Below are positions 1-64,000 of a stretch of DNA of 64,000 nucleotides, one piece after another. Both the position numbers and the translations under genes were made by a program. The stretch is taken from positions 124,001 to 188,000 of the forward strand of contig NZ_CZPZ01000012.1 in the NCBI RefSeq assembly GCF_001458775.1, written 5' to 3'. The DNA is from Candidatus Nitrospira nitrificans (lineage in GTDB: Bacteria; Nitrospirota; Nitrospiria; Nitrospirales; Nitrospiraceae). Within the stretch, counting starts at the first letter, position 1; each line of letters starts with the position of its first letter. Below the pieces are notes generated by a model. That model saw only the letters and a list, made by a program, of their open reading frames with translations, ran no database searches and was not told where the DNA came from.

Positions 1-708
1 GATGAGCCAGTAAATCGGATTGAGGGCGATGTCTCCGGCATAGCCGAGAAGATCTCGAGCCGTATACGGTCCTAGAATCGGTATCATGAGATAGGGGCCG
101 GGTGGCACTCCATAAAACCCAAGCGTTTGTCCCGTATCCTCTTCCGGTGTCGTCAGCTTGAAGTAGTGTTGGGCTACATCGAAAAATCCGCCGATCCCGA
201 CCGTTGTATTGATGAGAAACCGCCCGACTTCGATCCCGGCTCCTTTGAATTTTCCTTGAAACATATTGTTCAGGAATCGCGGGGTCGCACGACTATTGTA
301 GAAGATATTGCCGATGCCGACCTGGACGATATTAGGAACGACGAAGTTGTAGCCCTTCGCGACCGGCTTCAGCACCCAGCGATCGAGCTGCCAGTTGAAT
401 TCAAACACCTTACTGTTCAGCGGTTCCCACGGGTCGTACTCGTCGCCTGCCTCATCGCCCGGTTTAGAAAACGGATCGAGTGGCTCTTCGGAAGACGCGT
501 CGTGGCCCGGCGCTTCTGACGGAACGGTCTTGGGATCGGCATCAGCGACAAGAATGAGCTGAGCATTCTGTCCGATGGTTGGGCTGAGTGAGCTTGTCGA
601 ACCCTTTTGAGTAACGCAACCCGAGAGCGCGATCAATAAGACAGTAAGAATGATTCCAAATTGACTTCGCCTGAAGCAGACCGGCCTACGCATAGCTGTT
701 GTCTTCAT
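1..708 (-). CDS. mlaA: MlaA (VacJ) family outer-membrane lipoprotein, partial at its C-terminus
   Basis: The reverse strand reads as an MlaA/VacJ protein whose C-terminus lies beyond the window edge (236 codons visible). The start at 708 gives a basic N-terminus, a hydrophobic stretch and a lipobox LIALSGC. An acidic linker follows, then the family core: DPWEPLN near residue 90, FEFNWQLDRW, NNMFQGKFKGAG, and a glycine/proline-rich GFYGVPPGPYLMIP followed by LGPYTARDL. In the family this lipoprotein removes phospholipid from the outer leaflet of the outer membrane and hands it to the Mla pathway. No other mla gene is visible here. An internal ATG at 693 is an alternative start that would keep the lipobox. 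Confidence 0.9.
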   Translation of the reverse strand, partial: MKTTAMRRPVCFRRSQFGIILTVLLIALSGCVTQKGSTSSLSPTIGQNAQLILVADADPKTVPSEAPGHDASSEEPLDPFSKPGDEAGDEYDPWEPLNSKVFEFNWQLDRWVLKPVAKGYNFVVPNIVQVGIGNIFYNSRATPRFLNNMFQGKFKGAGIEVGRFLINTTVGIGGFFDVAQHYFKLTTPEEDTGQTLGFYGVPPGPYLMIPILGPYTARDLLGYAGDIALNPIYWLI

Positions 709-851
709 GCTTTGAATAACCTTCTTGAGAGTAATAAAACGGGCATTGAGCACACGGTGCCGCACTCTATCAAAAAAGTCGATTCACCCGCCAATCAAAT
801 ATTTCGGAATTGTTCTTGTGGACGGAGACCATGGGCTACGCCCGCCGAGCA

Positions 852-1180
852 TCCGTAGAAGACGGCTCTCCGTCATCCAAGAAAGCGCTCCAGTTCATGA
901 CCAAACAATTCACGGCCGAGCCTGATGCCAAGCCGCTCCTGATTCTGCTGGTCCATATGATGCCGTCTTCGCGCTATGCGATGGCGAAGGAGGCGGGGGA
1001 ACAATGGCTCGCGCAGGAGGCGGCCAAGCTTGAAAAAGTCGGGTATCGCGTCAGACAGTTTCCTGTGTGGGGCCGGCCGCTGAGGAGATTATGAAAGTGG
1101 TGAGTCGTGAACAGCCGAATCTGATGGTCATCGCTCACACGGAAACAGAACCATCGCTCGCCTCTGAGAGAGACGAGCGA
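852..1180 (+). pseudogene. Decayed universal stress protein gene
   Basis: Two reading frames together resemble a single UspA domain. The first carries VEDGSPSSKKALQF, which corresponds to the DGSxxSxxAL start of the family, and runs to about 1068. The second carries PAEEIMKVVSREQPNLMVIA, the usual second half, and begins about where the first stops. A single-base frameshift near 1065-1080 separates them. The first strand lacks a clean start and the C-terminal nucleotide-binding glycine motif is absent, so this is probably a remnant. An intact tandem Usp protein lies at 34029-34934. Confidence 0.55.
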
Positions 1181-1331
1181 TGGCATTCATCGGAAGGGGT
1201 TCGACGAAACGAAAGGGCCCTTGCCCTGAGAAATGTCTCTCTCCAGCAAACCTAATCATCTAACGTGCAAGAGTACTTCTCAGAAAGATGAGGCCTTCCT
1301 CCAGGAGGAATCCCAATGCTGGGCCGGCGAA

Positions 1332-1412
1332 CTATGCGCCTTTCTTGTACACCACAAGACCACCAACGAGAAGCGCAGCCATCACCCCCACGAACATCCA
1401 CAACATATCCAT
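1332..1412 (-). CDS. 26-residue single-pass membrane peptide
   Basis: A very short reading frame begins at ATG 1412 behind the ribosome-binding site AAAGGAGCGG and ends at TAG. It encodes 26 residues: a short N-terminus (MDM), one hydrophobic helix of about 20 residues and a basic C-terminal tail VYKKGA. That is the layout of small inner-membrane peptides. Two inverted repeats lie upstream at 1447-1462 and 1580-1599. I do not recognise the family and no function is assigned. Confidence 0.5.
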   Translation of the reverse strand: MDMLWMFVGVMAALLVGGLVVYKKGA

Positions 1413-1446
1413 AACCGCTCCTTTCGGTTGAGAAAGATTACAAAAC

Positions 1447-1462
1447 CCTTGCATTTGCAAGG
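1447..1462. promoter_or_regulatory. Inverted repeat CCTTGCA-TT-TGCAAGG upstream of the small membrane peptide
   Basis: There are two perfect 7-base arms around a 2-base centre, 35 bases upstream of the start of the 26-residue peptide gene. The size and position fit an operator. There is no T-run on either side to suggest a terminator. Confidence 0.35.
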
Positions 1463-1579
1463 AGCAACTCTTGTGCTTGGATGGATCGAGGACAGCAGTC
1501 CATAAACTCCTGAAAAGAGGTGTCTACAACGCGCTATATGCCAAACCTATTCAGCGAGCTGGGGAAAATGTCATCAAGG

Positions 1580-1599
1580 CTGTCCAGTCAACTGGACAG
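1580..1599. promoter_or_regulatory. 20-bp palindrome CTGTCCAGT-CA-ACTGGACAG
   Basis: Perfect 9-base arms flank a central CA. It lies 53 bases past the stop of the hydroquinone reductase gene and upstream of the small membrane peptide gene, both on the reverse strand. It lacks the T-tract of an intrinsic terminator, so an operator is the better guess, though either is possible. Confidence 0.4.
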
Positions 1600-1651
1600 A
1601 TCAACGAGATGGAACAACAATCGAATGTCTGCAATGGCTTGGCTGAAGGGG

Positions 1652-2602
1652 CTAAAAAGCGATCAGGCGGCCACGTCCATGGGGCGCCGACAAGTCTTGG
1701 TCGGGGCCGATCGGGACAATGCGGGTCGGGTTGATGTCGTCATGCGTGATGTAGTAGTGGCGTTTGATGTGGTCGACATTGACGGTTTCGGCGATGCCAT
1801 CGGTTTGGTAGAGATCTTTCAGATACCCGAACAGGTTCGGGTAGTCGACGATTCGCCGAAGATTGCATTTGAAATGGCCGTGATACACGGCATCGAACCG
1901 AACCAATGTGACAAAAAGCCGCCAGTCGGTTTCCACGAACTCCGGTCCGAATAAGTAACGGTGGGTTGCCAAGCGCGCATCGAGTTGATCCAGCGCGGTA
2001 AATAATCGCCGTGCCGCTCGTTCATAGCTGTGTTGGGATGTGGCAAACCCCGCGCGATAGACTCCATCGTTCACATTCTCGTAGATGAACGTGTTGAGCT
2101 CATCGATTTCTTGCCGGAGGCCATCCGGATACAAATCAATCGGGCTTTCGGTGAATCGATTGAACTCACCGTTGAAAATTCTCATCAGATCGTCATCGGA
2201 GTTGGTGACGATACGTCTGGTGACGGAGTCCCACAGCACAGGCACTGTAATACGTCCGATATAGTTCGGGTCCGTCGCTTTGTAAGCGTCTCGGAGAAAC
2301 TGAAATCCATTGATGGAATCTAGGGAATGCCCTGCCCCTTCTCGAAATGCCCATCCTCGCTCGTCACGAATGGGATCCACGACGGTCATGCCGATCACAG
2401 GCTCCAGCTTCTTGAGCTTACGCACAATGATCGTGCGGTGGGCCCAGGGGCAGGCCCATGACACGTAGAGATGGTAGCGTCCGGCCGCGGCGGGATAGCC
2501 CGAACTACCGTCGGCTGTCACCCACCTTCGGAACACGTCCGGCTGGCGCACGAACTCACCGGCCGGCGATTGTTCGTTTGGAAATTGGGCTCGAACTTCC
2601 AT
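1652..2602 (-). CDS. Glutathionyl-hydroquinone reductase (Omega-like/Xi-class glutathione transferase)
   Basis: The 316-residue protein matches the ECM4/YqjG family, which reduces glutathionyl-hydroquinones with glutathione in the cytoplasm. The thioredoxin-like N-terminal domain has the catalytic cysteine at residue 51 in SWACPWAHRT, and the loop TVPVLWD and the motif TNSDDDLMRIFN follow. An all-helical C-terminal domain contains LFGPEFVETDWRLFVTLVRFD. The ATG at 2602 was chosen because AAGGGAG lies just upstream and family proteins start near this point; longer in-frame starts up to 2683 are less likely. Length is normal for the family. It stands alone, facing away from the RND genes at 2847. 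Confidence 0.88.
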   Translation of the reverse strand: MEVRAQFPNEQSPAGEFVRQPDVFRRWVTADGSSGYPAAAGRYHLYVSWACPWAHRTIIVRKLKKLEPVIGMTVVDPIRDERGWAFREGAGHSLDSINGFQFLRDAYKATDPNYIGRITVPVLWDSVTRRIVTNSDDDLMRIFNGEFNRFTESPIDLYPDGLRQEIDELNTFIYENVNDGVYRAGFATSQHSYERAARRLFTALDQLDARLATHRYLFGPEFVETDWRLFVTLVRFDAVYHGHFKCNLRRIVDYPNLFGYLKDLYQTDGIAETVNVDHIKRHYYITHDDINPTRIVPIGPDQDLSAPHGRGRLIAF

Positions 2603-2846
2603 ACAGCGGCACTCCCTTATACACCAGTATCTCATATCCGCAACCACTGTGCAGGGGAGAGTCGCTCTGCATGGCTGTCGCATTTCGCGACAGCCTCAAG
2701 CGATCACAGTAGCAAAAGGCCACGAATATACGGCGATGCATGGGAAATACAGCATATTCGGGAGGCATGCGCCGTGCGAGAAACTTACAGTCGGGGACAG
2801 GTGGATGACATCCGATGGCGAAGAGCGGATCAAGGAGATGAGATTT

Positions 2847-4058
2847 GTGGCTCATACCTGCCTGAATCAGCGCATGCTCAAATGCCGTGCTCGAGTCATG
2901 CATGGCCTGGCGGTTTGCGTGATTCTAGCGGCGGGCATCGCGTGCGAAAATAAACCGTCAGAGACCTCCACCGTCAAACCCGACTTGCCTTCCGCCCGAA
3001 CGGGGTTGTTGCGCCTGACGCCGCAAGAGTTGTCTCGAATGCGGCTGGAACTGATATCCGTAGCGCAGGGGCAGCTTCTTTCACATCGTGAGTTTCCCGC
3101 GACTGTCCAGGCGAACCAAAATGAATCGGCTGAGGTCACTACTCTGATCCGTGGCCGGGTTGTGAAAGTCCACGTCGATGTCGGGCAGGACGTGAAAAAG
3201 GGCGCTCTCTTGGCGATGCTCCACAGTGTGGACCTGGGCGTCTCGGAAGGAGACTATCTCAAGGCCGGGGCAAGGCTCCATGAAGCGGAGCGAGCGCATC
3301 TCCGCGCCCAGGATCTGTACGAAAACAAGGCCGTCAGTCTCGCTGAATTGCAACGACGCGAGGCCGCCATGAAGACGGCGCGCGCCGAACTGCGGGAAGC
3401 AAAGAACCGACTCGAACTGCTCGGTGTGCCGCCGGAGGAGATCGAGAGGCTTGAACGGGAATTGACCATCAAGGCCGACATGCCTCTACGCGCGCCGTTC
3501 GATGGGCGAGTGATCACGCGCAACATCACACGGGGAGAAGTCGTCGAAACAGAACAGACGCTCTTTACCGTGGCCGATCTCACGGATGTGTGGGTGATCG
3601 GCAATGTGCCGGAGAAAGACGTGCGGTTCATCCTCAAGGACCAGAAGGTCACCGTGGTCGTGGCGGCCTATCCCCATGCGATCTTCAGCGGGGCCATCAC
3701 CTATGTCGGAGACGTGCTTGATCCCGCAACCCGCGCCATGAGCCTCCGGGTCACCGTGCCGAACCCGGATCGTCTCTTGAAACCAGAAATGTTCGCCATC
3801 ATCAGCGTGTCGGCAACCTCAAGCCCTGACGTGCTGAGCGTTCCGCTCGCGGCTGTCCAGGATGGGCCCGCCGGCCCGATGGTGTTCGTTCAACGGGAGC
3901 CCGGTGTGTTCGAGCCGCGGCCGATCAAGTTGGGGAACGAAGAGGGAGACGTGATCAGAGTCTTGGAGGGGGTGAAGGCCGGCGAGCAGGTTGTGACGAA
4001 AGGCTCCTTTGCCCTCAAGTCAGAAATGGAACGGCACAAGATCGAGCCCTCGTTATGA
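2847..4058 (+). CDS. RND efflux periplasmic adaptor lipoprotein (CusB/CzcB type)
   Basis: This is a membrane fusion protein that would join an RND pump to an outer-membrane channel. The GTG at 2847 sits 9 bases after AAGGAG and gives a signal peptide ending in the lipobox LAAGIAC (Cys about residue 33). Later ATGs at 2874 and 2898 are alternatives. The order of domains is a barrel-sandwich half (RGRVVKVHVDVGQDVKKG), an alpha-helical hairpin rich in Ala, Glu and Arg, the second sandwich half (PFDGRVITRNITRGEVV), a beta-barrel and a C-terminal membrane-proximal domain. Its stop overlaps the pump start by 4 bases (ATGA), so the two are translationally coupled. No outer-membrane factor gene is adjacent. 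Confidence 0.88.
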   Translation: MAHTCLNQRMLKCRARVMHGLAVCVILAAGIACENKPSETSTVKPDLPSARTGLLRLTPQELSRMRLELISVAQGQLLSHREFPATVQANQNESAEVTTLIRGRVVKVHVDVGQDVKKGALLAMLHSVDLGVSEGDYLKAGARLHEAERAHLRAQDLYENKAVSLAELQRREAAMKTARAELREAKNRLELLGVPPEEIERLERELTIKADMPLRAPFDGRVITRNITRGEVVETEQTLFTVADLTDVWVIGNVPEKDVRFILKDQKVTVVVAAYPHAIFSGAITYVGDVLDPATRAMSLRVTVPNPDRLLKPEMFAIISVSATSSPDVLSVPLAAVQDGPAGPMVFVQREPGVFEPRPIKLGNEEGDVIRVLEGVKAGEQVVTKGSFALKSEMERHKIEPSL

Positions 4059-7000
4059 TCGTCTCGCTTCTGGAATTCTCGCTGCGTCAGCGAATACTGG
4101 TCCTGGGTCTGGCCTGTCTGCTGTCCGTCGTCGGCGTGATTGCCTTTGAGTCGATTCCGATCGATGCCTACCCCGACGTGACGAACATCCAAGTACAGAT
4201 ACTGAGCGAAGCGGCGGGGCTGTCGCCGGTCGAAGTCGAGCGGTTCATCACCTATCCGCTCGAACTTCAGATGACAGGGTTGCCCGGATTGGCGGAAATC
4301 CGGTCTCTTTCAAAATTTGCGCTCTCCCAAATCACAGTCGTGTTCAACGACGACGTGGATATGTACTTTGCCCGTCAATTGGTCCTCGAGCGAATCATGG
4401 CGGCGAAAGATCGGTTACCGGAGGGGCTCGAATCAGTGATGGCTCCCGTCACAACGGGGCTGGGCGAAGTCTTTCATTATTATCTTGAAGGGCCTCATGC
4501 GACAGCGACCGACGCGAAGATGGTCGAGGCCGAGTTGACGGATCAGCGCACCATGCAGGAGTGGGTCCTGCGTCCCCTGCTCAAGAGCGTGCCGGGAGTG
4601 ATCGATGTCAACGGCATGGGCGGATTCGTGAAGCAGTATCAGGTCTTGGTCGATCCGGCCAAGCTGCGCAAGTTCGACCTGACGCTGCGCCAAATCTACG
4701 AGGCGGTGGTGAAGAACAACGCCAATGTCGGAGGCAACGTGCTGGAGCGGCATGCCGAACGCGCGATCGTTCGAGGGCTTGGACTGATCAGGACCGTGGG
4801 GGATATCGAATCCATCATTGTGAAAGAGGTCGGTGGCACGCCGGTATTCGTCCGGGATGTCGCCGAAGTCGGCATCGGCCACGCCGTTCGCCATGGTGCG
4901 GTGGTCCTCAATGGGGAACGGGAAGTCGTGATAGGAACAGTGCTCATGCTTCGCGGAGGCAATGCTCGTCAGGTGGTTGAGGCGGTCAAGACGAAGATAG
5001 CGGATTTGCGGCGGAATAATATTCTTCCGGAAGGCACAAAGCTGATCCCTTTTTACGATCGCATCGAACTCGTCACCGCGGCCATTCATACAGTGCGGGA
5101 TGCGTTGATCGAAGGGATCGTGCTGGTGGTCTTCGTCTTCTTGTTCTTCTTGGGCCATGTCCGCAGCGCCGTTATTGTCACGGTGACGTTGATCGTCACT
5201 CCGCTCGTCACCTTTATCGTGATGGAGTGGTTCGGGCTCTCGGCCAACTTGATGACACTGGGTGGGTTGGCGATCGCCATCGGCGAGATCGCCGACGGGT
5301 CCCTGGTCCTCGTGGAAAACGCCTATCGGCATCTGGCCCAACACGGCGGCCTGTCTCAGGAACGCAGGTTCAGCGTCATTCTCCATGCCACGAAGGAAGT
5401 CGGCCGACCAATCCTGTTCGGTATTCTGATCATCAGCGTCGTCTTCCTGCCGCTCATGACCCTGCAAGGAATGGAAGGCAAGATGTTCGCGCCGCTGGCC
5501 TACACGCTGGTGATTGCGCTCTTGGCCTCGGTCGTGGTGACGCTGACCCTGTCGCCCGTGCTTGTGTCTCTTCTCTTGCGCGGAGGCCATCTTGAAGAGA
5601 CGCGCGTGACGTTCTGGATGAAACAAGGCTATTTGCCGGTGTTGCAATGGACGCTCAGGCATCGCGGCCTCATCCTGACGAGTTCGATCGTGATCGTGTT
5701 GTGCAGCCTTGCGCTCATTCCGTTCGTCGGGCGGGAATTCATTCCGCTCCTTGAGGAAGGGTCCCTGACTCCCCAAGTCGTGAAGCTGCCGAGTGTGTCG
5801 CTCCCTGAGTCCATCGAGTTGGAGAAGCAGGCTCACAAGGCCATGCTGGAGTTTCCCGAGGTGAAGATGGCCGTGAGCAGGATCGGCCGGGCGGAAATTC
5901 CCTACCATCCGGAAGACCTCTATGAGAGTGATCCGATTGTCTCACTGCACGACCGGAGTACCTGGAAGACGGCGAAGACTCAATCGGGAATGACCGAGGC
6001 GATCCGCCGGAAGCTGGCGGAAATTCCTGGCATCTCCGTCCTCATGAGTCAGCCGATCCAGGAACGAGTGGACGAGTTGATCTCAGGCATCAGGACCGAA
6101 TGCGCCGTCAAGTTGTTCGGAGACGATCTCGATGTGCTCCGCGACAAGGCTCAGGACATCGCGGTCCTGATGCAACACATCAACGGTGTCAAAGATATCA
6201 AAGTCGAACAGGTCGCCGGGCAGCCCTACCTCGTTATCGACATCGATCGGCAGAAGATCGCCCGTTTCGGCATCAATGTGGCCGACGTGCAGGAGATTGT
6301 CGCCACCGCCGTCGGCGGCAAGACGGCGACGCAGGTCTATGAAGGCGAACGACGGTTTCAGCTCATCCTGAGATTTTCAGAACCATACCGGAACAGCGTC
6401 GCCGCCATAGGAGAAATCCGCGTGAAGTCTCCTTCCGGCGCCCTCATTCCCATGAGCGACTTGGCCACGATTGAAATGCGTGAAGGCCCGGCTCGTATCA
6501 GTCGAGAGCATGCGAAGCGCCGCATCTATATCGGTTTCAACGTCGTCGGCCGGGACATCGGTGGGGTCGTGGACGAAGGACGCGCGAAGCTTGCGGCCCA
6601 GCTCCGTTTACCGGAGGGCTATACCATCGTGTGGGGCGGGGCGTTCGAAAACATGGAACGGGCCAATGCGCGATTGATGATCGTCGTGCCGATCACGCTG
6701 GGCCTCGTGTTCTTCCTTCTGTTCTGGGCCTTTCATTCTCTGCGATACGCAACCTTGATCATCATCAACCTGCCGTTCGCGTTGATCGGAGGCGTCGTGT
6801 CGCTATGGCTGAGCGGGCAGTATCTGAGCGTGCCGGCCTCTATCGGTTTTATCGAGCTGTTCGGACTGGCCGTGGGGAATGGGATCGTGCTGGTCTCCTA
6901 TATCAACCAGCTGCGCAACGAGGGACAACAGGTCGAGGACGCGATTCTGACCGGTTGTAGTCGACGACTCCGCCCGGTGGTCATGACGATGATGACCACC

Positions 7001-7186
7001 TTGTTCGGTCTCCTTCCGCTGGCACTGGCGCAAGGAATCGGGGCGGAGGTTCAGAGGCCGCTCGCCAGTGTCGTCATCGGCGGACTCTTCACATCCACGG
7101 CGCTGACGCTGGTGGTACTGCCCGCGCTCTATAGTACGTTTGCGGGACGAGAGGTGAGGAAAGAGGAGGCGCCGGAATGGGTATGA
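4055..7186 (+). CDS. Heavy-metal efflux RND pump (CusA/CzcA family)
   Basis: A full-length 1043-residue inner-membrane proton/metal antiporter with 12 predicted membrane segments and two large periplasmic loops. The N-terminus carries IDAYPDVTNIQVQI, typical of the heavy-metal RND branch. The proton-relay segment in TM4 reads AIAIGEIADGSLVLVEN at about residues 406-422, with an Asp and a terminal Glu-Asn. This resembles but does not exactly match the textbook CzcA or CusA signatures, so I do not name the metal. The gene overlaps the adaptor by 4 bases. A strong hairpin follows at 7256-7288. Confidence 0.9.
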   Translation: MIVSLLEFSLRQRILVLGLACLLSVVGVIAFESIPIDAYPDVTNIQVQILSEAAGLSPVEVERFITYPLELQMTGLPGLAEIRSLSKFALSQITVVFNDDVDMYFARQLVLERIMAAKDRLPEGLESVMAPVTTGLGEVFHYYLEGPHATATDAKMVEAELTDQRTMQEWVLRPLLKSVPGVIDVNGMGGFVKQYQVLVDPAKLRKFDLTLRQIYEAVVKNNANVGGNVLERHAERAIVRGLGLIRTVGDIESIIVKEVGGTPVFVRDVAEVGIGHAVRHGAVVLNGEREVVIGTVLMLRGGNARQVVEAVKTKIADLRRNNILPEGTKLIPFYDRIELVTAAIHTVRDALIEGIVLVVFVFLFFLGHVRSAVIVTVTLIVTPLVTFIVMEWFGLSANLMTLGGLAIAIGEIADGSLVLVENAYRHLAQHGGLSQERRFSVILHATKEVGRPILFGILIISVVFLPLMTLQGMEGKMFAPLAYTLVIALLASVVVTLTLSPVLVSLLLRGGHLEETRVTFWMKQGYLPVLQWTLRHRGLILTSSIVIVLCSLALIPFVGREFIPLLEEGSLTPQVVKLPSVSLPESIELEKQAHKAMLEFPEVKMAVSRIGRAEIPYHPEDLYESDPIVSLHDRSTWKTAKTQSGMTEAIRRKLAEIPGISVLMSQPIQERVDELISGIRTECAVKLFGDDLDVLRDKAQDIAVLMQHINGVKDIKVEQVAGQPYLVIDIDRQKIARFGINVADVQEIVATAVGGKTATQVYEGERRFQLILRFSEPYRNSVAAIGEIRVKSPSGALIPMSDLATIEMREGPARISREHAKRRIYIGFNVVGRDIGGVVDEGRAKLAAQLRLPEGYTIVWGGAFENMERANARLMIVVPITLGLVFFLLFWAFHSLRYATLIIINLPFALIGGVVSLWLSGQYLSVPASIGFIELFGLAVGNGIVLVSYINQLRNEGQQVEDAILTGCSRRLRPVVMTMMTTLFGLLPLALAQGIGAEVQRPLASVVIGGLFTSTALTLVVLPALYSTFAGREVRKEEAPEWV

Positions 7187-7580
7187 GAGAAGGATGGGCA
7201 ACAGGGGCCATCCCTGCGCGCGCTGAGGCCTCACATCAGAATGCGCTCCCTCAATGCGGGCGGTGAGGGATCGCCCTCTGCCGCCCGCGCAAAGGAGGAA
7301 AAAAGAAGCCGTACCGAGGGGCGCCATGCCGTCGTTGGCTGTCATCACCGACGAGTGAAGCCTGGGCATGCGAGAGTACAGCCTCTCTTCCCATCCATTC
7401 CAGTCGTCGGGTAGGAAATGAGGAATGAGTAAACTGAATAGGCGCGTGTATTGGTCGTTAGGCCAGAGTGTAACGTTAGGCACTAAACTTGTAAGTGTTT
7501 GTTGGTAAGTTCGCCTGGTTTTGTCGGCACGTGAGCCGAATCCACAGAGCGATCAGCCAGAACCGGGAGGGGGGCTTCTT
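7187..7580. other. Intergenic region between the RND pump and the FGE-like gene
   Basis: No supported gene. It holds a short stem CAGGG/CCCTG at 7202-7216, the GC-rich hairpin listed separately, and then about 290 bases that presumably contain the promoter of the next gene. I see no convincing -35/-10 pair. Confidence 0.4.
7256..7288. terminator. GC-rich hairpin downstream of the RND operon
   Basis: Nested arms GCGGGCGG/CCGCCCGC and GAGGG/CCCTC surround a 4-base loop. It lies 70 bases past the pump stop codon. No T-tract follows on the forward strand, so it is at best an atypical terminator or an mRNA-stabilising stem. Confidence 0.45.
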
Positions 7581-8822
7581 ATGAGATATGTGTTGGCGGG
7601 AATGACCTTGTTGTGCCTCTTCATCGTTCCTGGGGCTGTTGTGCATGCAGCCAACGGGGAACAGGAATTGTCCAAAGGGGAAAACCTGTTGAAGAACAAG
7701 CAGTATGCGGAGGCGCGGGCGGCGCTGGAGGCCGGCATTCTAAAAGATCCGTCCAATATCCAGGCCCATTTCAATCTGGCCGAGGCTTGCCGAGCCCTAG
7801 AATCCTGGGCCTGCGCGGAGCAACATTACGAGAGCGCACTGGATCTGGATGCCAAATCCGGGACGAAATCCTATTTGCCCAAGACGAAAGCGAAGGTGTG
7901 GCGGTTACGGGAGGAAACGACGGTCTGGCGTCTCCTGAACGAGGGGAAGGGGCTGATCGCCGGTGGAAAAACGAAGCAGGCGGAGGAGGCGCTGCGCAGC
8001 GCCGAGGAGCTTGGCCTCAACAATGAGCAACAGACACTCTATCAACGGTTGCAGGCGAAACTGCCACGATCACGATCTGCCGCCTTGAAATATATGACGT
8101 CCGCCGGATCGGCAGGAGGCGCGGGGGAGACCGAGGCGCTCGATTCGCAGATGGTCCTCGTGCCGGCGGGGAAGTTTATGCGGGGAAGCCAGCTCGGAGA
8201 CGATGAGAAACCCGTTCGCCAGATCTATCTCAATGCCTTCTATATGGATAAATATGAAGTGACGGTCGGGCAGTATGCCAGGTACTTGGAGGCGACCGAC
8301 ATGGAGGAGCCTCCGGACTGGAGCACCATGAATCAACCGCCACATCAGCGACGCCCGGTCGTCAATGTGAATTGGGAGGATGCCGTCAATTATTGCAAAT
8401 GGGCCGGCAAGCGTCTGCCGACGGAGGCGGAGTGGGAAAAAGCGGCGCGGGGAACGGATGGACGGATCTATCCCTGGGGGAATGAAGCTCCAAGCCGGCT
8501 CCATGCCAATTACGGAAGAAAGGAGTGGGATGACCACCTCGCCTTAGCTCCGGTCGGGTCGTATGAAGCGGGGAAGAGTCCCTACGGGATCTATGACATG
8601 GCCGGGAATGCCTGGGAATGGGTGTTCGATTGGTATGAACTGGATTATTACAAGAAAAGTCCTGAAAAGAACCCCATCGGGCCGGCAAAAGGCGAGGGAA
8701 AAGTGTTGCGGGGCGGATCTTGGCTGTACGTGTCCGAGTTTCTGCGGTCCGCGCACCGGTTCGATGCGCAACCCACGAATCGGCTCTTCGGATACGGGTT
8801 CCGTTGCGCGAAGACACCGTGA
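7581..8822 (+). CDS. Secreted TPR plus formylglycine-generating-enzyme-fold (SUMF1) protein
   Basis: A 413-residue protein. The ATG at 7581 follows GGGAGGGGGG and starts a clear signal peptide cleaved near VVHA-ANG; an upstream in-frame start at 7521 would mask it. Residues about 30-120 form TPR-like helices (KGENLLKNKQYAEARAALEA). From about residue 190 comes a complete FGE-sulfatase fold: MVLVPAGKFMRGS, YEVTVGQYARYL, KRLPTEAEWEKAAR, IYPWGNE, YDMAGNAWEWV, LRGGSW and YGFRC. The cysteine pair that binds copper in true formylglycine-generating enzymes (after GGSW) is missing here (GGSWLYVSEFLRSAHR). It is therefore more likely a binding or structural protein than a sulfatase activator. It probably acts in the periplasm. 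Confidence 0.8.
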   Translation: MRYVLAGMTLLCLFIVPGAVVHAANGEQELSKGENLLKNKQYAEARAALEAGILKDPSNIQAHFNLAEACRALESWACAEQHYESALDLDAKSGTKSYLPKTKAKVWRLREETTVWRLLNEGKGLIAGGKTKQAEEALRSAEELGLNNEQQTLYQRLQAKLPRSRSAALKYMTSAGSAGGAGETEALDSQMVLVPAGKFMRGSQLGDDEKPVRQIYLNAFYMDKYEVTVGQYARYLEATDMEEPPDWSTMNQPPHQRRPVVNVNWEDAVNYCKWAGKRLPTEAEWEKAARGTDGRIYPWGNEAPSRLHANYGRKEWDDHLALAPVGSYEAGKSPYGIYDMAGNAWEWVFDWYELDYYKKSPEKNPIGPAKGEGKVLRGGSWLYVSEFLRSAHRFDAQPTNRLFGYGFRCAKTP

Positions 8823-8897
8823 TCCTTTTGCCTGCGGCTCCGGCTGACGAGGACGTGTGGGTATGTCGGCGCGCTTCCTTGCTCCACGAGACAGGGC

Positions 8898-9350
8898 TCA
8901 ACGATATTTGGCGAAGCAGATCAAGTCGAGATGGTCATAATGATCGGGAAGAATCGTTTCGGCCTTGTAACCGAGGTTGAGAAAGAATTGAATATTTCTG
9001 GCCGTGCGCAACATGGTACAGGCGTAGAACTTGTGGGCATCGGTTGCCGCTCCTTCGAGCTCGCGGATCAGCGCTTTCCCCACTCCTCGGTGCTGACATT
9101 CGGGACTCACCGACAGGAGCCGGATCACGCAGACGCCGGCCACGGTCCAGAAGCGCACGGAGCCGACAATCGCGCCTCCCGTTTCCGCCACGAAAATATG
9201 TTTCTCTCTGGCGTCTTCTCGCAGGCTCTCGATGGTTTCCGTCGTCCACCCGCTGACTGTGTAGAGGCCGGCATATTCACCGAACGCGGCCTGTTGTACG
9301 TGAAGAAGGGAGGAAAAATCAGCTTCGGTTGCCGGTCGGATGTGAACCAT
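8898..9350 (-). CDS. GNAT family N-acetyltransferase
   Basis: A 150-residue single-domain protein. IRPATEADFSSLLHVQ is the usual N-terminal strand-helix start. The acetyl-CoA pyrophosphate loop is QHRGVGKALI, preceded by the strand VIRLLSVSPE. The C-terminus FFLNLGYKAE matches the last helix-strand of the fold. The substrate cannot be told from sequence. It is convergent with the FGE-like gene and divergent from the macro-domain gene. Confidence 0.82.
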   Translation of the reverse strand: MVHIRPATEADFSSLLHVQQAAFGEYAGLYTVSGWTTETIESLREDAREKHIFVAETGGAIVGSVRFWTVAGVCVIRLLSVSPECQHRGVGKALIRELEGAATDAHKFYACTMLRTARNIQFFLNLGYKAETILPDHYDHLDLICFAKYR

Positions 9351-9504
9351 GACCTGTTTCCAGGAAGAGGAGAAATGAGTTCATCTTCATAAAGGAAGAA
9401 GATGCAATTCGCAAGGATTCCATGTGCCGTCGGAACAGGACGATGAGAGGCATCGCCTGTACCATCACCATGCTTTTCCAACTCTAGGACACGAGGGAGA
9501 TTCC

Positions 9505-9990
9505 ATGCTGAAAGAAGTCACGGGCGATATCTTGCGGACAAAGGCGGAAATAATGGCACACGGTGTGGCTCCGAATGACGGCTTTGCGAACGGCCTCGCG
9601 TTGTCCCTTCGGCAACAATGGCCCGCCATGTACAAAGATTTCAGACATTATTGCCAGACGTTTACGCCGAAGACCGGGGAACTGTGGGCCTGGGCGGGGG
9701 TCGGCGGGGTGCGCATTGTGAGTCTGTTTACGCAAGAACCAGCTCCCAGCCACGGGGCTAAACCGGGGAAAGCCACGATTGAGAACGTGAATCACTGCCT
9801 CAAAGCCTTCGCGAAGTTGATCGAGAGCGAGAAAATCAAGAGCGTGGCGCTTCCCCGCTTGGCAACAGGCGTCGGTGGGCTCGGTTGGAAAGAGATCAAG
9901 CCGTTGATTGAAAAGCATCTCGGCCACTTGTCCGTTCCCATATACGTGTACGCAACCTATCAGCCGGGTGTCCAGGCCACGGAGGGATGA
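9505..9990 (+). CDS. Macro domain protein (putative ADP-ribose binding or hydrolysing)
   Basis: A 161-residue stand-alone macro domain. The ATG at 9505 follows GAGGGAG and gives the family start MLKEVTGDILRTKAEIMAHG, where GDI binds the adenine side. A shortened Asn/Gly-containing loop (VAPNDGFANGLA) and the phosphate loop PRLATGVGGLGWKEI follow. It resembles the small ALC1/YmdB-like group that removes or binds ADP-ribose. The reading frame remains open back to 9424, but that part is not family-like. Confidence 0.82.
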   Translation: MLKEVTGDILRTKAEIMAHGVAPNDGFANGLALSLRQQWPAMYKDFRHYCQTFTPKTGELWAWAGVGGVRIVSLFTQEPAPSHGAKPGKATIENVNHCLKAFAKLIESEKIKSVALPRLATGVGGLGWKEIKPLIEKHLGHLSVPIYVYATYQPGVQATEG

Positions 9991-10024
9991 AGTCTCGTCG
10001 CCCAGTTGAGGAGGCTTGGTCAAT

Positions 10025-10285
10025 GTGAATCGGCGCACGGAGAGCGTCCACATGCGACAAGTTCCGCGAGACCTGCATGACCGGCTGATTGCGCTGCGAA
10101 TTCCGGGCACCTATGTCCGATTCGTCAACCAAGCTTCTGGCCGATGAAGACTATCCGGCACATTCCAGCAAGTTCGACTTTCGGGGCCCCATTCCGATCT
10201 CGGGGCAGAGTTCGGCCGTCTTGCCGTGCATCCCGAGTATCGCCGAATGCAGGGCCGGGAAGCTGCTCATGGACAAGCGGCTTGA
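10025..10285 (+). pseudogene. Possible degenerate GNAT-like fragment
   Basis: One frame starting at GTG 10025 is interrupted by an in-frame TGA at 10145-10147 and then continues to 10285. The second half contains GAEFGRLAVHPEYRRMQG, which looks like strand 4 and the start of the acetyl-CoA loop of a GNAT enzyme. The first half contains IPGTYVRFVNQASGR. I cannot confirm homology. The rest of the 9991-10379 gap holds nothing I can name. Confidence 0.3.
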
Positions 10286-10379
10286 GGCCATCAAAACCGT
10301 TTGCACGGCCACACTCGGCCCCGGTCGTTCTTTCTTGGTCCGCGGGCGGTTTCGGAATCGGCCGGCGGCGTGATGCCCG

Positions 10380-10586
10380 TCACGCAGCTTGGCCGCCGTA
10401 CCGCCGGCGCTCGGGATATGCGGCTCTCCTCGTCTGTGACGTGACGCGCCGATTGTCCCGGATCACATCGTCGATGACCATTCCACAATTGACGCAGCGC
10501 CAACCATGAAAATCAGCCGGCGAACCGGTCTGCACCGCGAAGCTGTCGTCACTGACGGCAAGGCCGTTGCACCGTAGGCAATTCAT
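10380..10586 (-). CDS. Small double-CxxC zinc-ribbon protein
   Basis: A 68-residue protein with two CxxC knuckles, MNCLRCNGLAV at the N-terminus and WRCVNCGMVID in the middle, followed by an Arg-rich tail. A related protein is encoded at 47193-47429, where the same layout MRCKRCGGLMIV and LRCVNCGAMVN is seen. Each probably binds one zinc and may act as a nucleic-acid or protein adaptor, but nothing in the sequence gives the job. Its start overlaps the stop of the upstream gene by 4 bases, so the two are probably co-translated. Confidence 0.65.
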   Translation of the reverse strand: MNCLRCNGLAVSDDSFAVQTGSPADFHGWRCVNCGMVIDDVIRDNRRVTSQTRRAAYPERRRYGGQAA

Positions 10587-10900
10587 CGTTCATCCCCCGG
10601 TCGAATGTCCTTTCCTCTCCGAGGATCAGGCTGCGGAGTTCCGGTAGCGGCGGCGTGCACACGCTGCACTCGCGCGGCTTGCAGCAAGGCTGTCCCATCT
10701 TGGAAACCCATCATGTACCGCCTCAGGACCTCGGGAGGGCACAGTTGATAGGTGTCGGTATGGTTGCTGTTCATCAGCGCATCTCGCAGTCCATCTGCTT
10801 CGGCACGCCACCCCTCGACTTCCGGTTCCGTGCGAGCCTGCGCGGATTGCCGTCGACACCACTCAATGCGAACAGTGATGGGGTCGGATGTATGGTTCAT
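10583..10900 (-). CDS. Uncharacterised 105-residue protein
   Basis: Not recognised. The ATG at 10900 follows GAGGTGAACC, a good ribosome-binding site. The protein is predicted to be soluble and helical: charged N-terminal half, a central segment PPEVLRRYMMGFQDGTALL, and a basic tail. The overlap with the zinc-ribbon gene downstream argues for a shared mRNA and possibly a shared role. Confidence 0.55.
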   Translation of the reverse strand: MNHTSDPITVRIEWCRRQSAQARTEPEVEGWRAEADGLRDALMNSNHTDTYQLCPPEVLRRYMMGFQDGTALLQAARVQRVHAAATGTPQPDPRRGKDIRPGDER

Positions 10901-11483
10901 GGTTCACCTCTTATTAGGTATCCAATCATGTCCTATTCATAACGGCAGCAAGTTGAATGCCATGGCGGACCGAGGCCGAGAACTCCGTTGTAATGGTTCT
11001 CTCGCGCAGTAGCTTCGTACGTAATTATAATGAGTTACGCGATGGAGTAAGGTCGGGGATGACAAGGCCCATGGATAGCGAGTCGCCGCGGCTAGTGGAG
11101 GGGTGAAGGCTAAAGAGATTAGTACTTCATAATAATCCTAGGAATAACCCTAGTTAGATGCCTGGGAATGAGAGCGGAAAGAAAAAGACAGTCTCCAGAC
11201 ATGTGTTCCGGTGGCGACCGGCCGGATCTTCAGTCGAAACGATGCATGGGATCAGAACGGTGTACAACGTGCCGGGCAATGAATTGCATGTGTTCTTGCG
11301 AAACGAGCAATGAGCAAGAGCGTAGGCCTTGGCATTCGATCGGCTGGTTCTACTCCTCGCGGCACGATCGTGTGTGTGCGTGCCTCCTCTGAATCGGGTA
11401 TAGTGGTCGCCGGGGATTCCGGACAAAGATGGTCTCGGACGAGTGAACGAACGCACAATCTATCCAGTGAACCAGGAGTTGAG
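10901..11483. other. Long intergenic region with candidate control sequences
   Basis: No supported gene in 583 bases. A TATAAT at 11026-11031 has no clear -35. The near-palindrome at 11138-11153 is listed separately. An open frame continues upstream from the CBS gene to 11310 but has no family resemblance before 11484. Confidence 0.4.
11138..11153. promoter_or_regulatory. Near-palindrome CTAGGAATAACCCTAG, candidate operator
   Basis: A 16-base inverted repeat (CTAGG...CCTAG) in the region before the four-CBS gene. A similar 16-base site, CTAGGTATATACCCAG, occurs at 48387-48402 in front of the DUF481 gene. The shared size, symmetry and end bases suggest one regulator, possibly of the LuxR type. 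Confidence 0.35.
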
Positions 11484-12320
11484 ATGAGCGAGTTTGGAGG
11501 CGGAGTCGTTAAAGATTTCATGCATCGCTACTTGGAAGTGGTTCCACAAGACACGACGGTTGCGGCCGCGGCTGAGCGGATGGGGGTCAAGCGGATCGGT
11601 TGTCTGTTGGTGGAATCGGATGATCCCACCCGAGGTCCGTTGGGAATTCTGACGGAGATGGATCTTGTGCGGAAAGTGCTCGCGACGGGATCAGACCCCA
11701 CGATCACGATGGTGGATGGTGTGATGGTGAGCCCGATTTTGACGATCCCAGGGGACCGCTCAATGTTGGATGCCAGCCATATGATGGAGACCAACCATGT
11801 GCGTCACCTCTGCGTGGTCGAGGCCGGTGAGATCGTCGGGATCCTGTCGGTGCGGGACCTCGTGCGATCGTTTGTGGATGTGGAGAGCGGCCCCATCTGC
11901 GACCTTGACAAGGTGTACCGCCCGCTGAGCATCTTGATGGCGACCGCGCCCGCGACGATCCCTAGTGACGCGTCTCTGGTTGCGGCTGCCCAGCTGATGC
12001 GCGAAAAGCGGATCGGTTCATTGCTGACGACCGAAGCCGGTGAAACAGTCGGCATCGTGACCGAGCGCGATCTGGTTTGGAAAGCGCTCGCGTCCAACCG
12101 GAACGCAAGCAACACGCACGTCAGCGCCGTGATGAGCTCACCGCTGCTGAGTATCGATGTCAATCGCACGATACGCGATGCCAGCACGGTGATGTCCGAA
12201 CAGGGGGTGCGTCACCTGACCGTGAGGGACAACGGGAAGATCGTCGGGGTACTCTCCGTACGTGACTTAGTGAAAATGGTCTCCGTTCGGGATCGGCCCA
12301 GGTTTCTCGGTCAGACCTAG
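11484..12320 (+). CDS. Four-CBS-domain protein
   Basis: 278 residues arranged as two tandem CBS pairs (Bateman modules), each CBS repeat ending in a GIL-S/T-E-x-D-LV or GVLSVRDLV-type motif: GILTEMDLVRKV, GILSVRDLVRSF, GIVTERDLVWKA and GVLSVRDLVKMV. Such modules bind adenine nucleotides and usually regulate a partner. No catalytic domain is attached. The ATG at 11484 is preceded by AGGAG at 6 bases and starts just before the first CBS repeat. The stop codon TAG overlaps a short repeat-like sequence. Confidence 0.85.
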   Translation: MSEFGGGVVKDFMHRYLEVVPQDTTVAAAAERMGVKRIGCLLVESDDPTRGPLGILTEMDLVRKVLATGSDPTITMVDGVMVSPILTIPGDRSMLDASHMMETNHVRHLCVVEAGEIVGILSVRDLVRSFVDVESGPICDLDKVYRPLSILMATAPATIPSDASLVAAAQLMREKRIGSLLTTEAGETVGIVTERDLVWKALASNRNASNTHVSAVMSSPLLSIDVNRTIRDASTVMSEQGVRHLTVRDNGKIVGVLSVRDLVKMVSVRDRPRFLGQT

Positions 12321-12339
12321 CAGGTTGTTGAACAATCTG
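12318..12339. repeat. Possible truncated copy of the intergenic repeat
   Basis: TAGCAGGTTGTTGAACAATC resembles the end of the element at 33903-34026, which read on the reverse strand begins TTAGCGGGGACGTTGAAAAA. Only about 20 bases match, so this may be chance or a decayed fragment. It begins inside the CBS gene stop codon. Confidence 0.25.
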
Positions 12340-12426
12340 TCGGCTTGTTCTGGCGCCGCTCAGGCGGAGCGTCATGCGTCAACGGCCGACTGTCAACCGA
12401 GCCAGCTTTTCGGGCATCTTCCTGCT

Positions 12427-12708
12427 ATGTCAAACAAACTGCGTCGCGCTTCAGATTTTCCCAAAGCAGCGGTTGACGCGCTGCAGCGCGGGGATTTGAT
12501 CGAGGCGATCAAGGTCGTCCGCCAGGAACGGCATATCGGTTTCAACGAGGCCAAAGGAGAGGTGGAGGTGTATCTCGCTTCCCAGCCGGCCCTCAAGAAG
12601 AAGATGGATCAGGTCCTCGTCACGGCGAAACAGAGATTTATCCGTTGGATGGTCGGATTTCTGGTGCTTGCGGCCGGTGTCGCCTTGTTCGTGATGCGGG
12701 GGCAATGA
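12427..12708 (+). CDS. Small tail-anchored protein with an L7/L12-like helix pair
   Basis: 93 residues. The soluble part (about 1-65) contains LQRGDLIEAIKVVRQE followed by FNEAKGEVEVYL, which resembles the AIKVVRE...GLxEAK pattern of the ribosomal L7/L12 C-terminal domain. A single hydrophobic helix follows (about 70-88), then a short basic/polar tail. A paralogue with the same layout lies at 16258-16533. The ribosome-binding site is weak. The function is unknown; the fold suggests a membrane-tethered protein-binding module. Confidence 0.65.
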   Translation: MSNKLRRASDFPKAAVDALQRGDLIEAIKVVRQERHIGFNEAKGEVEVYLASQPALKKKMDQVLVTAKQRFIRWMVGFLVLAAGVALFVMRGQ

Positions 12709-13064
12709 ATGAGCCATCACAACGATGAATGTCAGCGACCGGTCCCTGGGAATCGTCTTTCATTCATTCCGCCGATCCTTGTGATTCCGTCGACTGGCCC
12801 CAGTCATGAAAAGATGACGGTTTCACCTCGGTGTAGATCGCGGCCTATTACGACTTGCGAAAGATCTCCGTGGGAAAGTCCTTCCTGTCGGAAGAATTTG
12901 CCCGAGAAATGATCGTGGTGAGAACTGCACCATGCTGAGGTGTGATGTTCAACCGTTTCACTTCTAAGCCTTCAAATCAATCGGAAAGACACTCAGGCAG
13001 ACAAACATGGTCCGCCTTATCGCATGGCAGGCGACGGGCTTCGTTGGTTGATGGAGGTGTGTCG
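12709..13064. other. Intergenic region without a recognised gene
   Basis: Short open frames only. A reverse-strand stretch near 12825-12915 reads HFSGKFFRQEGLSHGDLSQV in one frame, which may be a gene remnant, but I cannot assign it. Confidence 0.3.
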
Positions 13065-13655
13065 ATGTGGCGATATGGCAAAGTGAAGGCGCACATTGGT
13101 CTTGGTCTGGTCTTATGCTCGTTGTTGGGAGTGGAGGCGGTGTCGGCCAAGGTACAGGTCTTGCCGGAGACGACGTTGCTGGTGGAGGGAAAGGAGGCAA
13201 AGAAGATCACCGGACAAAGCGGCCTCCTGCGCCATCCTGTCGTGAAAGGGCTGCTTGCGGCGTTCGAGCGGGCGGAAGCGGCGCTGGGAAAAGAAGACGT
13301 GGACGAGCTCATGCAGTTTTATGCCTCGACCTACGACTATCATGGATTGAAAGCGGGCGATGTCCGTCGGGTATGGGGAGAGGTGTTCGAACATTATCGG
13401 GCTGTGGAATCCCTGCATTTGTTTTCCGATATCAAGGTCACGCAGATGAATGATGAAGTTCGCGTGGAAGTGACCTGCACGGGAGGACTGTACGGCACCG
13501 ATGAGCGCACAGGGAATCGCGTGACACTCGACAGTTGGTTTCGTGAAGTTCACTATCTGGTGAAAGAGGGTGATGCCTGGCGGTTTCTTGGCAATGCCGG
13601 AGAGGTGCCGGCCGGCGCTCCCTTCTCATCCGCGCCCCATCACCCGCTGTTTTGA
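13065..13655 (+). CDS. Secreted NTF2/SnoaL-like protein
   Basis: 196 residues. The ATG at 13065 follows GGAGGT at 7 bases and begins a signal peptide cleaved near VEAVSA-KV; the frame is open to 12942 but that part is not protein-like. Residues about 70-175 look like an NTF2-like fold of the type fused to other periplasmic proteins: AFERAEAALGKEDVDELMQF, then YDYHGLKAGDVRRVW, strands VRVEVTCTGGL and a last strand WRFLGNAGE. Such domains bind small ligands or dimerise. No active site can be named. Confidence 0.65.
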   Translation: MWRYGKVKAHIGLGLVLCSLLGVEAVSAKVQVLPETTLLVEGKEAKKITGQSGLLRHPVVKGLLAAFERAEAALGKEDVDELMQFYASTYDYHGLKAGDVRRVWGEVFEHYRAVESLHLFSDIKVTQMNDEVRVEVTCTGGLYGTDERTGNRVTLDSWFREVHYLVKEGDAWRFLGNAGEVPAGAPFSSAPHHPLF

Positions 13656-13777
13656 TTATCCGTGGCGAGACTTAGCAGGCTGCGGCGAGCCATGATCGTC
13701 GGCATGGCGGCGAAGAGCAAAAGACACCGGGTGACTCTCAACTTGACAATTGATTCCTGAGTGGAGGAAATAACCGC

Positions 13778-14371
13778 ATGATAGATGCGGGCCGTTTCTA
13801 TGAAATGCAGGCGCTGAAGTATCTTGACGCTCGAGATCGATCCCGTGTGGGAGTCGAGATCGTTGAGCATTGGGCAAGATCGCTACCTTTTGGCGCGTCC
13901 GTCATCGAAATCGCCTGCGGCGGAGGGTATCCCATTACACAGGTCCTGGTGGAATCTGGGCTCGCGGTATGGGCGATCGATACGTCCCCCACATTGCTGA
14001 GGCAATTTCGATTACGTTTTCCCACGGTTCCCACGCAATGCGCGTCGGCCCTGAACAGTGACTACTTTGGACGGACATTCGAGGCGGTCATCTCGATCGG
14101 CCTCGTGTTTCTTCTTCGCGAGGACGAGCAGCTGGCCTTCATCCGTCGTGTATCGGAGATCCTCGAGCCGCGAGGGCATTTTCTCTTCACGGCGCCTGTC
14201 GAAACAGGAACGTGGCAGGACGTCACAACTGGTCTCGAATGTTGGTCACTCGGTCGAATCGCGTACACTCGCGCTCTCGAGCGCGTAGGCCTTCGCGTGA
14301 TCCGCACGCATGTCGATGAAGGCGAAAACAACTACTATGAAGCCGAAAAGATTGGCGGAGCTGCCTGGTGA
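13778..14371 (+). CDS. Class I SAM-dependent methyltransferase
   Basis: 197 residues with the Rossmann-fold methyltransferase order. Motif I is VIEIACGGGYPITQ (residues about 42-55), the acidic end of strand 2 is VWAIDTSP, and motif IV is FEAVISIGLVFLL. LEPRGHFLFTAP is the post-III segment. The substrate is unknown; the size fits a small-molecule enzyme. The start follows GAGTGGAGG about 10 bases upstream. It stands alone, convergent with the aldehyde dehydrogenase. Confidence 0.82.
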   Translation: MIDAGRFYEMQALKYLDARDRSRVGVEIVEHWARSLPFGASVIEIACGGGYPITQVLVESGLAVWAIDTSPTLLRQFRLRFPTVPTQCASALNSDYFGRTFEAVISIGLVFLLREDEQLAFIRRVSEILEPRGHFLFTAPVETGTWQDVTTGLECWSLGRIAYTRALERVGLRVIRTHVDEGENNYYEAEKIGGAAW

Positions 14372-14548
14372 GACGAGCCCCTCCTGTCTGGGAGAGCAGG
14401 TTTGTCGTCAGCGACAGATCAACATGTCCAACCTTCCGCACAACAACTCGAATGCCGTGACCACAGCCGGGTTGCGCTTGTGCGAGTCGTATCGTCCATT
14501 ACGAGTCAATGGACATGATGTGTGCCGCACTGCAAGTGCTTCACTGCG

Positions 14549-16054
14549 TCACAGCCGCACGGTGACGGCCTTCACCTCGGTGTAGAGCTCCAATGCGTCA
14601 TGGCCCATTTCCCGCCCCCAGCCAGATTGTTTATAGCCGCCGAACGGCAGCGCCGCGTCGAAGATGTTGTAGCAGTTGATCCAGACCGAGCCGGCCCGCA
14701 GCTCAGCCGCGATGCGGTGGGCCTTGCCGATGTCGCGAGTCCATACCGCCGCGGCCAATCCATAGATGGAGTCGTTCGCCGCGGGAAGCACTTCGTCGAG
14801 ATCGGTGAACGGCACGGCACAGACGACCGGGCCGAAGATTTCCTCTTGCATGACCTTCATGTCTTGCTTGGTGTCGACGAGGACGGTCGGCTCCACAAAG
14901 TAACCCCTGTTTCCGAGTTTGCGTCCCCCTGCCATGGCCTTGGCACCATCGGAGAATCCTGCCTCGAGGTAGCCGAGCACGCGCCGTTGTTGTTCGTCCG
15001 AGACGAGCGGACCCATTTGGGTGGCGGGATCCATGCCCGGCCCGACCTTGATCTTCTTCGCGTTTGCCGCCACACCCTCAACGACCTTGTCGAAGATGCC
15101 CTTTTCGACGAATAGGCGGGAACCAGCGCAACAACATTGGCCTTGGTTGAAGAAAATCGCGCTGGCCACTCCGGGGATACAGGCTTCCACGTCAGTGTCT
15201 TGGCACACAATGTTGGGCGACTTTCCTCCTAACTCCAATGACACTTTTTTTAGATTTCCTGCCGCCGCGCCAAGGATAAGCTTTCCCACCTCCGTGGATC
15301 CGGTGAAGGCCACTTTATCGACATTCGGGTGGGCCGCCAGGGCTGCTCCGGCGGTCTCGCCGAACCCAGGCACGATGTTGACGACGCCGTCCGGGAATCC
15401 CGCTTCACAGATCAGTTCACCCAGCCGCAAGGCCGACAGCGGGGTCTGCTCGGCCGGCTTCAAGACCACGGTGCAGCCAGCGGCCAGGGCTGGTCCGAGC
15501 TTCCACGCCGCCATCAGCAGTGGAAAGTTCCAGGGGATGATTTGAGCCACCACCCCCACCGGCTCCCGGAGTGTGTAGGCCAGGTACTGGGTACCCGGGG
15601 TGTAAGGCACTGAGATGGGGATCGTGGTTCCTTCGATTTTCGTCGCCCACCCCGCCATGTATCGGAACAGGTCTATAGCCAGCGGTACATCCGCCATGCG
15701 GGCCACGCCGACCGGCTTCCCATTGTCCAGTGACTCAAGTTGAGCGAATTCTTCTGCATGGGATTCCACCAAGTCAGCCAGTTTCCAGATCAGCCGGCCA
15801 CGTTCAGAAGCGGTGAGCCTACGCCAGGGGCCGCTCTCGAAGGCATTCCGCGCCGCGGTGACGGCACGGTTCACATCGGCACGATCCCCTTCGGCCACTT
15901 GAGCGAGGACGTCGCCGGTGGCGGGATTGTAGGTGGCAAACGTTTTTCCCGACGTGGCGTCGAGCCATCGACCACCGATCAGCATCGTGCGAGGCGCGCC
16001 GACAAACGATCGGACTTGTTCGTGTAAAGAGATCTGCTCAGTGACGGGTGTCAT
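14549..16054 (-). CDS. NAD(P)-dependent aldehyde dehydrogenase
   Basis: 501 residues, standard ALDH length. In order: IGGRWLDATSGKTF, the N-terminal cofactor domain with IIPWNFPLLMAAWKLGPALA, KPAEQTPLSALRLGEL, the glycine motif FTGSTEVGKLI, the general-base Glu in VSLELGGKSPNIV, the catalytic Cys in FNQGQCCCAGSRLFV, and EEIFGPVV near the end. It resembles the phenylacetaldehyde/broad-range ALDH group. The ATG at 16054 was chosen because AGGAGG lies 6 bases upstream; the ATG at 16060 would leave no spacing. No dehydrogenase partner is adjacent. Confidence 0.92.
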   Translation of the reverse strand: MTPVTEQISLHEQVRSFVGAPRTMLIGGRWLDATSGKTFATYNPATGDVLAQVAEGDRADVNRAVTAARNAFESGPWRRLTASERGRLIWKLADLVESHAEEFAQLESLDNGKPVGVARMADVPLAIDLFRYMAGWATKIEGTTIPISVPYTPGTQYLAYTLREPVGVVAQIIPWNFPLLMAAWKLGPALAAGCTVVLKPAEQTPLSALRLGELICEAGFPDGVVNIVPGFGETAGAALAAHPNVDKVAFTGSTEVGKLILGAAAGNLKKVSLELGGKSPNIVCQDTDVEACIPGVASAIFFNQGQCCCAGSRLFVEKGIFDKVVEGVAANAKKIKVGPGMDPATQMGPLVSDEQQRRVLGYLEAGFSDGAKAMAGGRKLGNRGYFVEPTVLVDTKQDMKVMQEEIFGPVVCAVPFTDLDEVLPAANDSIYGLAAAVWTRDIGKAHRIAAELRAGSVWINCYNIFDAALPFGGYKQSGWGREMGHDALELYTEVKAVTVRL

Positions 16055-16257
16055 GATCATCCTCCTCTTCAAGGCCTCAATGAGTATGAGGTGCGTGGGG
16101 TTTGGACGGCACACGCTCATTATAATAGAGGAATCGGCCGGGGGAAAATCCAGGTCTCGGCATCCATGCGTCTCGCTCAGGCACGGTGGAAATCAGGAAG
16201 ACGCGCGGCCGTCTTTTCTGGTAGACTCTGCCGGTCACAATGACGGAGGAATGAAGA

Positions 16258-16533
16258 GTGGCATACGATCTTCCCAGGAAGGCATTGGAGGCGCTGTCGC
16301 AAGGCGATCGCAACAAAGCGGTCGAACAGGTTCAGCTTGAGGGGAACATGAGTCGGGAGGACGCCAGGGAATTGGTTGCGACCTACATCTTCTCAGACCC
16401 TTCTCTGCAAGCGACAATGAGACTGAAAGAGGCCAAAGCGGAGACCAAATGGGGCCTCATGCGTTGGTTGATCCTGTTGCAAGCAATCGTCGTCGCGATC
16501 GGATACTTCCTCTTTTTCCACAATCAATGGTGA
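16258..16533 (+). CDS. Small tail-anchored protein, paralogue of the 12427 gene
   Basis: 91 residues from a GTG start behind GGAGGAATGA. The N-terminal part LPRKALEALSQGDRNKAVEQVQLE and SREDARELVATYI repeats the L7/L12-like helix pattern of the 12427 protein. A hydrophobic helix (about residues 68-86) and a short polar tail end it, so the topology is probably N-in with a C-terminal anchor. It lies between the divergent ALDH gene and an Na/Ca exchanger gene. Confidence 0.6.
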   Translation: MAYDLPRKALEALSQGDRNKAVEQVQLEGNMSREDARELVATYIFSDPSLQATMRLKEAKAETKWGLMRWLILLQAIVVAIGYFLFFHNQW

Positions 16534-16640
16534 GCGAGCCTCGGGCGGGAGGGTGACCGACCGTCGCTGACCCGCTGGTTCGGCGCATCCCCCGCTAGCG
16601 CTCTGAGTTCTGTTGCTCTGGCCCATCCGGAGACACGAGC

Positions 16641-17657
16641 ATGTTCCTCCCGTGGCTTTTCTTCGTCGTCTCCGCCGCCGCGATTGTCTTCGCGGGGACG
16701 AAACTCTCACGCTATGGTGATCAGATTGCCGAGCTGACCGGCTTGGGGCGATTGTGGATCGGCGTCGTGTTGATGGCCGCCGCCACGTCCCTTCCGGAAG
16801 TCTTTACCACGATGAGCGCCGGCTGGATCGATGCGCCCGACCTGGCGGCCGGCAACCTCTTCGGGGCCGGGATGAGCAACATGCTGACGCTTGGGCTGAT
16901 CGATCTCCTGTACCGTCAGAAGCGGGTTTGGCAGCAGGCGGCCTTGGGGCATACGTTGACGGCAACGCTTGCCATGGTGCTGACGGCCCTCGCGGCGTTT
17001 TTCGTGCTCTTGCGGATCGAGGTTGTCCATCTCGGCGTGGGCTTTGAGAGCGTGATGCTCCTGATCCTCTATGTGTTAGGGATGAGGCTGGTGTTTCGGC
17101 AAGAGGACATGGCGCGCCGTCAACTCGAACACAAAGTCGTCGTGGAGGGCATGGCTGAGAAGCCGGGCTCCGACGGAAGCCGACGCGATGAGCTCCGTCG
17201 GGCCGTCAGAGGGTTCTCCGTCGGTGCCCTCGTCTTGCTGATCGCGGCCCCCGCTTTGGCCTGGTCGGCTGAGCGGATCGCGGAGGAAAGCGGTATTACC
17301 GCGACCTTTATCGGAACGTCACTGGTTGCCATCACCACCTCATTGCCGGAGCTGGTGGTCTCGATTTCCGCCGTCCGATTGGGCGCATTCGATTTGGCGG
17401 TCGGCAATCTGTTCGGCAGCAATGCCTTCAACATGGCGGCGTTCTTCTTTGCCGATCTGGCCTATCGCGGGGGAGGGTTATTGAGCGCCGTGAGTTCAAC
17501 GCATGCGCTCACGGCTTTGTGGTCGATCATTATGATGAACATCGGGCTGATGGGGATCATTTATCGGGCGGAACGACGGTTCATGCTCATTGAGCCGGAT
17601 AGCCTCTTGATGATCGGCATCTACGTCTTGGGGCTTTGGCTTCTCTTCAACGGGTAA
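16641..17657 (+). CDS. Sodium/calcium exchanger family transporter (YrbG-like)
   Basis: 338 residues with about ten membrane helices and two inverted alpha repeats. The first carries AAATSLPEVFTTMSA and GNLFGAGMSN; the second carries AITTSLPELVVSISA and GNLFGSNAFN. These Glu-containing repeats form the cation sites in the CaCA family. A charged loop (about residues 160-190) separates the halves, as usual. It probably exports calcium or exchanges it with sodium or protons at the inner membrane. A P-type cation ATPase gene follows on the same strand, so the two may share a role in divalent cation control. Confidence 0.88.
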   Translation: MFLPWLFFVVSAAAIVFAGTKLSRYGDQIAELTGLGRLWIGVVLMAAATSLPEVFTTMSAGWIDAPDLAAGNLFGAGMSNMLTLGLIDLLYRQKRVWQQAALGHTLTATLAMVLTALAAFFVLLRIEVVHLGVGFESVMLLILYVLGMRLVFRQEDMARRQLEHKVVVEGMAEKPGSDGSRRDELRRAVRGFSVGALVLLIAAPALAWSAERIAEESGITATFIGTSLVAITTSLPELVVSISAVRLGAFDLAVGNLFGSNAFNMAAFFFADLAYRGGGLLSAVSSTHALTALWSIIMMNIGLMGIIYRAERRFMLIEPDSLLMIGIYVLGLWLLFNG

Positions 17658-17711
17658 CCAGAACTCAACCGACAACTCCTCGCGTACTTCCACCTTCTTT
17701 GTGTTGCATTT

Positions 17712-17750
17712 GACCACTATGGTCCTTTACCGACGTGGCATCACGCCACA
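17712..17750. promoter_or_regulatory. Two inverted repeats upstream of the sigma-54-like promoter
   Basis: GACCA-CTA-TGGTC (17712-17724) and GTGGC-ATCAC-GCCAC (17735-17749). They lie about 70-105 bases before the start site predicted from the -24/-12 element at 17792, which is where enhancer-binding activators usually bind. Confidence 0.35.
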
Positions 17751-17791
17751 GTGACCGGCGTAAGGAGGTCTGAATAGTCGAATGCTACGCA

Positions 17792-17807
17792 TGGCACACA
17801 CCCTGCT
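17792..17807 (+). promoter_or_regulatory. Sigma-54-type -24/-12 promoter TGGCACACACCCTGCT
   Basis: GG and GC are exactly 12 bases apart, and the -24 half TGGCAC is a full match to the TGGCACR-N4-TTGCW consensus; only the first T of the -12 half differs. The predicted transcript start near 17818 lies before the ATG at 17835 and after the in-frame GTG at 17808, which supports the ATG. Confidence 0.5.
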
Positions 17808-17834
17808 GTGAACAATCCTCACGAAAGAGACAAT

Positions 17835-20666
17835 ATGCGGATTGAGAAGAGACTACCGGAAGCCAGTGGGACGACGAGCGCACCGGCATGGTACGGCAAA
17901 CCGACGGACGCTCTGGTTGGTGAGCTTCGAACAGACCTCGGCGTCGGTCTGACCGTCGAAGAATCGGCGCGTCGACTAGCGCAAGAAGGTCCCAACGAAC
18001 TGCCCGACGCTCCTCCTCCCTCGCTGCTGAAACTCTTTCTCGCGCAATTCTCAAGCCTCATCGTCTGGGTGCTGATCGGGGCGGCCGTTGTGTCCGGGTT
18101 GTTGGAAGACTGGATCGATGCGGCGGCGATTCTGGCCATCGTGTTTCTCAATGGGCTGTTGGGGTTTGTGCAGGAGTTCCGAGCCGAGCGATCGTTGGCG
18201 GCGCTGCGCAAGATGTCGGTCGCGACGGCCTGCGTCATTCGCGGCGGTGGGTTGCAGTCCATCCCGGCGCGGGAACTGGTCACCGGAGATGTGGTCGCCC
18301 TCGAAGCGGGTGACCGCATTCCGGCGGATGCGCGCCTGTTCTACGCAACGAATTTCCAAGCTCAAGAAGCTTCTCTCACCGGGGAATCGACACCCGTGCA
18401 AAAACAGGCGGAACGGATCGAAGTCATCGAGGTCCCGCTCGCCGATCAACACAACATGGTCTTCATGGGCACTGCCGCCGTGTCCGGCAAGGCCCGTGGC
18501 TTGGTGGTGGCGACTGGTCTCAATACGGAGCTGGGCCGGATCGCCGCCATGATTCAGAAGGCTGCCGAGGCGGAGCGTGACGAAACACCTCTGCAGCGTC
18601 GGTTGGAGCAATTCGGCTATACGCTGCTGTGGCTGGCGCTCGGCGTGGTGACGGTGGTGTTCGCCCTGGGGTATTTCCGGGGGGAACCGCTGATGGAAAT
18701 GTTCCTCACCTCGGTGAGCCTCGCCGTGGCGGCCGTGCCGGAAGGCCTCCCCGCCGTCGTGACGATTACGCTGGCCATGGGCGTGACCAGGATGGCCAAG
18801 CGACATGCGTTGATTCGAAAACTCCCCGCAGTCGAAACGCTCGGCTCCGCCACCGTGATCTGCACCGATAAGACCGGTACGTTGACGAAGAATGAGATGA
18901 CGGTGACGCGCTTGGTCATGGACGGCTCACAGTTCGAAGTGACGGGCGAGGGATATGAGCCTGTAGGAGAGATACAGGGAATGATCAATGGTCAATGGTT
19001 CATGGTCAACGGACAATCGTCCAATGCCGGCGAGGGGAATGAGTCCCTTTTCCCTCCCTCCTCCATCACCCATCGCCCCTCACTTCCGGAAGGTTTACGC
19101 CGACTCCTGACGGCCGCCGTGCTGTGCAACGGCGCGACCTTGCGACAAGAGAACGGAACTTGGCTGATCATCGGTGACCCGACCGAAGGCGCGCTGCTCG
19201 TGGCGGCGGCGAAGGCCGGTCTTACGAAGGCTGAGTTGGAGCCCCGGGCGCCGCTGGAGGGAGAAGTTCCGTTCGATGCCGAGCGGAAGATGATGACGAT
19301 CGTCCGCCGGACGGAGCAAGGCCATGTGGCGTACTGCAAGGGAGCGCCTGATGTCCTGCTGAACCGTTGCGCTGCGCGTGTCACGCTGGATGGTCGGACC
19401 GAGGCCCTGGACGAAGCTCACCGGCAGCTGATCGGCGACGCCAATGCGTCGTTGGCACAACAAGCCCTCCGCGTACTGGGCGTCGCGTATAGGCCCCTCG
19501 GCCAATCGGCAAGCTCGGACGGAGAGGTCGAGCGCGAGTTGATCTTTCTCGGCCTCCTCGCGATGAAGGATCCCTTGCGGCACGAAGCGGCGGAGGCGGT
19601 GCGCCTCTGTCGGGATGCGGGCATCCGCACCTCAATGATCACCGGTGATCACAAGGAGACCGCGATCGCGATTGCCAGGGAGTTGGGCCTGTACCGCGAT
19701 GACGGGGTGGCGTTGTCCGGGTCAGAGCTGGATGGCTTAACCGACGAGCAATTGACGCAACGAGTCGAGCGCGTGACGGTATACGCCCGTGTGTCGGCCG
19801 AGCACAAGCTCCGGATCGTTCAGGCTTGGAAGCGGAAGGGGGCCATTGTCGCCATGACCGGTGACGGGGTCAACGACGCGCCGGCGATCAAGGCGGCGGA
19901 TATCGGGGTGGCCATGGGAATGGCCGGCACTGATGTGACCAAAGAAGCGTCGGACATGGTGGTGACGGACGACAACTTCGCCTCGATCGCCGCCGCGGTC
20001 GAGGAAGGCAGGGGCATCTTCGACAACATTAGGAAAACGGTGCATTTTCTGCTGTCGTGCAATGTGAGCGAGGTGCTCGTCATGCTGTTCGCCACCCTGT
20101 TCGGCTTGCCGCTTCCGCTCCTGCCGATCCACATCCTGTGGATGAATCTTGTGACGGATGGCTTTCCCGCCCTTGCGCTGGCGGTCGATCCGAAAGCGCC
20201 GGATCTGATGCGGCAGCCGCCACGACAGACCCAGGCCCGCTTACTGGACGGGGGGAAGCTTTGGACCATCGCCGGCGAGGGGCTGATGTTGGCGGTCATT
20301 GCCCTGAGCACGTTTTCGTACAGCCTGTTTGTCTGGCAACAGCCGATCGAGCAGGCTCGGACAGTGACGTTTACCGTGATGGTTGCCGCTCAGCTGGTGC
20401 ATGCCTTCAATTGCCGGAGTGATCGCCGGTCATTGTTCCAGGTGGGGGCGACGACCAACCATGCGCTCATCTTGGCTGTGGCGGCCTCCCTTGCCCTGCA
20501 AGTCGGCATTCTGACCATTCCGGTGCTGGAGCCCATCTTTAAGGTCGCGCCCTTGCCGGTTGAAGATTGGAAACTCATGATGGCCATGGCGCTTCTCCCG
20601 TTGGCCGTTGTCGAGGCGGTCAAGTGGTTTCAACGACGAATAAGCGCCGGGCTACAGAAGACATAA
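17835..20666 (+). CDS. P2-type cation-transporting ATPase
   Basis: A 943-residue P-type ATPase of the calcium/cation P2A-like kind. An N-terminal cation ATPase domain (GPNELPD) is followed by the actuator loop SLTGEST, TM4 AVPEGLPAVVTITLAMG, the phosphorylation site ICTDKTGTLTKNEM (Asp about 345), the hinge MTGDGVNDAPAIKAAD (about 675) and C-terminal membrane helices. In the nucleotide-binding domain, about residues 383-417 are an extra low-complexity stretch encoded by degenerate 7-base repeats (18984-19018) and their flank. The reading frame is intact through it. The ATG was preferred over GTG 17808 because of the promoter position. Confidence 0.9.
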   Translation: MRIEKRLPEASGTTSAPAWYGKPTDALVGELRTDLGVGLTVEESARRLAQEGPNELPDAPPPSLLKLFLAQFSSLIVWVLIGAAVVSGLLEDWIDAAAILAIVFLNGLLGFVQEFRAERSLAALRKMSVATACVIRGGGLQSIPARELVTGDVVALEAGDRIPADARLFYATNFQAQEASLTGESTPVQKQAERIEVIEVPLADQHNMVFMGTAAVSGKARGLVVATGLNTELGRIAAMIQKAAEAERDETPLQRRLEQFGYTLLWLALGVVTVVFALGYFRGEPLMEMFLTSVSLAVAAVPEGLPAVVTITLAMGVTRMAKRHALIRKLPAVETLGSATVICTDKTGTLTKNEMTVTRLVMDGSQFEVTGEGYEPVGEIQGMINGQWFMVNGQSSNAGEGNESLFPPSSITHRPSLPEGLRRLLTAAVLCNGATLRQENGTWLIIGDPTEGALLVAAAKAGLTKAELEPRAPLEGEVPFDAERKMMTIVRRTEQGHVAYCKGAPDVLLNRCAARVTLDGRTEALDEAHRQLIGDANASLAQQALRVLGVAYRPLGQSASSDGEVERELIFLGLLAMKDPLRHEAAEAVRLCRDAGIRTSMITGDHKETAIAIARELGLYRDDGVALSGSELDGLTDEQLTQRVERVTVYARVSAEHKLRIVQAWKRKGAIVAMTGDGVNDAPAIKAADIGVAMGMAGTDVTKEASDMVVTDDNFASIAAAVEEGRGIFDNIRKTVHFLLSCNVSEVLVMLFATLFGLPLPLLPIHILWMNLVTDGFPALALAVDPKAPDLMRQPPRQTQARLLDGGKLWTIAGEGLMLAVIALSTFSYSLFVWQQPIEQARTVTFTVMVAAQLVHAFNCRSDRRSLFQVGATTNHALILAVAASLALQVGILTIPVLEPIFKVAPLPVEDWKLMMAMALLPLAVVEAVKWFQRRISAGLQKT
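18984..19018. repeat. Degenerate heptanucleotide tandem repeat inside the P2 ATPase gene
   Basis: Five imperfect 7-base units: ATCAATG, GTCAATG, GTTCATG, GTCAACG, GACAATC. The same kind of unit builds both arms of the hairpin between atpA and atpG at 63134-63222. Here it is translated as part of the ATPase. Confidence 0.6.
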
Positions 20667-21134
20667 AGCGATCAATGAACTCCGCAGCGTGGGGCATTTC
20701 AGGGCAGAGACAACCCCGGTCTCCATGGGCGATTTACTCCACCGAGTCAACCGGTGGGGCACTAGTAATTACTCACCCCGTTCTGGTTAGAATGTAGACG
20801 ACGAACGTATCATGACAGCCGGTCTTGATGATGCCGCCGCAACCTGGTTCTCATGACATTGATAGCGCCCGATGACGGCCCGGTTTTTGTCGGTGATGAC
20901 TTGGGCGAAGACAAGCGGTGCGATCAACGTCAGGGAAAGGTCCTGCCTTCATGAGCGGAAAGAGGGATTGCGAAACGGAGAATGGTTGGATTACCGTTAT
21001 CTTGTCCGGTTCCGCGTGGGAAAGACGGTAAACGAAACACTTGTACCAGGGGTGCGACGATCGGAGCAATGGACAAAACCAACGAACGAGTGGGGGTATT
21101 TGTCCAATGCTCCCCTGCTGTCGATGGAGGCACA
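20667..21134. other. Intergenic region after the P2 ATPase
   Basis: A small hairpin CCACCG/CGGTGG lies at 20739-20757 and may serve as a weak terminator. On the reverse strand around 20810-20935 one frame reads LTLIAPLVFAQVITDKNRAV, which looks like the end of a membrane transporter, perhaps an NRAMP-type remnant, but it has no start. Nothing else is recognised. Confidence 0.3.
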
Positions 21135-22016
21135 ATGGCCGTGACGAGCATGCGCAATACGCTCAGTAAGAGTCATGTGATGGCTGATCGTATGGCAACG
21201 GTGAGCCGCCTGGAAGAGGTAGTGTCGACATCGGACGAGTTCGATCAGGTCGTCTCGCGAGCCTTGCCGGCGCTGTTGGATCGGGCGACGGGTTATACGA
21301 AACGGTTTTTACGGGAGACCGGCCAGTGGAACGACGACATCGAGCATGAAAAATTCGCGTTGCGCTGGGGTTCTGAATATCTCGAACGGTTTCTGGTCTG
21401 TGGACGCAGCGAAGTTCCCTGCCGGCCGTTGTTTCTGTTCGACTCCTTGGTGGCCAAACAGCACAGCAAGCCGGAACCATTTTGTTATCACCCGGACTTG
21501 CTGCGGCCGCTCGGTCGATTTCTCGATGGGCTCGTGGCGAGGGCGGTCGTCAGCCGTGACGCGCTGATCGCGTTATATCGTCATTCGTACGGATGGGGCG
21601 CGGGGGACGTGATCGCGGTGACCGGACTCAATGGGTTGGAAAGCCAGCGCATCTATAAGAATTTTCGACGATGGCGTGAGAGTGGTTGGCAGCGCACGAT
21701 GGATGAGGTGGGCCTTACGAAGGCGGAGCTGGCCGAGCTCGGGAATCAGCAGCAGCGACATCGACAACGATTCAACGGCGAGGCCGAGCGACTTATCCGA
21801 GTGGCACAGGCGCATTACCGAAAAAGCGAGCCGGACCATTACCCCTGTCTTTCACGGTCTCAATGGGGAGACATGTTCGCTCAAGGTTACGGCTGCGATT
21901 ATCGAATTTGGCATCTGGCGCTCTGTCTCGATTGCATGCAAACGGCCTGGGGGCTGGGATCCAACGGGTCGTTGACCGGCGAAAAACCTCGTCTGGAATT
22001 GCAGGTGCGGCCGTAA
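21135..22016 (+). CDS. Uncharacterised protein with a possible helix-turn-helix
   Basis: 293 residues, not recognised with certainty. The ATG at 21135 follows GGAGG at 5 bases. The sequence is soluble and helical. Residues about 140-185 (ALIALYRHSYGWGAGDVIAV followed by NGLESQRIYKNFRRWRESG) look like a helix-turn-helix of the sigma region 4 kind, in which a basic recognition helix is followed by an aromatic/basic stretch. The C-terminal part has a CLDCMQT cysteine pair. It is followed 58 bases later by a membrane coiled-coil gene on the same strand. A DNA-binding or sigma-like role is only an inference. Confidence 0.6.
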   Translation: MAVTSMRNTLSKSHVMADRMATVSRLEEVVSTSDEFDQVVSRALPALLDRATGYTKRFLRETGQWNDDIEHEKFALRWGSEYLERFLVCGRSEVPCRPLFLFDSLVAKQHSKPEPFCYHPDLLRPLGRFLDGLVARAVVSRDALIALYRHSYGWGAGDVIAVTGLNGLESQRIYKNFRRWRESGWQRTMDEVGLTKAELAELGNQQQRHRQRFNGEAERLIRVAQAHYRKSEPDHYPCLSRSQWGDMFAQGYGCDYRIWHLALCLDCMQTAWGLGSNGSLTGEKPRLELQVRP

Positions 22017-22074
22017 CGAGGGACGCCTGGTGGGCGTGTGGATTCAGAAGTGAAGTCAGGTAAGGAGGTTCTTT

Positions 22075-23307
22075 ATGGGTCACGAAGAGGATTTGGAAGG
22101 GTATCGATCCCAACTCCTTGAATCATTGAACAGCCGGCCCACGATTCGTGGCGTGTCGGATCCTATACAGGTCTATGTCAATGAGCGGCGTGTTGGGGAG
22201 CTGGAAGGCGCAGGGATCGGCGCGACACTGCACGTTCAGTGCGTCGATCACATCGAGACGGTACAGCTTCGCGCCGAAGACGGAACGCTCTTAGGGGGGC
22301 TCACGGCTCCCGAGTGTGGATATCGTACGGACCGGATCCGGCTTTCCGCCGATACGGTGGAGCTCTCTGTTCACAACATGGCACAAGGGGGAACGCTCAG
22401 CGCGCTGTTCACTCCTGCGCCGAGTATCTGGAGTCGAGCGTGGAAGGGCATCGCGGATATGGCCGACAGATTGGTGGCCCGCCGTCCGGAACCGGCATTC
22501 GCATATGGAATGCGAACGGTCGCCTTCACGCAAGCGCTCGTAGCGGTCGCTGTCGTCGGATTGGTCGCCGACCGTATCACGATCAGGGGAACTTCGGAGC
22601 CGACGCCGTCTTCGATTGTTCAATCAGCGATTCTTTCGTCGGCTCCGGTTGTCGACATGGCAAAACTCGAACAACAGCTGGATGAGCTGGCACGGATGCA
22701 GACGAAGGTTGATGACGCGCTTGGGTCGCAACAGAAAGGCATGGCGCAGCTGCAACAGGCCATGCTCAAGCTGTCGTCGACACAGGAGTCCTTCGAGTCC
22801 AATGCGCAGACCGTCAGGGAGGAGATCGAAAAGCGGCTGGAAACGGTCGGTCGCGAAGCCGATCGCCAGGCACGCCAAATGGCGAGCCGAGGGCGGATCG
22901 AGCAGGAGCAGTTGGAAGCGGCGATTCAGAGTCTCACCGCGGACAATGCTCGGCTCTCCAAAGAAGTCGTCAGCTTGGAAGAACATAATCAGGTGTTGCG
23001 GACCAAGTTCCAGACGGCTGTTGCAAATGCCTCCAAAGCCGTCGATTCAAGTTCCGAGCGGCTCTTGAAAATGGCCGATAATCTCCAGGCGACCCAGCAG
23101 ACGCCGTTTCTTTTCTGGGTGACCTTCAGTGATGGAACCAGTCAAGAAAGCATCGATAAATGGGTGCATGAAATGAAGGGTCACAAGGGAGCGATCAGCG
23201 AAGGCTGGCAGGAAGTCCGGATTCTTCCTCCGGCAGTCCCCCCCGATCGATTCTTGGAGCAGGTCAGAGGAGAAAAAATCGTCAAGGCAGCGCGGATCAG
23301 CCAGTAA
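22075..23307 (+). CDS. Membrane-anchored coiled-coil protein, partner of the 21135 gene
   Basis: 410 residues with the start ATG behind AAGGAGG. About 140 N-terminal residues form a beta-rich domain (VYVNERRVGELEGAGIGATL, then GGLTAPECGYRTDRIRLSAD). One membrane helix lies near residues 147-165. A long Gln/Glu/Arg-rich coiled coil follows (about 195-340), ending in a small C-terminal domain (FWVTFSDGTSQESIDKWVHE). The N-terminal domain would be cytoplasmic and the coiled coil periplasmic. If the upstream protein is sigma-like, this layout could suit an anti-sigma partner, but no zinc or anti-sigma motif is visible. Confidence 0.6.
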   Translation: MGHEEDLEGYRSQLLESLNSRPTIRGVSDPIQVYVNERRVGELEGAGIGATLHVQCVDHIETVQLRAEDGTLLGGLTAPECGYRTDRIRLSADTVELSVHNMAQGGTLSALFTPAPSIWSRAWKGIADMADRLVARRPEPAFAYGMRTVAFTQALVAVAVVGLVADRITIRGTSEPTPSSIVQSAILSSAPVVDMAKLEQQLDELARMQTKVDDALGSQQKGMAQLQQAMLKLSSTQESFESNAQTVREEIEKRLETVGREADRQARQMASRGRIEQEQLEAAIQSLTADNARLSKEVVSLEEHNQVLRTKFQTAVANASKAVDSSSERLLKMADNLQATQQTPFLFWVTFSDGTSQESIDKWVHEMKGHKGAISEGWQEVRILPPAVPPDRFLEQVRGEKIVKAARISQ

Positions 23308-23769
23308 GAGGACGTTCCGTGAGCGGAGCCTTTTCCCGCGGCATCGTTCGATGGGCATGGACCTGTCGAGATCGCGGGGGAGGGGAGGCGTTCCCTCCGT
23401 GACGGGATGTGGATGTTCGTGGCCGATAAAGCATCGTATCGAGTCAGCCCGAGGCAGCCATGGAGTGCTTCATTGCTCGATGGGCGCCAATCATGAGGCT
23501 CAATGTTCAGTCAAGCGATCAACAGTGGACATATTCCGACTCAGTCATGGAAGTTTTGTCCGTTGAGCCAAGCGAGATGGAATGAGTAGCATGAAACTCA
23601 TGAGCAAGGGAAAAATCCAGTACGCACATGAGCGAGAAAATCGCATCATGTCACTCATGGCAGGTTTCCGGCCCGTCAGCAGATATTGGCTTTCACACCG
23701 AACCATATAAAAATAAATAACACAAACAAGCTGGCGACTGAGACGTCGATCTGCGGAAAGGAAAGACTT
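23308..23769. other. Intergenic region before the glycosyltransferase gene
   Basis: 462 bases without a supported gene. CATGAG-like words recur at about 23600-23660 (ACTCATGAGC, CACATGAGCG, CACTCATGGC), which may be sites for a regulator. The last 80 bases before the gene are A-rich and may hold the promoter. Confidence 0.3.
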
Positions 23770-24855
23770 ATGAGAATCGCGCAAGTGGCTCCATTGTGGG
23801 AAAGCGTCCCGCCCAAACTGTACGGGGGGACGGAACGAATCGTTTCGTATATTACGGAAGAGTTGGTCGCGCAGGGACATGACGTCACGCTGTTTGCCAG
23901 CGGCGACTCAGAAACAACCGCGCGGCTTGAAGCGATCTGCCCTCAGGCCCTCCGATTGAATACCGGCATCTTCAACCGGGACGCTCCGATGATGATGCTT
24001 CAGGAACGGGGCCTTGGAGCGGCGCGGGGCTTTGATATCATCCATTCCCATCTGGATTTCATCGGATTCCCGCTGGCACGGAGGAACACCATTCCGGTTG
24101 TCACGACCTTGCACGGCCGGCAGGATTTGCCCGAATTGGAACCGGTCTTCCGTGAATTCTCGGAAATGCCCTTGGTGTCCATTTCAGACGCCCAGCGCAA
24201 ACCGTTGCCTTGGGCCAATTGGGCGGCGACGATCCACCATGGTCTTCCTCGAAATCTCTATGCGTTTCATCCTCAGGCGCAGGGGTATCTGGCCTTTTTG
24301 GGGAGAATTTCCCCTGAAAAACGTCCGGACCACGCGATCGAAATCGCCAAACGGGCCGGCCTTCCCCTGCGGATTGCGGCAAAGGTCGATCCTGCCGATC
24401 AGAATTACTTCGAAGCTGAGATTGAGCCGTTGCTCAACCATCCACTGATTGAGTTCGTCGGAGAGATCTCCGATGCTGAGAAAGACGACTTTCTCGGCAA
24501 TGCGATGGCGCTGGTGTGTCCTTACGATTGGCCGGAACCTTTCGGGTTGGTGCTGATCGAAGCCTTGGCCTGCGGAACTCCGGTGTTGGCGTACCGACGG
24601 GGATCGATTCCTGAGATCATCAACCACGGCGTCACCGGTTTTATTTGCGAGACGGTGTCCGAAATGGTGGACGCGGTCGGACAGCTCTCCTTTATTGATC
24701 GACGGCGCTGTCGGGCGGCCTTTGACGATCGGTTTACCGCTGAGCGGATGGCACGCGATTATGTGGCCTTATATGAATGTCTTCTCGAGGACGGATCCGC
24801 GCAAGCCGCACACGCCTTCACTGCCGAACCGCATAAGATTCTAGGACGAGGCTGA
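23770..24855 (+). CDS. GT4-family glycosyltransferase
   Basis: 361 residues with a GT-B fold. The N-terminal domain begins RIAQVAPLWESVPPKLYGGT, the usual start of this group (bacterial GT4), and has the loop HSHLDFIGFP. The C-terminal domain has FLGRISPEKRPDHAIEIAKR and the nucleotide-sugar signature PYDWPEPFGLVLIEALACG, in which the E...E pair contacts the donor. The start ATG at 23770 follows GGAAAGGAAAG. One base separates its stop from the next MFS gene, so it begins the carbohydrate cluster. Confidence 0.87.
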   Translation: MRIAQVAPLWESVPPKLYGGTERIVSYITEELVAQGHDVTLFASGDSETTARLEAICPQALRLNTGIFNRDAPMMMLQERGLGAARGFDIIHSHLDFIGFPLARRNTIPVVTTLHGRQDLPELEPVFREFSEMPLVSISDAQRKPLPWANWAATIHHGLPRNLYAFHPQAQGYLAFLGRISPEKRPDHAIEIAKRAGLPLRIAAKVDPADQNYFEAEIEPLLNHPLIEFVGEISDAEKDDFLGNAMALVCPYDWPEPFGLVLIEALACGTPVLAYRRGSIPEIINHGVTGFICETVSEMVDAVGQLSFIDRRRCRAAFDDRFTAERMARDYVALYECLLEDGSAQAAHAFTAEPHKILGRG

Positions 24856-24856
24856 C

Positions 24857-26200
24857 ATGTCTGACGTATGTACTACTCCTTCACAAGGGACTGGTTCCAC
24901 TCCGAGCCGTGGTCGAGGCTGGGAGTTGGTCAAAACGAGAGACTTCGGCTTTTTGTTCGCCGGCCAAACGATCTCTCAGATCGGTGACAGTCTTAACAAG
25001 GTCGCGTTGCTTTGGTTTGTGTACGACCTCACCGGCTCGGCGCTCAAGATGGCGGTGGTCGGACTGCTCCAAACACTACCCCCCCTGCTGTTTGGGCCGC
25101 TCATTGGTGTCTATCTGGATCGCGTTCGAAAGAAACCGGTGATGATCGGGGTGGACCTTCTCCGAACCCTGATGGTGCTCCTGATCCCGGTGCTCTTTGC
25201 CATGGGAGCCTTGTCGCTGGATCGGCTGTACATTCTTGTGTTTGCCACCGCAATCTTTTCCACGATTTTCGGCCCGGCTTTGACCTCGGCGGTTCCTCTC
25301 ATTGTGCCCAAAGAGCGGCTGATCGCCGCCAATGCGTTGCTGCAGACGACGACCAACGTTGGACTGCTGGTGGGGCCTGCCGTCAGCGGCCTCGGGATCG
25401 CGCTCATCGGAGCGCAAAACGTGCTGTATGTCGATGCGGCCACGTTTTTCATCTCCGCGCTTTGCCTGTTCCCCATTCGGGTGCATGAAACGATCGACCG
25501 TTTCCGTGTTGCAAGTAAAGGGTTGACGGAAGGCATCGCCGGCGATTTGATGGCGGGTTTCCGTTTCGTGTTCGTTGAACAGAAGACGGTCACGCTTCTC
25601 ATGTTGACGGCCACCCTCTATAGTGTCGGCATCAGCGCCTTCATCTTTCTATTGCCGGTCTTTGCGAAAGATGTGCTTGGCGTGGGGCCGATCCAACTCG
25701 GATGGCTGTGGTCGTCGCTCGGCGTCGGCATGTTGCTCGCGTCTCTCAGTTTGACATCCATTGCGCAGGGAGACGTGCCGTGGCGTCTGCGATTCATGTC
25801 CGGCGCCTTGGCGGTCGGCGGCATTGCCGTTGCCGCGCTTGGTTTCTTCGATGCTCCGGTCGCCGCCGGAATCTTGCTCGCGGTGATCGGGGGAAGCACC
25901 GCCATGTTTACACCGTTGGTGTGGACGATGCTTCAAGAACTGACGCCGGAACATCTGCTCGGGCGAGTCTTTACGAGTTTCGCCACCGGCGGAATGGCCT
26001 CATCGATGGCTGGAATGGCCGGTTTTGGATGGGCGGCGGATCACATGGGTCCTGCCGCCAGTTTAGGAGGGATCAGTCTCATTCTTCTTCTGACGGCCGC
26101 GACTGCGTGGCTCTTCAGCTTCTATAAAGCACACCCCCGAGGATTGGCCGTTTCTCCATCCGGCTCCTTCACCCCGCAACCAAGCGCTGCCCAATCATAG
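24857..26200 (+). CDS. MFS transporter (first of two paralogues)
   Basis: 447 residues with twelve predicted membrane helices. The N-terminus TRDFGFLFAGQTISQIGDSL and GPLIGVYLDRVRKKPVMI is typical of the MFS_3/enterobactin-exporter-like group. The protein at 27429 shares the same blocks along its whole length, so the two are paralogues. The substrate is unknown. The start lies one base after the glycosyltransferase stop, which implies coupling to sugar or glycan metabolism. Confidence 0.85.
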   Translation: MSDVCTTPSQGTGSTPSRGRGWELVKTRDFGFLFAGQTISQIGDSLNKVALLWFVYDLTGSALKMAVVGLLQTLPPLLFGPLIGVYLDRVRKKPVMIGVDLLRTLMVLLIPVLFAMGALSLDRLYILVFATAIFSTIFGPALTSAVPLIVPKERLIAANALLQTTTNVGLLVGPAVSGLGIALIGAQNVLYVDAATFFISALCLFPIRVHETIDRFRVASKGLTEGIAGDLMAGFRFVFVEQKTVTLLMLTATLYSVGISAFIFLLPVFAKDVLGVGPIQLGWLWSSLGVGMLLASLSLTSIAQGDVPWRLRFMSGALAVGGIAVAALGFFDAPVAAGILLAVIGGSTAMFTPLVWTMLQELTPEHLLGRVFTSFATGGMASSMAGMAGFGWAADHMGPAASLGGISLILLLTAATAWLFSFYKAHPRGLAVSPSGSFTPQPSAAQS

Positions 26201-26238
26201 AAACAGGCACTCACGACCTGCTGAACGACGAGACAGAA

Positions 26239-26259
26239 GCCTCCGGCTCAACCGGAGGC
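26239..26259. terminator. Hairpin GCCTCCGG-CTCAA-CCGGAGGC after the MFS gene
   Basis: Perfect 8-base arms and a 5-base loop, 39 bases past the stop. No T-run follows, so it may be a factor-dependent or weak terminator. Confidence 0.5.
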
Positions 26260-26385
26260 GCGTCGATCAGATCAGTTCCCTTACGAGAGGGGTTCTCTCG
26301 CCCGTGCGCAGATGACAGAGCATTGTGAGCAAGCTACAATGCCTGAGACAATCTCAGAAGTGTATTCACGAGGAGGACTCGCACG

Positions 26386-27429
26386 ATGATCACGTCGTCG
26401 AGAGCGCTGATCGTTCTGGGTATGAATTTGTTGTTCCTGGTGTCGATCGGCGTGGGTTCAGCGTTCTCCGAGACACAAGAAAAAGAAGGCGCGGCGGACG
26501 CAAAGCCGCAGTCCGCTCCTGCGCCGAAGGCGGACACGTCGACCGAGCACAAAGAGGTCGTGCCGGAAAAGCATGCGCCTCGTCCCCAACACCCCCCGGC
26601 CTCGCCCGACAGTCCGTCGGCGCCGCACAAGCCATCGTCTGAACCAAAAACGCCATCACCGCTTGTTCCTCCAGTCAAGACTGATGGGACGCCCGACTCG
26701 GAGATCAAAGAAAAGGAGTCAGCCAAAGAGAAAGAACCTGTCCCCGAGAAGGAGTCAGTCAAAGAGAAGGAATCAGCGCAGGAGAAAGAGCCAACCAAAG
26801 AGAAGGAGTCGGTCAAGGAGAAGCAACCGGCCAAAGAAAAGCATCCGGCCAAAGAAAAACAGCCGGTCAAAGAGAAAGAGTCAACCAAAGAGAAAGAGCC
26901 GGTCAAAGAGAAGGAGCCGATCAAAGAGAAAGAGTCGGTCAAGGAGAAAGAGCCAGGGAAGGAGACGCCCAAGAAGACGCTGGGCTCGCTGATCCTGTCG
27001 GTCAAACTTGCGCTGATGGGAGATCCAAGACTCTTTCACTACGAGATTGAAGCAGAGGACAATCAACAGACTCTTACCTTGACCGGGCGTGTATCGACGG
27101 AAGAAGAAAAAACGGCGGCGACAGAGGTGGCGCAGGTTGTCCCAGGCGTCAAAACCATCGTGAACAAGCTGGCCGTGGAGAAAGATCTGGCAAAAGCGTT
27201 GTTGAAGAAGCAGGACGAAATCCTTACCGCCATGATCAAGGAACGATTCGCCAAGAGTGTCACCCTGAAAGCGGCGAATTTCGAGGTGAAAACGGAGGAC
27301 GGTATCGTCCAGCTCAACGGAACCGTGCGTTTTCAGGTTATCGCACTCGAAGCTGCCGAGACAGCCCGGCAAGTGCCGGGTGTTCGAGCCGTGAACACCG
27401 AGAAGATACGGCTGGAGGGTGAGAGCTGA
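26386..27429 (+). CDS. Secreted BON-domain protein with a long KEKE repeat
   Basis: 347 residues. A signal peptide is cleaved near VGSAFS-ET. About residues 20-105 are Pro/Ala-rich. About residues 105-195 are a near-periodic six-residue repeat of the KEKESV/KEKEPV kind. The C-terminal part has two BON-like domains (LTLTGRVSTEEEKTAATEVA with VVPGVKTIVNKL, and VQLNGTVRFQVIALEAAETA with VPGVRAVNTEKI). BON domains bind membranes or envelope polymers. The protein is probably periplasmic. The stop overlaps the next MFS start (TGATG), so the two are coupled, and it lies between two paralogous MFS genes. Confidence 0.8.
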   Translation: MITSSRALIVLGMNLLFLVSIGVGSAFSETQEKEGAADAKPQSAPAPKADTSTEHKEVVPEKHAPRPQHPPASPDSPSAPHKPSSEPKTPSPLVPPVKTDGTPDSEIKEKESAKEKEPVPEKESVKEKESAQEKEPTKEKESVKEKQPAKEKHPAKEKQPVKEKESTKEKEPVKEKEPIKEKESVKEKEPGKETPKKTLGSLILSVKLALMGDPRLFHYEIEAEDNQQTLTLTGRVSTEEEKTAATEVAQVVPGVKTIVNKLAVEKDLAKALLKKQDEILTAMIKERFAKSVTLKAANFEVKTEDGIVQLNGTVRFQVIALEAAETARQVPGVRAVNTEKIRLEGES

Positions 27430-28718
27430 TGCAGAGCCGCTCCGGCTCATTGGCTGGCGCTCCCCCCGCAGCGGAACAGGCAAATACCCGCTTGGTCGAG
27501 AATCGTCCACTCCTCCTGACCCGTGATTTCGGACTCGTGTGGTCCGGACAACTGATCTCTCAAATAGGCGACGGTGTCTCCAAACTGGCCCTGTTGTGGT
27601 TTGTCTATGCCGTCACCGGGTCGCCGCTGAAGACCTCTATCATCGGGCTGCTCCAGACGATCCCCCCGATCGTTCTCGGTCCTCTCATCGGCGTGTATGT
27701 CGATCGTCTTCCGAAAAAGGTGCTGCTGATCACCAGCGATGTGTTGCGCGCCTTGCTGATCGGGTTGATTCCTTGTCTCATCCCTGTGGAATCCTTCACC
27801 GTATCGGTGCTGTACCTACTGGTGTTGCTCCATGCCATTGCCACGGCGGTGTTCGGCCCGGCGCTGACGGCCGCGATCCCCGCATTCGTGCCGAAGACGC
27901 AATTCACGGCCGCCAACGCCCTTCTGCAAGGTACCACCAGTCTCGGTATTATTTTCGGCCCCGCGCTCAGCGGGCTCGGCATTGCCGCGTACGGATCACA
28001 GGAGGTCCTGTGTCTCAACGCCGCGACCTATATGATTTCGGCTGCGTGTCTGATGCTGGTCCGGTTTCGCAACCCTGTCGCCGCGGTTCCTTCACCCGTG
28101 GCCAGGCCGACCATGCTGCAAGATCTGGTCGAAGGATTTCGCTACAGCGTCATGACGCAACCGAGATTGTTGCTCTTGACGGGCACCGCCGCTCTCTATA
28201 CGTTCGGCACCAGCGCGTGGACCGCATTGCTCCCGGTGTTTGCGAGGAAATTGCTCGGGCTGGGTCCGGTTGAGGTCGGCTATCTCTGGTCGGCGCTTGG
28301 CCTCGGCTTGCTGGTGACATCGATCGGACTGCTCTGGGTGACGGATTGGATGGTCAAGGATCGCATGCGTCTGATTATGGGCACCAGCGTCTTGAGCGGC
28401 GCCGCGCTGTGCGCGTTCACATGGACGGTCGATCCATATCTCGCCGGCTTCTTCATGGGACTCATCGGCTGCGGCATGGGTGCGTTTACGCCGATCGCCT
28501 GGGGCATCATTCAAGAAATCGTCCCCCGTCACATGATCGGTCGAGTCCTCGGGCTGTATGGAACCGGAGCCATGACCGCCGCCATCGGAGGAATCTCCGC
28601 CTTCGGATGGATTACGGAGCAACAGGGCCCTGAAACCGGCATCCTCGGCATCGCGCTTGTTTTCATGCTGACGGGCTTGGTCGCCACACGGATGAGTCGG
28701 GTGAGCGCCAACACATAA
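27429..28718 (+). CDS. MFS transporter (second paralogue)
   Basis: 429 residues with twelve predicted membrane helices. TRDFGLVWSGQLISQIGDGV and GPLIGVYVDRLPKKVLLI match the 24857 protein block for block, as do FGPALTAAIPAFVP and AANALLQGTTSLGIIFGPAL. The start codon shares one base with the BON gene stop. Twelve bases separate its stop from the glucosidase gene. It probably exports or imports a small solute linked to the neighbouring carbohydrate enzymes. Confidence 0.85.
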   Translation: MQSRSGSLAGAPPAAEQANTRLVENRPLLLTRDFGLVWSGQLISQIGDGVSKLALLWFVYAVTGSPLKTSIIGLLQTIPPIVLGPLIGVYVDRLPKKVLLITSDVLRALLIGLIPCLIPVESFTVSVLYLLVLLHAIATAVFGPALTAAIPAFVPKTQFTAANALLQGTTSLGIIFGPALSGLGIAAYGSQEVLCLNAATYMISAACLMLVRFRNPVAAVPSPVARPTMLQDLVEGFRYSVMTQPRLLLLTGTAALYTFGTSAWTALLPVFARKLLGLGPVEVGYLWSALGLGLLVTSIGLLWVTDWMVKDRMRLIMGTSVLSGAALCAFTWTVDPYLAGFFMGLIGCGMGAFTPIAWGIIQEIVPRHMIGRVLGLYGTGAMTAAIGGISAFGWITEQQGPETGILGIALVFMLTGLVATRMSRVSANT

Positions 28719-28730
28719 AGGAAACCGTTC

Positions 28731-30899
28731 ATGAACGATATCATCCGCTGGAACGATCAATACTATATCCGCGCCTCCTCTTCGTTGGCCGATGGGCGCA
28801 CGGAGGTCTTGAAACAGGGCGAGACCTTTGCGGTGTTTGATCGCTATGGCGATATTCACCACGCGCTTTCCGGCCCACAGGGCCTCTACCACGAGGGCAC
28901 GCGCTTCCTGTCCCGATTCGAACTGTTGTTGCAGGCGCAGCGTCCGATGCTCCTGAGCGCCACGGTGAAAGATGATAATGCCCTCTTCACCGGCGACCTC
29001 ACCAACCCGGATTTGATATTGGACGGGCAACGGCCCATTCCGCGCGGCACGCTCCATGTGTGCCGCACGCGATTTCTATGGCAAGGGACCTGGCACGAGC
29101 GCATTCGCGTCCACAACTACGGGACCACGAAAGTTCCCCTCTCGCTCACCGTCATCCTGGATACGGATTTCGCCGATCTCTTCGAAGCGAGAGGCCGACA
29201 GCGGCCGCGTCGTGGGTCTCGTCTCAAGACTCTTCGCTCTAAAGCCGGACTGGTGTTCGGGTACAAAGGCCTTGATGGGACTATCCGCCGAACGTCTGTC
29301 CGATGCTCTCCGGATCCGAAACGGGTGACGGCCGACGGCTTCGTGATTGAATCGAACATTCCTTCGCACGCAAATTTATCATGGGAGATCTCCATCGCTT
29401 GTGAAATCGAGCCGCAACTGGACCGAACGTCACTCGCCTATGACCGAGCGCGCCACGAGGTGGATCGGGCATTGCGGAGCGACAAAGCCGATGACGCCCA
29501 CGTCTATACGGCGAATGAACAATTCAACCACTGGTTGAATCGATCATTGGCTGATCTCCATATGTTGATCTCGGCAACTCCGCAGGGACTCTATCCCTAC
29601 GCCGGAGTCCCCTGGTTCAGCGTTCCATTCGGTCGGGATGGCATCATCACGGCGCTACAGATGTTGTGGATGAATCCGTTGGTTGCTCGAGGGGTGTTAG
29701 GGTTTCTGGCCGCGACACAGGCGACGGATGTTCGACCTGAGCAGGATGCGGAACCTGGAAAGATTTTGCATGAGACGCGCCTCGGGGAGATGGCGGCCCT
29801 GGGCGAGATTCCCTTCGGGAAATACTACGGCAGCGTCGATGCGACGCCGTTATTCATCGTCCTGGCGGGCGCGTACTACGAACGTACCGGCGATCGCCGG
29901 TTTCTCGCGACACTCTGGCCGCATATTCAGCTCGCTCTCCGGTGGATCGATCAGTACGGCGACCCCACCGGCATGGGCTTCACCACCTATGCGCGGCAGT
30001 CTGCCAACGGACTCGTGCATCAAGGATGGAAAGATTCTCATGATTCTGTGTTTCATGCGGATGGAACGGCTGCGAACGGACCGATTGCCCTGTGCGAGGT
30101 TCAGGCCTACGTATATCGAGCCAAACGAGCGGCGGCGGACGTGGCGCGGGTCTTGGGAGCTATCGATCAGGCCGATCGGTTGGTGAAGGAAGCCGACTCG
30201 CTACGCGAACGGTTCGAACGCGTCTTCTGGTGTGAAAGGCTCGGTTCCTATGCCCTGGCTTTGGACGGAAAGGGGCGCCCCTGTTGTGTGCGCACCTCGA
30301 ACGCAGGCCATTGTCTGTATGGCGGCATTGCCGGGCAGGATCGCGGCGGACGCACTGCCCGGGCCCTGTTGCGCGAAGACATGTTCAGCGGATGGGGCAT
30401 CAGAACGCTTGCCACATCGGAGAGACGCTACAATCCCATGTCCTATCACAACGGATCCGTGTGGCCTCACGACAATGCGATCATCGCAGCCGGCATGGCG
30501 GCCTACGGATACAAAGAAGGGGCCATCAAAATTCTCACCGGCCTGTTCGACGCCAGCCTGTTTCTCGACCTCCACCGAATGCCGGAATTATTTTGCGGAT
30601 TTTCCCGGCGTCCGGGAGAAAGCCCGACACGCTATCCCACGGCCTGTGCCCCGCAAGCCTGGGCGGCCGGCGCCGGTTTTCAGGCATTACAAGCCTGTCT
30701 GGGTTTACAGATCGATGGGACTCGCCGCCTCGTGCAGTTTGTGCACCCTGTTCTCCCACCGTTCCTGGAACGAGTCGAATTACGCAACCTCACGATCGGC
30801 ACTGCGAGCCTCGACCTCGTGCTTGATCGTCATGAAAACGAAGTGGCCCTGAGGGTCGCGCGGCGCACCGGCGAGGTGGAGGTGGCGCTCACGATGTAA
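28731..30899 (+). CDS. Glycogen-debranching-type amylo-alpha-1,6-glucosidase
   Basis: 722 residues. The N-terminal beta domain is the GDE_N_bis type: FAVFDRYGDIHHALSGPQGL, then EGTRFLSRFELLL. From about residue 260 an (alpha/alpha)6 catalytic domain begins, with PWFSVPFGRDGIITALQMLW, HETRLGEMAALGEIPFGKYY, GSVDATPLFIVLAGAYYERT, GWKDSHDSVFHADG and NPMSYHNGSVWPHDNAI. These contain the acidic pairs expected in the family. It probably trims alpha-1,6 branches or related glycans. It ends the cluster begun by the glycosyltransferase at 23770. Confidence 0.85.
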   Translation: MNDIIRWNDQYYIRASSSLADGRTEVLKQGETFAVFDRYGDIHHALSGPQGLYHEGTRFLSRFELLLQAQRPMLLSATVKDDNALFTGDLTNPDLILDGQRPIPRGTLHVCRTRFLWQGTWHERIRVHNYGTTKVPLSLTVILDTDFADLFEARGRQRPRRGSRLKTLRSKAGLVFGYKGLDGTIRRTSVRCSPDPKRVTADGFVIESNIPSHANLSWEISIACEIEPQLDRTSLAYDRARHEVDRALRSDKADDAHVYTANEQFNHWLNRSLADLHMLISATPQGLYPYAGVPWFSVPFGRDGIITALQMLWMNPLVARGVLGFLAATQATDVRPEQDAEPGKILHETRLGEMAALGEIPFGKYYGSVDATPLFIVLAGAYYERTGDRRFLATLWPHIQLALRWIDQYGDPTGMGFTTYARQSANGLVHQGWKDSHDSVFHADGTAANGPIALCEVQAYVYRAKRAAADVARVLGAIDQADRLVKEADSLRERFERVFWCERLGSYALALDGKGRPCCVRTSNAGHCLYGGIAGQDRGGRTARALLREDMFSGWGIRTLATSERRYNPMSYHNGSVWPHDNAIIAAGMAAYGYKEGAIKILTGLFDASLFLDLHRMPELFCGFSRRPGESPTRYPTACAPQAWAAGAGFQALQACLGLQIDGTRRLVQFVHPVLPPFLERVELRNLTIGTASLDLVLDRHENEVALRVARRTGEVEVALTM

Positions 30900-30995
30900 A
30901 GGGATCGTATCGACAGATCCATGCCGCCCTCCTGTCTCTAACCGAGTCGACCGAAGAGTTGATTCGCCGGTATGCTCCAAAAATCCGTCTCGCGA

Positions 30996-31043
30996 CTATT
31001 CATAGCGCAGGGCTTCGATTGGGTTCAGTTCGACGTTGGCTGC
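30996..31043 (-). pseudogene. Terminal fragment of a MacB-type ABC transporter permease
   Basis: The reverse strand reads AANVELNPIEALRYE followed by a stop. That is the usual last segment of FtsX/MacB permeases (LNPIEALRYE). It overlaps the last bases of the P-type ATPase gene at 31025 in another frame. No other part of the permease is present, so this is a leftover from a rearrangement. Confidence 0.5.
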
Positions 31044-33847
31044 CGCGTCTCGGTAGTTGGTTTCGGCGAGATCGACATCCGCTTGCGACGGTTTACGATG
31101 AACTTCCGGCCCTCCTCCGCCGACAAGAGTGCCAACGCCCCTAACACGAGTGGTCCGAAGATCCAGAGAGGCAAGGGGCTGGTTCCGAAGATCTCGTTCC
31201 CGATCGGCGTGTAGGTGATGAGCGCCAAGATGATAAGCTCGGTGAGAATCCCCCACAGAATGAGCGGGTTGGTAAGCCATCCGAGTCGAGCCACCGACAG
31301 ATGGTCGGATCGGCAGGCGAACACGTTCGCGACTTGTGCGAACACGATCCCGGCGAAGGTGACGGTTGTTGCCTCCTTATATAATGGGGAAGACCAATCC
31401 AGGTGTTCTCCCCAGGTCCAACCCTGACTGTTGAGATAGAGTAAGAATCCTCCCATCGCGATCCCTGTCTCAATGAGCCCGAGGAACAGATAGGCCCGCA
31501 GCAGGATGGGGAGGCTCAGCAGTCGCTCGCTTCGTGCGCGTGGGGGAAGGTCCATGACATCGGATTGTGGCCGTTCTGTTCCGAGACCCAGGGCGGGGAT
31601 CATGTCGGTCCCAAGGTCGACTGCCAAGACTTGCGGAATTGTGAGGGCCAGCGGCATGCCGATGAAACCATAGCCAAGAAATGGGACGATTTCCGGGACG
31701 TTGCTCGCCAGTATGTAGGACGAGAATTTGCGAATGTTGTCATAGACAGTGCGGCCCTCTTCGATCGCACTCACGATCGTCGCGAAGTTGTCGTCGAGCA
31801 GTATCATGTCGGCTGTTTCTTTGGCGACATCCGTGCCGGTGATGCCCATCGCGATGCCGATGTCGGCTTTCTTGAGAGCCGGCGCGTCATTGACTCCGTC
31901 GCCGGTAACTCCAACCACTTCCCCCATCTCCTTGAACGTGGACACGATCCGCATCTTGTGGCGCGGGGCCATCCGGGCAAAGACCGGGTCCGGTTCGCCT
32001 GGCCGAGACGGGGTCAGCAGCCGACGGAGTCGCTCGTCGCTCATCTTATCGAGCTGCGGCCCTTCGATGACCGGAACGAAACTGCTCGGTGACGATGCAG
32101 CCTGTTCAGGAACCAGGCCGATCTTGCGTGCCACAGCTAGTGCCGTGAGCGGATGGTCGCCGGTGACCATCACGATGCGGACACCGGCTCTTTGGCATTT
32201 CGTGATGGCCTCAGGCACTTCTCGATGCGGCGGATCCATCATGGCCACCAGTCCGAGGAACGTCAGGCCTGATTCAATCGTTTCCACTTCAATGTGCTCA
32301 GGCTGATGAGCCACTTCGCGCGTGGCGACGGCGAGCACGCGGTAGGCCTGCTCGGCGAAGGATCGGCTCTGGCTTAGGATGCGCGTGCGCTCATGCGAGG
32401 TCATGGTTATGGCATTGCCATGGACCTGCGTGTTGGCGCAGAGAGGCAAAACCGACTCCGGAGCGCCTTTGGTGAATGCGATGAGTCGTCCTTCAGACCA
32501 ATGAAGAGTACTCATCCTCTTCCGATCGGCGTCGAACGCGAGTTCTCCCATGCGCCGCAGGGGAGGTCGGTGAGCCAGTCCATGTTTGACGGCAAATTCC
32601 AACAACGCAACTTCCGTCGGATCGCCGGTGACCACGAAACGTCCATCGGACTTCCGGACGCGCTTGGCGTTCTGGCAATGAAGAAGCGCATCGAAGAAGG
32701 AACGCCATTGCACGGCGTCGGCTGTTCCGATCATGCGGCCTCTGGTGAAAAAGCAACCCTCGCGTGATTCGATCACAAGTCCGTCGGCGAAGAAACGATC
32801 CACTTTCATGCGATTTTCCGTTAATGTCCCCGTCTTGTCCGTGCAAATCACCTTGGTGCAGCCGAGGGTCTCAACGGAGGGCAGGTGCTTGATCAACGCG
32901 TTGCGCTTCGCCATCCGAAGGCTGCTCATGGCAAGGGCGAGGGTGACGGTCGGGAGTAAACCCTCCGGCACATTGGCCACGATGATGCCGATGCCGAAGA
33001 TCGCACTGATCCAGAATCCGAGTCCCGTTGAGACACCGATCACGAAGAACGTGGCTCCCATGGCCAATGAAATGACGCCAACGATACGGGTGACCTTAAT
33101 GATCTCTTGCTGAAGGGGACTGAGTTCGGTTTCGACCGTGGTGGTAAGCGCAGCGATCTTGCCGAACTCCGAACGCATTCCAGTGGCGAAGACTACGGCG
33201 CGACCATGTCCCGATAGGATGGTGGTGCCGGCAAAGACGAGATTCGGGAGGTCGAGCCAGTGTCCGTCTTGTGTGGCCTCGGCCATCCGTCGTTTCGGAC
33301 TTGATTCGCCGGTTAGGGCGGCATTGTCCACCCGCATGCCTATCGCTTCGATGAGGCGCGCATCGGCCGGCACCCGTTCGCCTTCTTCTAAGATCAGTAC
33401 ATCGCCGGGCACGATTTCGTTTCGTGCGGCTTCGACGGATTGCCCGCCTCGCGTGACCCACGCTTTGCTCGGCAGCAGGCGGCGGAGTGCCTGAACGGCA
33501 TGTTCCGCTTTGTATTCCTGGAAAAAAGCGAACCCGGCGTTGATGATGATGACGCAGAGGATGGCCCAACCCAGCGTTGCCATACCCTCACCGGGTCGCA
33601 TGAAGTCGGCCGCAAAGGAGAGGCCGGCTGCGACCCAGAGGAGGATGGCGAGGAAGTGGGTGAAATGGCGGAAGAGCCCACGGAAGAGCGAGTAGTGATC
33701 CGGCTCGACGAGAACATTCGGTCCGTATCGAGCCAATCGCCATTGCGCCTCATCGGAAGACAAACCATCGTTGCTGGTTTCCAGCCGCTTCAGGACATTT
33801 TCGATCGGAAGTTGGTGAATGTCGTGATAGGGATAGGAAAAGTTCAT
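31025..33847 (-). CDS. P2-type cation ATPase, Na/K-type-like (P2C)
   Basis: 940 residues. It starts with HQLPIENVLKRLETS and RYGPNVLVEPD of the cation ATPase N-domain. The TM4 sequence IVANVPEGLLPTVTLALAMS is closer to Na,K-ATPase-type P2C pumps (PEGLL) than to the P2A PEGLP seen in the 17835 protein. The phosphorylation site is ICTDKTGTLTENRM (Asp about 336); TGESSPKRRM and TGDGVNDAPALKKADIGIAMG are intact. The last 15 or so residues (SISPKPTTETRQPTSN) are encoded by DNA that overlaps the MacB remnant, so the natural C-terminus was probably replaced by a rearrangement. It lies downstream of the Usp gene on the same strand. Confidence 0.9.
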   Translation of the reverse strand: MNFSYPYHDIHQLPIENVLKRLETSNDGLSSDEAQWRLARYGPNVLVEPDHYSLFRGLFRHFTHFLAILLWVAAGLSFAADFMRPGEGMATLGWAILCVIIINAGFAFFQEYKAEHAVQALRRLLPSKAWVTRGGQSVEAARNEIVPGDVLILEEGERVPADARLIEAIGMRVDNAALTGESSPKRRMAEATQDGHWLDLPNLVFAGTTILSGHGRAVVFATGMRSEFGKIAALTTTVETELSPLQQEIIKVTRIVGVISLAMGATFFVIGVSTGLGFWISAIFGIGIIVANVPEGLLPTVTLALAMSSLRMAKRNALIKHLPSVETLGCTKVICTDKTGTLTENRMKVDRFFADGLVIESREGCFFTRGRMIGTADAVQWRSFFDALLHCQNAKRVRKSDGRFVVTGDPTEVALLEFAVKHGLAHRPPLRRMGELAFDADRKRMSTLHWSEGRLIAFTKGAPESVLPLCANTQVHGNAITMTSHERTRILSQSRSFAEQAYRVLAVATREVAHQPEHIEVETIESGLTFLGLVAMMDPPHREVPEAITKCQRAGVRIVMVTGDHPLTALAVARKIGLVPEQAASSPSSFVPVIEGPQLDKMSDERLRRLLTPSRPGEPDPVFARMAPRHKMRIVSTFKEMGEVVGVTGDGVNDAPALKKADIGIAMGITGTDVAKETADMILLDDNFATIVSAIEEGRTVYDNIRKFSSYILASNVPEIVPFLGYGFIGMPLALTIPQVLAVDLGTDMIPALGLGTERPQSDVMDLPPRARSERLLSLPILLRAYLFLGLIETGIAMGGFLLYLNSQGWTWGEHLDWSSPLYKEATTVTFAGIVFAQVANVFACRSDHLSVARLGWLTNPLILWGILTELIILALITYTPIGNEIFGTSPLPLWIFGPLVLGALALLSAEEGRKFIVNRRKRMSISPKPTTETRQPTSN

Positions 33848-33902
33848 ACTGATACCTTAAAAATGCATCGGCGAACGATTCATCAAGTGTCTCCGAGTGG
33901 GA

Positions 33903-34026
33903 GCTTCAAAAAGGTCGACCAGCGAGGCCGCAGCGAGCGAAGGGCCGAGGCGTACCCTCTGGGGTACGTTGAGGGTCTGAGCGATGCGAGAACAATGCTG
34001 GCGGCCTTTTTCAACGTCCCCGCTAA
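33903..34026. repeat. Structured intergenic repeat with T-runs at both ends
   Basis: About 125 bases between the Usp and P-type ATPase genes. The outer arms TTCAAAAAGGTCGACCAGC and GCTGGCGGCCTTTTTCAAC are imperfect inverted repeats, and an inner hairpin GTACCC/GGGTAC lies at 33952-33967. The layout (A-tract, large stem, T-tract) would end transcription on either strand. I recognise the pattern as a kind of repeat common between Nitrospira genes, from memory only. Confidence 0.6.
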
Positions 34027-34028
34027 CG

Positions 34029-34934
34029 TCAGGCACGGGCTCCTCGCACGATCAGCACCGAGCAGGGAGCATGTCTCAACAGGCTTTCAGACACGCTGCC
34101 GAGATGGAGCCGCTCGCTCTTGGTCAACTCGCGCGAGCCGATCACCAGCAGCTGGTCATGATTGGCCTCCACGGATTTCACGATGGTATCGATCACGTGA
34201 TTCATCTGGATCTGTGTGACGACGGGGTAGCCTTCTTTGATGAACTCGTCCCGCAGGGCATTGACCAGCGTGGTTGCGCGTTCGATGACCGGTCGTTTCA
34301 ATTCGGCCAGTTGCGTCTCGGAGAGGTAACGCGCGGCGAAGTCCGTGACCGGACTTGCAGCCGAGGTCAGAATCGTGACGGTGGCGGCTTCGGGAAGAAT
34401 GCGAGCACGGAGAAACCGCGCGGCGGCCCGTGACGGTTTGGAGTCATCGACCGCAAGGGCGACATGGAGAAGTTTCGGCATCGGCTGTTTCACGACCAAC
34501 AGGGAACAAGGAGTAGCCGAAGCCACTTGCCGAGAGACGCTTCCCAACAAGAACCCTTGAATGTCGCTCAGGCCACGGGATCCCATCAGAATGAGGTCGG
34601 TCTTCAACCGCCTGGCCGTTTTCGCAATGGTATGGGGGAGCGAGCCATGCGCGAGGACGGTGTGAACCGTGGTGTGTGGCCCCATGGCAGCCTGTCCGAG
34701 GGCGAGGCGAGCTGCTCGCGCTGCATTGCGCAGGATCATGGTTCCGGCCTTCTCCATGGCGACAACGGCCCGTGTCGCCGCGACGGGGTTCTTGTTCCGA
34801 ACGGCCTGGAGAGCCGGCTTATCCACGACGTGAAGCAACGTGACCTGTTCGAGTTCATGGCCGGCAAGCGCCTCGAGCGCCTGGATTCCCCACTGGGAAT
34901 GCTCCGACCCATCGACCGCACACAAGATCCGCAT
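34029..34934 (-). CDS. Tandem-domain universal stress protein
   Basis: 301 residues comprising two UspA domains. The first starts RILCAVDGSEHSQWGIQALE and ends with the ATP-loop MGSRGLSDIQGFLLGSVS, a full GxxG-x9-G(S) motif. The second starts HVALAVDDSKPSRAAARFL and ends IGSRELTKSERLHLGSVSES, in which the second glycine is replaced, so its nucleotide binding is doubtful. Neighbours are a P-type ATPase downstream and CBS-domain genes divergently upstream. This mix is seen in stress or low-oxygen gene sets in other bacteria. Confidence 0.9.
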   Translation of the reverse strand: MRILCAVDGSEHSQWGIQALEALAGHELEQVTLLHVVDKPALQAVRNKNPVAATRAVVAMEKAGTMILRNAARAARLALGQAAMGPHTTVHTVLAHGSLPHTIAKTARRLKTDLILMGSRGLSDIQGFLLGSVSRQVASATPCSLLVVKQPMPKLLHVALAVDDSKPSRAAARFLRARILPEAATVTILTSAASPVTDFAARYLSETQLAELKRPVIERATTLVNALRDEFIKEGYPVVTQIQMNHVIDTIVKSVEANHDQLLVIGSRELTKSERLHLGSVSESLLRHAPCSVLIVRGARA

Positions 34935-35274
34935 GATGGATTTCCCTCCTCGACGAAGGTGATGTTGTGGAAATCATTCTGGGTATCAGACCTGCATCGG
35001 ATATGCCTGTGAGAAGACGGCGCATGGAGGAAGAATGGGCTTTCTCCCAATGACTTACGGAGGGAAGCGGTCTCTCATCGCTTCGAGATGTTGCGGTATT
35101 TTGCGGCAGGAGCAGGTGAGCCACTGTGGTAATTCGCGTCAGTTGAGCTGGTGCGAACGCGATCGTTAGATATGGGGGATATGGACAAATCGTCTGTCGG
35201 TTGATTGAAAGTCGCATCGCAGGAGGGCGATAAAAGGAAGTGTGTTGGAGCGTAGCCGCGTCGAAGGAGGGACG
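34935..35274. other. Divergent control region between Usp and CBS genes
   Basis: 340 bases between two divergent genes, so it must hold promoters for both. I see a short direct repeat (GATATGGGGGATATGG near 35167) but no clear operator or -35/-10 pair. Confidence 0.35.
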
Positions 35275-35721
35275 ATGAAAAAGACGAACACAGTGAAGAG
35301 GGCAAAGGTAATCAAAGTCAAAGACTTCGATTCCATGACAGTCAGTCAGGTCATGGAGAAGGCAGTCCAGTCCGTTCGCCTGAGGACGAAGGCAGACGTG
35401 ATTGCGTCGCTCATGATCGAGGGTTTTGGGGCCGTCCCGGTCGTCGAGAATGGACGCAAGCTGGCCGGGATCGTCAGCGAGCACGATCTGCTGGCGGCCG
35501 TCGACGACGGTCATGGGCTTGGCGCGGTGTCGGCGAAAGATGTCATGACTTCCAACCCCTACTCAGTCAGGCCGGAAACGACGCTCGGGACGTTGGTCCA
35601 TGTGCTGCGCGCAAGCGATCTGGTCCGCGTCCCCGTCGTGGATGACAAGGATAAATTGGTCGGTATCATCGCGAGACGCGATGTCTTGCGAACCTATCTC
35701 GCCACCGGCGGCAAACGATAA
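35275..35721 (+). CDS. CBS-pair protein
   Basis: 148 residues: a Lys-rich N-terminus and one Bateman module. The first CBS ends LAGIVSEHDLLAAV and the second ends LVGIIARRDVLRTYL. It binds nucleotides in other members of the family. The ATG at 35275 follows GGAGGG; the frame extends to 35242 but with poor context. It is followed after 13 bases by a second CBS-pair gene, so the two form an operon divergent from the Usp gene. Confidence 0.85.
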   Translation: MKKTNTVKRAKVIKVKDFDSMTVSQVMEKAVQSVRLRTKADVIASLMIEGFGAVPVVENGRKLAGIVSEHDLLAAVDDGHGLGAVSAKDVMTSNPYSVRPETTLGTLVHVLRASDLVRVPVVDDKDKLVGIIARRDVLRTYLATGGKR

Positions 35722-35734
35722 CAGTGAGGAGCGT

Positions 35735-36169
35735 ATGAGACAAACCGAATTCTTCCTGAAGGCCTGCGATCCGAAGACCTTGACGGTGGGACAGCTGATG
35801 CAGGACGCTGTCGCACGATGCAGCTCGCGCACGGACGCCTCGACGATCGCCCACATGATGACCCATCGGAACTTTGGAAGTCTTCCTGTCGTGGAAGAGG
35901 ATGGCACTTTGGTCGGGATCGTGACCGAATATGATCTCCTCCAGGCCATGCTCGACGGCCGGGATCTTCGGAAGGTTACGGCGGCGGAAATCATGTCGGC
36001 TCATCCCGTGACCGTGACGGAGGATCAAACCCTCCATCAGGTAGCCGACCTCTTCCAGGATCGCTATTTGACCCGCGTGCCGGTGGTCCGGAACAACAAG
36101 TTGGTGGGGATTTTGGCCAGGCGTGATCTATTGTATGGCTATATGAAGGCGTCGCAGTATTGGTCGTGA
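35735..36169 (+). CDS. CBS-pair protein, second in operon
   Basis: 144 residues and one Bateman module. LVGIVTEYDLLQAML ends the first CBS and LVGILARRDLLYGYM the second, with the spacer MSAHPVTVTEDQTLHQVADL between. Its architecture and end motif match the 35275 protein, so the pair probably arose by duplication and may form a heteromer. The ATG at 35735 follows GAGGAG at 4 bases. The long upstream open frame overlaps the first gene and is not real. Confidence 0.85.
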   Translation: MRQTEFFLKACDPKTLTVGQLMQDAVARCSSRTDASTIAHMMTHRNFGSLPVVEEDGTLVGIVTEYDLLQAMLDGRDLRKVTAAEIMSAHPVTVTEDQTLHQVADLFQDRYLTRVPVVRNNKLVGILARRDLLYGYMKASQYWS

Positions 36170-36303
36170 TTACTCCGGACGGCATCCGGAACAAATCATC
36201 GCCTGCTTCGACAAGCATATGAGTCGTCGTCGGGCACGATCCGAGAAGCAACTGCCGGAGCGCGCGTCTCGGTGCGATGAGATGTCAGGAAAGGAGACAC
36301 TCC

Positions 36304-37134
36304 ATGAGCATGATCACCACCAAAGATGGCGTCGAAATCTTCTACAAGGACTGGGGTCCTAAGAACGCGCAGCCCATCGTTTTTCATCACGGCTGGCCGC
36401 TCAGCGCCGACGACTGGGACACGCAGATGCTCTACTTCGTTGGGAAAGGGTATCGCGTCATTGCGCATGACCGGCGCGGCCAGGGCCGATCGAGCCAGGT
36501 CACCGATGGTCATGACATGGACCACTACGCCGCGGACGTCGCCGCGGTCGTCACGCATCTCGGGCTACGCGCCGCTGTCCATATCGGCCATTCGACCGGC
36601 GGCGGCGAGGCGACGCACTATGTCGCTCACCACGGCAAGGGCCATGTCGCAAAGCTGGTGCTCATCGGCGCGGTGCCGCCGATCATGGTGAAGACGGCCG
36701 CCAATCCAGGCGGTTTGCCGATTGAGGTCTTTGACGACCTTCGGCGAAAGCTCGCCGCCAACCGCGCGCAGTTCTATCGTGATTTCGCGAGCGGCCCCTT
36801 CTACGGGTACAACCGGCCGGGCGCGAAGGTGTCCGAGGCCGTGATCGAGAATTGGTGGCGCCAGGGTATGATGGGCGGCGCGAAAGCGCAGTACGACGGC
36901 ATCAAGGCGTTCTCGGAGACCGACTTCACCGAGGACCTACAATTCATCGACGTGCCGACGCTCGTGATGCATGGCGACGACGACCAGATCGTGCCGATCG
37001 CCGATTCCGCGCTGCTCTCGGCGAAGCTCCTCAAGAAGGGCACACTGAAGGTCTACCAGAAACTCCCTCATGGCATGTGCACCACGCATGCCGATGTCAT
37101 CAACGCGGATCTGCTCAACTTCATCGAGAGGTGA
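36304..37134 (+). CDS. Alpha/beta hydrolase, non-heme haloperoxidase-type
   Basis: 276 residues. The start is [14 protein letters not shown] behind AAAGGAGACA. The oxyanion segment is [13 protein letters not shown]. The nucleophile is Ser97 in GHSTGGGE, the acid lies in [10 protein letters not shown] and the His in LPHGMCTTH. This is the cofactor-free chloroperoxidase/esterase group. Third positions appear richer in G and C than in neighbouring genes, and the sequence resembles proteobacterial versions, which could mean recent transfer; I could not compute it. Confidence 0.87.
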
Positions 37135-37309
37135 AGGGGGGCAGGTTGTGCAGCAGCGATCGACCGTGACGCCGTTGCGATGAAGGCGACAAGCGTGCGA
37201 TTCCGCCAGGTGACGTGGCGGTGTCAATTGACGAAGCGACCATTTGCTTGATAGAAGAACTCAAGCGGACGGTATTGGATGACTGCTTCAGCGAATATGG
37301 AGGCTGATC

Positions 37310-38149
37310 ATGGCGGCGAAGAAAGCCGACGAGGCAAGCCCTCTCGTCAGTGACCGCGACGATACGAGGGGCGCCGGCCCTTCGCGGCGTGACATTCTGA
37401 TTCACGGAAGCAAGGTGGCGGCCGGCTTGGGGGTTTCCGCCTTACTGGGCAATTTAGGAGTCTTCACGGGGAGATCGTATGGAATGGACCGATCGACCAT
37501 GAGCCTCCTCGATTCACTGATTCCCGCTCGCACGGCCTTGCTGGTGATCGACATGCAGCGTGACTTTCTTCTGCCGGAAGGGTACGCGGCGCAGGCGGGA
37601 CTGGACATCGCGCCGTTGGCCGCGACCATCCATCCGATCAAAAAACTGCTCGCGATAGGGCGAAAAACCGACCTGCTGATTGTGCATACCCGCGAAGGCC
37701 ATGTGCCCGACCTGTCCGATTGTCCGCCGTACAAGCTGGAGCGGAGTCGCAGGGCCGGCGCGGAAATCGGCTCCAAGGGCCCGCTCGGTCGTCTGCTGGT
37801 GCGGGGCGAAGCCGGGCACGATTTCGTGGATGCTCTGCGCCCCCTGGAACGGGAGATCGTCATCGACAAGCCTGGGTATAGCGCATTCGCTCATACGGGA
37901 TTGCAACAAGCATTGACGAAGCGAGGCATTGAAACACTGATTTTGACGGGTGTCACCACGGAGGTATGCGTCAGCTCGACGTTGCGTGGGGCAGTCGACT
38001 TCGGGTACCGCTGTATTACCGTGAGCGATGCCTGCGCTTCGAGCAATCCGGTTCTGCACGAGGCTGCTCTGGCCATGATCGGCGTGGAAGGCGGCATCTT
38101 CGGCGAAGTCGCCACCACCGCTCAGGTTGTGGAACGATTCAGCCGCTGA
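37310..38149 (+). CDS. Isochorismatase-family cysteine hydrolase with a Tat-like leader
   Basis: 279 residues. The N-terminus contains PSRRDILIHGSKVAAGLGVS, an RR motif followed by a mildly hydrophobic stretch, like a twin-arginine signal. The catalytic domain has ALLVIDMQRDFLLPEGY (catalytic Asp), a Lys in the central part, and the nucleophile Cys in TGVTTEVCVSSTLRGAVD. This is the amidase/nicotinamidase-type fold. An exported member is unusual because most are cytoplasmic. The substrate is unknown. The start is the ATG at 37310 with GGAGG nearby. Confidence 0.8.
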   Translation: MAAKKADEASPLVSDRDDTRGAGPSRRDILIHGSKVAAGLGVSALLGNLGVFTGRSYGMDRSTMSLLDSLIPARTALLVIDMQRDFLLPEGYAAQAGLDIAPLAATIHPIKKLLAIGRKTDLLIVHTREGHVPDLSDCPPYKLERSRRAGAEIGSKGPLGRLLVRGEAGHDFVDALRPLEREIVIDKPGYSAFAHTGLQQALTKRGIETLILTGVTTEVCVSSTLRGAVDFGYRCITVSDACASSNPVLHEAALAMIGVEGGIFGEVATTAQVVERFSR

Positions 38150-38232
38150 CTCAGATGGTTGCTCTTCTCCGCAACGCGCCGGACCGGCATCGCCACATAT
38201 GGCTTTCGGATAATAGGCGGCCGCTTTACGCT

Positions 38233-38451
38233 TTACCTTCGTCCGGCGTATTCAAGGGCGCTGCCCTTATGGGCCGCGATATGATCGGTCTTGTCGCTTT
38301 TGATTTCGTATTGAGGATCGTCTTCCGAGGCGTGATGCACATGACCCTTGTAGTCGAAATTCTTGGTATGGACGGCAATGACGGTTCCCGACACTCGGCC
38401 CGCCTCGGAATTCCAGCGTACATGATCGCCGATCTTAAACTTCTTAGCCAT
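38233..38451 (-). CDS. DUF2945 (HVA1-like) small protein
   Basis: 72 residues. KFKIGDHVRWNSEAGRVSGT and IAVHTKNFDYKG, then SDKTDHIAAHKGSALE, match the DUF2945 family of small SH3-like proteins. The function of the family is not settled. The ATG at 38451 has GGAAGG 10 bases upstream; the ATG at 38460 is possible. It is convergent with the hydrolase gene. Confidence 0.8.
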   Translation of the reverse strand: MAKKFKIGDHVRWNSEAGRVSGTVIAVHTKNFDYKGHVHHASEDDPQYEIKSDKTDHIAAHKGSALEYAGRR

Positions 38452-38503
38452 CCTCCTCATTCCTTCCAGTGCTCGACCAGAGACGCAAAGCGGAAAGAAT
38501 GGA

Positions 38504-38821
38504 CTACATGATGATCTCGCAGGGTTGTAAAAAGACTTTCAGAGGGATTTGACGGTCATCATGGCCTTGAATATGGTTGGCACGAAGCTCCTTGAGCGCT
38601 GTAACGATCTGCGGCAGAAACGTGGCCTCATATCCGAGCGCAACCATAAACAGCGTATTCGTACCATGGTTGGTTAAGGAGTTGGAAGCCGGGACGGTCC
38701 CGGTCACGCCCCTGCCTCCCACCCCTGAAATCACCGTGTATCCCTTGATCCCAAGTTTGTTGAATAGCGCAACGATCTCGTCTTCAAGCCCCTTCCCACA
38801 GACAATGTGAAGCATCTTCAT
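38504..38821 (-). CDS. PII-like signalling protein
   Basis: 105 residues with a PII-like ferredoxin fold: KMLHIVCGKGLEDEIVALFN, then IKGYTVISGVGGRGVTGTVP, and FMVALGYEATFLPQIVTALK. The T-loop region is short and lacks the Tyr51 uridylylation site of GlnB. Such stand-alone PII-like proteins bind nucleotides or metals and often act with a transporter. The ATG at 38821 follows GAGGA at 6 bases. Confidence 0.75.
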   Translation of the reverse strand: MKMLHIVCGKGLEDEIVALFNKLGIKGYTVISGVGGRGVTGTVPASNSLTNHGTNTLFMVALGYEATFLPQIVTALKELRANHIQGHDDRQIPLKVFLQPCEIIM

Positions 38822-39011
38822 GGGCGTCCTCTTCGACGGTGTGTGGTGGCCGGGGATATCCTTGTTGAGCCTACCACAGCAGTGAACATTCATAAAGCAA
38901 TGCGGTGTCGCGCTGCCTCAAGAGTGCTCAGACCGATGTCCTCCGCGCCGATCGTTTGACTCGCCAGGAATCCGTTTATATACTTAAGATCCTCAACCGG
39001 AGACGATCCAG

Positions 39012-40661
39012 ATGAAAATAGCCATTGGCTTGCTCGTCTTAGTGGGCCTGCTCGTCGGAGTGGCGCTCGCGCTGCCCTTCCTGATCGACCTCAATAAGTA
39101 TCAAGACCAGTACAAGCCGCTCATCGAAGACGCGCTGAATCGCAAGGTCCAACTACAAGATATTCGATTGACGGTCTGGCCAAGAATCGGCGCTCGGGTG
39201 ACGGGGTTTGCGGTGCTGGATGATCAGGCCTTTAGCGCGGACCCCTTTGCGTCGCTCTCGTCGTTGGATGTGGGTGTGAAACTGATGCCGTTGCTGAGCG
39301 GCAAAGTCGAAGTGGAGGAGATCACGCTTCGCCGGCCGGTCATTACGGTCATTAAGAACAAAAACGGGGTTCTGAACGCCTCCACCATCGGACGCAAAGG
39401 CGTGCCGGTGCCTGAGAAACCTTCGCGCGCCCCGATTCCTTCGACGGAAGGGCCGCTCAAGATTTTGGCGCTGCTGGCGGTGGACCGAGTGTCGATCGAC
39501 GGCGGGAAATTGACCTATCGTGACCTCTCTGCCGCCAAACCGACGGAATATGTATTGCAAGATTTGGAGGTGCTCCTGCAATCAGTGCGGCTTGGGCAAA
39601 CGCCGAGTTTGCATGTCGGCTCGCTGGTGCAGCCGTTCAATCTGCCGGTGAAACTCGACGGTTCTTTTGGTCCGCTGAGAGAGACGATGGACATCGAGGC
39701 GATCAACTTCCAGCTGGGCCTGGGAAAGACGGACTTTACCATTACCGGAAAAGCCGCGGGGAATGATGCCATCATCGATATCAGCTCGCCGGTGATCAAT
39801 ACCGCGAACTTACCGGTTGCGCTTCCCCTGAAAACACCGGTTGAGATCAAGAATCTCCAGATGACGGCGGAAGTGATGGGGCAAGAGGCCAAGCTGAAAT
39901 CCCTGTCGTTCCGCCTGTTCGACGGCGAGGTGAAGGGGCAAGGCAAAGTGATCGCCGGATCGGACATGCCTCCGTTCAAGGGGGCCGTGACGATTCAAGG
40001 ATTGCAACTCGGCCCGGCGCTGAATGCGGTCGCCGAGACGCCGATCTCGATCAGCGGGACGGCCGGTGCGGACCTGTCGGTGCAAGGGCGGGGGTTCTCA
40101 ATGCCGGATCTGACCAAGGCGTTGGAGGGGACCGGCCGCATGGCCGTGAAAGATGGAAAGATCGAAGGGGTGAATCTTCTCCAGGAAGTGGTCTCGGCCC
40201 TCAAAGTGGCCGGCATTTCCATCGACGATGTGAAGGCCACGGCTTTTTCGACGATCGAGACGGATCTCGCCATCAAGCAAGGGGTGATCAATGTGCAGCG
40301 GCTCTTGATGGATAGCCATGATTTTCAAGCGACCGGCGGGGGCACGATCGGGTTTGATCAGCGGCTGAATCTTGCCGTGAATCTCACCCTCTCCCAAGGT
40401 GTGAGCCAAAAGATCGCGGCCGCATCGCCCGTCGCCAAAATCGCCTTGAAAGACGGCCGGTTGAGTCTTCCGCTCATGATTACCGGAACGACTCAAGCTC
40501 CCTCGTATGGAGTGGATCTGAAGGGTCTCACCGGGAAAGTGCAGGAGCAGGTGAAGAAAAGGGTCGAGGAAGCCGTCGATGGGCTGCTCAAAGGGACGAC
40601 AAAGCCCGAGGACCTCCAGAAAGAGGGGAAAGAGCTGCTCAAAGGATTGTTCGGTCGATAA
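39012..40661 (+). CDS. AsmA family envelope protein
   Basis: 549 residues. A single N-terminal membrane helix (IGLLVLVGLLVGVALALPFL) is followed by DLNKYQDQYKPLIEDALNRK and LTVWPRIGARVTGFAV, the standard AsmA N-terminus. A long beta-rich periplasmic region follows, and the AsmA_2-type C-terminus has MAVKDGKIEGVNLLQEV and ATGGGTIGFDQRLNLAVNL. Family members form bridges that move lipids between membranes. A mechanosensitive channel gene starts 13 bases later, so the two are probably co-transcribed. Confidence 0.88.
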   Translation: MKIAIGLLVLVGLLVGVALALPFLIDLNKYQDQYKPLIEDALNRKVQLQDIRLTVWPRIGARVTGFAVLDDQAFSADPFASLSSLDVGVKLMPLLSGKVEVEEITLRRPVITVIKNKNGVLNASTIGRKGVPVPEKPSRAPIPSTEGPLKILALLAVDRVSIDGGKLTYRDLSAAKPTEYVLQDLEVLLQSVRLGQTPSLHVGSLVQPFNLPVKLDGSFGPLRETMDIEAINFQLGLGKTDFTITGKAAGNDAIIDISSPVINTANLPVALPLKTPVEIKNLQMTAEVMGQEAKLKSLSFRLFDGEVKGQGKVIAGSDMPPFKGAVTIQGLQLGPALNAVAETPISISGTAGADLSVQGRGFSMPDLTKALEGTGRMAVKDGKIEGVNLLQEVVSALKVAGISIDDVKATAFSTIETDLAIKQGVINVQRLLMDSHDFQATGGGTIGFDQRLNLAVNLTLSQGVSQKIAAASPVAKIALKDGRLSLPLMITGTTQAPSYGVDLKGLTGKVQEQVKKRVEEAVDGLLKGTTKPEDLQKEGKELLKGLFGR

Positions 40662-40673
40662 GGAAATATCTCT

Positions 40674-41477
40674 ATGACTATTCTGGATACGCTCACTCAA
40701 TATGCCGTGCAGTACGGGTTGCAGGCGGCGGTCGCGCTCGGCATCCTCATCGGCGGAATGATGGTGGCTCGCGGGGCCGCCGATTTTGCCCGACGGGCGC
40801 TCGAAAAACAGACCCTTGAGCCGCCGCTGCGCCTGCTCCTGGTGCGCATCGTGAAAATCGTCGTCATGCTGTTTACGGCGATGATCGCGCTTCAAACACT
40901 GGGCGTGCCCATCGCTCCGCTGATCGCCGGCGTCGGAGTCGCCGGTGTCGGTGTCGGGTTGGCCTTGCAGGGTGTCTTGAGCAATGTGATGGCCGGACTG
41001 TCGATTATCTTCAGCAAACCCTATAAGGTCGGCGAACATATCTCGCTGCTCGGCGTCCACGGGGATGTCGTGGTCATCGACATCTTCACCACGACACTGA
41101 TGCACGCGGATCGATCGCGCGTCATCATTCCGAACAGAAAAATCGTCGGAGAGATTCTGCACAACTTTGGAACAATCCGTCAGATGCATCTGACCATTCC
41201 CGTGTCACCGAAAGCGAATCTCGATGAGGCCCTTGCGCAAGTTTGGGATGTCCTCAATCGGCATCCATCGGTCCTGAAAGACCCTGTTCCTTCAGTGGGA
41301 GTATCATCCCTAGGGGAATCGGCACTGACCGTGGCTATTGCCGCCGAGCCTTGGACGGCCGTGGGGAACTACAGCTCGACACAGAGCGAGTTGAATAAAT
41401 TGATCCTTCAACGATTTCAAGAACGTGAGATTGCGCTTCCCTCCCCAAGTCTTACCGTCCATGTGGTGAACAACTAA
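40674..41477 (+). CDS. Small-conductance mechanosensitive channel (MscS family)
   Basis: 267 residues. Three N-terminal membrane helices precede the pore segment GVAGVGVGLALQGVLSNVMA and the beta domain start GLSIIFSKPYKVGEHISLLG, FTTTLMHADRSRVIIPNRK. The C-terminal vestibule domain is present, so the protein is complete. It lets solutes out of the cell on hypo-osmotic shock. It follows the AsmA gene in the same operon. Confidence 0.9.
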   Translation: MTILDTLTQYAVQYGLQAAVALGILIGGMMVARGAADFARRALEKQTLEPPLRLLLVRIVKIVVMLFTAMIALQTLGVPIAPLIAGVGVAGVGVGLALQGVLSNVMAGLSIIFSKPYKVGEHISLLGVHGDVVVIDIFTTTLMHADRSRVIIPNRKIVGEILHNFGTIRQMHLTIPVSPKANLDEALAQVWDVLNRHPSVLKDPVPSVGVSSLGESALTVAIAAEPWTAVGNYSSTQSELNKLILQRFQEREIALPSPSLTVHVVNN

Positions 41478-41733
41478 CAAACCGCCGGGGCTCACAACGG
41501 CGCTCCGTTTCTCGGACGTTCCGCGGGCGCGGCACATTCGGTCTTGTTGATGGCGCGTCCCAGTGCTAGGATGACCCCCTCTGTTGTTCGCGAGTGCCGT
41601 ATACGGAGAGGGAAGCGAACTATTTGCGGCCGTCGAATCGAACGGCAGTCGATCCGACGGCCGGACACAGAGCAACGAGGCGCATGTTGCTACCGGTCGT
41701 GTGACCTCGTGACCCCGAGAGGAAGGTGAAGCG

Positions 41734-42351
41734 ATGACTACATCACGTTCCGCAGATCAGCCCCTGATCGCCCGCGAAGACCCGGCGACAGACCCTGACC
41801 GAGTCGGTGGGCTGCCGCACCCTGACGATCGATCCGCAAGCGGGAACCTCGACAAGATTCGCGATATTCTCTTCGGCGCGCAAGCCCGAGAGCATGACCG
41901 TCGGTTTGCGCAACTCGAACAACATTTAATCCGTGAAGCCTCTGATCTCCGCAACGATCTCAAACGACGTTTTGAAAGCCTTGAGCTCTACATCAAAAAA
42001 GAAGTGGATGCGCTCACGAGCCGGTTGACCAAGGAGCAGGAAGTCCGAGGGGAATCCGTCACGAACCTGACGAAGGACCTCACCCAACTGGCTGCAACCC
42101 TTGAGACGAAAGCGCGTCTGTTGGATATGCAGGCGACCCAAGCGCAAGCGCATGTTCTCCGGCAGCTGACAGAACGGACAAGCGAGCTGGCGACCGACGT
42201 TCGCGCTCGACATGCCGAAGCCACGTCGGCGCTCAACCAGGCCGTCCGTGATCTCCGCGCGGAAAAGACGGATCGTGCGACGCTCGCAGCCATTTTATTG
42301 GAGGCATCTCAACGGCTGTCCGATGATGAGGCGGTCTCCGGTCGCGGCTGA
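41734..42351 (+). CDS. Coiled-coil protein, first gene of the GTPase/OmpA/sigma-54 unit
   Basis: 205 residues without a known domain. A disordered N-terminus (about 1-38) precedes KIRDILFGAQAREHDRRFAQ and then an almost continuous charged coiled coil to the end. No signal peptide or membrane helix is visible, so it is probably cytoplasmic and oligomeric. The start follows GAGAGGAAGGTG. It lies 69 bases ahead of the OmpA-type gene on the same strand and is likely part of the same transcript. It could be a scaffold or effector for the GTPase, which is inference. Confidence 0.65.
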   Translation: MTTSRSADQPLIAREDPATDPDRVGGLPHPDDRSASGNLDKIRDILFGAQAREHDRRFAQLEQHLIREASDLRNDLKRRFESLELYIKKEVDALTSRLTKEQEVRGESVTNLTKDLTQLAATLETKARLLDMQATQAQAHVLRQLTERTSELATDVRARHAEATSALNQAVRDLRAEKTDRATLAAILLEASQRLSDDEAVSGRG

Positions 42352-42420
42352 GCCTCGCAACAGCGGGCCGCGCGGCAGTCTCTTGGTGATCTATCGAGTC
42401 CATGACGATCGTATTGCCCC

Positions 42421-44184
42421 ATGTCTACCGATCCACACAGGCCTCATCGCGATTCTCCATCTGCTGAAGGACTCACGTCCGTAGACGAAGACTGGACCCA
42501 GCTGCGCACGCTTTTACTCTCTCCGGAGCAGACGCAACTCGACGAACTCCGTGAACGGCTCGACAATCGAGGGATTCAGCCTCGCGAGGTCAGCCGGGTG
42601 CTCCCCGAGGCGTTGGCCATGCGCGGCGAACGCGATCAACAGTTGTCGAACGTCCTGACGCCTTACGTGGAGAATGGTTTTGCCGCGGCGGTGCGGAAGT
42701 CGCCGCGCGCGATCGTCGATGCCATCGCCCCGATCATGGGGCCGGCCATCCGGCAAGCCATCACGCGCGCCTTACAGAGCATGACGCAGTCCTTCAACCG
42801 CTCCTTGGACGAGAGCCTCTCCCTTCGTGGCCTCCATTGGCGATTGGAAGCCTGGCGGACAGGGCGCCCGTTCGCCGAAGTCGTTCTGCTCCATACGCTG
42901 CGCTATCGCGTGGAGCAAGTGTTTCTCATCCATCGCGAGACCGGGCTCCTCCTGCGCCACCTGGCGGCTGAGGGGGCCGTGGTCCAGGACCAGCACGTCT
43001 TGTCCGGCATGCTGACGGCGATTCAGAACTATGTGCGGGATTCCTTCGGAGCCTCACAGGACCAGACACTCGACCAGTTTCAAGTCGGTGACTGGACGGT
43101 CTGGATCGAACAGGGGTCAGAAGCCTACCTGGCAGGCGTTATTCGAGGAACTCCACCTGCGACCCTCAGAGAGGATTTCCGAGACGCGCTGGATCGTCTC
43201 CATGCAGAGCAAGCTGTTGCCTTGACTCACTTTGATGGAGACGCGGCGCCGTTCAAGACGACACAGACCTACCTGGAAAGCTGTTTACAAGCCCGCTATG
43301 AATCACCATCGCGATCCAACGGCTTGAAGCTATGGATTCTGGCCGGAGTGGGTCTATTCCTGCTCTCGTGGTGGGGCGCAATGGCCTACCACATCCACGC
43401 TCGCTGGTCCAATCTGCTGGCGGAGTTGGGAGCGGAGCCGGGCATCGTGGTCACCATGGCGGAATCGACATGGAGAGGGTATCGCCTGGAGGGGTTGCGA
43501 GACCCCTTGGCCAAAGACCCCTCGGCGATGGTCATCGCAGCCGGTTTTGACCCATCGACCATCACGGCCGTCTGGTCTCCTTATTATTCGCTGGACTCTC
43601 GACTCGTCGAAACGAGGGCTCAATCGATGCTGCAACCACCGAGCACCGTCAAGTTGCGCCTCGAAGGAGACGCGCTGGTTGCCAGGGGCTCCGCTTCAAC
43701 CGAGTGGGCCAGGGAGACCAAGCGTTTGGCGCCGCTGATTCCGGGAGTCATTCACTACCGAGACGAAGGCCTCGTCACGACGGACCTCTTGGCTCAGATC
43801 AATCAGACGGTGATTCATTTCGGTCCCGGTTCCTCGACCGTGGGGCCGGCTGAACGGGCGGCGTTGGCCTCTGTAGAAGCCGCGTTGCGCGACTTGGATC
43901 AAGCCGCGTTCCAGTCTGGTCAGGGCGTGGTCTTCGAGATACGTGGCTCGACCGACGAGACAGGCCCGGCAACCCTTAATATTCAACTGAGTAAGGAACG
44001 GGCCCAGGCCGTTCTCGCGCTTCTCGGTGGGGAGCACATGGGGAAGGCCACGACAGTGGTCGACAACAGTGAGGGTTCTCTGGAGCAGCGTGGGGCGCAG
44101 GGGAAATCCGAGAACCGACGGATCGTGACCATGCGGGCCTCCCTCACTCCGGCGGGTCTGGAAAATGAGGTCGCCCGTCCATGA
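42421..44184 (+). CDS. Inner-membrane OmpA-family sensor-like protein with a Roadblock/longin-like region
   Basis: 587 residues. About 300 N-terminal residues are soluble. The segment VVLLHTLRYRVEQVFLIHRE-TGLLL followed by SGMLTAIQNYVRDSF (about residues 153-205) resembles the Roadblock/longin-type folds that pair with Ras-like GTPases. One membrane helix (LWILAGVGLFLLSWWGAMAY, about 302-322) follows. The periplasmic part has a BON-like stretch and a C-terminal OmpA peptidoglycan-binding domain (VIHFGPGSSTVGPAERAALA, then STDETGPATLNIQLSKERAQ). It thus could link the cell wall to a cytoplasmic GTPase. The stop overlaps the GTPase start by 4 bases. Confidence 0.75.
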   Translation: MSTDPHRPHRDSPSAEGLTSVDEDWTQLRTLLLSPEQTQLDELRERLDNRGIQPREVSRVLPEALAMRGERDQQLSNVLTPYVENGFAAAVRKSPRAIVDAIAPIMGPAIRQAITRALQSMTQSFNRSLDESLSLRGLHWRLEAWRTGRPFAEVVLLHTLRYRVEQVFLIHRETGLLLRHLAAEGAVVQDQHVLSGMLTAIQNYVRDSFGASQDQTLDQFQVGDWTVWIEQGSEAYLAGVIRGTPPATLREDFRDALDRLHAEQAVALTHFDGDAAPFKTTQTYLESCLQARYESPSRSNGLKLWILAGVGLFLLSWWGAMAYHIHARWSNLLAELGAEPGIVVTMAESTWRGYRLEGLRDPLAKDPSAMVIAAGFDPSTITAVWSPYYSLDSRLVETRAQSMLQPPSTVKLRLEGDALVARGSASTEWARETKRLAPLIPGVIHYRDEGLVTTDLLAQINQTVIHFGPGSSTVGPAERAALASVEAALRDLDQAAFQSGQGVVFEIRGSTDETGPATLNIQLSKERAQAVLALLGGEHMGKATTVVDNSEGSLEQRGAQGKSENRRIVTMRASLTPAGLENEVARP

Positions 44185-44696
44185 TGCAGAAGAAGATCTG
44201 CATGCTGGGTGGATTCGCGGTCGGGAAGACCAGCCTCGTGCGACGATTCATGACCAATGTGTTTTCGGATCACTATCGCACGACGATCGGCGTAACGGTG
44301 GAGAAGAAGAGCGTCAGCGTCGACAACCGGGACGTGACGCTGCTGCTGTGGGATCTGTACGGAGAAGACGAGTTGCAACGCGTGCGTGAGTCATATCTTC
44401 GCGGCTCATCCGGTTATATCTTGGTCATGGACGGCACCAGAAAATCCACCGTGGACACGGCGATCGCGCTGCAACAGACGGCCGCTCGAACGATAGGAGC
44501 GGTTCCGTTTGTCTCGATCATCAACAAAGCGGACGTTCGATCGGAGTGGGAGATCGACGAGGGCGTGATCGAGCAGCTCCGCGAACGAGGCTGGACCGTC
44601 CTGTTCGGCAGCGCGAAGCTCGGTCAAGGGGTCGAAGAGCTGTTTGCGCTGCTCGCCGCTCAGATCGTGAGTGCCTCCGCGCTTCTCCGTGATTGA
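44181..44696 (+). CDS. Ras-like small GTPase
   Basis: 171 residues and a complete small-GTPase domain. G1 is GGFAVGKTS (residues 10-18), G2 has the conserved Thr in YRTTIGVTVEKK, G3 is WDLYGEDE (57-64), G4 is NKAD and G5 is SAK. The Gln that follows the G3 glycine in Ras/Rab proteins is Glu62 here, so hydrolysis may depend on a partner. It is closer to Rab/Ras-type bacterial proteins than to Era or MglA. It overlaps the OmpA gene by 4 bases and ends one base before the sigma-54 activator, so all three are coupled. Confidence 0.85.
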   Translation: MMQKKICMLGGFAVGKTSLVRRFMTNVFSDHYRTTIGVTVEKKSVSVDNRDVTLLLWDLYGEDELQRVRESYLRGSSGYILVMDGTRKSTVDTAIALQQTAARTIGAVPFVSIINKADVRSEWEIDEGVIEQLRERGWTVLFGSAKLGQGVEELFALLAAQIVSASALLRD

Positions 44697-44697
44697 C

Positions 44698-46500
44698 ATG
44701 GAACGTCGAAATCCCGATTTCGCGCCGGTCGACGACTCCCTGTTTCATCGTGTTCTGTCGGCGCTCAATGTGGCGGTCCTTGAGCGGAGCGACAGCGGGG
44801 ACGCCTTTCATCTTCGGGGGCTGCCGCCGGAATGGTGGCGTCAGTGCGTCGGTCCGACGGAATCCCACGTATTGAACCTCCTCCAATGGTCGCCCTTTTT
44901 GCAGGATTATGTGGCCGATCCTCACCCTGCTTGGGACGACAAGCCCGGCACGATAGAGAAATCAGGCCCATGGACGGAGTCCGATCGACAGGGGGGCATC
45001 ATGACATTGGAGGCCACCGCTCTTGCGATCGGATCCCGAAGGCTCTTGCTCATTGAACGCCTGGGCGCCGGTTTTGAACAGATGCACGCCATCGTGCAGC
45101 GGGCCAGGGAAAAGATGCTGGCCGAAGCCGTCACCGTGAAGTCTCACCGCAAGGCCGAGACGCGCCTGATGGGGCAACTCGAAGCCAGCGAGCGAATCAA
45201 GGACGACGCGCTGGCTCTACTTCAGCACCTCGGGCTCGCCGCGCTTGTTCTCGACGAACGTGGGTGCATCACGTTCGCCAGCGATCGCGGTCTTGAGATA
45301 CTGGGATGCGCGGCCGAACACCTGATCGGCCGGGCGTGGGACCAAGCGCTTCCGCTCCAGCCGCAAGATCGCTCGATGATTCGAGAGATGATTGACGCCT
45401 CCTCAGCCGACAGGAAAGTCGGCCCGTTGTACCTCGGCGGACCTCGTCCGGCTTGGGTTGAGATGGAGGTCCATCGAGACCCCCGCCAGCCGGGTCGGCA
45501 AATCGTGGTATTGAACGACCGCACCGAGCTCCATACGCTCCGTCAGGCGCTCAGCGAGCAGGCCTCGTTCCATGATCTTGTGGGCAAGAGTCGCGCAATG
45601 CTTCGAACGTACCAACTCGTTCGAGATGTGGCGCAGGTGGATACGACGGTCTTGATCGAAGGAGAGACCGGAACAGGAAAGGAATTGATCGCTCGAGCCA
45701 TCCATTTCTCCAGCGCGAGAGCGCAGAAGCCGTTCATTGCCGCCAATTGCGCGGGATTAACCGACTCAATCCTCACGAGCCAACTGTTCGGCCACAAGCG
45801 TGGGGCTTTTACCGGGGCCGTGGCCGATCAGCAGGGACTCTTCGAGGCGGCGGAAGGCGGAACGTTGTTCCTTGATGAAATCGGAGATATCCCGTCGCCG
45901 GTCCAAACGGCGCTTCTGCGGGTGTTGCAGGAAAAGGAGATCACACGACTGGGAGAGGCCAGGCCTCGAAAAGTCGACGTGCGGGTGGTGGCGGCCACGC
46001 ACCATAATTTGAGCGAAGACGTCATTCGAGGATCGTTTCGAGCGGATCTTCTCTACCGCATTCGTATCGCCAGAATCCAACTTCCCCCGTTACGAGAACG
46101 CCGCGAGGACATCCCCCTCCTCGCCCATTCGTTCCTGAGCCGGCTCTGTGCCGCCACCGGAAAGACCGTTGATGACCTGAGTCCGGACACACTCCGGCTC
46201 CTCATGAGCCACGCATGGCCGGGCAATGTGCGCGAGCTGAAAAGCGCCCTCGAATTCGCGGTGATCAGCTGCAAGGGGAGAGACATTCTTCCCACGGATC
46301 TCCCGCCGGAAATAGCGGCCGCCCCGGTTGCCCCCCGTCCCTCCACGTGGATTCCGTTATCGGGCCAGGACGAGAAATCTAAACTGCTTGCCGCCCTCTC
46401 CGAGGCAAAGGGTAACCGGACGGAAGCCGCCAAACGGCTGGGAGTCAGCCGAGCCACGTTCTATCGCCGCCTGGTCGAGCTTAATATTCAACCCAGCTAG
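44698..46500 (+). CDS. Sigma-54 enhancer-binding activator with a PAS-like domain
   Basis: 600 residues. The N-terminal 170 or so residues are not a receiver domain and are unrecognised. Residues about 174-285 look like PAS (LGLAALVLDERGCITFASDR). The AAA+ domain starts at LVGKSRAMLRTYQLVRDVA (about 293) with Walker A GETGTGKE (about 322), the sigma-54 contact loop GAFTGA (about 371) and LFLDEIGDI. A Fis-type helix-turn-helix (GNRTEAAKRLGVSRATFYRR) ends it. The ATG at 44698 is one base after the GTPase stop. The unknown N-terminus could take the GTPase signal; that is inference. Paired enhancer-like sites follow at 46629-46664. Confidence 0.9.
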   Translation: MERRNPDFAPVDDSLFHRVLSALNVAVLERSDSGDAFHLRGLPPEWWRQCVGPTESHVLNLLQWSPFLQDYVADPHPAWDDKPGTIEKSGPWTESDRQGGIMTLEATALAIGSRRLLLIERLGAGFEQMHAIVQRAREKMLAEAVTVKSHRKAETRLMGQLEASERIKDDALALLQHLGLAALVLDERGCITFASDRGLEILGCAAEHLIGRAWDQALPLQPQDRSMIREMIDASSADRKVGPLYLGGPRPAWVEMEVHRDPRQPGRQIVVLNDRTELHTLRQALSEQASFHDLVGKSRAMLRTYQLVRDVAQVDTTVLIEGETGTGKELIARAIHFSSARAQKPFIAANCAGLTDSILTSQLFGHKRGAFTGAVADQQGLFEAAEGGTLFLDEIGDIPSPVQTALLRVLQEKEITRLGEARPRKVDVRVVAATHHNLSEDVIRGSFRADLLYRIRIARIQLPPLRERREDIPLLAHSFLSRLCAATGKTVDDLSPDTLRLLMSHAWPGNVRELKSALEFAVISCKGRDILPTDLPPEIAAAPVAPRPSTWIPLSGQDEKSKLLAALSEAKGNRTEAAKRLGVSRATFYRRLVELNIQPS

Positions 46501-46628
46501 GTCGATCTGCCGGCGCAGCGGTCTCCTGCTCCGCAAGGGCATTGATCTCTCACGACTGCCCTTCCACTCCTCCTGCGATAGCGCCCGTCGGTTACGCTCT
46601 CCGGAATCGTCTCACGAATCGGGATGAC

Positions 46629-46664
46629 TGTCTCATGAGACACGTCGTTGTGTCAGGTGAAACA
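46629..46664. promoter_or_regulatory. Two enhancer-like palindromes TGTNTCA...TGANACA, 20 bases apart
   Basis: Site 1 is TGTCTCATGAGACA (46629-46642), a perfect 14-base palindrome. Site 2 is TGTGTCA-GG-TGAAACA (46649-46664), the same half-sites with a 2-base spacer. The starts are 20 bases apart, about two helical turns. Both lie roughly 105-140 bases before the start site predicted from the -24/-12 element at 46741, the usual place for enhancer-binding proteins. Confidence 0.5.
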
Positions 46665-46740
46665 GCGGGCTCGATTCCCGCGAGGTTCAGAATGCCGGCA
46701 ACTGGTTGATTACATGGAAAGCTGCCGTTGCCCCTCCATG

Positions 46741-46756
46741 TGGCACGAGGGTTGTA
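46741..46756 (+). promoter_or_regulatory. Sigma-54-type -24/-12 element TGGCACGAGGGTTGTA
   Basis: It matches TGGCACR-N4-TTGCW at all consensus positions except the -12 C, which is T. GG and GT are 12 bases apart. It lies between the enhancer-like palindromes and the 46843 gene. Confidence 0.45.
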
Positions 46757-46842
46757 CTATCGCCATGGCTATCAAGGGAACGTGATGCGACTCGTCTCAG
46801 AGTACGTCATCAACGGATAGAGGATTTGAGAGGTCACGCAGC

Positions 46843-47157
46843 ATGCATGTGCGAGGGTTGCTCGTGGAAGACCATAACGGACAGGACTTCCTTCTGAGCA
46901 CTGAATCGCGCACGGGGATGAGGAGGCATCAATTGGTCGCCTTGCAACGAATCAATGGTCAGTGGAAACCCGTAAAGGGACCTGAAGAATCGGCTTGTCG
47001 AGAATTGCTGATCGGCGCATTTGTCGATTTCTTTGTGGATATCTGCAGAGTGTTGAACTCGTCCGGCGCAGATCGGATCGTGGCGATCGCTCCCATGTCA
47101 GGTCGATCTCGCCCGCGACGCACGTTCCATCTCAAAGCCCGGCGACCCTGTAACTAG
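46843..47157 (+). CDS. Uncharacterised 104-residue protein downstream of the sigma-54-like promoter
   Basis: Not recognised. The ATG follows GAGAGGT at 8 bases. The N-terminal half is strand-rich (HVRGLLVEDHNGQDFLLSTE), the middle has an amphipathic helix (LLIGAFVDFFVDICRVLNSS), and the end is very basic. No signal or membrane segment is visible. It is the first gene after the -24/-12 element and so a likely target of the upstream activator. The zinc-ribbon gene follows after 35 bases. Confidence 0.5.
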   Translation: MHVRGLLVEDHNGQDFLLSTESRTGMRRHQLVALQRINGQWKPVKGPEESACRELLIGAFVDFFVDICRVLNSSGADRIVAIAPMSGRSRPRRTFHLKARRPCN

Positions 47158-47192
47158 GATAGATCCAACGGCATAACTCAAGGAGACCCGCG

Positions 47193-47429
47193 ATGAGGTG
47201 TAAACGATGTGGTGGATTGATGATCGTGGAGCTGGGCGGGGATGAAGATCTCGCGGAGCAGGCGGCGGGGCGGGGGGCGTTGCGCTGCGTGAATTGCGGG
47301 GCGATGGTGAACATAAGGATGCTGAGAAACCTTGCGGCTCAATATACCGAAGGACTCGCGCCTGTCAGGCAATCCGTTCCGAGGCGTCGCCATACAGAAC
47401 GCCGGCTTACCATGAAAGGGGACGTGTGA
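47193..47429 (+). CDS. Small double-CxxC zinc-ribbon protein, paralogue of the 10380 gene
   Basis: 78 residues. MRCKRCGGLMIVELGGDED holds the first CxxC and LRCVNCGAMVN the second, giving one zinc site, followed by an Arg-rich tail. The gene has a good ribosome-binding site (AAGGAGACC). It is probably co-transcribed with the 46843 gene and thus may belong to the sigma-54 target unit. The function is unknown. Confidence 0.65.
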   Translation: MRCKRCGGLMIVELGGDEDLAEQAAGRGALRCVNCGAMVNIRMLRNLAAQYTEGLAPVRQSVPRRRHTERRLTMKGDV

Positions 47430-47611
47430 GAAACGCGAGAAGGGTTAGGGGCCTATCGCGCCCGATGAAGTCCCGATGGCGCAATGACAGGGGCGGATAT
47501 CACCCGTGTCTGTATATGAAACAGTCCATCTGTCGATCCCGATGGGCGACATATTTCCTCTGGGTTGAGCACAGCTGAATTCCGGCACTTTCACGAAACA
47601 GGGATTACCCG

Positions 47612-48304
47612 ATGGACACATTCACTGGAATACGAGAACCGATCCGTGTGTTGCTGATCGACGACTCCACTCTGACTCTCCATGGGCTCAAGATGTTCGT
47701 GTCCACGAGCCGCCACATCGAAATCCAGGGCATCGCCCGCACGCCGATCGAAGCCTTCGACGCGATACGGGCTCACCAGCCGGATGTCGTGATGTTAGAG
47801 GCCCGCGTGGGGCAAGCGAGCGGCATCGACTTGTGTAGAGCCATCCGTGAGTCGCATCCGAACATCGGGGTTCTCTTTTTTACCGCGTACGACGATACGG
47901 AACTTCTGCGCGCGGCAATCGTGGCCGATGCGCACGGCTACCTTCTGAAGGGCGCGGCAGCCGAGGCTGTCGTCAGGAGCATCGAGATTATTGCGACCGG
48001 GAAAGCGATCATGGACCAGCAGTTGACTCAACAAGTCATCACGTGGGTCCGAGATGAAGGGCAGGCGGCACAGCAGCGGATCCACTATCGCTGTTCGAGC
48101 GACGATCGCCGACTGCTCTCGCTTGTGGCCCTCGGGAAGACAAACAGGGAGATCGCGCAAGAAATGAACCTTGCGCTTCGTGTAGTGTCGACTCGCTTAC
48201 AAAGAATCTATAAGCGTTTGAAGATATCCAGGCGATCCGAAGCGGCGCGATACTATGTGCAGTCGGAAAAGGATCCGCATGGGCTTGAAAACTGTTCTTG
48301 CTAG
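47612..48304 (+). CDS. LuxR/NarL-type response regulator with Glu in place of the phospho-acceptor Asp
   Basis: 230 residues. The receiver domain keeps the acidic pair (VLLIDDST), the Thr (LFFTAYDD) and the Lys (YLLKGAA), but the strand 3 end reads VVMLEARVG, so the expected phospho-Asp is Glu63. The C-terminal HTH is LLSLVALGKTNREIAQEMNL and STRLQRIYKRLKI. A protein like this may act without phosphorylation or be locked in an active-like state. No histidine kinase is adjacent. A 16-base palindrome lies between it and the DUF481 gene. Confidence 0.85.
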   Translation: MDTFTGIREPIRVLLIDDSTLTLHGLKMFVSTSRHIEIQGIARTPIEAFDAIRAHQPDVVMLEARVGQASGIDLCRAIRESHPNIGVLFFTAYDDTELLRAAIVADAHGYLLKGAAAEAVVRSIEIIATGKAIMDQQLTQQVITWVRDEGQAAQQRIHYRCSSDDRRLLSLVALGKTNREIAQEMNLALRVVSTRLQRIYKRLKISRRSEAARYYVQSEKDPHGLENCSC

Positions 48305-48386
48305 AACTAGAACCGTATCAGGCCTGTACGGGGACGATCCGGCGAGCGTGAAGGCGGACTGCAACCTATTGCAGTGTCGCGTGAAA

Positions 48387-48402
48387 CTAGGTATATACCC
48401 AG
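48387..48402. promoter_or_regulatory. Near-palindrome CTAGGTATATACCCAG before the DUF481 gene
   Basis: A 16-base inverted repeat 48 bases upstream of the DUF481 start and 83 bases past the response-regulator stop. It resembles the site at 11138-11153 (CTAGGAATAACCCTAG). Its size fits a LuxR/NarL-type operator. Confidence 0.4.
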
Positions 48403-48449
48403 GGGCGATTCACCCAAACCGAATTACTTAGTCATACGAAGGAGGATGG

Positions 48450-49547
48450 ATGAAGCCACTCATGCTGCTGGTCGCGGTCTTGGCTCTCGGTGTCATGGCG
48501 ACATCGGTTTGCGCCGATGATGGGGCGTCCGCGACAACGCCGAACCTCGATGTCGTGACCCTGACAGACGGCAGTATCATCTACGGCGAAGTCGTGGAGA
48601 TGTCGGGCGGAATCTTACAGATCAAGAGCGCCTGGGCGGGAGACATCATCAAGGTGAAGTGGGCGGAAGTGAGCAAGTTAGCCGTCTCTCATCCCATTCC
48701 CTTTCATTTAAAAGAAGGGACGATCCTGAACGGAACGGTTGAGGAGGGGGAACCGGGAACGATGAAGGTCAAGGCCGGCCCAAACGGAGACACGATGACG
48801 GTTCCGATCAATGCCGTAACCCACGTGAACCCGATTGTTCAGTCGCCGGTTATTTACTCTGGGAGCCTCAACGCGGGCTACTCGCAATCTGCGGGAAACA
48901 GCCATCTTCGGAACGTCAGCATTCTCGGAGACTTTATCGCCCGGAGTGAGCAGCTCCGGCTGACCCTCCTGGGCCGCTATGTCAACGGAGACAACAACGG
49001 CAGTTTACAGGTAAGGAACGCCCGAGGAACCATCAAGTTGGACTTCTTTATCACCAAGCGGTTGTTCTGGTTCGCATCGGCCTATGTCGAAAACGATTAT
49101 TTCCAGAACCTCAAGCTTAGAACGGCGATCTCCAGCGGCCCGGGATATCAATTCCTCGAGCGCGGAGACCTGACCGGTATTTTAAAAGATATGACCTTTT
49201 ACGCCGAAGCCGGCCCGACGTATTTCAACGAGGACTACCGGGATAATAGCATCACAGGGGATCGCGCGAGCTTTCGCGCGCGCGTGGCGATGAAATGGGA
49301 TTGGCCGTTGTTCGATGGCCGTGTCACGCTGTACCATTACAACGAGATCTTCCCCTCGGTTCAGAACGCGTCGGATTTCTTTTTCACGATGGATAACGGG
49401 ATTCGCATGAAGATTTTGGCCGGTCTGGCAAGCGGGTTCCAGGTGACCACGCGCTACAACAATCGGCCGCCTGCCGGCACGGGCGATACCGATAATCTTT
49501 ACTTGCTCACCCTGGGGTATATATTCGACACCACCCGCACACGATAG
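48450..49547 (+). CDS. DUF481 outer-membrane beta-barrel protein
   Basis: 365 residues. A signal peptide (LMLLVAVLALGVMATSVCA) precedes two short LSm-like beta segments (LTDGSIIYGEVVEMSGGILQ; KEGTILNGTVEEGEPGTMKV). The DUF481 barrel starts at GSLNAGYSQSAGNSHLRNVS and ends with LYLLTLGYIF. DUF481 proteins are salt-induced or porin-like barrels. The start follows AAGGAGG. It lies beside MscL, which suggests an osmotic or envelope-stress role. Confidence 0.85.
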   Translation: MKPLMLLVAVLALGVMATSVCADDGASATTPNLDVVTLTDGSIIYGEVVEMSGGILQIKSAWAGDIIKVKWAEVSKLAVSHPIPFHLKEGTILNGTVEEGEPGTMKVKAGPNGDTMTVPINAVTHVNPIVQSPVIYSGSLNAGYSQSAGNSHLRNVSILGDFIARSEQLRLTLLGRYVNGDNNGSLQVRNARGTIKLDFFITKRLFWFASAYVENDYFQNLKLRTAISSGPGYQFLERGDLTGILKDMTFYAEAGPTYFNEDYRDNSITGDRASFRARVAMKWDWPLFDGRVTLYHYNEIFPSVQNASDFFFTMDNGIRMKILAGLASGFQVTTRYNNRPPAGTGDTDNLYLLTLGYIFDTTRTR

Positions 49548-49594
49548 GGTGACGATCGCATTGTCCTGAGCTGCGTTCTCATGAGGAGGAGCCT

Positions 49595-50014
49595 ATGTTG
49601 AAAGAATTCAAAGAATTCGCCATGAAGGGCAATGTCCTCGATATGGCGATCGGTGTCATCATCGGTGGAGCGTTCGGAAAAATTGTTTCATCCCTGGTCA
49701 GCGACGTCCTCATGCCGCCGATCGGGTTGCTGATGGGCAAGGTGGATTTCTCCAGCCTGTTCGTCGATCTGTCTAGAACATCACCCCCATCCTTAGCCGC
49801 GGCAAAAGCCGCCGGGGCTCCCACGCTGAACTACGGTGTCTTTCTGCAGAGCGTGTTCGACTTCATCATCGTCGCCTTCGTCATCTTCATGTTGGTCAAG
49901 CAGGTGAATCGGTTTAAGAAAGAAACGCCTGCTGCCCCACCGTCGCCTCCGGCGCCTACCAATGAGGAGAAGCTGTTGACGGAAATCCGTGATTTACTCA
50001 AGAATCGCAAATGA
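49595..50014 (+). CDS. mscL: Large-conductance mechanosensitive channel
   Basis: 139 residues. The N-terminal amphipathic helix and TM1 are [20 protein letters not shown] and [20 protein letters not shown], and TM2 is [21 protein letters not shown] periplasmic loop and a C-terminal helix [14 protein letters not shown] complete the protein. It releases solutes at high membrane tension. The start follows AGGAGGAG. It sits between the DUF481 barrel and an OmpA lipoprotein, all on one strand. Confidence 0.95.
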
Positions 50015-50063
50015 AGATTGGTATCACCACTAAAGCCAGGGTTCATCCCAGTTTCACCGACAT

Positions 50064-50108
50064 TGAGTTCAGAACTCACTATAGAGAGGTCAGCTGGTGT
50101 CATGACAC
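50064..50108. promoter_or_regulatory. Two perfect inverted repeats upstream of the OmpA lipoprotein gene
   Basis: TGAGTTC-A-GAACTCA (50064-50078) and GTGTCATGACAC (50097-50108). Both lie within 70 bases upstream of the start codon and have the size of operators. No -35/-10 pair is obvious between them. Confidence 0.4.
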
Positions 50109-50132
50109 GGGTAGAAGATAGAAGGAGGTTTT

Positions 50133-51188
50133 ATGCAAATCAGTAGAAGCATCATACTGGTGACAGGGTTGATCACCTTGACGGGCTGTTCTTCATTTAA
50201 GCAGTCGGATGCGTATATCAAACAGCCGACCGTCTGTATCGACAAGGGTTGGTACGGCTATCACCCGGGCAAGGGGTGTCCCTCTCACACGGCGAAAGTT
50301 GTGGCACCCGATGCTTCGCAAGAAATGGCCGCCCGTCTAACGGCTCTGGAACGAGATCGATCACGATTGGCCGAAGAGCTGGAAGCGGCGCGAAGGCAGA
50401 ACGGAACCCTCAGCAGCCGCGTCAGCGATCTGGAAGGACAGCTCGCCGATCGTGATCGGGAAATCGCCGCGCTTCGTTCCGGATCCGGTGACAATGCGTC
50501 CCTCTCGAGTCAGCTATCGGCGGCACAGAGCAATTTGAGCCAGTCACAAGAGGACAAGGATCGGCTTGCCGCTGAGCTGGCTGCGGCGAGACAACATAAC
50601 GAGGATCATGACCGGCTGGCAACGGAGTTGGAGTCCCAATTAGCAGCGTTGAGGCAACGCAACTCCCACCTTGAGTCCCAATTAGCCGATCGAGATAAGG
50701 AGCTCTCCGGTCTTCGCGGGGACCTTTCCGCGGAGATGGCAAAATTGAAACAGGCGGAACGTGGATTGATCCGGGCGCTCAAGCCGCAAATCGAAGAAAA
50801 GAATATTACCGTCGATCTCAATAACGAACGATTGCTCATCAATCTGGCTTCAGGCTACCTATTCGGATCGGGCGAAGACCAGCTCAAGCCGGCTGGAGCG
50901 GATGCGCTCAAACAGGTCGGATCCATCCTCAAGGATTTCCCGGAGTATAAAGTTCATGTGGAAGGCCATACCGACAATCGGCCGATTCTCGGTGCGCTGA
51001 AAAAGAAGTTCCCGTCCAACAAGGAATTGTCCGAAGCGCGAGCAGCGAACGCCGCGCAAGCATTGGCGGACGGGGGGCTCTCCGGCGTCCATGCGATGGG
51101 AGTCGCCGATACGAAGCCGGTGATGCCGAATCTCACCTCCGAGGGGCGAGCGAAGAATCGCCGGGTAGAAATCAGCGTCGTGAAGTAA
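50133..51188 (+). CDS. OmpA-family lipoprotein with a coiled coil (Pal/YiaD-like)
   Basis: 351 residues. The lipobox is LITLTGCSS (Cys19). A short cysteine-bearing segment (PTVCIDKGWYGYHPGKGCPS) is followed by a long coiled coil (about 65-215) with LEGQLADRDREIAALRS-like repeats. The C-terminal OmpA domain has SGYLFGSGEDQLKPAGADAL, VEGHTDNRPI and RAKNRRVEISVVK, so it should bind peptidoglycan. The start follows GAAGGAGG. It is probably anchored in the outer membrane. Confidence 0.88.
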   Translation: MQISRSIILVTGLITLTGCSSFKQSDAYIKQPTVCIDKGWYGYHPGKGCPSHTAKVVAPDASQEMAARLTALERDRSRLAEELEAARRQNGTLSSRVSDLEGQLADRDREIAALRSGSGDNASLSSQLSAAQSNLSQSQEDKDRLAAELAAARQHNEDHDRLATELESQLAALRQRNSHLESQLADRDKELSGLRGDLSAEMAKLKQAERGLIRALKPQIEEKNITVDLNNERLLINLASGYLFGSGEDQLKPAGADALKQVGSILKDFPEYKVHVEGHTDNRPILGALKKKFPSNKELSEARAANAAQALADGGLSGVHAMGVADTKPVMPNLTSEGRAKNRRVEISVVK

Positions 51189-51270
51189 CCGGGCAGGCAA
51201 TGGGGGGCAGCTGCGACCTTGTCGCGGCTCCTCCTGCGATCACCGGTCATCCGCTCGAGAGGAGAGTGCA

Positions 51271-51423
51271 ATGAAAGTGAACATGGCCCACGTGAGCGCG
51301 CTGTTGACGGTTTTCATGATCGGCCTTACCGCCCCGGCGTGGGCGGTCGACATGAATGTCATGAAACAGAAGATTGAGACCGTAAAAGGTCAGACGGAGA
51401 GCGTGAAAAAAGAGGGTGGCTAA
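51271..51423 (+). CDS. 50-residue secreted peptide
   Basis: The ATG follows GAGAGGAGAG. Residues 1-25 are a signal peptide (hydrophobic core LLTVFMIGLTAP, cleavage near AWA-VD). The mature part is only about 25 residues (KQKIETVKGQTESVKKEGG), charged and helical. The frame ends with TAA. It follows the OmpA lipoprotein by 82 bases. I do not recognise the family; it could be a small periplasmic factor. Confidence 0.6.
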   Translation: MKVNMAHVSALLTVFMIGLTAPAWAVDMNVMKQKIETVKGQTESVKKEGG

Positions 51424-51511
51424 TCTCTGCGTGATGATGGTGAGGACTTCCTGAAGGTCGAGACTCGACGTGAGGCACGAAGGAGGTTCCTGCGCCGGTG
51501 CGGTGAGCAGC

Positions 51512-51940
51512 TTATGACGACGAATGAAGAAGCTGAAGAAACAGGGCAGGCCGAACAATCTGCACTCCTTTGAACGAGTGCAGGTCGAGAAGATCATGAT
51601 CGCCTGTGACGATGTACTCAGCGTTGCCGGCCAAGGCACATGCCAGAACAGCAAGATCGTCTGAATCGCGCAGTTGCGCCGAGACAACTCCTGGGTCTGT
51701 CACCAGTAACGCGGTGTCCGTGAGCAAAGCGATAAAGTCGCGGATATCTCGAGGTAAAAGGTGATAACGATCTTTCAAATGTGGACGGGCCAGGGCTTCT
51801 TTCAGTTCGAGAAGGAGAGGGACGCTGGTCACGAGGTTGAAATGACCTGCCCGCCAGGCGAGCAGTATCTTTGCCGGGGTTCCGCGAGGTGTGATCAGTC
51901 CGCTGATGAGAATGTTGGTGTCGAGAACCGCTCTAGGCAC
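51512..51940 (-). CDS. PIN-domain toxin
   Basis: 142 residues. RAVLDTNILISGLI carries the first catalytic Asp (residue 7). A central Glu is in LLLELKEAL, and later acids lie in RDSDDLAVLACAL and TGDHDLLDL, the usual PIN metal-binding set. It should be an RNase. A GTG start at 51940 overlaps the antitoxin gene by 8 bases, so it is the second gene of a type II toxin-antitoxin module. Confidence 0.85.
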   Translation of the reverse strand: MPRAVLDTNILISGLITPRGTPAKILLAWRAGHFNLVTSVPLLLELKEALARPHLKDRYHLLPRDIRDFIALLTDTALLVTDPGVVSAQLRDSDDLAVLACALAGNAEYIVTGDHDLLDLHSFKGVQIVRPALFLQLLHSSS

Positions 51941-52232
51941 TTCGACGTCTATGGCTCCGAGAGGAGCTGCTACGGACGAGGTTCACAGCGTGAGTGGCGT
52001 CCTGATACGCTATCCGAGCCGATTTGGCTTGAGTTTTTGCCCACACGCGATTGAGCACGTTGAAGCGGCTCTTCCGTTTCTCGGTGAGGAGTTGATAACG
52101 ATCGAAGTCGATCATGGCGACGACAGGTTTCCCGTGCTGTTCCACAATAACGGTCTCTTTTTTGTTGGAAACCCGCCCAACCAACTCGGCAAACACAGTT
52201 TTTGCACGTTTCTCATTCACCGTTTTAGTCAT
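51933..52232 (-). CDS. Phd/YefM-type antitoxin
   Basis: 99 residues from the ATG at 52232. AKTVFAELVGRVSNKKETVI and VEQHGKPVVAMIDFDRYQLL match the Phd/YefM DNA-binding N-terminus. The C-terminal part is basic and probably flexible, the toxin-binding side. A longer open frame up to 52343 has no family resemblance. It is followed by the PIN gene with an 8-base overlap. Confidence 0.8.
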   Translation of the reverse strand: MTKTVNEKRAKTVFAELVGRVSNKKETVIVEQHGKPVVAMIDFDRYQLLTEKRKSRFNVLNRVWAKTQAKSARIAYQDATHAVNLVRSSSSRSHRRRSA

Positions 52233-52254
52233 GGGCAAATTGTAGAGGGCAACT

Positions 52255-52404
52255 ATGGCGAAGTCAAACGCAGAGGAGGATGCGATGACACCCGCGCCGA
52301 TCCTTTCTCTCGCTGCTCGCAAGAGACTCTCCGAAAGCCTCAATGAGGTCGATCCTGTGAGGGTTGCCGGGATCTATTTCACTTCCTCAACTACCTCTGC
52401 GTAA
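52255..52404 (+). CDS. Possible 49-residue peptide divergent from the antitoxin
   Basis: ATG 52255 behind GAGGG, or the in-frame ATG 52285 behind AGAGGAGG, opens a frame ending in TAA at 52404. The peptide contains EEDAMTPAPILSLAARKRLS. I do not recognise it. The good second ribosome-binding site is the main argument; it may be a gene remnant. Confidence 0.3.
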   Translation: MAKSNAEEDAMTPAPILSLAARKRLSESLNEVDPVRVAGIYFTSSTTSA

Positions 52405-52503
52405 TGCAAGAGAATCGCCCTACCAGTCAAGCTCAAGCAGAGATGTTCGGTTTATGGTCCGGTCCCAGCTGAGGGTGTCGTTGTTCCTGCCCTTTTATCT
52501 GCT

Positions 52504-52764
52504 CTAAAGCGATTGCTGTGCCAGGATATGGAGAGTCGATTGGTCAGGCTTGCCGTCGAAGTCTTTGATTAGCCCGCATTGTTCATGACGGTTCATGACG
52601 AGCCCGCCCGCTGGCCGCGCGAAGCGCGGCCAGACCGACGATCTGCGAAGGATAAACCAGATCCAGTGACTGGACTTTCTCCCGGCACGCAGCTCATCAA
52701 GGACGGTGTCATAGACGACTTCTTGCGCATCGAGAAAGTGGTGGAGATTGTAAGGATCGCTCAT
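52504..52764 (-). pseudogene. Broken DUF1810 gene
   Basis: The start MSDPYNLHHFLDAQEVVYDT and LRAGRKSSHWIWFI are a clear DUF1810 N-terminus. After FI the frame shifts: the next frame would read SQIVGLAALRAASG, the usual continuation. The last residues FDGKPDQSTLHILAQQ resemble the DUF1810 end. The middle of the about 140-residue family protein is missing. An internal hairpin CTGGCCGCGC-GAA-GCGCGGCCAG lies at 52611-52633, near the damage. Confidence 0.65.
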
Positions 52765-52922
52765 ACACTATCCGCAGCCAAGTACATTCTTTCCAGGACG
52801 ATATCAGGCCTGGCACTGATGGATTGCCAGGCCGTCACTCCTTCCTGGCCGACTCGCCAGTGTGTGATTGACAGCCCGGCGTCATCGCGTATATGGTTGC
52901 CATATACAACATAAGGCATGAG

Positions 52923-53243
52923 ATGACGCGACTGCCGGGTGTGGAAGGATTTAATTGGGACGAGGCAAATCTTGCCAAGAATTGGGAGAAGCACCGGGTT
53001 ACTCAGTGGGAATGCGAGCAGGTTTTCTTCAATCTGCCGCTGGTGGTCGCCGATGACCTCGCCCATTCTATGGTGGAGCCTCGATATTATGTGCTGGGAC
53101 AGACTGATGCCGGACGCCGCTTGTTTATCGTCTTCACCATCCGTCGACGGCGCATCCGCATTATTTCAGCCAGAGATATGAGTCTCAAGGAGCGGAGGAC
53201 CTATCGTGACCAAACTCAAAAAAAGACCGACGTTCAAGAGTGA
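52923..53243 (+). CDS. brnT: BrnT-family toxin
   Basis: 106 residues. FNWDEANLAKNWEKHRVTQW is the BrnT start (a RelE-like RNase fold), and RRLFIVFTIRRRRIRIISAR is the core strand pair with catalytic basic residues. It is followed by an overlapping antitoxin gene. The ATG at 52923 was chosen; an ATG at 52893 is also in frame. Confidence 0.85.
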   Translation: MTRLPGVEGFNWDEANLAKNWEKHRVTQWECEQVFFNLPLVVADDLAHSMVEPRYYVLGQTDAGRRLFIVFTIRRRRIRIISARDMSLKERRTYRDQTQKKTDVQE

Positions 53244-53496
53244 GAAACAGGAAGCTGAGTTTTGGGCGTCACACGACTCAACGGAGTATGTCGACTACTC
53301 CAAGAGTCGTCGGATGGTGTTTCCCCGGTTGAAGCCGTCCACCGAGACGATCTCGCTTCGTCTGCCGAAATCCCTCTTGGATCAACTTAAGACGATCGCG
53401 AACAAACGCGACGTCCCGTATCAGACACTGCTCAAGCTCTTCGTGCTCGAACGCGTCCAGGCCGAGTTGCATCACAAACCCGCCAAAGCTTCTTAG
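53206..53496 (+). CDS. brnA: BrnA/CopG-type antitoxin
   Basis: 96 residues from a GTG start. It begins KLKKRPTFKSEKQEAEFWAS and ends with a ribbon-helix-helix ETISLRLPKSLLDQLKTIAN and YQTLLKLFVLERVQ. It overlaps brnT by 38 bases, as toxin-antitoxin pairs of this kind often do. It should repress its own operon and bind the toxin. Confidence 0.85.
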   Translation: MTKLKKRPTFKSEKQEAEFWASHDSTEYVDYSKSRRMVFPRLKPSTETISLRLPKSLLDQLKTIANKRDVPYQTLLKLFVLERVQAELHHKPAKAS

Positions 53497-53836
53497 CGCG
53501 CTCCTGATCACGGCGATTGCTGGAAGCTGGTTTGAATGTGGCGGGCGGGGCAGCGCGCATGCTTCCTAGCACCGTGGCATGGTCCATCACGCGGGAGGTG
53601 AGTGAGCAGGGAGTATACCTGCCTCACGATTGGAAACTTAGAATGCCTCCTCTTTTGTACACCCACCGCCCCACACTATTGATACAGCAACGGTCCCGGC
53701 GTATGGTTCACAAGCCGAAGTGGCCTATTTAGGGGAAGAAAGTAGCCGATCTGGCTCTTATGCGGATCAGCCTATTAACCGGATTAAGCTTGCAGCGCTG
53801 GAAAGGTGTTTCGTGGACCGACAGGAGCACGCAAAT
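53497..53836. other. Gap between BrnTA and the Z1 pseudogene
   Basis: No complete gene. One frame at about 53680-53815 reads SYADQPINRIKLAALE upstream of the Z1 start, which may be the end of a lost neighbouring restriction-system gene. I cannot name it. Confidence 0.3.
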
Positions 53837-55691
53837 ATGGCAAAGAAGCTTGATATCGCACAATTGGTCAAAACCGCAACGCTTCCCGATCAATACCAGA
53901 AGCAACTTGACCGGATCAAGAAAGACGGCAACACCACTGATATGATCGACGAGGCTGTGAGAGGGGTACTCGACAACCTTCCCAAGGCCAAGGGTAACTC
54001 GCTCGTGATCTACGGCGACCCTTCAGAGCGGGAAGACCGAATTGATGATCTGTTTGACGGCACGGTTGTTGGACGCTGGCCATCATTCTATCGTTCACCT
54101 CGTGACCGACAGCGTTGACTTGCTCGGCCAGAACTTGGACCGGTTCAAGCTCGCCGGTCTCGCCCCTGCGCCTAGGAACGCAACCGATATGGCGGCTACA
54201 CCGATCACCAAAGGACACAACGCGCTCTTGTTTTGCAAGAAGAACGCCAGAGACCTAGCCAAGGCCGTAACCGCCATTTCAAATGTGCGACCGGTCATCG
54301 TGATCGACGATGAGGCGGACTAAGCGACGCCAAACGCCAAGATCAACCAGGCGGACCAAACCAAAATCAACAGGCTGGTATCAGAGCTACTTGGCGCTGA
54401 CGGCGTCTACATCGGTGTGACGGCGATACCGGCGCGTTTGAACCTCAATAACACCTTCAACACTCGGACGGAAACATGGGTTCGGTTCCGGCCACATCCG
54501 GCATATACAGGACAGGACATCTTCTTCGCGCAATCCGGACCACGTCCGTATCGGTTGATGCTCCTGCAGGGGCCGGGCAACGCCGACGATGCACGGCGAG
54601 CTTTGGCCCGCTTCTGCATCACAGTGGCGCACCTGAACCTCGCGGCGACGAAATCAGGTCAGCGAGAGCGGAATTTTAGCTTCCTTGTCCACACCAGTGG
54701 CAAGACGAGCGATCACGCGACCGACCGAAACACCATCGAAACGACGATGAACGCGCTTGTCGGCATGACTGGCGCAGCGTTCAACGCGTTCGTCGTCATG
54801 TTGCACGCGGAGGCGCAATCGCTGTATCCGCAGGACGATTCAGACGCCCTGATAAAGTATGTCGTCGCCAATGCTTCACGGAGCGAGACGATTGTCCTCA
54901 ATAACACAACCCGCAAAGCGACGGCGGGAATCAATCGAACAAACCCGACGTGTCCATTCACTATCATCATCGGAGGGAATATTGTTTCGCGAGGCGTGAC
55001 CTTTCCCAATCTCTTAGCGATGTTCTTTACACGCGACGTTCAGACTAAGCTCCAGCAGGATACCTATATCCAGCGTGCGCGCATGTTCGGCTCCCGGGGC
55101 GCGTACTTGCCGCACTTTGAACTTACGATTCCATCGGCGCTGTTCGCCGATTGGCAGCGGTGCTTTGCGTTTCACCGCCTTGCGCTTGACTCAATCCAGA
55201 CGGGCGGTGACTCGCCGGTCTGGATCGGAGATCAACGAATTGCGGTCGTATCTTCTTCGAGCATCGATCGCACGACTGTTGACTTCAATCGTGGTGAAAT
55301 GTCGTTTTCCTTATTCGACTGCGGCGATGTCGCCGCGTTGGACAAGATTGTGGATGCCGCCCCGCAAGACATCGCAACTCTGAAAGACTTGGCCAAAACG
55401 GTCAGGAGTTCGGTGCCGGAGTTTTTGATCGAATATCTGCGTGGGGAAGTCGCTCAGGCGCCACAGAGCCTCGCGATTCACAAGTCGACGTCGATCGCTG
55501 GTCAGGGTTCGGGCACGGACCAGAAGTTGATCCGACGTGTCAAGGGTTTCATCGGTAAGTCACAGTTGGAGGCGCAACGCTTTCCGGCAGCGGTGCGTCA
55601 CGTGAAGATCTTTCACAATGATCAGGGCAAGGCGCGCGTCTTCTACAAGAACACCGGCAACATCCAGTTCGTGCAGAATCAACAAGCTTGA
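53837..55691 (+). pseudogene. Broken Z1-domain helicase-like gene of a restriction-type system
   Basis: Three pieces align end to end as one Z1 protein. Piece 1 runs from AKKLDIAQLVKTATLPDQYQ to LVIYGDP. A one-base frameshift near 54020 follows, inside the Walker A, which reads QSGKTELMICLTARL in the next frame. Piece 2 runs to VIVIDDEAD (Walker B) and ends at a TAA (54321) that stands where a Tyr codon is expected. Piece 3 continues in the same frame with GVYIGVTAIPARLNLNNTFN, GGNIVSRGVTFPNLLAMFFT and QQDTYIQRARMFGSRG. The damage would abolish ATPase function. The methyltransferase gene begins 6 bases after its end. Confidence 0.75.
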
Positions 55692-55697
55692 GTAACG

Positions 55698-56951
55698 GTG
55701 AAAGCGATCGCAACGATGATCCGTTCGCACACGAAGACAGTCGCCGATATCCTGGGACGAGGCCCCGTTCATCCATTCCCTTCGCGCATGGCCGCCGGCA
55801 TCGCTCTCGAAGCTCTCGGTAAGAGCAAGAATCGGCTGCGAGTGCTCGATCCGATGGCCGGATCGGGAACGGTGCTGGCCGTCGCGCGGGCGAATGGTCA
55901 TCACGCGATTGGCGTGGATCTCGATCCGTTGGCCGTGCTTCTTGCCGGTGTCTGGACCCGCACCGTCGATGCGCAGGCCGTCAGCGATAAAGCTGCCGAA
56001 GTTCTCGATCGCGCATACTCAGCGTTCGCCCCATTGACCACTGGGCAAGCGTACCCTGAGGGTAGTGACGTGCCAACTCGGAAGTTCATACGGTATTGGT
56101 TCGACGACTACGCCCGTCGGCAGTTGACTGCGCTCTCCGCTGCCATTGGACGCGTCCATGATGACAGGGTGCGCGATGTTCTTTGGTGCGGATTTTCGCG
56201 GCTCATAATCACAAAGAGTTCTGGCGCGTCGTTGGCGATGGACCTGTCTCATAGCCGTCCTCATAAGGAGTTCGACCGCGCTCCTGTCAAGCCGTTCTCC
56301 AAGTTCCTTTCGGCGGTTGAGACCGTGGTCTGTCCCCGGCGGAACGGAACTCCGGTGGGACCAGTGTCCGTTGTAAAGCGGGGTGACGCTCGTCGCCTCG
56401 ATATTGCGACGGGTTCGATCGACTTAGTCTTGACTTCACCCCCGTATCTGAACGCCATCGACTATATGCGATGCAGCAAGTTCTCGCTGGTGTGGATGGG
56501 GTACAACGTTGATCGCCTTCGGGAGATTCGCGGAGACAGTGTCGGGGCGGAGGCGTCATCCGAAGCGGCGATGGACACTCCGTGGGTGCAAGTTCTCATC
56601 AAGCAACTGGGCCTGGCAAAGAAGCTCTCTGATCATGACCGGGGGCTGCTAGCCCGCTACGCGCATGATATGGGCGGAGCGCTCGCGGAAGTGTCTCGCG
56701 TTCTGAAGGCGGGTGGACGAGCCGTCTATGTGGTTGGCGATTCGACTGTGCGGGGCACATTCATTCGTAACTCGGCGATTGTCGCCGCAGTTGCCCAAGA
56801 GAATGGGCTGACGCTCGAGTCTCGGCACTCGCGGACACTGCCCGCGAACCGTAGATACATGCCGCCTCCGAAACGCGGTGCTACATCGTCATCCATCGAA
56901 GTCCGGATGCGCCGCGAAGTCGTCCTTTCGTTTACGAAGCCCGCCGGATGA
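55698..56951 (+). CDS. DNA methyltransferase (TSPPY type)
   Basis: 417 residues. Motif I is VLDPMAGSGTVLAVARANGH (about 48-67) and motif IV is LTSPPYLNAIDYMR (about 244-257), a form common in N4-cytosine methyltransferases, though N6-adenine cannot be excluded. GGRAVYVVGDSTVRG follows at the C-terminal side. The reading frame is intact. The GTG start at 55698 is used; ATG 55716 is possible. It lies directly after the broken Z1 gene, so this looks like the modification half of a decayed restriction-type system. Confidence 0.8.
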   Translation: MKAIATMIRSHTKTVADILGRGPVHPFPSRMAAGIALEALGKSKNRLRVLDPMAGSGTVLAVARANGHHAIGVDLDPLAVLLAGVWTRTVDAQAVSDKAAEVLDRAYSAFAPLTTGQAYPEGSDVPTRKFIRYWFDDYARRQLTALSAAIGRVHDDRVRDVLWCGFSRLIITKSSGASLAMDLSHSRPHKEFDRAPVKPFSKFLSAVETVVCPRRNGTPVGPVSVVKRGDARRLDIATGSIDLVLTSPPYLNAIDYMRCSKFSLVWMGYNVDRLREIRGDSVGAEASSEAAMDTPWVQVLIKQLGLAKKLSDHDRGLLARYAHDMGGALAEVSRVLKAGGRAVYVVGDSTVRGTFIRNSAIVAAVAQENGLTLESRHSRTLPANRRYMPPPKRGATSSSIEVRMRREVVLSFTKPAG

Positions 56952-57057
56952 CGCACATCTCATTGGGGAAAGGAAAGGAATCGGGAAGCGAGGTCGTTGC
57001 TTGACTTGGCACCTGAGGGGGCGCTGTTCGCTCAATAATGTTTGTGCTTGGTTCGGA

Positions 57058-57369
57058 TTAGGCTGCTGCCTTTTTGACCCGGACTTCTGCCCGATGACCG
57101 GTTGCGGCCAGGACTCGAATCAGCACATCGGTCGAGACCCCGTGGGTATTCCCATTCGCAATCGCCGTCACCCGCGTTCTCGAGGTGCCTGCGCCCTTTG
57201 CAATCGCTGCATGGGTCAGCCGCCCGGCTTGAATGATCCTGGCCAGGGCGACGGTGAGTTCCGATCGAAATTCCATTTCAGCAGTATCCGCCGCTGACAA
57301 ACCCAGCGCATGCCCCATATCTTCAGCTGTCCGTACCGTCACTCGTTTGCTGGTTCTAGCCGATGCCAT
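57058..57369 (-). CDS. XRE-family antitoxin (HigA-like)
   Basis: 103 residues. A helix-turn-helix near residues 50-75 (THAAIAKGAGTSRTRVTAIA) is followed by NTHGVSTDVLIRVLAATGHR and a Lys-rich end. This is the HTH antitoxin group paired with RelE/HigB-type toxins. It overlaps the toxin gene by 14 bases and lies downstream of it, the toxin-first order seen in HigBA modules. Confidence 0.85.
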   Translation of the reverse strand: MASARTSKRVTVRTAEDMGHALGLSAADTAEMEFRSELTVALARIIQAGRLTHAAIAKGAGTSRTRVTAIANGNTHGVSTDVLIRVLAATGHRAEVRVKKAAA

Positions 57370-57688
57370 CTACCATCTCCTGTAAACGCCGTTGGCCGAG
57401 TGCAAGTTTGTGGGCTGGTGTCTTCTGCGTCTTCTTCTGAAAGCCATGAAACACCAGAATCGTGTCGGCCAGTTTAATAAAGTAGAATACTCGCGCTGTC
57501 GTTGTCGCGCTTCGCACTCTGAGCTCAAATGCTCCTGCCGCGACTGAAGGCATTGGTCTGCTGAGCGGGAGGCCAATGCTGATGCCTTTCTGCAGATCCC
57601 GAAGTGCCTCACCGATTTCCCGCTTGAGCGTCGGCGACTGGTCTCGGATAAATGCCAGGGCTTTCGGATGAAAGGTGATCAACTTCAC
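57356..57688 (-). CDS. RelE/HigB-type (Gp49-like) toxin
   Basis: 110 residues from a GTG at 57688 (a TTG at 57706 is another option). KLITFHPKALAFIRDQSPTL and GEALRDLQKGISIGLPLSRP, then FELRVRSATTTARVFYFIKL and ILVFHGFQKKTQKTP, match the phage-derived Gp49-like/RelE fold with its Arg and Lys active-site residues. It should cleave mRNA. The XRE antitoxin gene overlaps its end. Confidence 0.82.
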   Translation of the reverse strand: MKLITFHPKALAFIRDQSPTLKREIGEALRDLQKGISIGLPLSRPMPSVAAGAFELRVRSATTTARVFYFIKLADTILVFHGFQKKTQKTPAHKLALGQRRLQEMVDGIG

Positions 57689-57965
57689 ATGCGGAGTATG
57701 TCTCAAACTCAGGACATTGGCAAGAGGGTGGTGCCACGATCGGTGGAGTTGCCGTTAAATGGAAGGCACGGGTTGTAAAACGGGGACAGGCATAATAAAT
57801 GAACGCAAATTATCTAAAATGCTTTCGTAGTACCAGACGACGGTAAGCACTGTTACCAAGCTCACGGACAGAGCGTCACATCAGGAGCTGACGCAACATG
57901 CAGATGCGCGCAACGCAATTGGATGAGGTGGCATCCCACTATTGGAGAAATTGTAGCAGGAAGGC

Positions 57966-58216
57966 TTAGCGGAATTGATCCCACGTATCGCATTGTTTGA
58001 TCGCCTCAAAGACCGCTTCCTTCAGCTTCTTGAGCGTCAGATTGTCAGGACATGGATGGCTTGTAGCTTCTTGTCAGATCGTAGAGGGGCTGTATGGCAC
58101 GCTTATCCGGGATTTCCCCAAGCGTCCATGCGCCTCCGTCAGGACGGTCCAGTCCGTCTTTGAATCTTGAACCTTTTCCAGCAACGGCAGCACCACCGAC
58201 GCATCACCGTTGATTC
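57966..58216 (-). pseudogene. Duplicated 3' fragment of the HEAT-repeat gene
   Basis: This stretch aligns base for base over about 245 bases with the 3' end of the gene at 59724-60806 (59727-59973), in the same orientation. Both share GATCCCACG, CTTCTTGAGCGTCA and CAGCAACGG. The copy has small deletions that break the frame and ends two bases before the DUF2130 stop codon. It has no start. Confidence 0.8.
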
Positions 58217-58217
58217 T

Positions 58218-59504
58218 TTACTCAGGGAGCAATTGTTGGATTGGCTCTTTGGACTCCAATGCTCCTAGTTCGAGCCCCTCTATTTCTTGGAGCGATTTTC
58301 CGGCAATCGCTTGTAAATCACCGTACATGCCTACCGTAGCGCCCATCACGCGCTCAATCTGCTCTTCCCGCTTCGCCCACTGCTTGGTTATGGCCTTCTT
58401 TTCTCTGTCCAGATCTTCCTGCATCGAGGAGAACGCCTCGACGATGGCTTCGACTCGATGGCGGAACCGTGGGCCGGTGAGATACTGATAGACCATTTCG
58501 GTCTTGGTCTGTTGGCCATCAAGTGCCTGTCGAGCTGAGGCGAGTTCGATTAAGGAATGGCGGAGAGCGACTGCCAAGGAGAATACCGACTTTGCGTTCG
58601 TCACCCAAATCCCAGCGACCAGATCAAAAGACTCAACGTCTTTGGGAAGAGTCTGACTAACGATGATAGCAATGTCTGCTTTCGCCGTTCGCTGATCGTC
58701 ACGGAGTTTGACCAACCAGCCGTCGCTCCAATTCTTGGTTCGCTTGGATTCCCATAAGATGGTTCCACAGACCTGACCGAGAGGTCCCATGACCCGCTGG
58801 AGTGCATCCCCGCCGAATTCGCCTTTGGGGACCGGTTCGATCGTGTCTCTCGGGAACTTTCCTCTAAGCACCGCTTCCAGCTCGAGTTCCTGGACTTCGC
58901 CCTGGAGTTGCTGCGATCCCTGTTCGGCCCTGCGCTTAAGCTCTTCGATCTGGGTCTGCATGGAGGCGATGGTTTGCTCCTTCTCCATCACCTTGAGCTT
59001 GAGCCCTTCTTCGGCCTCCTTCTTGGCCTGCTCACGGGTGATAGAAAGCCCATCTTGGACGCGTTTTTCGACCGTGAGTTCTAGCTCACGCTTGGCATCG
59101 TCCAGCTCACGTTTTTGTCGGATGAGATCGGCCTGTGCCTTCTGAGCCTCAGCGAGTTTGACGTCTCGTTGAGTGAGGACTTCCTGAAGCTCAGCCAGTT
59201 CTCGTGCTTTCTGGTCGATATCGGTCTGCAGGGCAAGTTTCGCCTTCTTGGATTCCTCGCTAACAATCTTCGCTCGTTCAACCAGGATCTTCTCGGCAAC
59301 CTGATCGTCGATCGCTTGCGAGGCTTTTGAAACAGCGGCTTCTCGCTCACGCAAAGACTCTTCTTTCCTCGCAATGTCCGTATCTTTCAGCGCCAGCCGC
59401 TTCTCGTAGTCGCGACGAGTTGACTCGATCAAGGGAGCGGCGAGGGATTCAGTTAACTTGATTTCAGTCTTGCAATTTGGACAGGTAATGGTGGGTTCTG
59501 ACAT
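58218..59504 (-). CDS. DUF2130 protein
   Basis: 428 residues. A zinc-knuckle-like N-terminus (TITCPNCKTEIKLTESLAAP) is followed by a long charged coiled coil (about 30-215). The DUF2130 C-terminal part begins at LEAVLRGKFPRDTIEPVPKG and has TILWESKRTKNWSDGWLVKL and VAGIWVTNAKSVFSLAVALR. That part resembles a PD-(D/E)xK-type nuclease-like domain (E-S-K), as often noted for the family. It may belong to the defence-rich island. Copies of the HEAT gene end lie on both sides. Confidence 0.82.
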   Translation of the reverse strand: MSEPTITCPNCKTEIKLTESLAAPLIESTRRDYEKRLALKDTDIARKEESLREREAAVSKASQAIDDQVAEKILVERAKIVSEESKKAKLALQTDIDQKARELAELQEVLTQRDVKLAEAQKAQADLIRQKRELDDAKRELELTVEKRVQDGLSITREQAKKEAEEGLKLKVMEKEQTIASMQTQIEELKRRAEQGSQQLQGEVQELELEAVLRGKFPRDTIEPVPKGEFGGDALQRVMGPLGQVCGTILWESKRTKNWSDGWLVKLRDDQRTAKADIAIIVSQTLPKDVESFDLVAGIWVTNAKSVFSLAVALRHSLIELASARQALDGQQTKTEMVYQYLTGPRFRHRVEAIVEAFSSMQEDLDREKKAITKQWAKREEQIERVMGATVGMYGDLQAIAGKSLQEIEGLELGALESKEPIQQLLPE

Positions 59505-59723
59505 AGAGAAATCTCGGTAATGCCGGAGTATCTATCGGGGCAATTCCTACGCTCAAGGAGTGAATAAATCAACAGTCCAGAATAGGGTCATGGGGCAGGG
59601 GGAGTCTGCGACTGCGTGTTGCATGAGCACAGTCGATCCTCGCTTGCGCGCGTCGAACGGGCACATACTTATCGTGCGCGCTCCTTGAGCAGGAGGACGA
59701 CCAGACTGGTCCGCCGCCTCCCT

Positions 59724-60806
59724 TCAGCTATATTGATCCCACGTGTCACACTGTTTGATCGACCAGAAGACGGCTTCCTTGAGCTTCTTGAGCGTCACGT
59801 TGTCGGGATCGCGAATGGCCTGCAGCTTCTTATCTAAGTCATAAAGCGGTTGGATCGATCGCTTGTCGGGAATTTTGCCGAGCGCCCAGGCTACCTCCGT
59901 CAGAACCGCCCAATCTGTTTTTGTGTCCTGGAGCTTTGCCAGCAACGGGGGCACCACGGATGCATCGCCATTGATTCCTCCGATCCGCCCCAGCCCTTTG
60001 GCGGCAGCCGCTTGAACTTCCGGCTGAGGCGAGGAATTCATCATGTCGACGAGCAACGGAATGCCGTCTTTGCCGAGATTGCCCATGGAGAGAATCGCCT
60101 GTTTGGCCAGATCTCGATCTTTCAGCGCTTCTTTCAACTTTGGCAGGGCTTCGTCAGCCTGCATCTCGCCAAGCAATGACATGATTTTGATTTTTCGGGC
60201 CTGGCTGACATTCAAGGAATCGAGCATCTTGAGGAGCCGGTCGGCATGGCCCCATTCCGCCGCGAGGAGGAGCGGAAAATCGTACGTGGCGAGCGCTTCC
60301 TGCAACTTGGTCATCGCATACAGGCCGGGATCGGCGACGTGGGCCGCCTGTGCCGCCGCCACGGCGTCTTCGAACTCCGTGCGCACCTCTTTCTGCCACT
60401 TGATTTTCATCCCGCCGAGCAGGTAGGTGAGCTGGCAGGCAGGCCCCTTCCAGAGGCGTGATGGAGCGTCGGGCAGGTCGGCATCTCCTCCCGTTGCCGT
60501 CGTGCCTTCCCACGTTTTATGTTGCTCGCATTTCACCCGCAAGACGACATCATGCGGGGTAGCCGGATCTCGAACGGCCGCGTACGCGGCTTCGTCCAGA
60601 CGTTGCGCGACGAGATCGACCAAGGCGCCGGCATCCATTCCGCCCTGATCCGTGATGGTGATGACCTCAACCAACACGGTCTGAATCGTTTCCAGCCGAT
60701 TCTTTTGCTCCGGGGTGAAATATTCACGGTACGCGGAGGCGGATGAGTGCATCAGGCTCAGCACGAGAGAAAGCGCGAGGGTCGATGAAACCAATCGTGT
60801 TCGCAT
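59724..60806 (-). CDS. Secreted HEAT-repeat protein
   Basis: 360 residues. A signal peptide (LVSSTLALSLVLSLMHSSASA) precedes an N-terminal domain of about 150 residues (LETIQTVLVEVITITDQGGM; GPACQLTYLLGGMKIKWQKE). Four or five HEAT/PBS-lyase-type repeats follow (EALPKLKEALKDRDLAKQAI, LSMGNLGKDGIPLLVDMM, EVQAAAAKGLGRIGG, VAWALGKIPDKRSIQPLYDL). It is probably a periplasmic binding or scaffold protein. Its 3' end is repeated at 57966-58216. It is divergent from the ATP synthase genes. Confidence 0.8.
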   Translation of the reverse strand: MRTRLVSSTLALSLVLSLMHSSASAYREYFTPEQKNRLETIQTVLVEVITITDQGGMDAGALVDLVAQRLDEAAYAAVRDPATPHDVVLRVKCEQHKTWEGTTATGGDADLPDAPSRLWKGPACQLTYLLGGMKIKWQKEVRTEFEDAVAAAQAAHVADPGLYAMTKLQEALATYDFPLLLAAEWGHADRLLKMLDSLNVSQARKIKIMSLLGEMQADEALPKLKEALKDRDLAKQAILSMGNLGKDGIPLLVDMMNSSPQPEVQAAAAKGLGRIGGINGDASVVPPLLAKLQDTKTDWAVLTEVAWALGKIPDKRSIQPLYDLDKKLQAIRDPDNVTLKKLKEAVFWSIKQCDTWDQYS

Positions 60807-60956
60807 GGTTCACCTCAGCCCGCTGGTATCGAGTTCAGGCGTAGGTGGAATCTCTTGAGGAACCGGACATAGATGCCACCGATCGACTTCCAGTATACAC
60901 CGTATTCCTCGCCCGACTGTGTTGACGAGATCTTGCCCGCCCGTGTCCGTAGCGTA

Positions 60957-60986
60957 TTGACAGCTCAGGGGTCTCAATGCTAATTC
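60957..60986 (+). promoter_or_regulatory. Candidate sigma-70 promoter for the ATP synthase genes
   Basis: TTGACA (60957-60962) and TAATTC (60981-60986) are 18 bases apart, 72 bases before the atpH start. The -35 is perfect and the -10 is a weak match. Confidence 0.4.
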
Positions 60987-61057
60987 TTGCAGCTCTGCTT
61001 CGTGCCTCGCACGAAATCTTGTAGGTTTGTCCAAATAACGCATGTGGATGTTAAACG

Positions 61058-61597
61058 GTGATTAAGACAACAGTTGCGCGACGTTACGCACAAGCCCTCT
61101 TCGAGCTCCTCGATCACTCAACTATCGAAGCCACACGTGGGACACTCACCGACCTTGGTCAGGCCATGAAGGAGTCCGCCCAGCTTCGCCATGTGGTGGC
61201 CTCGCCTGCGTTCGGGGTGGAGGAGAAAATTGCCGTTCTGACCGCGCTTGGCGACAAGCTGGGATGCCCTCCTGCCGGTCGAGCGTTTCTGGGCCAATTA
61301 GTGAAGAAGAATCGGGTGGGCTTTCTGCCGGAAATCGCCGACGCTTTCGGCAAATTGGTTGATCAATTAAAACGGACGCAGCCGGTGACCGTGTCCTCCG
61401 CGACGGCTCTTCCGTCGGCGGAACAAGATCGAATCAGGACGCGCCTCCGTGACACGCTGAAGCGCGACGTCGATGTCACATTTCAGACCGATGCCAGTCA
61501 CCTCGCCGGCTTGCAGATTCACATCGGCAGCAAGGTGGTCGACAGCACCGTCCAAGGTCGCTTGCGCGACTTGCAAGTCCTGTTGACGCGAGAATAA
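61058..61597 (+). CDS. atpH: F1F0 ATP synthase delta subunit
   Basis: 179 residues from a GTG start. ARRYAQALFELLDHSTIEAT is the family N-terminus, with VVASPAFGVEEKIAVL in the first domain. The C-terminal strand-turn is LAGLQIHIGSKVVDSTVQGR with LRDLQVLLTRE. The delta subunit links F1 to the stator of F0. The gene before it is a divergent HEAT-repeat gene, not atpF or atpB, so the F0 genes must lie elsewhere. atpA starts 9 bases later. Confidence 0.93.
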   Translation: MIKTTVARRYAQALFELLDHSTIEATRGTLTDLGQAMKESAQLRHVVASPAFGVEEKIAVLTALGDKLGCPPAGRAFLGQLVKKNRVGFLPEIADAFGKLVDQLKRTQPVTVSSATALPSAEQDRIRTRLRDTLKRDVDVTFQTDASHLAGLQIHIGSKVVDSTVQGRLRDLQVLLTRE

Positions 61598-61606
61598 GGA
61601 GTAGCC

Positions 61607-63127
61607 ATGCAGATCAGGGCAGAAGAAATCAGTGCGATCATCAAAGAAAAGATCAAAGGCTTCGACAAGCAGGTCGATGTCAAGGAAACGGGATCCGTCA
61701 TCCAGGTCGGCGACGGCATCGCCAAGGTCTATGGCCTCGACGGAGCCATGGCCGGCGAAATGCTGGAGTTCCCGGGCGGCCTGTCCGGCATCGCGCTGAA
61801 TCTTGAAGAAGACAATGTCGGGGCCGTGTTGATGGGCGACTCCGTCGGCGTCAAGGAAGGTGATCCTGTCAAGCGCACCGGCCGCATCGCGGAAATTCCG
61901 GTGGGTGACGCGTTGATCGGCCGTGTGGTGAACGCGATCGGCCAGCCGATCGACGGCAAGGGAGCCATCAAGTCCTCACTGTCTTCGCGCATCGAAATGG
62001 TCGCCCCTGGCGTCAATACCCGCCAATCGGTTCGGGAGCCATTGCAGACCGGCATCAAGGCCATCGATGCCATGATCCCCATCGGACGCGGACAGCGCGA
62101 ATTGATCATCGGCGATCGTCAGACCGGCAAGACCGCAATCGCCGTCGATACGATCATCAATCAAAAGGGCCTGAACGTGTTCTGTATCTACGTCGCCATC
62201 GGCCAAAAGCGGTCGACCGTCGCGCGCGTCGTCAAGACCCTTGAAGAAAACCATGCGATGGAATACAGCATAGTGGTCTCGGCCAGCGCCAGCGACCCTG
62301 CGCCGATGCAGTTTCTGGCGCCATTTTCTGGCGCCGCGATCGGCGAGTATTTCCGCGACAACGGCAAGCATGCGTTGATTGTCTATGACGATCTATCCAA
62401 GCACGCGGTCGCCTATCGTGAGCTCTCCTTGTTGCTCCGCAGACCGCCGGGCCGCGAAGCCTATCCGGGCGATGTCTTTTATCTGCACTCCCGCCTGCTC
62501 GAACGCGCGGCAAAATTGAGCGACAAGCTCGGCGGCGGCAGTCTCACGGCGTTGCCGATTATCGAAACCCAGGCCGGCGACGTGTCGGCCTACATCCCGA
62601 CGAACGTCATTTCAATCACGGACGGACAGATCTATTTGGGCAGCGATCTCTTTTACTCCGGTATCCGCCCGGCGATCAATGTCGGTCTGTCGGTCTCCCG
62701 GGTCGGAGGATCCGCGCAGATCAAAACCATGAAGCAGGTGGCCGGTACGCTCCGTTTGGACCTCGCGCAATATCGCGAAATGGCGGCGTTCGCCCAGTTC
62801 GGCAGCGAACTCGACAAGGCGACGCAGATGCAGCTGGCTCGCGGCGTCCGCATGGTCGAGCTGTTGAAGCAGGGGCAGTACAAACCGATGCCGGTGGCCG
62901 ACCAGGTCCTCTCGATTTATGCCGGGACGCAAGGTTTCCTCGACGATGTGCCGGTCGACAAGGTGCAGCAGTTCGAGAGCGATCTGCTCCACTATATCCA
63001 GCAGAACCACGCGGAGCTGAAAAAAGAAGTCACCACCATCGGCAAGATCGACGACAAGGTCGGCGGTCGCGTGAAAGAGATCATCACGACTTTCAAGCAG
63101 AAGATGGGGTACGGAGCGAAAGCGTAA
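61607..63127 (+). CDS. atpA: F1F0 ATP synthase alpha subunit
   Basis: 506 residues, normal length. It starts [20 protein letters not shown] behind AAGGAG. The P-loop is [11 protein letters not shown] (about residue 170). The Arg finger region and [20 protein letters not shown] lie in the nucleotide domain, and the C-terminus ends [10 protein letters not shown]. The alpha subunit forms the non-catalytic nucleotide sites of F1 and contributes the arginine finger to catalysis on beta. A hairpin built from 7-base repeats lies between it and atpG. Confidence 0.97.
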
Positions 63128-63133
63128 AGCCAT

Positions 63134-63222
63134 GTCATTGGTCAGCGGTCATTCGTCATTGGGCGAATGAAGGCGGCTTCAAGTTGCTCCGTCACAATGA
63201 CCAGTGACTATTGACCATTGAT
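63134..63222. repeat. Hairpin made of inverted heptanucleotide repeats between atpA and atpG
   Basis: The left arm has four 7-base units (GTCATTG, GTCAGCG, GTCATTC, GTCATTG; 63134-63161). The right arm has four inverted units (CAATGAC, CAGTGAC, TATTGAC, CATTGAT; 63195-63222). The arms could pair over about 28 bases with a 33-base loop. The element ends 13 bases before the atpG start, so it may affect transcript processing or translation of atpG. Confidence 0.65.
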
Positions 63223-63235
63223 CTGAAGTACATAC

Positions 63236-64000
63236 ATGCCAAGCTTACAAAGTTTGCGCCGCAAGATCGCGGCGTTTAAGAATACCCAGAAGATCACCAA
63301 GGCCATGAAGATGGTGGCCGCGGCGAAACTCAAGCGGTCGCAAGACCGCATTCTTGCCGCGCGGCCCTATGCCCATAAAATGCGCGGGGTGCTGAGTAAC
63401 CTGAGCCAGCGCGTGAACCGGTCTTCTCATCCGCTTCTGCAGAAGCGCGAAGGAAGGAAGATCGAGGTGCTCGTCGTCACGAGCGACCGTGGGTTGTGCG
63501 GCGGTTTCAACGGCATCATCGTTCGCAAAAGCTCGGAATTCGTCCGGCAGTGCGAAGCGCGAGGCGTACAAGTCCATTTGAGCCTCATCGGTCGCAAAGG
63601 CCGCGACTATTTTCGACGGCGGAACTGGCCGATCCGTCAAGAGTGGACCGGCATCTTCGATAAGTTGAGTTTCGAGCATGCGATCGACATCGGCGGAGAT
63701 CTGACGGATGGTTTCGTGAAAGGCACGTTTGACGAACTGTACGTCGTGTACAACGAATTTAAGTCCGCCATTCAACAACGCGTGATCATCGAAAAGCTGT
63801 TCCCCGTGGATGCGCAGGTTGAGTTCGGTGTCGCGCAAGCGGAAGGACCGACCAGCGGCAGTTATCTGTACGAGCCGGATGAAGCGGCGCTGCTGAGCGC
63901 CTTGGTGCCGAAACATTTCCAGGTACAGGCGTACCGGATTTTATTGGAGTCCGCGGCCGCTGAACACGGCGCCCGCATGGCCGCCATGGATGGGGCGACG
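63236..64000 (+). CDS. atpG: F1F0 ATP synthase gamma subunit, partial at its C-terminus
   Basis: 255 codons are visible and the gene runs off the window. It starts PSLQSLRRKIAAFKNTQKIT-KAMKMVAAAKLKR, the coiled-coil N-terminal helix of the central stalk. VLVVTSDRGLCGGFN is the family signature near residue 80, and the last visible part AAAEHGARMAAMDGAT begins the C-terminal helix. The gamma subunit turns inside the alpha3beta3 ring. Only the last 30-odd residues are missing. Confidence 0.95.
   Translation, partial: MPSLQSLRRKIAAFKNTQKITKAMKMVAAAKLKRSQDRILAARPYAHKMRGVLSNLSQRVNRSSHPLLQKREGRKIEVLVVTSDRGLCGGFNGIIVRKSSEFVRQCEARGVQVHLSLIGRKGRDYFRRRNWPIRQEWTGIFDKLSFEHAIDIGGDLTDGFVKGTFDELYVVYNEFKSAIQQRVIIEKLFPVDAQVEFGVAQAEGPTSGSYLYEPDEAALLSALVPKHFQVQAYRILLESAAAEHGARMAAMDGAT

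Follow-up and report, generated by a model that had tools for sequence, protein, structure and literature searches.

A predicted sigma-54 enhancer and promoter region directly downstream of a PAS-AAA+-Fis activator gene in Candidatus Nitrospira nitrificans

The locus and its genes

We have analysed a 64,000-nucleotide stretch of the Candidatus Nitrospira nitrificans genome (the window, G000:C12:124001-188000) in which a gene for a sigma-54 activator is followed by a compact intergenic region and several small genes. Genome-wide scans were pattern searches over the 4.1 Mb assembly. The features, with their predicted roles, are as follows (positions in the window):

44671..46500, + strand: activator gene, 609 aa, with predicted tandem PAS domains, an AAA+ sigma-54 activator domain and a Fis-type HTH
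46608..46618, + strand: third enhancer half-site, degenerate (CGTCTCACGAA), 21 bases upstream of site A and recurring in relatives
46629..46642, no strand: enhancer site A, the perfect palindrome TGTCTCATGAGACA, most columns invariant in 15 species
46649..46664, no strand: enhancer site B, TGTGTCAGGTGAAACA, at a distance of two helical turns from A; its TG..TCA and GA..C columns do not vary among 15 species
46699..46711, - strand: spacer element CAACTGGTTGATT (reverse of WATCAANNNNTTR), IHF-like and an exact match to the IHF consensus
46741..46756, + strand: -24/-12 sigma-54 promoter TGGCACGAGGGTTGTA, with TGGCA, GG and TTG columns invariant in 15 species
46843..47157, + strand: first predicted target gene; its 104-aa product belongs to no known family and is predicted as beta4-alpha (orthologues, structural model)
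47193..47429, + strand: second gene, 78-aa zinc-ribbon-like protein (CxxC...CxxC), with orthologues and sub-threshold Pfam matches only
47612..48304, + strand: NarL/LuxR-type response regulator (PF00072 and PF00196, conserved synteny)

The activator gene closes a row (41734-46500) that starts with a protein of unknown role and continues with an OmpA-domain protein and a Ras-like small GTPase. The last three genes, activator included, overlap, and the row is kept in many Nitrospira genomes. This arrangement raises the possibility of a GTPase-linked input to the activator. Beyond the response regulator lie genes for a DUF481 protein, MscL (named from its sequence) and another OmpA protein, and most of the gene order around the activator is maintained in ca. 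15-20 Nitrospira genomes. It is a guess, nothing firmer, that these neighbours point to envelope or osmotic stress.

The two small genes after the intergenic region, to which the original prediction had assigned no role, are both real genes conserved among relatives. The 104-aa protein has 23 orthologues (33-72% identity, 14 invariant columns) and its model has a confident beta4-alpha core, mostly with pLDDT >90; a Pfam profile search assigned it to no family and structure comparison gave no significant fold match, the Pur-alpha repeat appearing among weak matches (E ca. 0.7). The zinc-ribbon-like protein has orthologues both within Nitrospira and in further Nitrospirales. The response regulator is placed directly 3' of the promoter in the clade of L054, L055 and L061, and judging from the gene arrangement it is probably co-transcribed with 46843 and 47193.

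The activator protein has the features by which bacterial enhancer-binding proteins are recognised, i.e., an AAA+ domain with Walker A, Walker B and GAFTGA loop, and a C-terminal Fis-type HTH. It matches the Pfam profiles Sigma54_activat (PF00158, 2.4e-66) and HTH_8 (PF02954, 2.3e-10), and carries GETGTGKE at residue 331 (Walker A), GAFTGA at 378, GGTLFLDEIGD at 396 and the arginine-finger region FRADLLYRI at 456, with GVSRATFYRRL as the HTH helix. The model of the N-terminal part matches tandem-PAS structures, and the Pfam search reported no receiver domain. Among the matches listed, the protein fell below the cut-off of every named NCBIfam equivalog. The genome carries one rpoN gene, whose product has, by comparison with the E. 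coli protein, what looks like a normal, intact RpoN box and HTH.

Enhancer sites, spacer and promoter

The intergenic region had been described originally as two palindromes with shared half-sites, starting exactly 20 bases apart, with a -24/-12 element ca. 75 bases further on and a single departure from consensus at -12. All of this holds: TGTCTCATGAGACA starts at 46629 and TGTGTCAGGTGAAACA at 46649, TGGCACGAGGGTTGTA begins after 76 bases from the second palindrome, and the only mismatch is TTGTA against the consensus TTGCA/T. The pattern TGTNTCAN{0,2}TGANACA occurs at three places in the 4.1-Mb genome, namely sites A and B and one further locus, whereas the reversed control pattern gave no match. 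When two mismatches were allowed we found four palindromes against 1.4-1.9 expected, which is not significant alone, and relaxed searches in general (2-3 mismatches) gave numbers near chance. The relaxed palindrome is thus not rare, and what carries weight is the exact pair together with its conservation. The degenerate half-site CGTCTCACGAA corresponds to a TGTCTCA ca. 21 bp upstream in L119, L122, L126, L134, L135 and others.

The -24/-12 pattern TGGCACGNNNNTTGYA has a single occurrence in the window, and 100 shuffles gave none. Its GG at -24 and its spacing are canonical, and at -12 there is GT instead of GC. In the Nitrospira copies the triplet at -12 is TGT in 16, TGA in 10, TGC in one and TGG in one (first-hit count). 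The second promoter, described below, and two loci of Methylobacter have GC. As T or A is conserved here among Nitrospira copies, we read the base neither as a flaw nor as evidence against the promoter, and we rejected the notion that the mismatch betrays a false one. A non-C base at -12 may make the promoter weak and IHF-dependent. Scanning the genome for TGGCAYR-N4-TTGHW gave 14 matches against four for the control, mostly with A or T at the -12 base, some before plausible genes and others within long open frames. The sequence TGGCATGAGGCTTGAT is present twice in the genome, one copy being 60 bp before a pilin-like gene. The predicted transcription start falls at ca. 46767, one base from the 46768 proposed originally. 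A sigma-70 promoter was also considered and rejected: no sigma-70-like site was found on the + strand of the region, the sole match being on the other strand and further on.

The exact IHF-like match in the spacer has counterparts in relatives. Exact matches were found in six of 34 spacers (this window and five relatives) against 0.16 expected (largest shuffle 2), and matches with at most one mismatch in 18 of 34 against 3.0 expected (largest shuffle 9), counts that overstate independence because the spacers are related. The site is clear only in a subset of promoter copies. Four HU/IHF-family genes were found in the genome.

Conservation and association with one activator clade

A check set beforehand was that the palindromes, followed by a -24/-12 element, should recur near orthologous activators, and in related genomes they do. 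In ca. 20 Nitrospira genomes TGTCTCATGAGACA is found 110-114 bp before TGGCAYG-N4-TTG[T/A], downstream of orthologous activators. The same or a closely similar arrangement appears in 13 Nitrospira genomes with orthologues of 69-82% identity and also in diverged ones (ca. 55%). Within the main clade the strongest palindrome keeps this distance to -24 in nearly every genome, whatever the preceding gap, and in L130 the entire block is shifted by ca. 180 bp with the palindrome-to-promoter spacing preserved. A sigma-54 enhancer is expected to consist of phased inverted repeats ca. 80-200 bp upstream that are conserved along with the activator, and the sites agree with this in their 20-21 bp phasing, their fixed distance to -24 in the main clade and their restriction to one clade. 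In the alignment of 15 species the invariant columns concentrate in the palindromes and in TGGCA, GG and TTG, and most other columns vary; these Nitrospira copies are related and therefore non-independent. Duplications of the block were also seen. One Nitrospira genome, G013, has a second copy, ca. 0.9 kb downstream, of the enhancer-promoter block together with the part of the activator gene that encodes the C-terminal end (L047 9026-9193, L124 5800-5850), and in L207 of G023 the enhancer-promoter block is likewise in two copies.

We counted exact TGTCTCA/TGAGACA half-sites in the 400 bp downstream of each homologue: 45 of the 52 that match beyond the AAA+ domain have at least one, and 37 have two or more. 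The mean for these 52 is 2.1 half-sites per homologue against a shuffled mean of 0.09 (largest shuffle 0.21). None of the 25 homologues matching only in the AAA+ domain had a half-site within the same distance. In a tree of the AAA+-HTH portion all motif carriers fall in one clade (support 100/99), which spans Nitrospirota, Methylobacter, one acidobacterium and one planctomycete, and most of whose members share the recognition helix SRAT[FL]YR. Four of the 31 rows of the activator clade (L146, L147, L148, L150) have no sites in the 400 bp downstream, and the same is true of Nitrospira L145. Canonical -24/-12 elements (TGGCACGAGAGTTGCT, TGGCACGGAGGTTGCT) come after the sites at two loci of Methylobacter. 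A Methylobacter scan combining a half-site, a strict gap and TTGGCAY...TTGC gave no match, the sites there being at other spacing. Nothing argues more strongly for the activator as the reader of the motif than the way in which the motif follows this one clade.

Other promoters with the same layout

The third exact palindrome of the genome, TGTCTCATTTGAGACA at C12:364871, is located 194 kb away, upstream of a stand-alone receiver gene, and has the same layout: weaker flanking sites ca. 20 bp off, an IHF-like AATCAATCACTTA and then CGGAACGGACATTGCT, after which comes the gene for a 206-aa protein with a receiver domain. Five further Nitrospira genomes have this arrangement, each time with TTGC at -12. 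The activator probably also controls this promoter. Elsewhere in the Nitrospirales, genes for stand-alone receivers have TGTCTCA/sigma-54 promoters in front of them, and zinc-ribbon genes related to 47193 likewise have one of their own. Methylobacter marinus has a second site and promoter before a putative secreted-protein gene resembling the first target. The activator-motif pair is thus kept across phyla, with different predicted targets. Extra TGTCTCA/TGAGACA clusters with a -24/-12 element are present away from the activator in Methylobacter L222 and L224, one of them before a putative secreted protein.

Interpretation

We believe that the activator encoded just upstream very probably acts on this region as its own enhancer and sigma-54 promoter, driving 46843 and 47193. 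The original reading as a sigma-54 control region is supported by the comparative data: sites and spacing are conserved and track a single activator clade, as can be seen directly in the sequences. As to kind, this is an ordinary control region, unusually complete and well conserved.

There are other possible explanations for these palindromes. They might serve another DNA-binding protein, for example the 47612 regulator, and merely lie beside a sigma-54 promoter that answers to a different activator. A NarL/LuxR-type regulator is indeed encoded nearby in Nitrospira, and proteins of this type also bind inverted repeats. However, the sites are kept beside activator homologues for which no 47612 homologue was detected (other Nitrospirales, Methylobacter, L164 and L165) and are missing beside all the homologues matching only in the AAA+ domain; besides, in the L054 clade the regulator has diverged (31-35% identity) and yet TGAGACA half-sites remain. 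We consider this very improbable. It could also be argued that the sites, being directly 3' of the activator gene, act back, conceivably by DNA looping, on the upstream operon to which the activator itself belongs, and that they serve there in autoregulation or repression instead of as an enhancer for downstream genes. Their fixed distance of 110-114 bp before a forward-facing -24/-12 element speaks against it, as does the second promoter, which has the same orientation and layout far from the activator, and we regard this alternative as extremely improbable.

The remaining alternative, chance or lineage inertia, would have close relatives simply undiverged, and the relatedness of the Nitrospira copies gives it some ground. 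It is contradicted by the half-site counts, the second locus, the alignment of 15 species and the clade tree: invariant columns concentrate in the sites and the -24/-12 element amid varying surroundings, and the copies at the second locus and in other phyla carry the motif amid unrelated flanks. We give it practically no credence.

For a downstream enhancer read by the activator, we infer the following scheme of binding, bending, transcription, operon extent and signal. The C-terminal HTH of the PAS-AAA+-Fis protein (44671) would bind to the phased TGTCTCA/TGAGACA palindromes at 46608-46664, and the 76-bp spacer may be bent by IHF or HU, to which 46699 would offer a site. In the next step the AAA+ ring would remodel the sigma-54 RNA polymerase waiting at TGGCACG-N4-TTGTA (46741-46756), and transcription would begin near 46767 into 46843, 47193 and probably the 47612 response regulator. 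As for the signal, a much broader picture can be drawn: an undescribed multi-phylum sigma-54 system, in which a PAS activator with a TGTCTCA/TGAGACA code switches on stand-alone receivers and zinc-ribbon proteins and, in Nitrospira, is gated by the OmpA-domain protein and the Ras-like GTPase of its own gene row in answer to envelope or osmotic stress. This picture is speculative and, as a whole, we think it unlikely.

With this analysis an uncharacterised activator family of Nitrospira and methanotrophs now has a DNA code and a promoter layout predicted for it, together with a few candidate targets, which makes the regulon testable at once in cultivable Methylobacter. An enhancer motif spotted by eye in one genome has in this way been tied to its protein by a clade-wide comparison.

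Relation to known systems

A literature search found no description of the motif or targets of this activator family. A text search for TGTCTCATGAGACA gave no occurrence among the papers covered, and TGAGACA appeared together with RpoN and enhancer only in one unrelated paper. IHF-assisted sigma-54 promoters include that of nifH. In the orp operons of Desulfovibrio an IHF site and a sigma-54 promoter are used together as proposed here, with the difference that the IHF role is here only predicted and the site strict in a subset of copies (PMC3897727).

The PrsK/PrsR system of PEP-CTERM genes, with its two-part cis motif, is reminiscent of this locus (Haft et al., 2006, PMC1569441). PrsR is also an NtrC-type sigma-54 activator with a Fis-type HTH, and its 17-nt motif, sometimes repeated and followed by a spacer and a -24/-12 element, was likewise found by comparative genomics. 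On the PrsR side, however, motif 1 ends in TTTACA, the spacer is ca. 63 nt, the targets are PEP-CTERM genes, and there are a receiver domain and a paired kinase. Our activator scored 300.7 bits against the PrsR model TIGR02915, for which the cut-off is 502.6, and with a score below cut-off and a different motif we rejected an identity with PrsR/PEP-CTERM.

The one-component enhancer-binding proteins of the Desulfovibrio sigma-54 regulome (PMC4641369) are similar in that activators are co-localised with the operons that they control and palindromic sites lie upstream of sigma-54 promoters. They differ in that other organisms and other targets are involved, and neither TGTCTC nor GAGACA occurs as a string in the main text of that study. 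The regulon predicted here is thus new but of a known kind, that of PAS-AAA+-Fis activators working with sigma-54.
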